Positions 1 to 23,527 of a stretch of DNA of 23,527 nt are shown here, one piece after another (the stretch's first letter is position 1; each line of letters begins with the position of its first letter). The DNA is taken from positions 1 through 23,527 of IMG/VR virus record IMGVR_UViG_3300032288_002821. One strand, written 5' to 3'. Under the pieces are notes generated by a model that saw nothing but the letters and a program-made list of their open reading frames with translations, ran no database searches and was not told the origin of the DNA. Both the position numbers and the translations under genes were made by a program. The DNA is from a virus.

Positions 1-149
1 AGCGTCCGCGCCAGCGCACGCCGGCTGAGACCTCTAGCTAGGCGCGCGCTTTCGATGACGGGTCCGACGTTCATGGTGGAATGTTTAGCCTCCCCGTTGC
101 AAGTCCGCCACCGCCCCCATAGTGCGGACATGCAACCCCAGAGGAGAGC

Positions 150-902
150 ATGATCGTTCATCAGTCCCCATTTCTAGAGAGCCTCGCGCCTGCGCTGGTC
201 GCGGCGCAAGCTGCCGTCAAGGTCGCGTCCAAGGACGCCACCAACCCACAGCTCAAGAGCCGTTACGCCGATCTCGGCAACGTCTGGGACGCGTGTCGTG
301 AGGCGCTGACCGCGAATGGGCTTGCGGTTTCCCAGCATCCCGGCATGGACGGCGCGACGGTCACGCTAGACACCATGATCATTCACACTAGCGGCCAGTT
401 CATCACCAGCCGGTGCGCGGCGCCCTTGGTTGAGATGGTCACGCGCGAAGGCAAGATCATCCCGCCGAACGCTCAGATGGTCGGCTCCGCGATCTCGTAC
501 CTGCGGCGCTATGCGCTTGCTGCGATCGTCGGCGTCGTGTCGGACGTGCTGGACGATGATGGCTCCGCGGCTTCTAGCCAGCCTGCGCCGCGTCCTGCGG
601 TCGATCACCAGGCCCGCTCTCAGCCGGTTCAGCAGGCCGCGAAGCGCGTGGAACAGACGTTCCCCGGCGCGCGTACCGTCGAGGTGTCGGGCATCCAGCC
701 GGCGTGCGACAAGTGTGGTGGCGCCATGTGGGACAACCGTCCGCGCAAGGCGGAAGGGAAGATGAGCCCCAAGGGGCCCGACTTCGCGTGCAAGGACAAG
801 ACCTGTGAGGGTCGCATCTGGAAGTTCGTGCCCAGCGAGCCCAGCATCGCAGCCCCGCAGATTGACGCGCCGCTGTTCAACGACGAGGAGACTCCGTTCT
901 AA
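150..902 (+). CDS. erf: ERF-family single-strand DNA annealing protein
   Basis: The protein anneals complementary single strands in phage recombination and acts on cytoplasmic DNA. The N-terminal half (about residues 12-138) carries the family signature: an early NPxxKSRYADL segment (residues 32-42), then a GSAISYLRRYALAAIVGV segment followed by a DDDG motif (112-138). A Pro/Gln-rich linker follows. Residues 186-219 hold a CX2C...CX4C set (C186, C189, C214, C219) that looks like a zinc ribbon. The last residues, DEETPF, resemble the acidic hydrophobic tip of bacterial SSB. The ATG is preceded by GAGGAG (141-146), which fixes the start. The stop overlaps the next ATG by two bases (TAATG-type junction), so it is co-transcribed with the Gp157-like gene. 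At 250 residues it is somewhat longer than a bare ERF domain because of the C-terminal addition. The family call is confident; the role of the zinc motif and tip is inferred. Confidence 0.88.
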   Translation: MIVHQSPFLESLAPALVAAQAAVKVASKDATNPQLKSRYADLGNVWDACREALTANGLAVSQHPGMDGATVTLDTMIIHTSGQFITSRCAAPLVEMVTREGKIIPPNAQMVGSAISYLRRYALAAIVGVVSDVLDDDGSAASSQPAPRPAVDHQARSQPVQQAAKRVEQTFPGARTVEVSGIQPACDKCGGAMWDNRPRKAEGKMSPKGPDFACKDKTCEGRIWKFVPSEPSIAAPQIDAPLFNDEETPF

Positions 903-1405
903 TGTCCACTACTTACGAACTGCTGGAGCAGGCGCGCGCCGTGCTGGCGTGCTTGGAGACTGAAGCCGGCGTGCTGACGCCGGAGGCAGAGGCGCAGCTA
1001 TTCGCGTTCCTTGACGGTAGCGCGGACAAGCTGGCGGCGTGCATGGCGATCGCAAAGCGCCTGGACGCGGAAGCAGAGCTGCTGAAGTCCGAGGAGATGC
1101 GCTTGCGGGACCGCCGGCACGCGCTTGAGAACGGTGTAGACCGCGTGCGCGGGTACGCGACCGAGCTGCTGATCGCGCGCGAGGCGCTGGGCGAGGAACC
1201 CAAGGTCAAGACGGCCAGCTACACGGCATGGCTTCAGACGACCGAGTCGGTGCAGGGACCGGAGGACGTGGCCTACTGGCCGATGGAATGGACGCGGACC
1301 AAGGTCGAGCCCGACCGCTCGTCCGCTCTGAAGGCCATCAAGGCCGGGTCGGAGGCACCGGACGGGTTCGGGATCATCCAGCGTCGGAGCGTCCGGTGGC
1401 GTTGA
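902..1405 (+). CDS. Siphovirus Gp157-family protein
   Basis: This 167-residue protein matches the layout of the phage Gp157 family: an N-terminal YELLEQ start, a long charged helix with a KRLDAEAELLKSEEMRLRDRR-like stretch (about residues 52-72), then a C-terminal part with a beta segment and an ALKAIKAGSEAPDGF motif (about 142-156) ending in RRSVRWR. The family usually sits beside ERF, RecT or SSB genes. It has been linked to streptococcal phage resistance phenotypes, but its biochemical role is unclear. The start overlaps the ERF stop, so the two are translationally coupled. The long helix suggests a coiled-coil or oligomeric protein. I place it in the DNA recombination/replication block on the basis of neighbours, not on a visible catalytic motif. 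Confidence 0.75.
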   Translation: MSTTYELLEQARAVLACLETEAGVLTPEAEAQLFAFLDGSADKLAACMAIAKRLDAEAELLKSEEMRLRDRRHALENGVDRVRGYATELLIAREALGEEPKVKTASYTAWLQTTESVQGPEDVAYWPMEWTRTKVEPDRSSALKAIKAGSEAPDGFGIIQRRSVRWR

Positions 1406-1647
1406 TCGACGCGAACGCGCTTCGCGCTCGCATCGTGGAGATGGAACGCACCGCGTACAGCCTGGGCAACCGTGGCCGAGCGCTCGCCTACAACCGGGTG
1501 CTTGAGGTGATCGACGACCTCGAGGAGCAGACTATTCCTGCGGCTGCTCCACCGGCGCAGGCTTGGCCACCGGCTTCCGCCGCTGACCGCGTCCAGGTCG
1601 CTTCGCTCTCGGCGGCTTCGATGCCTTGGGATCCTGCTCGCGAGTAG
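1396..1647 (+). CDS. Small helical phage protein, function unknown
   Basis: This is the last gene of the plus-strand block, 83 residues from a GTG at 1396. A GGAG at 1386-1389 lies six bases upstream and decides this start over the longer frame that begins at 1228, which lies wholly inside the Gp157-like gene. A TTG at 1402 is another possibility. The N-terminal half is a charged helix beginning VALIDANALRARIVEME and ending in VLEVIDDLEEQ, a pattern seen in small early phage proteins. The C-terminal half is Ala/Pro-rich and of low complexity. It overlaps the previous gene by ten bases and overlaps the convergent gene at 1532-1981 by 116 bases on the opposite strand. I do not recognise a function. 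Confidence 0.5.
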   Translation: MALIDANALRARIVEMERTAYSLGNRGRALAYNRVLEVIDDLEEQTIPAAAPPAQAWPPASAADRVQVASLSAASMPWDPARE

Positions 1648-1981
1648 CGATCCGCTCGCGTGCCAGCTCCATCAGCACGCGGTCGGCCTCGCGGATCTCC
1701 TCGCGCTTCCGTCGTGCTCGCTCCTGCGTCTCCGGGTCCAGCTCCGGAGCGGGCACCGGCTCCGGCTGCTGCGCTGGCTCGCCGGCGGCGTAGCTGATGA
1801 TGGATCGACGCGGGATCGACCACACGACGGTCGCCCACGCGCTGCCGTCGGCGTTCTGGGTCTCCAACTCCTCGCAGCCCACGAGACGGACGTTGCCGTC
1901 AAGCAGCGAGTCGTGCTCGATGTACGCGCAGCGGACGGGAACCGTGGAGTCGCCAACGGCGACGGTAACGACGAGTTTCAT
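1532..1981 (-). CDS. Hypothetical protein with basic C-terminal tail, beyond the late terminator
   Basis: This 149-residue protein has two parts. Residues 1-67 look like a small beta-rich domain beginning MKLVVTVAVGDSTVPVRCAYIE. After a Pro/Glu linker (68-83) comes a highly charged helix (about 84-112) and a Lys/Arg/Pro-rich tail ending PVEQPQE, which suggests nucleic-acid binding or an interaction tail. It is separated from the fibre gene by a strong terminator whose stem ends only 17 bases before the ATG. No convincing Shine-Dalgarno sequence is visible, and the start codon lies inside a short inverted repeat (1980-1992). Its 3' end overlaps the opposing plus-strand gene. It may be translated from read-through transcripts or from a promoter inside the fibre gene. 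The function is unknown, and reality is supported mainly by the ordered N-terminal domain. Confidence 0.55.
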   Translation of the reverse strand: MKLVVTVAVGDSTVPVRCAYIEHDSLLDGNVRLVGCEELETQNADGSAWATVVWSIPRRSIISYAAGEPAQQPEPVPAPELDPETQERARRKREEIREADRVLMELARERIATREQDPKASKPPRAKRPGRGQRRKPVAKPAPVEQPQE

Positions 1982-1992
1982 GCACCGTGCAT
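1980..1992. repeat. Inverted repeat over a start codon
   Basis: ATGCAC and GTGCAT flank a single central base, a perfect 6-base inverted repeat. On the minus strand it includes the ATG of the gene at 1532-1981 and lies directly after the terminator T-tract. It could fold over the initiation codon or be a protein-binding site; it may also be chance. Confidence 0.4.
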
Positions 1993-2029
1993 AACAAAGC
2001 CTCCGGCCAGGCGAAACCCGACCGGAGGC
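1992..2029 (-). terminator. Rho-independent terminator of the late operon
   Basis: Read on the minus strand, GCCTCCGGTCGGG pairs with CCTGGCCGGAGGC around a TTTCG loop. This is a 13-pair stem with two G-T wobbles. The stem is followed at once by TTTGTTAT. It lies 17 bases past the fibre stop codon. This is the best terminator in the window and marks the end of the structural operon. Confidence 0.82.
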
Positions 2030-2046
2030 CCGTCATCTAGCGGTGA

Positions 2047-3765
2047 TCAGCCGCGTCCGTACACAATGGCGACGAAGTCGTCCGCCGCGAGCTGGAACGT
2101 GAACACGACCTGGTCGACACCAGCAGGGCCCGTGCCGTTGCCGAACGTGAAGTCGTTCCCTGCGCCGGGGAGCTGGAGGCGCCCATTGAGGTACACGAGC
2201 AGCGAGCCGAACGCGTCGTTCACGTCGCCGTGGGCCAGGTCAAACGTCGTCTGATTGGACGTCGCGAGGAAGGTCATTCCATGATCGGCCTTGCCGATCG
2301 CCGCGGTGACCTCCGGAGCCAGCTTGGCGAGCGTGATCGCAGCGTCCGCGATCTTCGCCGTGCTGACGCTCGCGCCCTTCAGCTTGAGTCCGGTTCCGGT
2401 TGCCTCGATGGCGTCAGAACCGTCCACCAGCACGCTAAGGCCAGCACCGTCCGCGACGAGCGCGGGGTTGGTGGCGTTCAGCTTGATCGAGACGTAGTTG
2501 CTGCCGTCCACCTGGACGCCGTTGGCGGTGTTGATGAACAGCCCGACTGCGTCAGCGTTCAGACCGCCATTGGCCTTCCGGCTCACGGCCAAACCGCTGG
2601 AACCAACCTGCAGGCCGGAGGTTCCGGTCAGCTTGAGCGTGAGTGCATCGCTGAGGATCTGAATGCCTCCCGCAGCAGCCACGTTGACGTCCAAAGTATT
2701 GCCGGTCTTCGCGAGCGCATTTCCAGCCGTGATCTGTCCGAGTCCGGTGAACTGGCTGAAAACCAGCGCCGTCGTTCCGACCGTGATCGAGGCGTTGTCG
2801 TTGATGCAGATAAACCCGGTGTCGGCAAGCGTGCCTTCACGGACGAACACGGCAGCGCCGCGGATCTCGTTCGGCGCGTCGAAGTCGACAGCCCGAGTCG
2901 AGCCGGAGACGCCGACAACGTAGACGCCGGCAGCGGTCGATCCGCCATCGCGGAACCACAGGATGCGGTCACCAGCGGCGACGGTGACACCGCCGAACGA
3001 CCCACCAGCGATGACCGTGGTGGGGTCGAACGGATTGCTATCCGCAACCGCGGCGCGCACGCTCTCCTTCCAGTTTGCGCCCTGGGCGATGGAGTCTACG
3101 TAGCCCTTGGTGACGACGTCGGAGTCCGCTGGGGTCGCGGCCATCGAGGTCTTCAGCTTGCCGGCGCTGAACGTCCACTCAGCGGTCAGATCTGCCTTGG
3201 CGGGGGACACGGCGTTCGCGGCGAGCTTGTCAGTCGTCACATTCGCGTCGATGATGGCCGACGTGCCGACGCTGGCGCTAGCCAGCTTGCCGGAGGTCAC
3301 GGCACCAGCGCCGATCTTGTCGGCAGTCACGGCCCCGGCGCCGATCTTCGCTTCGATCACGGCACCATCGGCCAGCTTGGCAGACTCGACCGCACCGGCT
3401 CCGATCTTCGCCGCGGTGATCGCACCAGCGCCGACCTTGGCCTCAGTCACCGCACCGTCCGCAAGCTTGCCGGAGGTCACAGCACCGGCGCCAAGCTTGG
3501 CCTCGATGACCGCGCCGTCCGCAAGCTTCGCGCTCTCAACCGCGCCCGCGCCGATCTTGGCGGCGGTAACCGCACCGGAAGCGATCTTCGCCTCGGTAAC
3601 GGCGTTGCTCGCAATCTTCGTCTCGGTAGCCGCGCCATCTGCGAGCTTGCCGGTGGTGACGTTGAGGTCCTTAATCTTCGCAGTCTCAACCGCGTCGGCG
3701 GCGATGAGGCTGGCGATGATCGAACCGGAAGCGAGGTCAGACGAGCGAATAAAAGTACGTGCCAT
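2047..3765 (-). CDS. Tail fibre protein with decapeptide repeats
   Basis: This is a 572-residue fibre/appendage protein. Residues 21-190 form 17 ten-residue units of the form (G/D)AVTxAK(I/L)(G/A)(A/D), with Lys at almost every tenth position, probably a repetitive elongated shaft. A segment at 208-235 (DSDVVTKGYVDSIAQGANWK) is common in phage fibres. A serine/glycine/asparagine-rich beta region follows, then two more shaft-like decads near 470-490. The last 75 residues (VYLNGRLQ, NDFTFGN, QVVFTFQLAADDFVAIVYGRG) resemble a receptor-binding tip. The ATG has GGAGG seven bases upstream. It is the last gene before the terminator, far from the tape measure, as expected for a host-range fibre. Trimeric assembly and receptor binding are inferred from the family, not visible directly. 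Confidence 0.8.
   Translation of the reverse strand: MARTFIRSSDLASGSIIASLIAADAVETAKIKDLNVTTGKLADGAATETKIASNAVTEAKIASGAVTAAKIGAGAVESAKLADGAVIEAKLGAGAVTSGKLADGAVTEAKVGAGAITAAKIGAGAVESAKLADGAVIEAKIGAGAVTADKIGAGAVTSGKLASASVGTSAIIDANVTTDKLAANAVSPAKADLTAEWTFSAGKLKTSMAATPADSDVVTKGYVDSIAQGANWKESVRAAVADSNPFDPTTVIAGGSFGGVTVAAGDRILWFRDGGSTAAGVYVVGVSGSTRAVDFDAPNEIRGAAVFVREGTLADTGFICINDNASITVGTTALVFSQFTGLGQITAGNALAKTGNTLDVNVAAAGGIQILSDALTLKLTGTSGLQVGSSGLAVSRKANGGLNADAVGLFINTANGVQVDGSNYVSIKLNATNPALVADGAGLSVLVDGSDAIEATGTGLKLKGASVSTAKIADAAITLAKLAPEVTAAIGKADHGMTFLATSNQTTFDLAHGDVNDAFGSLLVYLNGRLQLPGAGNDFTFGNGTGPAGVDQVVFTFQLAADDFVAIVYGRG
3196..3705 (-). repeat. 30-base coding tandem repeat in the fibre shaft
   Basis: About 17 degenerate 30-base units encode residues 21-190 of the fibre. 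A higher-order period of 150 bases is superimposed: residues 68-90 recur identically at 118-140. This points to expansion by unequal recombination or slippage. Confidence 0.85.
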
Positions 3766-3835
3766 GTGATGCCCTCCTAGTAGGCACCGTCACGGTACGG
3801 CAGGAAGCCACGCCCCGCTAGGGCGCATCTTCGCA

Positions 3836-4348
3836 CTACGCGTAGGTCGACGGGTACGCATACACCAGCACGCGAGAACCGGCCTCTAGCGTGGACGTGA
3901 ACGTGATCGTCGTTGAGGTCAGCGTGTAGTCCGCCTCGCCGCCCTGCGCCATGATCCGTCCGTTGACGATCACCTGGTGGCGGCGGCTGTTGGTGGAGAT
4001 CGCCTGCGAGAGCGCGACTTGCGAGGCGTCGGTCGCTAGGACGATTGCCTCGTAGATCGGCCACCCTGCGATCGGCGTCGGCGCTGCCGTAATCGCCACG
4101 ACGCGCCCGTAGGCATCCACCGTGACGTTGGCGAGGTCATAGGTACCTGGGTTGACCGTCGCGACCGTCGCCATGGCGAGAACGACCGTGCTGTTCGCGC
4201 CGTTGTCGGTCAGCGTGAGCCCTGCACCAGCGGTCAAAACGCGCTCGGTCTCGCTGTTCGGGTCGGGCAGAAGCGTGACCGCGGCGAGCGTGCCGTCCGA
4301 GCCACCGCCACCAGCCATCGCGCCCTGCGGCTTCAGTAGCCGGCTCAC
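3836..4348 (-). CDS. Small tail appendage protein
   Basis: This 170-residue protein starts at a GTG that overlaps the upstream gene's stop (GTGA). Its first part carries a motif typical of phage fibres: VLTAGAGLTLTDNG, then GTYDLANVTVDAYGRVVAIT (about residues 68-87). The last 65 residues (HQVIVNGRIMAQGGEADYTL, then ITFTSTLEAGSRVLVYAY) look like the same small beta domain that ends the neighbouring 572-residue fibre. Tyr-rich, beta-strand composition and position fit a structural appendage or fibre-tip subunit. It is probably part of the virion's adsorption apparatus. No enzymatic motif is seen. A 70-base gap with two short inverted repeats (3786-3796 and 3811-3825) separates it from the fibre gene. 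Confidence 0.65.
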   Translation of the reverse strand: MSRLLKPQGAMAGGGGSDGTLAAVTLLPDPNSETERVLTAGAGLTLTDNGANSTVVLAMATVATVNPGTYDLANVTVDAYGRVVAITAAPTPIAGWPIYEAIVLATDASQVALSQAISTNSRRHQVIVNGRIMAQGGEADYTLTSTTITFTSTLEAGSRVLVYAYPSTYA

Positions 4349-4728
4349 CGCGCCAGCTCCCAGAAGATCTCGTAGTCCGCGACGTTGTCCGTTCCCATGT
4401 TCATCCCCGGCGCGAGCCAGAGCTTCCCGTCGTCGTCGGTCTGACAGGGGATCTCGACTACCACGTCGAACAAGTCCAGGCTGTTGGTCTTATCGCCGTA
4501 CAGCTCCTGCTCGATGGTCCCGGCCAGCGCACCGGAGGCCCGGTAGATCGCGGCGTAGAAGTGCGTCGCGCTGCCCGAGACGTGCTTGACCTTGACGCGT
4601 CGGATGATCAGCTTCGCGCGGCTGTCGGTGATCGTGATCGCTGCGCGCGTCGAGGAACCAACGCCGGTCAACCGGCCAGCCTGCCGCCCAAGGGCGGTGG
4701 CATTTGCAAGCCGGTTGGACGCGGCCAT
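4345..4728 (-). CDS. Hypothetical structural protein of the fibre region
   Basis: This 127-residue protein begins MAASNRLANATALGRQAGRL and continues with beta-strand-like segments (AAITITDSRAKLIIRRVKVKH, SATHFYAAIYRASG, LDLFDVVVEIP, ADYEIFWELAR). It looks like a compact beta-sandwich, perhaps a capping or adaptor protein of the tail appendage. It overlaps the next appendage gene by four bases and starts three bases after the stop of a 55-residue gene. This tight spacing ties it to the same transcript. I do not recognise a named family, and no catalytic motif is visible. Confidence 0.6.
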   Translation of the reverse strand: MAASNRLANATALGRQAGRLTGVGSSTRAAITITDSRAKLIIRRVKVKHVSGSATHFYAAIYRASGALAGTIEQELYGDKTNSLDLFDVVVEIPCQTDDDGKLWLAPGMNMGTDNVADYEIFWELAR

Positions 4729-4731
4729 GGC

Positions 4732-4899
4732 TTAGTCCACCATGTCGCGGGCGATCTTCGCCATCAGCGCGAGCGCGGCCTTCCCGATGGCCTTACGCTC
4801 GTCAGGCGTCCACCCGTCCTGTGAGGACTTGCGGATGCGGTCTGCAAGCGTGACCAGCTCGGCCACGATCTCCAGCGCCTCGTTCGGGGTAAGGGGCAT
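4732..4899 (-). CDS. Small helical protein, function unknown
   Basis: This 55-residue protein starts MPLTPNEALEIVAELV and looks almost wholly alpha-helical and acidic at the end (KIARDMVD). The ATG at 4899 shares one base with the stop of the M15 peptidase gene (TAATG), which favours this start over a longer frame beginning at 5001 that would overlap the peptidase by about 100 bases. Small proteins with a DGW-x-PDER centre occur in phage lysis and tail regions, but I know no role for them. Translational coupling to the peptidase suggests a helper or regulatory function; this is inference. Confidence 0.6.
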   Translation of the reverse strand: MPLTPNEALEIVAELVTLADRIRKSSQDGWTPDERKAIGKAALALMAKIARDMVD

Positions 4900-5378
4900 T
4901 AGGCGCTCCACTTGTTGTAGGTCTTGCCATCGTAGCACGTCAACGCCTGCCCGCACTTGTCGGCCGCGCGGTACGGCTTGCCAAGGCTGAGATGAATCCA
5001 CGTCGCTACGCCGGCCTGCTTGCCCTCAAGGATCGCCTGGCCGAACGGGATGCCGCTCTGCGTGACGATCCAGCGGAAGACGTCGTCCAGCTTGTGCCCA
5101 GGCACGCTGAAGTCCACCGCTTCGCCCTTCGTGTGCTGGGAGGTCGAGGACTTGCTACCAACCGCCGCGTTGACGGCAGGCCCGCGGAACCCCGAATGGA
5201 TCTTCACGGGTCCATACTTCAAGCGCACCGGCTCGAGCAGCGTGGCGCACAGGTCGCGCAGCTTGTCGATCACGACCTCGGCCTCCTGCCGGTTCGTCTC
5301 CAGCAGGTTCCCATGCGAGGTCCGCGTCAGCTCACCGAACGTGAAGTGCTTGCTCAGCTTCGTATCCGGAGGGGTCAT
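4899..5378 (-). CDS. Endolysin, zinc D,D-peptidase of the M15 type
   Basis: This 159-residue enzyme should cut the peptide cross-links of peptidoglycan at the end of infection. The zinc site of peptidase family M15 (D-Ala-D-Ala carboxypeptidase-like) is visible: SGFRG at 62-66, SQHTKGEAVDF at 80-90 giving H82 and D89, and WIHLSL at 127-132 giving H129. The N-terminus (LSKHFTFGELTRTSHG) matches the start common to phage M15A enzymes. No signal peptide or separate cell-wall-binding domain is seen, so release should depend on a holin. The gene overlaps the holin-like gene by four bases (ATGA), a standard lysis-cassette arrangement. The single catalytic domain length is normal for the group. Confidence 0.9.
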   Translation of the reverse strand: MTPPDTKLSKHFTFGELTRTSHGNLLETNRQEAEVVIDKLRDLCATLLEPVRLKYGPVKIHSGFRGPAVNAAVGSKSSTSQHTKGEAVDFSVPGHKLDDVFRWIVTQSGIPFGQAILEGKQAGVATWIHLSLGKPYRAADKCGQALTCYDGKTYNKWSA

Positions 5379-5812
5379 ACGTCACCGTCCTGGGCGTCCT
5401 TGGCCGGCGCGGCCTTGGACCCAAAGTAGTACCCGAACACCAGGGCGACGTTCGCCTTGATGAAGTCGAGGATGGTGGCCTTCTCGGTCGGGCTCAGCAG
5501 CGAGGTATCCGGCCCGCTGATGATCAAGTCCACCAGGTAGGCGCCGATGACGAGGGCCACCATGCTCATCACGAACTGGGTAAGCGCGGCGGTCTCGGAC
5601 GTAGCCTGCGCGAACATGCGGGCTACGGCGACCTGGATGGCCGCGAGGATGGCAACCGCAAGCAGGATTGCCACAACCGTCGTGCTCTTGGCGTCATAGA
5701 GCGACGGGTAACCCTCGACCGCTGGCGGCGTCTCATCGACAACGACTGACCCAGTACCCACAGGAGCAGCCGCCAGCGGCGGGGCATTGTCGTTCAGAAT
5801 GCCGGTGTCCAT
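5375..5812 (-). CDS. Putative holin
   Basis: This 145-residue membrane protein lies directly upstream of, and overlaps, the endolysin gene. After a Pro/Ala-rich N-terminal tail it has hydrophobic segments at about 44-66, 77-99 and a shorter one at 117-131, and ends in a charged tail (KDAQDGDV). Two or three membrane spans and a charged C-terminus fit a holin that permeabilises the inner membrane. The N-terminal extension of about 40 residues is longer than in classical holins. Its ATG overlaps the previous stop by one base (TAATG). Sequence alone cannot separate holin from another small lysis membrane protein; position is the main support. Confidence 0.65.
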   Translation of the reverse strand: MDTGILNDNAPPLAAAPVGTGSVVVDETPPAVEGYPSLYDAKSTTVVAILLAVAILAAIQVAVARMFAQATSETAALTQFVMSMVALVIGAYLVDLIISGPDTSLLSPTEKATILDFIKANVALVFGYYFGSKAAPAKDAQDGDV

Positions 5813-6594
5813 TAGGCCTTCTTCGCCTTGGCGGCCTTCTCAAGCTTGACGATCCGCTCCTCCAGCTCGTCGGCGTCGAAGCCAACCGGGAGCGCGTCGG
5901 CCTTCTTCGCGAGCTTCGCGATGCGGTCCTCGACGTCGGACACCTTGGAGGTCAGACCAGCGATACGGGCCTCGGTCTCCGCGGCCTTCACGGCGCACGG
6001 CGGCGGCTGCTGCGTCGAGTAGTCCGGACCCTTGCGAGCCTCGGCGTCGGCGTTGATCTTCGCCAGCTCGATCTCCTTCTTGTTGTCGCTCCAGCCCTTG
6101 TAGAGCTTGAGCGCCCCGGCGGACCCGGCGACGGCGACGATCGCGAGCAGCGCAGCGAGGCCAGCGTTCCCGCCTGCCGCCTCGGTCAGCTTGGCGAGGT
6201 CATCGGCGCTAGGGGTCGCGGGCTCGGCGGTGGTGGCGGTGGTCTCGACGGGTGCCGGCGCAGGAGCGGAAGCAGCCTCGACGGGAGCAGGAGCTGGAGC
6301 AGCCTCGACCGCAGGGGCCGGGACGGCTGCATTAGGCGTGGGCGTCGGTTCCATAGCTACCTCGGAGTCGTCAGAGTCTACCGCATCACGTCGCGTTGCG
6401 CGACCCTGCCGGCGGGAAGGCTCCGTGTAGTAGATCCGGATCGTCGCGCCCTGCTCGTAGTCGCACGCGCTGACGGGCCATTCGCTGCCGTCTTCCAGTA
6501 GAAGCCGGTCATCTACCAGGACACCCACCTCACCGGCGCGCACCAAGCAGTCAGCGACGATCGAGCCGGTGTCCCCGGTGTCATGCCGTGGCAT
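5812..6594 (-). CDS. Membrane protein with coiled coil, possible internal start
   Basis: This 260-residue protein has four parts. Residues 1-80 are an acidic soluble segment. Residues 81-130 are an Ala/Pro/Glu-rich low-complexity linker. A single membrane span lies at 144-165 (GLAALLAIVAVAGSAGALKL). The C-terminus, from about 170, is a charged coiled coil (LTSKVSDVEDRIAKLAKK) with one Cys at 200. The first ATG is coupled to the upstream stop (TGATG) but has no clear Shine-Dalgarno sequence. An in-frame ATG at 6354 (residue 81) has GAGG five bases upstream and would give a 180-residue form lacking the acidic part. It sits between two other membrane proteins next to the endolysin, so a role in lysis or its timing is plausible. 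No lipobox or known spanin signature is visible. Confidence 0.6.
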   Translation of the reverse strand: MPRHDTGDTGSIVADCLVRAGEVGVLVDDRLLLEDGSEWPVSACDYEQGATIRIYYTEPSRRQGRATRRDAVDSDDSEVAMEPTPTPNAAVPAPAVEAAPAPAPVEAASAPAPAPVETTATTAEPATPSADDLAKLTEAAGGNAGLAALLAIVAVAGSAGALKLYKGWSDNKKEIELAKINADAEARKGPDYSTQQPPPCAVKAAETEARIAGLTSKVSDVEDRIAKLAKKADALPVGFDADELEERIVKLEKAAKAKKA

Positions 6595-6890
6595 CAGCGG
6601 ATCGCTAGCTTGATCGTCTTCACGTCCTGTTGCAGCTCGCCGGCGGTACGCTCAAGCGAGATCAACCGGCCCTCCATGCGGGCTTGCGAGGCTTGCAGCT
6701 CGTCCAGCTTCGCCGCGATGCTGGCGTCAACCGGCGCCGCAACCGGCGTAGCCTGCGCGGTCTGCGTCTCCATGACCGCGTCGATCACGTTGTCGCCCAC
6801 GATGACGCCGCCACCTCCGGCTAGCAGGTACCACAGAGGAACGGGGATAAGCCGGTCTGTCCACTTGGACTGACCATCAGAGCTAGCCAT
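6594..6890 (-). CDS. Small membrane protein with C-terminal coiled coil
   Basis: This 98-residue protein has one hydrophobic segment at about 14-32 (LIPVPLWYLLAGGGGVIVG), a short linker and a charged coiled coil at 55-95 (SIAAKLDELQASQARMEGRL). The layout, an N-terminal anchor followed by a helical rod, is that of an inner-membrane spanin or of an accessory lysis protein. The ATG has GGAGG four bases upstream. A 53-base gap with a weak inverted repeat separates it from the hub-like gene, so it begins the lysis cassette. A matching outer-membrane lipoprotein is not visible, so the spanin idea remains weak. A holin with one span is the alternative. Confidence 0.6.
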   Translation of the reverse strand: MASSDGQSKWTDRLIPVPLWYLLAGGGGVIVGDNVIDAVMETQTAQATPVAAPVDASIAAKLDELQASQARMEGRLISLERTAGELQQDVKTIKLAIR

Positions 6891-6943
6891 GTGGCCTCCG
6901 ACGACTGCCCAAGTAGTACCACGAGAACGCCGGATCTCGCTAG

Positions 6944-8518
6944 CTATGCGTGCGACGTCACGCGCAGACTAACGATCAACCCGTGATCCTCAGTCCACCG
7001 GATCGACTGCACCAGAGCGACGTCCTTTGAGAACCCGACGTCGGCATCCGTGAGGCTCACCACGTCGCCGCGGCGAATGCTGCCGTACCTGGGTGGGAGC
7101 GCGTATTGCACGGTGCGCGATGGGAGCGCGTACCGTCGCGACCTCCACGCCACCACGCGCGCCGCCGTCGCGTCGTCGCTAATGATGCCGCTTTCATAGT
7201 CGAGCACGACGCGTCCGAACTGCCCGTAGCTGCGCCGCAGAGTAGCATCCGACCACAGGTTCTTAGCGTCAACCGGCGCACCATCGTACCGCAGCGACGT
7301 CGCGTATTCGTCGGTCAACGGGTTGACCCGGTAGCGGAATGAGCCAGCGTTTGCTACCTCGCTGCGTCCCTCGTAAGACACGCGCGAGACGCGGGTAACG
7401 TCCGTCTCGACCGACGTGTCGACGTCCCATGTGGCGTCCTGCGCCGTCGCCGTCCACGGCCATACCTGCGGGTAGACGCCACGCGGGCCGCTCACCATGG
7501 ACACCGGCAGCACCTCGAGGACCGAATGCAGGAGCCAATCCGACAGGCTCACCGGCTCGTCGATGTAGGTGTCGATCCGGAAGTCATCCAGCGCAGGCAG
7601 CGCCGTAAGCAGGCTTTGGTAGTCCACCCGCACGCGGCTTCGCTCGAGCGCGTATTGCAGCAGCGCCCCGGCATTCCGCACGCCCGTAAGGCCGCCGCCG
7701 TTGTCCCACACGATCGCGACGTTCTGACTTGCCGTGAACAGAGAGGCACCGACGACATGCTCCGCGACCGCGATCCGCCTGCCGTTGACCGTGACGTGTT
7801 CGATGTTCGCAACTTGCGTGTTCCCTGCCTCGTCGCGCAGCGTGACCGTCGATGCTTCGACCTGGTGTCCCGCGACGGCCCACACGGCATAGACCACAGG
7901 TCCAGCGACGACGTAGACATACAGCAGGAACGTCGGGCTACCTGCCGTGACGCCTGCGCCCGGCGTGCCGACCACGAACGGGAACACGCGCCCGTTGACC
8001 TCGTCTGCGGATGGCGTGGCTACCGGCTTGATGACGCCGGCCTCGTCCCATTCGGCGCGGCTGAACGTCACCAGCTCGTCGGGGAACGTGCCCGTGTCGT
8101 CCAACACGTTCTCCTCAAGGGAGAGCGTCACCGGTTCGTCATCGCCTCCGTACTCCGGGTCAACGAACGTCCCGACCATCACGGTACGCCGTTGCTCCCA
8201 CGTCCCGCCGACGTAGACTTGCGCCAGCTCGCCGCGCACTCCATCGAGCATGTAGCCGCGGCTAACGAGCTGCCCGACGTTGAACGGGAACATGAGCGCG
8301 AGCGCGACCGACGCCCGCGGCGCGTCCGTCACCCACAGGTCGATCGCCTCCTCGACGTCCGGTACCTCAAGCATTCCCGGCACGACGGCGACAATCTGCG
8401 AGCCTACCTGTAGATCCCACGATTCCGTGCCCATGTAGTACGTCGTCCCGGCGTACTCGAAGACCAGCACCCACCGCCATCCGGCGGCGAGCTGTTCAGC
8501 GGTCCACCGGTCGCTCAC
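6944..8518 (-). CDS. Tail tip / baseplate hub-like protein
   Basis: This 524-residue protein lies two genes below the tape measure and is coupled to the gene above by GTGA. The N-terminal 150 residues form a beta-rich region with TTYYMGTESWDLQVG and DAPRASVALALMFPFNVGQLV. The middle has ADEVNGRVFPFVVG and LRDEAGNTQVANIEHVTVNG. The C-terminal part (SYGQFGRVVLDYESGIISDD, then YGSIRRGDVVSLTDADVGFS) resembles the last beta domain of phage hub proteins. It is probably a virion component connecting tube and fibres. I see no lysozyme or peptidase motif in it. The exact name (hub, distal tail or tip) cannot be settled without structure comparison. Confidence 0.6.
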   Translation of the reverse strand: MSDRWTAEQLAAGWRWVLVFEYAGTTYYMGTESWDLQVGSQIVAVVPGMLEVPDVEEAIDLWVTDAPRASVALALMFPFNVGQLVSRGYMLDGVRGELAQVYVGGTWEQRRTVMVGTFVDPEYGGDDEPVTLSLEENVLDDTGTFPDELVTFSRAEWDEAGVIKPVATPSADEVNGRVFPFVVGTPGAGVTAGSPTFLLYVYVVAGPVVYAVWAVAGHQVEASTVTLRDEAGNTQVANIEHVTVNGRRIAVAEHVVGASLFTASQNVAIVWDNGGGLTGVRNAGALLQYALERSRVRVDYQSLLTALPALDDFRIDTYIDEPVSLSDWLLHSVLEVLPVSMVSGPRGVYPQVWPWTATAQDATWDVDTSVETDVTRVSRVSYEGRSEVANAGSFRYRVNPLTDEYATSLRYDGAPVDAKNLWSDATLRRSYGQFGRVVLDYESGIISDDATAARVVAWRSRRYALPSRTVQYALPPRYGSIRRGDVVSLTDADVGFSKDVALVQSIRWTEDHGLIVSLRVTSHA

Positions 8519-11500
8519 AGCTCCTCCTCGATCAGAATGGAGGACGTCCGCACGACCTCGCCGCGGCGGTCCTCGCCGGCGTATTCGTCGCCCTGGACGG
8601 TCTCAATCGAGACGTCGGAGACGATGCGCCCGTAGAGCATGTGGTCGCGGTGAACGATCATGTAGTTGGTCCCCGCCGCCTGGGGCTCAATCCACGGCAG
8701 ATACACGACCGGCAGCTCCGGGCCTCGCGTCATCTCCACGATCCCGCGCATGAGCGCCGGGCCGTCGACCGCAGCCGCCAGAGGCGTCCCGCCGGCGGTG
8801 TTCGTGTTCGTGATGTAGTCGGGCAGGCTAGTCGCGCTCTGGTCGCGCTCAAGCTGAGACTGATCCACGCCGTCCGTCCATCCGAACTCGACCGTGCGGC
8901 GCGTCCTGCCCTCGTTGCGCGCGGTGCGCGTGCCGTCTCGCGCCGTCGTGAGCGTCGTGTTGGGCGAGCTGCGAACCTGCCGGCCCCAGGAGTACCGGTG
9001 CCCGAACGCGACGATCGGTCCAAGGATGATCGCGCCGGCCTCGTAGTAGAGGTTGACGTGATCGCGTACCGTCTGCGACGGGATGGTCAACCGGTACTTG
9101 CTGGCAAACGGATCGGCGTTGAACACCAAGCACGCGTTCCGGCTCGCGATGGATGCGATGCCCGACACCGGGCCGCCGGGGTCCACGTCCACCTCTAGGC
9201 GTAGCAGCCTCGTCTTAGTAGCGGCGACAGGGTCGGCCCATGCACCCTCGGAGCTGGCGGTGATCGATCCTCCGGATCCGTCGAGGATGATCATGTCGCC
9301 TTCCAAGGCGTTGACCGGGTACCAGTAGGCCGCAGCCGTGCTGCCAGAGCGCGGGCGAACCGTCGAGCCGGCACGCGAGTAGCTCATGCCGCTCTGACCG
9401 ATCGTGCTGTCCCACGTTCCAATCACGGTCCACACGCCGGATACCTGCTTCTCCAAGGTCGCTTGAGCGAACGAGGCGTTGCCGATGTAGAGGCCCATGA
9501 GCGGCGAGAGCATCGGTTCCGAAACCGCAGGATCAAACGTCAAGTCCCAAACGATCACGTTCGGATCCGACTGCGTGCGCCACGTCCTGTCGGGCGACGG
9601 GCTCCGGCGGATGTCGATGTTCTCGATCCCGTAGCGGTAGCTAGCCGAGACGTTCCAGGTATCCCCGACCAGCGTTGGTCCGCCTACTGCACGGATGCTG
9701 ATCAAGTCGTTCAGAAGCCGGTAGCGCGTCGAGAACGTCTGCGGCTTGAGGTTCGACGGGTAACTGACGCCATGCGCCTTCGTGAGCGACCGCGAGACAT
9801 AGGCCGCCACCAGGTACCACGTCGAGGTCGACAAGCCGGCCTGCCCGAACGTCACTACCTGGCGAGCGCCGGCCGCAGCCACGCGCGGCGTCAAAGCGCG
9901 GTTGGAGACGTTCAGATCGCGGAACCATGCACGCCGGTTTGCGACTGCGCCTCGCGTGTCGGTCTGCCACAGCGTAGCCACGGCGCCGGTCCCTGTCTGC
10001 GTGACGTAGACGCGGAACTGCCAGCCCGTCGAGGGGACCGTCAGCGTGGCCCAAACGGTACCGCTTACAGCGTCAACGACCTCCACTTGAGTCGTGCTGA
10101 TGGCGCGGATCGTGAGCGCATATTCATTGACCGCATCTGCGACGATCAACGAAGCCGCGCCGGTGTTTCCGAGCTGGGCGTCCACGATCGCGCAGAGCGT
10201 GTAGTCCGTAGCGACCGCAGGACCGATCAAGTAGTTGTAGAACTGCGACTCCCCGGCGGCGGTCTGCACGACCAGACCTCCGGTAGAGTTGATCGAGATC
10301 ACCGGCGTACCGACCACGGACGCAGTCCACCCGGCAGCGTCGGGGAACTGGGAGCCGAACCAAGATACTTGCGACCCGATGGTCGCGCCGTTGAACGCGG
10401 CATCCTCCGGCGGCGTGTGCGTGTGGTACCCGCCGAACTGCCACCGCGCCATCTGATCGACGCGAGCACCGGTCGACATGGTCCCGAACAGGTTTAGCGT
10501 GTTCTCCACGATCGCCGCAGACGTCTCCTGCGGGCGCCCGGCGTTGTCGCCAAGCATAAACGACGAGGAGGTCAGCGAGGCACCGTCGATCGTTGCGCGC
10601 GTCCACGTCTCTCCGTCAATGCTGCTCTCAAGCATGACGCCGTCCGTCGTGTTCGTGATGCACCATGCCGTCCCGGCCTCGTCAACAACAAGCGCGAGCT
10701 GCGTCGTGCTGCCCAGCTCTCCGTTGGCATTCAGCGTCCCCGGCGCGCCGTTGTTTAGCGTCTGAGTCGGAGCGGACGAGAGCGCCGTAAAGGCGGACCC
10801 GAGCGTGATGGAGAGCGCCTGCGAATCGGCACCCCACGTCGCGAAGTCCGACCCGCAGTAGGCAACCATGAAGCCCGACGTCCCGAACGGCACGACGTCG
10901 TGAACGCCGCCGGCCTGCGGACCCGACGCGGCGTTGGAGACGAACGCGAACGACGCCCCGCCGTCGTTGCTGGCGTACTGCAACAGAGAATCCCTAGGCG
11001 TCGATCCGTTGAACCGGCGAGCAATCACTAGCAGAACTTGACCGGCGTTGTACGCTGCCCGGATGCGCCGGTAGGTCGCGGAGATACCTACGATGCTGGA
11101 ACTGAGGTCGTTCTCAAGCACGCGCTCGGCGTTGAGCGTCCACGTTCCGCCGTCGTTGGTCGAAACGTAGAGGCTCAAGTTGTGCTTCGTCGTGCTGCCC
11201 TCGGTGTAGTCGTTGAACACCAGCATCCCGATCTTATTGTCGGGCAACAGGAACAAGCACGCCTGCAAGTTCGGTACGGCGATGATGCTGGAGGCAAGCG
11301 TGATGGACGAGGTCGCGCCGGCGAGCGTCAGACGATGCACGCGCAGTCGTCCACCTAGTCCGGACTGCTCTCGGTTCACGACCAGCACCGTACCCGCAGG
11401 CGTCGTGATGGCATCCGAGCGCGTAGCCGGGTTCGTTGCGACTGCGGCCCATCCGGCAAGCGGCGCAAAGCCGGCGATAGTCGCGTAGCCGTTTGCGCCG

Positions 11501-11802
11501 TAGTAGTCGGCGGTTCCGGTCGGACGCCAGGTGAACCCGCCGGCGTTGATCTCCCCTCCTGCGTATTCGCCGGGGGAGCCTGCCCGGTTGGTCCGAATGT
11601 CCACCGCATTCGCTGGCGTCGTTCCCGTCGCTGCGCGGCTCTCGATCTCCATCGCACCGGTTTGCCCCGTCCTAGTCGGGACGCCACCCGTTGCGCCGTC
11701 CTGCCCGTAGGACGAGAGAGTCGGATCGATCCGCGTGTGCTGGATGCGCGACGAGGGGATCAGAATCCCCCGGAAGGCTTCCACATTCTTGCGGCTGCTC
11801 AT
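8515..11802 (-). CDS. Large tail protein with BNR-like propeller and jelly-roll regions
   Basis: This 1095-residue protein directly follows the tape measure. The start is ATG at 11802, with GGAGGGG about seven bases upstream; a longer frame from 11943 would run inside the tape measure and has an Arg/Ser-rich, non-protein-like extension. Asp-box-like motifs appear at 214-221 (STNDGGTW), 278-285 (SNDGGASF) and 394-400 (SIDGETW), as in sialidase-type BNR propellers. Residues about 493-618 look like a concanavalin/LamG-type beta sandwich. The C-terminal 300 residues are beta-rich, ending near VSIETVQGDEYAG. The protein is probably a tail-tip or side-fibre component that binds surface glycans. Sialidase catalytic residues (FRIP Arg triad) could not be identified, so binding is more likely than cleavage. 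It couples to the next gene through GTGA. Confidence 0.65.
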   Translation of the reverse strand: MSSRKNVEAFRGILIPSSRIQHTRIDPTLSSYGQDGATGGVPTRTGQTGAMEIESRAATGTTPANAVDIRTNRAGSPGEYAGGEINAGGFTWRPTGTADYYGANGYATIAGFAPLAGWAAVATNPATRSDAITTPAGTVLVVNREQSGLGGRLRVHRLTLAGATSSITLASSIIAVPNLQACLFLLPDNKIGMLVFNDYTEGSTTKHNLSLYVSTNDGGTWTLNAERVLENDLSSSIVGISATYRRIRAAYNAGQVLLVIARRFNGSTPRDSLLQYASNDGGASFAFVSNAASGPQAGGVHDVVPFGTSGFMVAYCGSDFATWGADSQALSITLGSAFTALSSAPTQTLNNGAPGTLNANGELGSTTQLALVVDEAGTAWCITNTTDGVMLESSIDGETWTRATIDGASLTSSSFMLGDNAGRPQETSAAIVENTLNLFGTMSTGARVDQMARWQFGGYHTHTPPEDAAFNGATIGSQVSWFGSQFPDAAGWTASVVGTPVISINSTGGLVVQTAAGESQFYNYLIGPAVATDYTLCAIVDAQLGNTGAASLIVADAVNEYALTIRAISTTQVEVVDAVSGTVWATLTVPSTGWQFRVYVTQTGTGAVATLWQTDTRGAVANRRAWFRDLNVSNRALTPRVAAAGARQVVTFGQAGLSTSTWYLVAAYVSRSLTKAHGVSYPSNLKPQTFSTRYRLLNDLISIRAVGGPTLVGDTWNVSASYRYGIENIDIRRSPSPDRTWRTQSDPNVIVWDLTFDPAVSEPMLSPLMGLYIGNASFAQATLEKQVSGVWTVIGTWDSTIGQSGMSYSRAGSTVRPRSGSTAAAYWYPVNALEGDMIILDGSGGSITASSEGAWADPVAATKTRLLRLEVDVDPGGPVSGIASIASRNACLVFNADPFASKYRLTIPSQTVRDHVNLYYEAGAIILGPIVAFGHRYSWGRQVRSSPNTTLTTARDGTRTARNEGRTRRTVEFGWTDGVDQSQLERDQSATSLPDYITNTNTAGGTPLAAAVDGPALMRGIVEMTRGPELPVVYLPWIEPQAAGTNYMIVHRDHMLYGRIVSDVSIETVQGDEYAGEDRRGEVVRTSSILIEEEL

Positions 11803-11803
11803 C

Positions 11804-13873
11804 TCATCCCCTCCGCTGGCCGGCACGGGGTCCAGCCCCCAGCGCACGCCCCAAGGTACCACGGGTGCGCAGCTCGTCACGGACGAAGTAATCGAATGCC
11901 TTGTGCTTGTAGACGATCTGCACCGCGGTTCCCTGCGAGGCAACGCCCTGCCCGGCGTTCAACCGTTCGATGTTCGCGTCTCCGAGCGTCTGACGCGCCA
12001 CCGGGTTTAGCACCGCCTCACCGGAGCGAAGCCGCGCGACCATCTCGTCCGGTGCGCCCACGACGCCACCGGCATGGAACGCCGGCTGCTGCGATGCGAT
12101 GGCGGCGATCTGCACGGCACCGGCTGCGGCGGCGAGACCCGCTGCAAACAGGTTTGGAGCCGGAGGGGTCGCAAGCGCGTTTGCGGCTGCGAGCGCAACA
12201 GCAGCGGTCGCCTGCGCCAGCTTCAGCGCCTTGTCGACCATAAACGCCTTCATGGCGGCGGACCTCTCGTCGCGCACACGCTGTTCCGCGTTCAGCTTCG
12301 CAGCGCGGCTAGCATCTTCGTCCAGGCTGTCGCGGGCCTCGACGGCGGCTTGATAGTCCGACGTCTGCTGATCCAGGTAGAGCGAGCTGGCCTGCGTGAT
12401 GATCTCTGCGGTCTGCTGCGCGTTCGCGATCATGTTCGCGGCACGCTCTGCCGCTGCGGCCTTCTCGGCTTCGAGGTTCTTCAGCCGGAGCGCGTCCAGC
12501 TCGCCATACATCGCCGTCTCGGCGTCGATGATCTGCGCGTTCGTAGCTTCCGCGATCGCGGCGCGAGCCTGCCCATCCTCCCCGGCCTGGGCGATCAACG
12601 CGGCGCCAGCCTCGCGGATACCGCGGACGCGCTCCTCGTATCCAAGCCGGATCTTCTCCTCGTCGTTCGCGGCGGAAACGGCGGCGGCTGCGCTGGACTT
12701 GCGCGCGGCCTCCTGCGCCGACTCAACCGCGTTTGCGGCCTTCTCCGCTGCGGCGGCTGCGGCCTTCTGCGCTTCCGTCTCAGCTTTCAGCTGCGCGGCG
12801 CGCTCCTTCTCCGCGTCCGTTGCGGCCTTGGTCGCAGCTTCGCCGGCCTGCTTCGCCTGAGCTGACGCAATCTCCAAGTCGCGAGCGCGCTTTGTCGCAG
12901 CAGCAGCAGCGGAGATAGCCGCCGCGCGGCCTTGCTCCGCTTCCGTGTTGTCCTTCGTTACTCCGAGCATGTCCGTGCTAGTGCGGATGCCGGAGGCGAT
13001 GGACGCTTCAAGTGCGTCAAAGTCGGGTAGTGCAGCCTTCGCGCGAGCAGCCAACGCGCGAATCGAGTCTGCGGTCGAATCGCTGATCAGTCCGAACGAC
13101 GACAACGCGTCGGCAGCGTAGGACAACGACTCCGGCAGGATGCCGAACGGCACCAGCAGCTTGACGACCATCGTGGCAAGGCTTGCGATCGAACCAATCA
13201 CAAGCTGCGTCGTCGCTTCCGTCTCGCGCGCTGCGCGGCTCTCCTCGTTGAGCTTCGCGATGAATGTCCCGAGCCTGTCTGCTGCGGCCTGCCGGATGCC
13301 CATCTCCTGCGCGGTAGCTTCGGATAGCTGACCGGTTGCAACCGCAAGTGCGATCGATGCTTCCTCGGCGCGGCGGTTCTCATTCGCGACGTATTCGTTG
13401 GCCGCAGCGGCAATCCTCGCCAGCTCTGCCTCGCGCGCAAGTTCCGCGTTCATCGCCATGAAGGCCGCACCAGCCGCCACAGCCGCGACCGCAAGCGGGC
13501 CTAGCGCCGCCGTGCTGAGACCGAGCGTGCCCGCGGCGACCTCTCCCACGTCGGCCAGGTCCGCGACGTTTCGCGCCACGTCCGCGACGGGTCCACCGAG
13601 CATACCGAGCGCACCGGCCAGCTTGCCCGAGTCGCGCCCGACGACGCCGAACGTGTCGCCTAGTTCCTTCGCCTTGTCGACGGCAGGCTGCATCGCCCGC
13701 GCCTGCGCCTTCGCAAGCTGCTTCGTGGCCTTCTCGTTCGCCTTGATCGTCTTCTCAAGCGCGGCCATCATGGCCAACGCTTCCTTCTGCATGTCCTTTG
13801 GCAGAGTCGCGAGCTGCTGACGCAAGCCACCGAGCTCGGCGGTGATCTCAATAGGTACGGCTTCCGTCGCCAT
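11804..13873 (-). CDS. Tape measure protein
   Basis: This 689-residue protein sets tail length and is carried inside the tube. It is Ala-rich with long coiled coils (about 20-75 and 310-420, many KAA/EAA repeats), hydrophobic segments near 120-142 and 220-245, and an Ala-rich hydrophobic region near 545-600. Near the C-terminus AFHAGGVVGAPDEMV followed by RLRSGEAVLNP is a motif common at the ends of phage tape measures. Two ATGs are adjacent; AGGAGG lies only two bases from the first (13876) but five from the second, so I start at 13873, giving a TGATG junction with the upstream gene. By the usual rule of about 0.15 nm per residue the tail would be near 100 nm, an estimate only. Confidence 0.85.
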   Translation of the reverse strand: MATEAVPIEITAELGGLRQQLATLPKDMQKEALAMMAALEKTIKANEKATKQLAKAQARAMQPAVDKAKELGDTFGVVGRDSGKLAGALGMLGGPVADVARNVADLADVGEVAAGTLGLSTAALGPLAVAAVAAGAAFMAMNAELAREAELARIAAAANEYVANENRRAEEASIALAVATGQLSEATAQEMGIRQAAADRLGTFIAKLNEESRAARETEATTQLVIGSIASLATMVVKLLVPFGILPESLSYAADALSSFGLISDSTADSIRALAARAKAALPDFDALEASIASGIRTSTDMLGVTKDNTEAEQGRAAAISAAAAATKRARDLEIASAQAKQAGEAATKAATDAEKERAAQLKAETEAQKAAAAAAEKAANAVESAQEAARKSSAAAAVSAANDEEKIRLGYEERVRGIREAGAALIAQAGEDGQARAAIAEATNAQIIDAETAMYGELDALRLKNLEAEKAAAAERAANMIANAQQTAEIITQASSLYLDQQTSDYQAAVEARDSLDEDASRAAKLNAEQRVRDERSAAMKAFMVDKALKLAQATAAVALAAANALATPPAPNLFAAGLAAAAGAVQIAAIASQQPAFHAGGVVGAPDEMVARLRSGEAVLNPVARQTLGDANIERLNAGQGVASQGTAVQIVYKHKAFDYFVRDELRTRGTLGRALGAGPRAGQRRG

Positions 13874-14472
13874 CATGCCCTCCTAGCGGTGCGGCTGAGC
13901 GCCTGCGCGAGATGCGGGGCACGCTCGCGAACGTACTTGCGGAGCGGCTTGTTCACCAACTCCTGCCACAAGTTGCGCCCGTCGCTCCGGCGCGGATTCA
14001 GCCGGTACGCACGCACGTTCGTAGGACGTCCCGCCTTGCGCTCATGCGCGGTCGTCAACGCCGGGAGAACGCCGGTACGGCGGTACTCGCTCATGATCTG
14101 CGAGTACGTCGCGTCGTCCACGGTGCCCTTGAACGTCGCCATAGCCGCGGTCCCGTCGCCGCGCGCCTTGGTCACTAGGCTAGTGGGGCCTGCCCGCTTG
14201 ACGAAGTACGCCGAACGGTCCTGCGCGATGACGCGACCCTTTACCTGGTCGGGCGTCAACCGGATCTCCCAGTCAAGCTGACCGGTGGATCCATCGCGTC
14301 GGTAGACCTGCTCGTACCACTCAGCGGATGCGCGGTCGTTGATCGTCTTCACAATGTGCTCGATCTCGTCCACGACGGCGGCGTGGGAGTTCCGCACGAT
14401 CGCCTCCAGCTTCTTCTGAAGCTGCGTCCCGATCTTGGCCGTGGCGCGGCCTGCGCGGATGGTGATCGCCAT
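13873..14472 (-). CDS. HK97 gp10-like neck/tail completion protein (tentative)
   Basis: This 199-residue basic protein sits between the tail chaperones and the tape measure. It has an N-terminal helix (GTQLQKKLEAIVRNSHAAV), a middle segment STGQLDWEIRLTP, then VKGRVIAQDRSAYFVKR, and a helical C-terminus (LVNKPLRKYVRERAPHLAQAL). This order resembles gp10-like head-tail proteins (helix, TGxL strand, YAxxVE strand, C-terminal helix). A gene of that type is normally found between connector and tail terminator, so its place here is unusual. Its ATG at 14472 directly follows the stop codon of the GT frame, and its stop overlaps the tape measure start. The assignment is moderate; a tail-assembly factor is the main alternative. 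Confidence 0.5.
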   Translation of the reverse strand: MAITIRAGRATAKIGTQLQKKLEAIVRNSHAAVVDEIEHIVKTINDRASAEWYEQVYRRDGSTGQLDWEIRLTPDQVKGRVIAQDRSAYFVKRAGPTSLVTKARGDGTAAMATFKGTVDDATYSQIMSEYRRTGVLPALTTAHERKAGRPTNVRAYRLNPRRSDGRNLWQELVNKPLRKYVRERAPHLAQALSRTARRA

Positions 14473-15011
14473 CTAGAACCCCCAGAAGGCCGCGGCCTCC
14501 GGGGAGAACTTACCACTATTCGCAGCCTTCCGCGCGGGCTTAGGCTTCGTCAGCTCGGCGCGAACGCGATGCCACGCCAGCACGCGTTCCTGCGTCTCGA
14601 CGTCCCATCGGTAGAACGCGTCGGGGTCTCCGCAGTACGTTAGCCCCAGCTCGACCGCCAGATAGTCTAGCCCGCCGTCTGGGGATCGGAAAAACCCGCG
14701 GCGCGCGAGACGCCCTCCTCGGTCGGGCCGCCCGTCAGCAGGCGCAACGCCTCGCCCGCAGCCTCGTAGATCTGCTCCTCCGGGATGCCCAGCGCCATCA
14801 GCTCGTCAAAGATCGCGCCGCCCCAGGCGCACGCGTCATAGCCAGAACCGGCGAGCGTAGCCTTGAGAGGCTTCCCGCCCCAGCACGCGCCCAGCGCCGC
14901 GACCAGACCGCGAAGCGCGTTCTTCTGCATCGCGAGACCCACGTCACGCGCGAGCATGTACCCGTTCGGCTTCTTGAGCTGGATCTCGTAGTTACCGAGC
15001 TTGACGACCAC
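14473..15011 (-). CDS. Tail assembly chaperone GT, -1 frameshift fusion
   Basis: Read through the GGGTTTT slippery site, the G protein is extended to 179 residues. The first 107 residues come from the G frame (15011 to 14691). After a -1 slip the frame continues for 72 residues from 14691 to a TAG at 14475-14473. The extension begins FRSPDGGLDYLAVELGLTYC and carries WDVETQERVLAWHRVRAE, a helical segment like the T domains of lambda-type phages. It has no start codon of its own, and it fills the gap exactly up to the next gene's ATG. In known phages GT binds tape measure and tube protein and is absent from the virion. Feature coordinates show the span; the true CDS is a join with one base read twice. 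Confidence 0.8.
14667..15011 (-). CDS. Tail assembly chaperone G
   Basis: This is the unshifted 114-residue product. It begins at a GTG (15011) with GGAGG four to five bases upstream. The protein is helical and soluble in appearance, starting VVVKLGNYEIQLKKPNGYML and ending FSDPQTAG. It sits between tail tube and tape measure genes, the conserved place of tail chaperones in long-tailed phages, and in such phages it is made in excess over the GT fusion. There is no clear sequence family I can name; the identification rests on order and on the overlapping -1 frame extension. Confidence 0.8.
   Translation of the reverse strand: MVVKLGNYEIQLKKPNGYMLARDVGLAMQKNALRGLVAALGACWGGKPLKATLAGSGYDACAWGGAIFDELMALGIPEEQIYEAAGEALRLLTGGPTEEGVSRAAGFSDPQTAG
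14691..14697 (-). other. Programmed -1 ribosomal frameshift site GGGTTTT
   Basis: On the minus strand the G frame reads GCG GGT TTT TCC. The heptamer GGGTTTT fits X-XXY-YYZ, so both tRNAs can re-pair as GGG TTT after a one-base backward slip. The -1 frame is then open for 72 codons, while the zero frame stops at 14667-14669. Confidence 0.82.
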
Positions 15012-15027
15012 TAAACCTCCAAAGGCA

Positions 15028-15059
15028 AACGCCTACCGAGTCGTAACCCGGCAGGCGTT
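15028..15059 (-). promoter_or_regulatory. Strong hairpin between tube and chaperone genes
   Basis: On the minus strand AACGCCTGCCG pairs with CGGTAGGCGTT (11 pairs, one G-T) around a ten-base loop, followed by TGCCTTTGG and then the GGAGG of gene G. The T-tract is poor, so it may be a partial terminator, an attenuator or an RNA-processing/stability element that lowers chaperone expression relative to the tube protein. Confidence 0.6.
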
Positions 15060-15112
15060 GCATAGCCGCAGCGAGGAGAGCGTGCCTTAGCAGAGGCCCG
15101 CCGCGGGCGTCA

Positions 15113-15601
15113 TCAAGTCGCGGTAATGTCGCCGTACACGGTGCCGTTGATCGTGAACGTGTTGGGCGAACCCTCCGCAAACTCGATCGTCAGATGACAC
15201 TTGTCGAGCGTCAGCGTGTGGTCCGCGGCATCGCCAAAATCGGTGCCCTCGATCGTGAGACCGACCAGCAGCAGCCACACGTCCGTGTCGCCGCGGCTGA
15301 CGCCTGCGCCGAACGCGCCCTTCTTGTTCACGGCGTCGTAAAGACACTTCTCGGTCGCGTCGCTGAGGTCCGTCATCGTCGCGGTAAACGAGAACGTCGC
15401 AGGCGCGAAGTTCGTCTTGCGGACGTTGTGGAACGACCCGCGATCCAGGTACATCTCGACCTCGGTCTGCGACTGCATGACGTTCGAGATCGAGAAGTCG
15501 CCGGCCTCGTACTGCACGGTCAGCGTGATCGGAGAACCGGACCCGTCGCTAAGGGTGATGGTTCCGTCGCGAAAGTTCTTGGGCTTGCTGGAGATAGCCA
15601 T
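15113..15601 (-). CDS. Major tail tube protein (probable)
   Basis: This 162-residue protein is beta-rich, with segments GTITLSDGSGSPITLTVQYE, VEMYLDRGSFHNVRK, FSFTATMTDL and HLTIEFAEGSPNTFTINGTV, as expected for the tube subunit of a long-tailed phage. It lies between the tail terminator and the tail chaperones, its conserved place. The start ATG (15601) has GAGGTG seven bases upstream. A 101-base gap with an 11-pair hairpin follows it, a common arrangement after a highly expressed structural gene. The length is normal for tube proteins without an extra Ig-like domain. Family recognition is by order and composition; no catalytic residues are expected. Confidence 0.75.
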   Translation of the reverse strand: MAISSKPKNFRDGTITLSDGSGSPITLTVQYEAGDFSISNVMQSQTEVEMYLDRGSFHNVRKTNFAPATFSFTATMTDLSDATEKCLYDAVNKKGAFGAGVSRGDTDVWLLLVGLTIEGTDFGDAADHTLTLDKCHLTIEFAEGSPNTFTINGTVYGDITAT

Positions 15602-15609
15602 AGATCACC

Positions 15610-16059
15610 TCATGCTAGGGGCAGGGTATGGGTGACGGACAGGAGCGCCCGACCCACGATCCACTCGCCGGAGTCTAGCACCTCGCGCGTCACGTCTACA
15701 ACACGAACGCTGAGATCACCCGGCCATCCGGCATCGTACCGCATCGCGGCGTTCACTAGCTCCTGCCCGGCGGCTTCCGCCTCGTCGAGCGACACCAGCT
15801 GATCCTTCATGCGAACCCGGTAGGCCCAGATCAAGGTGACCTCGGTCTCGCAGTCCAGCCCCTCCGCGGGGCGTCCACGGTAGGCGCGCGTGTCTGCTGT
15901 CCTGCCGGTCAGCACGGCGAAGAACTTGCCGTGGCCCATGAGGCTTTCCGGGTCGTTCCCGAATCGCTCCGGGACGAAAGGCGACGGACGCCAGCCGGGA
16001 AGCGCATCGAGCAGCGTGTAGAACTTCTGCCGGAGCTGGGCGCGGCTTACCGTGCTCAT
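15610..16059 (-). CDS. Tail terminator protein (probable)
   Basis: This 149-residue protein follows the connector gene and precedes the tube protein, the usual place of the protein that caps the tube end facing the head. It begins MSTVSRAQLRQKFYTLLDAL, has strands LDCETEVTLIWAYRVRM and GRALLSVTHTLPLA, and a helix LDEAEAAGQELVNAAM, which fits the alpha/beta layout of gpU-like terminators. The ATG at 16059 forms an ATGA overlap with the upstream stop, which I prefer over a start four codons earlier. No cysteine cluster or enzymatic motif is seen apart from a single Cys. Confidence 0.65.
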   Translation of the reverse strand: MSTVSRAQLRQKFYTLLDALPGWRPSPFVPERFGNDPESLMGHGKFFAVLTGRTADTRAYRGRPAEGLDCETEVTLIWAYRVRMKDQLVSLDEAEAAGQELVNAAMRYDAGWPGDLSVRVVDVTREVLDSGEWIVGRALLSVTHTLPLA

Positions 16060-16808
16060 TGTTGGTACCACGGGTTCGACCCGCGGCTAGCCAGCCACCA
16101 CGTCGGCGTTCCCGCCTGCCGGCGGTTCGGGTCGGGCCGGTTCTCGTCGTTCTCGTCATAGGCGAACGTGAGCCGGCCCCACGCCTCCTCGTACTGCCGC
16201 CCGTACTGGTCCGCGAGCTGCTGGTAGCGACCGTCTCCGGCGCTCGTCGCGTAGTCGTTGAACAGCAGATGCAGCGTCAAGCAGGCGTGCACCTCGCGAA
16301 ACGCGGACGGCGACATGACCAACCAAGGCCGCTTGCCGGTGCCGATGAGCCTGTTGTTGATGATCGCCCAGGCTTCGTCCAGGTAATCTTGCTCCGACGT
16401 GACGCTAGCTTCCCGGAGCTGCGCGAGGTCGCGATGCCGGCGCAGGAGATCCGCGTCGGTCACGACCGGGTAGAGCGAACGCCGCACCAGCGACCCGTCC
16501 GTGCGGAACGTGTGGACCACGCCATCGGGCATCGTCAGCGACCACTCAAACAGCCAGCCATCCGCGTAAGGGAGGCTCGCCAAGAGCGAGGACTGAACCG
16601 TCGCCGTCGCGACGCTGCCGACGATCGGGGCCGCAACGATGATTAGCTGCGACCCATCGGGCTTCTGAATGCGGCACGCACCCGTAGTCGTCGGCGCGAC
16701 CAACGCTCCGAGCCGGTACACGGGGCACCGGATCGTGTTGTTGCGGCCTCGCTCCAGCGTCTCTGGGACGATGAAGCGCGCCGTGTAGAGCGTGTCGGTC
16801 GCGCTCAC
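16056..16808 (-). CDS. Head-tail connector with an N-terminal beta domain
   Basis: This 250-residue protein appears to have two parts. Residues 1-115 are beta-rich (NTIRCPVYRLGALVAPTTTG, GWLFEWSLTMPDGVVHTF) like a small Ig-type domain. Residues 117-235 are helical (ADLLRRHRDLAQLREASV, EQDYLDEAWAIINNRLIG, AFREVHACLTLHLLF), as in gp6-like adaptors that sit under the portal. The C-terminal tail is Pro/Trp/Arg-rich. It starts at GTG 16808, three bases after the stop of a 74-residue gene. In other phages the helical adaptor is often a protein of about 100 residues alone, so the N-terminal addition is notable. The function follows from order and predicted fold. Confidence 0.6.
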   Translation of the reverse strand: MSATDTLYTARFIVPETLERGRNNTIRCPVYRLGALVAPTTTGACRIQKPDGSQLIIVAAPIVGSVATATVQSSLLASLPYADGWLFEWSLTMPDGVVHTFRTDGSLVRRSLYPVVTDADLLRRHRDLAQLREASVTSEQDYLDEAWAIINNRLIGTGKRPWLVMSPSAFREVHACLTLHLLFNDYATSAGDGRYQQLADQYGRQYEEAWGRLTFAYDENDENRPDPNRRQAGTPTWWLASRGSNPWYQQ

Positions 16809-16811
16809 GGC

Positions 16812-17036
16812 TTAGGCCAGAGCCGACCAGGCGCCAGCCGCACGCGCGTAGATCGTGTTGCCGGCGGTGCCGTCGACCCGCATGTAGATCGAACCGTTCG
16901 GCTCGGAAGCGGACGGAACGCCAACGCCCGTGGTGATGGTCGGGCTATTCGCGAGGCCGCCAGCCGGCGTGCCCTTGATGACCAGACCAACGAGCGCCAT
17001 ACCGGCGCGGCGATTCTCGGAAACCTTCACAGCCAT
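16812..17036 (-). CDS. Small head-region protein with GSIYMRVDG motif
   Basis: This 74-residue protein begins MAVKVSENRRAGMALVGLVI. Its C-terminal part, GVGVPSASEPNGSIYMRVDG then NTIYARAAGAWSALA, is a short beta motif repeated in many phage structural proteins, often at fibre or head-fibre ends. The ATG has GGAGG five bases upstream. It lies between the coat gene and the connector, so a minor virion protein, decoration or head-fibre subunit is plausible. There is no transmembrane segment. The role is inferred from position and motif only. Confidence 0.6.
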   Translation of the reverse strand: MAVKVSENRRAGMALVGLVIKGTPAGGLANSPTITTGVGVPSASEPNGSIYMRVDGTAGNTIYARAAGAWSALA

Positions 17037-17054
17037 CGGATCCTCCGATACGGG

Positions 17055-17201
17055 CTAGCGCCCGCGGTTGTTCACTTGACGATCCCAGCGTACCACAACC
17101 TCGCGCGACTTGCGCTCAGCATCTTGCGGACGCATCCCGCCCTTCTCGAGCTGGTGTTGAAACTTCTCGCGCGCCTCGCGCACCTTGGATTCTTCAGCCA
17201 C
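17055..17201 (-). CDS. Small basic helical protein
   Basis: This is a 48-residue, highly charged helical protein (VAEESKVREAREKFQHQLEK, then MRPQDAERKSREVVVRWDRQ). I choose the GTG at 17201, which overlaps the previous stop by eight bases; an ATG at 17243 would overlap the previous gene by 50 bases and adds an Arg-rich, less natural extension. The Shine-Dalgarno sequence is weak. Its place among head genes suggests a small assembly factor, but no family is recognised. A missed gene of this size may easily be skipped by automated callers. Confidence 0.45.
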   Translation of the reverse strand: MAEESKVREAREKFQHQLEKGGMRPQDAERKSREVVVRWDRQVNNRGR

Positions 17202-17826
17202 GGCGCCCACGCTTCGCAGGCTCCACCGCCGGCGGGTTCTCAAGCGCGGCCTGCATGGCCGTCAGCTTCGCAAGGTCACGGTCATAGCGCGCCTTGACGG
17301 TCGGCTCATGCAGCCGGTTCGCGTTGTTCTCGACGCGCTGACGCTGACTCTCGATCATGGCCTCGGCCACCATCGGGTCCATCGGCGCGACGTAGCCGTC
17401 AGCGATCAACCCGCGCAGGAACGCGCGATAGCCGTCCTGGTCCGTCGTCATCACGACCTGGGTGCCAACCTGCCGCGGGGTCTCCCATCGGGACAGATGC
17501 ACCGGGCCGTTGCGACCGTCGTAAACCGTCACATAGCCACCATCGACTGCGTCCCACGGGATGATCGACCAGCCGCCCTTGCGGAGCAGCGTTTCGGCGT
17601 GCGCCGTGTCGCCATCCTTGGTGACGTTCTTAGCGCCGGGGCGCTGAGAGAGACGGGAGAGAACGGGCAGCCATTCTCCGTCCAGAAACTGCCACCGGTT
17701 CGGATGGGCGATGTACCAGAACGGCGGGTCGGCATCCATGCCGAGCTTTGCCGAATGGGTCGCCGGCGGGGACGCCGGGCGCCCTCCGAATCCGGTGTTG
17801 CTGTCGCTGGTGAGCCTAGCTGCCAC
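17194..17826 (-). CDS. Conserved head-region protein, function unknown
   Basis: This 210-residue protein directly follows the coat gene. The start is a GTG (17826) with GGGAGAG just upstream. The N-terminal 30 residues look disordered. Residues 35-160 are Trp-rich and ordered (PPFWYIAHPNRWQFLDGEWL, LLRKGGWSIIPWDAV, GYRAFLRGLIADGYVAP). The C-terminus is a charged helix (about 160-195) ending in KRGRRG, a basic tail that could contact DNA or coat. The position fits a minor head protein or an assembly factor. No protease or nuclease motif is visible. I do not recognise the family. Confidence 0.6.
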   Translation of the reverse strand: MAARLTSDSNTGFGGRPASPPATHSAKLGMDADPPFWYIAHPNRWQFLDGEWLPVLSRLSQRPGAKNVTKDGDTAHAETLLRKGGWSIIPWDAVDGGYVTVYDGRNGPVHLSRWETPRQVGTQVVMTTDQDGYRAFLRGLIADGYVAPMDPMVAEAMIESQRQRVENNANRLHEPTVKARYDRDLAKLTAMQAALENPPAVEPAKRGRRG

Positions 17827-17847
17827 GTTCTCTCCCGGTGGATGACC

Positions 17848-18771
17848 TTACAGGTCGGTGATGATCGACACGCCCATCGCGTCCTGCACCTTGGCGACGC
17901 CGGCGTAGTAGTTGCCGACGATCTTCGTCAGAGCGGACGAGGCGTCGCGCTCGAACTCGACGACCAGCGGGGTGCCCGCCGGCTGCACGATGCCACCCGC
18001 GCCGGTGATGGCGTAGGGGGAACCCTCGGCCATCGCCACCGCGCCGTAGCCGAACATCGCACCCGCACGGTCGGCGCCGGCGTTGGCGCTGACGACCTTG
18101 GAGGACACGAAAATGTCGACGCCGTTGAACATACCCGCGAAACCCTGACCCTTGATGTTGAGCATCTCCTGCGTGGCCGGCACGAACTGCGACGGACCCG
18201 CCTCGGCGCGGAGGCTCGCCTGAAAGTCGGCAAGCTGACGCGGGTGCAGGATGCAGATGTACGGACCCGCCACGCTCTGGAGCGTGAGCGCGAACTGCGC
18301 GGAGTAGAAGTCATCGACGGACATGTCGACGCCGCTGGTGCCAACGACGGTCGTGAAGTCGTCGATCACGTTGCAAAGCAGGCTCTGAAACGTCATGAGC
18401 GTCGAGCCGACCATGCTCTCGGCCAGGCGCTGCACGTTCAGACCGACGCTATCCGTGAGGTTCGCGAGGTCCGAGATCGAGTACTGCAGCGCGTTGCGCG
18501 CCACGGTCACGTTGACGCCCGACTCGGTAAGCGCGGTGTTGGAGACCGCGGAACCGTCCGCAACGCTGGACATGATGTCCGAGCCATCCAGGCCGACCAC
18601 GGGGATCTGCACGGTCGAGGAACCGCGGCCCGCGACGTTGCCGAGACGCAGGATGGACGGGTGCATGTGGAGGCTCGCGCGGTCGGCGAGCTTGAGGACG
18701 ATCTCCTGGTGGAGAACGGCGGCGAGACGGGCGGACCCCGAAAGGTCGGCAAAGAGAACTTCGTTAGCCAT
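17848..18771 (-). CDS. Major capsid protein, probable HK97 fold
   Basis: This 307-residue protein lies just below the scaffold gene, where the coat gene is expected. It begins MANEVLFADLSGSARLAAVL, has VQIPVVGLDG then a long central region with TESGVNVTVARNALQYSISD (spine-helix area), PYICILHPRQLADFQASL, and a C-terminal AGTPLVVEFERDASSALTKI then VGNYYAGVAKVQDAMGV, typical of HK97-like coats in which late strands carry RD and YYG segments. Length and lack of an N-terminal pro-region agree with a separate scaffold. The ATG has GAGG six bases upstream, and a good promoter-like sequence with short hairpins lies in the 105-base leader. Confidence 0.82.
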   Translation of the reverse strand: MANEVLFADLSGSARLAAVLHQEIVLKLADRASLHMHPSILRLGNVAGRGSSTVQIPVVGLDGSDIMSSVADGSAVSNTALTESGVNVTVARNALQYSISDLANLTDSVGLNVQRLAESMVGSTLMTFQSLLCNVIDDFTTVVGTSGVDMSVDDFYSAQFALTLQSVAGPYICILHPRQLADFQASLRAEAGPSQFVPATQEMLNIKGQGFAGMFNGVDIFVSSKVVSANAGADRAGAMFGYGAVAMAEGSPYAITGAGGIVQPAGTPLVVEFERDASSALTKIVGNYYAGVAKVQDAMGVSIITDL

Positions 18772-18851
18772 GATAAACCTCGTGCGAACGGGTAGTGGTT
18801 GGTGATCAACCCGGCATCGCTGTTACGGGGCTCGACCCGGCGGGTACCGCT

Positions 18852-18880
18852 ACCCTAGAGGGACCGTGACAACTTGTCAA
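18852..18880 (-). promoter_or_regulatory. Candidate sigma70 promoter for the coat gene
   Basis: On the minus strand a perfect TTGACA (18880-18875) is followed after 17 bases by TAGGGT (18857-18852), which keeps the T1, A2 and T6 of a -10 box. The -35 box overlaps the scaffold stop codon. The predicted leader of about 75 bases contains short inverted repeats (18797-18811, 18835-18845, 18842-18855). This is unusual within a phage operon and may raise coat expression. Confidence 0.5.
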
Positions 18881-19464
18881 CCGCGGATGCCCGCCATGAT
18901 CGCCTCGCGGTGCGCGCGGTACTCAGCCGGAGACATACGGCTAATCGCCTCCGGCGAGAACGCGGACGGCGCACCGACGCCCACGCTGGGAGCCTTCGCG
19001 CCGGCGTTCGCCGGTGGAGGCGTAATCGCCTGCGGGCCCGTGCTGGAACTGCCGGGGGAGACCGGCGCTGGCGCGCTTGGCAGGTACGCGCGGACTGCCT
19101 TTGGCAGCGCGTCCACGCCCTCAAGCCATGCCCCAAGTTCTGGACGGTTGTCCTTTGGGAGCCGGTCATAGGCCATGCGGACGAACTCGATCCCCTCGGC
19201 GTCGGTGATGCCACGCGCGAACAGCTCGCGCTCGACCTTCCACGTCTGCTCCGCGGTCGTGTGCCGGGTCTCCCATTCGGAGATCTGCGACTTGTAGGTC
19301 TCGACCTGCTTGCCCAGCTCGGCGGCTTCCGCGATGCGGGCCTGCGCCTCCTCGAGCTGCGCGCGGAGCTGCTTGCGCTCCGCAGTCAACGAGCGGATCC
19401 GATCCTCCGCACGCGAGCCGGTGTCACCGTCGAGGCTTGCGCCTCCCACGATCTCGTCGCTCAT
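18877..19464 (-). CDS. Capsid scaffold protein (probable)
   Basis: This 195-residue protein lies between portal and coat genes. The N-terminal half is a long charged coiled coil (residues about 20-80: EDRIRSLTAERKQLRAQLEE...). The middle is Pro/Ala/Ser-rich and disordered (130-170). The C-terminus is a short helical pair (PEAISRMSPAEYRAHREAIM), as in scaffolds where a C-terminal helix-loop-helix binds the coat. It should fill the procapsid and leave before or during DNA packaging. It overlaps the gene above by four bases (ATGA), with GGAGAAGGA upstream of the start. No protease triad is seen, so scaffold exit may not need cleavage. Confidence 0.75.
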   Translation of the reverse strand: MSDEIVGGASLDGDTGSRAEDRIRSLTAERKQLRAQLEEAQARIAEAAELGKQVETYKSQISEWETRHTTAEQTWKVERELFARGITDAEGIEFVRMAYDRLPKDNRPELGAWLEGVDALPKAVRAYLPSAPAPVSPGSSSTGPQAITPPPANAGAKAPSVGVGAPSAFSPEAISRMSPAEYRAHREAIMAGIRG

Positions 19465-19880
19465 TCCTTCTCCTGCTTCGTCTGCTCGTAGACCCGCAGG
19501 ATGCGTTCGGCGTACCGACGCCCCGCAGTACCTCCCCAGAGGTACCAGGCGATAAGACCAGCACTAGGGTAACCGGGATGCCCGCGCTTTGCAGCCGGGG
19601 CATCTAGGTCGCCTTCGTGGCGGTCGAAATAAGCCTTCATGCGGCGGACAGTCTCCACCGACAGAACCGAACGGTTCGCGAGCTGCGAGGCGCGGCGCGC
19701 ACCAATTAGCGTACCGCCTCGCCCGTACTCACGGCGCAACGCGAGCCCGCGCTTTGCGATGCGGGCGACCTCCGGTGGAGGCTTGAAGCCCAGCGCCTCC
19801 GCGTCACGCTGGAACGCCCGCAGCACGTCCGGATGGACTGCTCCTAGGTACCTGCGCTGACGTTCGGAGACAACCGGCAC
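19461..19880 (-). CDS. Small phage protein with RGLxLRREYGRGGT domain
   Basis: This 139-residue protein carries a widespread but uncharacterised phage domain, recognisable from ARIAKRGLALRREYGRGGT, then RASQLANRSVLSVETVRRM, FDRHEGD, and AGLIAWYLWGGTAGRRYAER. It is often met in phage head modules and sometimes as part of larger proteins. It starts at a GTG (19880), two bases after the portal stop, with GAGG seven bases upstream. The strongly basic, helical composition suggests binding to DNA or to an acidic partner. The portal's acidic C-terminal tail, encoded immediately upstream, is one possible partner. The function is unknown. Confidence 0.65.
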   Translation of the reverse strand: MPVVSERQRRYLGAVHPDVLRAFQRDAEALGFKPPPEVARIAKRGLALRREYGRGGTLIGARRASQLANRSVLSVETVRRMKAYFDRHEGDLDAPAAKRGHPGYPSAGLIAWYLWGGTAGRRYAERILRVYEQTKQEKE

Positions 19881-19882
19881 CG

Positions 19883-21433
19883 CTAATCCTCGGACTCGGA
19901 CTCGGCGCGCTCCTCCTGGGCCTCCAGCTCCGGCGATTCCATCGCCTCATGCTCTGCGGTCTCCTCGGACTCCTCCTCGGTGTCCTCAAGGCGGCGACCG
20001 TTCAGCATGTCGATCTCAGCCAGCACGGCTACCGCGTCCTGCTCGGACATGGAGTCGTCAAACAGGCGGATCGCCTCGACGCGGGACAGTAGACCGGCCT
20101 CCAGCATCTCCAACGCGTGACGCCTGCGGGCCTCCATCTCCTGCCCGCTAAGCGGGATGGCCCGATAGCTGACGCTGTACCCGCTCTCCGGGTAGTCGCT
20201 GCCGGTGGCCCGGTTCATGAGGATCGCGGTGATCATCACCAAGCGTTCGTCGGCCTCGCGGAACGACGCGGCGTAGCGGCGCTGCGCGTCCCGCTTGCCC
20301 TCGTTCGACAGAGCGATCGCGTAGCCGGAGCGTGCCGTCCCGCCCATGCGCTGAATGTCCGCAGGAGACACGCCCGCGTCCTGCGCGAGACGGTTTGCCA
20401 GCGCGGCGATGACCTGCTCCAGCTCCACCGGGTTTCCGCCGGGGTTCCATTGGCCAACGAGCGGCTGTTGTTCGTCCGTTGCCCGCAGCGCAAGCACGGT
20501 CGCGGAGTCGGTGACGATCTCGAAACGCTGCCCGCGAAGGCTACCCTCGATGGTCGCGCCGACCGGCTCCGCGCCGACGACGTACCGTTGAGGCCACGAA
20601 GCATCCTTGATGATGTGGGACAGGTGGCAATAGTGAACCGCGAGGTTCAACGATCCTTCGACCACCTCCCGGTTTTCGTAGGGGTCAAACAGCCGGTCGC
20701 CCGTGATCTGCGCGTGGTAGAGCACATAGGGCAGGACCGGCGTCCCGTCCGCGCGTCGGTACGGGTAGGCCGCGCCGCTGTAGTCGGCCCCAAGATACGC
20801 CGCGGTCACGTCCGTTCCAAGCGTCCCGTTAGCCTCGACCAGATGGACCCGGTAGCTAGGGGAGGCCGGATCGCTGACGTCCAGAACGTCCCACGTCCAG
20901 ACCGTCGCCTTACCGTCCAGCGCACGACGCAGGCGCAGCTCCCAGACCTCGACCGGGTAGCCTGGACGATCGGCGTGCGCCCACGCGAGCGTCATGTCGG
21001 GCGGGATCGGACGGTAGCTAATGCGACCCTCTGCGTCGACATGCACGCGGATCCAGTATTCTCGGCACCCAATCACGCGCTCCTGATGGCGCTGCATCGC
21101 GGGCCAAAGGCCGCTATCATCAATCTTCTTGATCAGATCCTCGGCGGGGTCTCCGATGCCAGGCTCGGAGCCTGGGCCGGCGCTGTAGTGGCGCACGTCC
21201 GGAGGAGACACATAGAGCGCGCTCATCTCCCGGCAGATGATCCGGAACGGGTTGGAGCTGAGATCGGGGATACCCCATGCCTGCCGACGCACGGTCCCAA
21301 GCATGATCTCCAGCCGGTCAACGAGATCCTGTTCCCACGTCCCCTCAAGAAGCCTGCGCCGCAGGCGCGTGTGCTCCCACCGCTTCGCCTCTAGCGGGTC
21401 TTTCGGAACGGGGGGGAGGTTCTCGTAGATCAT
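19883..21433 (-). CDS. Portal protein
   Basis: This 516-residue protein should form the dodecameric ring at the DNA entry vertex. It follows the large terminase and precedes the scaffold. Portal-like parts are a helical N-terminus, WIRVHVDAEGRISYRPIPPD in the wing region, a late long-helix segment (ARSGYAIALSNEGKRDAQRR then ADERLVMITAILMNRATG), and a C-terminal GLLSRVEAIRLFDDSMSEQD. The last 35 residues are a striking Glu/Ser run (acidic tail). It starts at ATG 21433, 28 bases after the terminase stop, with only a weak GGGTG as ribosome site. Length is normal for the SPP1/HK97 group. A fused Mu gpF-like domain is absent. Confidence 0.85.
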   Translation of the reverse strand: MIYENLPPVPKDPLEAKRWEHTRLRRRLLEGTWEQDLVDRLEIMLGTVRRQAWGIPDLSSNPFRIICREMSALYVSPPDVRHYSAGPGSEPGIGDPAEDLIKKIDDSGLWPAMQRHQERVIGCREYWIRVHVDAEGRISYRPIPPDMTLAWAHADRPGYPVEVWELRLRRALDGKATVWTWDVLDVSDPASPSYRVHLVEANGTLGTDVTAAYLGADYSGAAYPYRRADGTPVLPYVLYHAQITGDRLFDPYENREVVEGSLNLAVHYCHLSHIIKDASWPQRYVVGAEPVGATIEGSLRGQRFEIVTDSATVLALRATDEQQPLVGQWNPGGNPVELEQVIAALANRLAQDAGVSPADIQRMGGTARSGYAIALSNEGKRDAQRRYAASFREADERLVMITAILMNRATGSDYPESGYSVSYRAIPLSGQEMEARRRHALEMLEAGLLSRVEAIRLFDDSMSEQDAVAVLAEIDMLNGRRLEDTEEESEETAEHEAMESPELEAQEERAESESED

Positions 21434-21461
21434 GGTTCACCCGGTCGGAGGCTATCATACA

Positions 21462-22856
21462 TCATCGCATCCGGATTGCCTGCGGCACATAGAGCCGGCG
21501 CGTCACCAGCTCGACCGCGCCGTAACGCAGGGAGTCGATCCCGTGCTTATGCTCGTCGTCATCTCCGCACCAATGCCGGAGATCCTCGATCAGCGCCTTG
21601 CACCGCGGGTGAATGTGGAAGTCCTCCGGGCGCAGCATGGCCGCATGTAGGATGCGTGCGCCCTCAAAAACGCTGCCTCGTGGCTTCCAAGCGGTCGAAA
21701 TGCGGAACGGAAGCGACCCGATCGGGAGCTTGAGCACGCGTTCGAAGCCCTGCATCAGCAGCGCGTTCGACTTCTTCCCGCCCCACGTTCGCCCGCCGTG
21801 CTTGCGGTCTCCGACCCAGCGGTCCACGCTCTCCACGGTCAGACCGTTCCGCTTAAGCATCGCGAGAATGTCGTGCGCGTCCTGTTCGGGAGTCGTGAGA
21901 CCGGACGAAATCGCCTGGTCGAGAATCCAGAACCGCGGGTTGCCCTCATGCCCGCCGGTGCGGTCGACCGCGCAAAGGGTCGCCACCTGGGAGCCCTCGG
22001 TGGAGCCATGGTCGATCCCGATCCCGATCATGACCTCGCCCGCAGGAAGGTCCGTCGTGACGTGCTTCACGTCATCGAACCCAGCGAACACGCGACCCTC
22101 GGAGAACCCGGCAGACCAATCGCCGTGGATGCGCTGCCGGCGCTCCTGCGGGAGATACTGGTTTTCCAGCCGCGCGATCTCGTCGGCCCTCAGAAGGGGT
22201 CGACCTCCGAACGGGGTAAGGTTGTCCTCGGATAGCCCATAGTGCAGATCAACGACCTCGCCTCGATCCACCAGCTCCTTGAGCCATTCGGCAGGCCGGC
22301 CAACCGGCGTAAGCGTGAGCCGGAGCTTCCCGCGCTGTCGCAGGACGCGTGCAGCCAGCTCCGACCAGACCTCCGCGGGAGGCACCTCGTCCATGAGGAC
22401 GTGAGAGATGGTCGCGCCAGCGAGCCCGATCGCACCCTGGTTGCCGGTCTTGATTCGGATGATGGAGCCATTCCGGAACCTGACCACAGGTACGCGACCC
22501 GTAAAGCCCTTGCCCTCGACGAACACGCAGTCGGGCTTTAGCTCACGCTTGGGCACTAGCTGCCAGACCTTCTTCTGAATCGCCAGCGATTGCTCCCAGC
22601 TCACGCAGACGATCCAAATCTCCTGCGGGGGAGCCGGGACTAGCTGGTACGGGTGATCGCCTAAGGCGCGGTAGAGACAGTCCGCCACGCCGGCCCACGT
22701 CTTGCCCAACTGGTTTCCTGCCCGCAGCATCGCGACCGGAGACGAGCACCGCAGGAACGCGAGCTGGGGAGGCGTCGGGCGGAAGTATTGCAGCGGGTCC
22801 AGCTCTACGCGCTTCGCCAGCGTGACTAGACCCGACGCCGCAAGCGCGAGACTCAC
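21462..22856 (-). CDS. terL: Terminase large subunit
   Basis: This 464-residue packaging motor and nuclease pumps DNA into the procapsid through the portal and cuts it. ATPase motifs are clear: Walker A RAGNQLGKT at 45-53, Walker B VLMDE at 153-157 and a coupling motif TLTP at 181-184. The C-terminal nuclease (RNase H-like) shows candidate metal ligands D282 in GIGIDHGSTEG, D345 or D350 in VDRWVGDRK, and D441 in HGIDSLRYG. The start is a GTG that overlaps the small subunit stop (GTGA). Whether packaging is headful or cos cannot be told from the protein by eye. Confidence 0.93.
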   Translation of the reverse strand: MSLALAASGLVTLAKRVELDPLQYFRPTPPQLAFLRCSSPVAMLRAGNQLGKTWAGVADCLYRALGDHPYQLVPAPPQEIWIVCVSWEQSLAIQKKVWQLVPKRELKPDCVFVEGKGFTGRVPVVRFRNGSIIRIKTGNQGAIGLAGATISHVLMDEVPPAEVWSELAARVLRQRGKLRLTLTPVGRPAEWLKELVDRGEVVDLHYGLSEDNLTPFGGRPLLRADEIARLENQYLPQERRQRIHGDWSAGFSEGRVFAGFDDVKHVTTDLPAGEVMIGIGIDHGSTEGSQVATLCAVDRTGGHEGNPRFWILDQAISSGLTTPEQDAHDILAMLKRNGLTVESVDRWVGDRKHGGRTWGGKKSNALLMQGFERVLKLPIGSLPFRISTAWKPRGSVFEGARILHAAMLRPEDFHIHPRCKALIEDLRHWCGDDDEHKHGIDSLRYGAVELVTRRLYVPQAIRMR

Positions 22857-23236
22857 GCGCCTCCCTCAACGACCTCAAGGCGCGGTCCATGCTCGCGCAT
22901 GTCGAGCGCCCAGCGCACCGCGTCTAGATGCTGCTGCGGTAGGGTGTTGATCGCGGTCGTGATGGCCGCCAGCAGTTGCTCCTCCGACATGCTCTCGTCG
23001 GGCCGGCTGGCCTTCGCGATCGCGGCGTCCAGGCGTTCGCGGACCTCGACGGCGGAACGCTTCGCGCCGTATGCCGCCTGCCAGCTACCCACGGATTCGG
23101 CCTGTTGGGCTAGGCGCTCCATGTCCATCAGACTCTGTCGCAGATACTCGATCGTATCAAGGCCGACGTATTCGTCTGCCTGTCGTGCTGCCCCTCGCGC
23201 GTGCTTGGGCTTCGCGGGCTTCCCTCGGATCGGCAT
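22853..23236 (-). CDS. terS: Terminase small subunit (probable)
   Basis: This 127-residue protein is the first gene of the late operon and overlaps terL by four bases. It is mostly helical, with a basic N-terminal tail (MPIRGKPAKPKHARGAARQA) that could bind DNA, a central helix pair (TIEYLRQSLMDMERLAQQAE, SWQAAYGAKRSAVEVRERLD) and an acidic C-terminus. The ATG at 23236 has AGAGGGG three bases upstream; a longer frame from 23401 lacks such a site and adds an unlikely N-terminus. It should recognise the packaging site and hand DNA to TerL. The identity rests on position and general layout, as small subunits diverge strongly. Confidence 0.7.
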   Translation of the reverse strand: MPIRGKPAKPKHARGAARQADEYVGLDTIEYLRQSLMDMERLAQQAESVGSWQAAYGAKRSAVEVRERLDAAIAKASRPDESMSEEQLLAAITTAINTLPQQHLDAVRWALDMREHGPRLEVVEGGA

Positions 23237-23527
23237 GGTCCCCTCTTGGAGTATGCCGCATCCGGTAGGGGACAGGCTCGCGCCCGCGGCATGACGCGAG
23301 CGTACACCGGACATGGCAAAGGCGCCACGTCCGAGCCCATCCCGAACGTAGCGCCCCTGCTGTCCCCGCACCCGCGGGACCGGGTGAGCACGCGAAACCA
23401 ACCCGGCCCGATCGACCTATGCGCCGCGTCATCGAGGGTCAAGAGCCGCGCTGAAACTTGTCGGTTTGGTCAAACTGAATGGCCGTTCAATCCGAGCGGC
23501 GAGCGAAAAAAAGTCGAGGCGTCGCGG
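23237..23527. other. Non-coding stretch upstream of the terminase genes
   Basis: No convincing gene lies in these 291 bases; the frames present are GC-driven shadows. It holds two adjacent inverted repeats, GTTTGGTCAAAC (23464-23475) and TGAA-N6-TTCA (23476-23489), a run of seven A at 23506-23512, and on the minus strand a possible weak promoter TTGACC-15-CATAGG (23442-23416). It could carry the late promoter, an operator or the packaging site. Confidence 0.45.

Follow-up and report, generated by a model that had tools for sequence, protein, structure and literature searches.

The DNA analysed here, called the window, is the whole of a 23.5-kb virus record with 66% G+C, and it carries on its minus strand a run of tail genes that is the subject of this work. 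The run begins with a gene for a putative tail tube (major tail) protein of 162 residues (15113..15601), assigned by its predicted fold, which is followed by the gene that we call G (14667..15011), an open reading frame for the putative 114-residue short form of a tail assembly chaperone. Next come a −1 frame extension that we call T (14473..14691, 72 codons and a stop), a gene for a protein of 199 residues (13873..14472) and a gene for a tape measure protein of 690 residues (11804..13876), the last matched by PHROG tape measure families with E values of 8.2e-08 and 6.1e-07. All of these, and the slip site between G and T, lie on the minus strand; the earlier sequence-only reading of this DNA had given no strand. 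Upstream, the window also carries a terminase large subunit, a scaffold-like protein and a major head protein. Two further minus-strand frames deserve a remark: a 1142-residue open reading frame (8515-11943), when counted from its first TTG, runs 140 bases into the end of the tape measure gene (11804-11943), and its true start probably lies further downstream; a protein of 572 residues (2050-3765) has a weak match, with an E value of 1.2e-05, to the N-terminal motif of the avian adenovirus fibre, probably one of a repeat-like kind within a tail fibre.

G opens with a GTG at 15011, four bases downstream of a GGAGG, and closes with a TAG at 14669-14667. Seven codons ahead of this stop, in the zero frame of G, lies the heptamer GGGTTTT (14697-14691) just as first described, and it occurs once in the whole window with both strands counted; read as G_GGT_TTT, it has at its 3′ side the T_TTT core (14694-14691). 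From the slip site, the −1 frame runs on without a stop for 72 codons as far as a TAG at 14475-14473, and the 107 residues of G up to the slip together with the 72 codons of T add up to the 179 residues that had been proposed for a fusion, GT. The claim that the full extension has no start of its own also held, its sole ATG, GTG or TTG being an internal GTG at codon 37. That the frame ends one base before the next ATG was nearly right: the TAG directly adjoins, in the same frame, the ATG of the 199-residue gene (14472-14470). This TAG-ATG junction (14475-14470) is probably incidental, since relatives differ there. The length of the open frame is not in itself unusual, because in first-order Markov DNA with the composition of the window the probability that 72 codons stay open is about 0.21. 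An open −1 frame of this kind could thus be a product of chance in GC-rich DNA, with the extension never translated, and relatives therefore had to decide the matter.

G was used in two scans of viral contigs, which yielded 62 loci; 55 distinct loci, the window included, have a G that ends inside the contig, and 54 are complete for T. The 55 come from many metagenome records and are diverged to about 50% protein identity. Homologues of the −1 extension, which the sequence-only reading had suggested looking for, are present in each relative whose sequence reaches far enough to include T, and T is free of stops in all 54 complete loci, whereas the other two frames over the same stretch contain stops in 37 and 47 of the 54. 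An alignment of 18 members of T is gap-free over its first 47 residues and has 20 invariant residues, among which G6, L8, D9 and A12 lie in or beside the overlap with G. Median dN/dS, a rough pairwise estimate at this high divergence, is 0.41 for the part of T beyond the G stop and 0.40 for G, and T compared with its counterparts in the close relatives L002 and L003 gives dN of 0.014 and 0.007 at a dS of 0.118. In nearly all loci the TTT codon and the G stop are either 8 or 11 codons apart, and T keeps its register across the overlap (FRSPDGGLDY, YRSADGALDA) despite this shift of the stop by three codons; in one locus, L043, a deletion of 3 bases leaves both frames intact. By these comparisons, the −1 frame encodes a conserved domain under purifying selection. 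The observation is real because it is conserved in relatives, not because of its length, and the conserved residues, the 0 of 54 loci with stops and the purifying selection refute an origin by chance, to which we attach practically no probability. The relatives dispose in the same way of a sequencing or assembly error that split one gene into two frames: a single-base insertion or deletion could in principle make such a frame change, but the same arrangement recurs in 55 distinct loci with both frames open in the overlap, and the chance of an error is equally negligible.

A conserved T domain could still be made as a separate protein, by re-initiation beside the G stop through translational coupling, with no fusion at all. 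In 24 of the 54 loci (for example L008, L011, L015, L021, L025 and L061) T codon 13 is itself a start codon, in most cases ATG, and in those with a long G it begins two bases past the G stop (TAGCGATG or TAGCCATG). The other side of the account is that 26 of the 54 loci, namely the window and 25 others, have no ATG, GTG or TTG that could start T anywhere from the upstream −1 stop through codon 13, that the T residues ahead of codon 13 are conserved, and that re-initiation would not need T_TTT, which is nevertheless fixed. Because the codon-13 start is not general and the earlier residues are conserved, it does not replace the frameshift, and we regard re-initiation as the sole source of T as very unlikely; an additional short T protein of about 60 residues could, however, arise by re-initiation at codon 13.

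The slip site was compared across the same 55 distinct loci. T_TTT is found in the zero frame, at the same place, in 55/55, and the triplet that precedes it is GGG in 32, GGA in 14, GAC in 6 and GAG in 3, which means that the first triplet of the heptamer is not of the form XXX in 23 loci. The base ahead of TTT is always T, whether the preceding amino acid is Gly, Asp, Thr or Ser, and the codons seen there are GGT, GAT, ACT and AGT. On a tree from which that codon was left out, the preceding triplet has changed about seven times, the minimum possible for four states being three, whereas T_TTT has not changed at all. Elsewhere in the G genes of these loci TTT makes up 15 of 92 Phe codons, in T it makes up 3 of 137, and T_TTT occurs at 3 of the 4,520 codons of nine other window genes. 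As far as these alignments go, the conserved unit is T_TTT and not the canonical X_XXY_YYZ heptamer, and it is mildly new that T_TTT alone is fixed while the triplet ahead of it varies among GGG, GGA, GAC and GAG.

The heptamer of the window, G_GGU_UUU, belongs to those on which mammalian ribosomes shift most readily, and nearly all −1 shifts take place on a site of at least the form Z_ZZN (PMC5009743). Set beside the PRFect catalogue of tail chaperone frameshift sites in sequenced phages, as far as can be told from its motif names, GGGTTTT fits the 'threethree' motif, GGATTTT (14 relatives) agrees with what the name 'twoonefour' suggests, and GACTTTT and GAGTTTT (9 relatives) appear to fall outside all eight −1 motifs listed there (PMC10885494). 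At the window heptamer the slip could leave both tRNAs with acceptable pairing. For GACTTTT and GAGTTTT, by our own pairing argument, the −1 frame would offer the first tRNA a poor match, and for this reason the slip of tRNA-Phe on T_TTT would be the core event. We put at a little under even the odds that this lineage slips via a single tRNA, tRNA-Phe on T_TTT, with the preceding codon (GGT, GAT, ACT or AGT) free to vary and re-pairing poorly, its sites thus forming a minimal T_TTT series and not a tandem-slippage heptamer.

The run of T at the site also raises the question whether the polymerase, and not the ribosome, does the slipping. Transcriptional slippage would be expected to yield much the same fusion product, and the run in the window is five T long; most relatives, however, have TTTTA only, and four or five T make a short run for a polymerase to slip on, which leaves this explanation with a very small probability indeed. 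Many −1 sites, though not all, have a stimulatory RNA structure downstream. In 13 sequences no such structure that was shared or consistently significant was found, the folding z-scores downstream of the slip ranging from −4.5 to +1.8 with mixed signs (−1.4 for the window). Some 20 bases ahead of the slip, on its upstream side, there is a GAGGAGG that looks like a Shine-Dalgarno stimulator, although the distance is long and the motif codes for conserved Glu residues.

The sequences of G and T do not in themselves name a function: neither has a significant match in Pfam, PHROG or NCBIfam or a sequence match to any named family of chaperones, and sequence profiles of G against PDB chains gave nothing. 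The missing family match is weak evidence, because chaperones of this kind diverge beyond the reach of profiles. T has weak hits to subunits of photosynthetic cytochromes, with an E of 0.017 in Pfam and of 0.074 in NCBIfam, which fell below the cut-offs and were taken as chance. Among deposited phage genomes, tblastn found no match for the GT fusion, the 199-residue gene, the tail tube or the tape measure. A collection of genomes gave one relative of G and T, L066 (3393-3931), whose contig of 4 kb had been placed in the bin of a Chloroflexi metagenome-assembled genome; this locus adjoins head and tail genes, and the bin is a weak hint of the host or else a binning error, which is too little for naming a host.

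The model of G (pLDDT 86) consists of a beta hairpin followed by helices, and its best re-aligned match in the PDB is YqbN (3klu), a Bacillus subtilis prophage protein that we take to be a tail-chaperone homologue. YqbN likewise has a beta hairpin and then helices, and differs in having 8% identity with G; the match extends over 82 residues at an rmsd of 3.1 Å with a Z of 6.5, which is moderate (below 8), and the next PDB entry reaches a Z of 3.2. A Foldseek search of the G model against the PDB gave no meaningful match and no chaperone among its matches, while the weak matches among viral structures include the GT of N15 (TMq 0.52, E 1.7) and two chaperones of actinobacterial phages. The tail tube gene belongs to no clear named family by sequence, and its sequence profiles against PDB chains gave nothing; its AlphaFold model (pLDDT 71) finds tail tubes together with Hcp and baseplate tube proteins throughout its best 50 matches, with Z up to 10.2 and a Z of 8.5 for the lambda tail tube.

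The order of genes in the relatives is tail tube, G, T, the 199-residue gene and tape measure. Among the 62 loci the tail tube gene precedes G in 62, the 199-residue gene has homologues in its place in 52 and the tape measure gene is seen in 42, several of the other loci ending too early. The tube gene upstream and the tape measure gene downstream agree with the lambda-type arrangement that the sequence-only reading had cited, with the refinement that the conserved 199-residue gene (14472-13873) intervenes after T. This gene has 14 invariant residues among 18 members, the window protein has no significant family match, and its product may be another protein of tail assembly or completion. No single line of evidence proves what G and T do; the tail-gene context and the predicted folds both fit the reading as a tail assembly chaperone, and combined they make this function by far the likeliest.

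The best explanation of the locus is a tail chaperone pair of the lambda G/GT type, produced by programmed −1 ribosomal frameshifting, to which we give a probability of roughly 0.93; we infer the slippage, its rate and the chaperone roles as parts of this reading. It agrees with the sequence-only reading, and the two routes to refutation that were run, through homologues of the extension and through stops in the −1 frame of relatives, left it standing. Most ribosomes would read G to its stop and make the 114-residue chaperone, and a minority would move back one base at G_GGT_TTT, chiefly by tRNA-Phe shifting from TTT to the overlapping TTT, and continue through the T frame to the 179-residue GT. 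Production of GT at low frequency is likewise suggested by analogy. By the lambda model, G may form a coat on the tape measure, and GT may recruit the tail tube protein through its T domain. The likeness to lambda lies in a short gene between those for tail tube and tape measure, in a −1 slip, close to the 3′ end of that gene, that leads into a frame with no start, and in a G product accompanied by a form with a C-terminal T extension (in part PMC5009743); in lambda the two products are made at about 30:1 (PMC5009743). The locus differs from lambda in that no sequence similarity was detectable in the searches that were run and in that an extra conserved gene separates T from the tape measure gene.

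The frameshifting device itself is well known in tailed phages; what is new is a lineage with no matches in deposited phages for these genes, and the variation of its slip site. The conserved T domain can now be placed, where a gene caller blind to frameshifts would miss it or cut it short, and G and T provide two sequence families that are usable for annotating other phages. The constancy of T_TTT, while the triplet ahead of it has changed some seven times, offers a natural test of the extent to which the classical heptamer is required.
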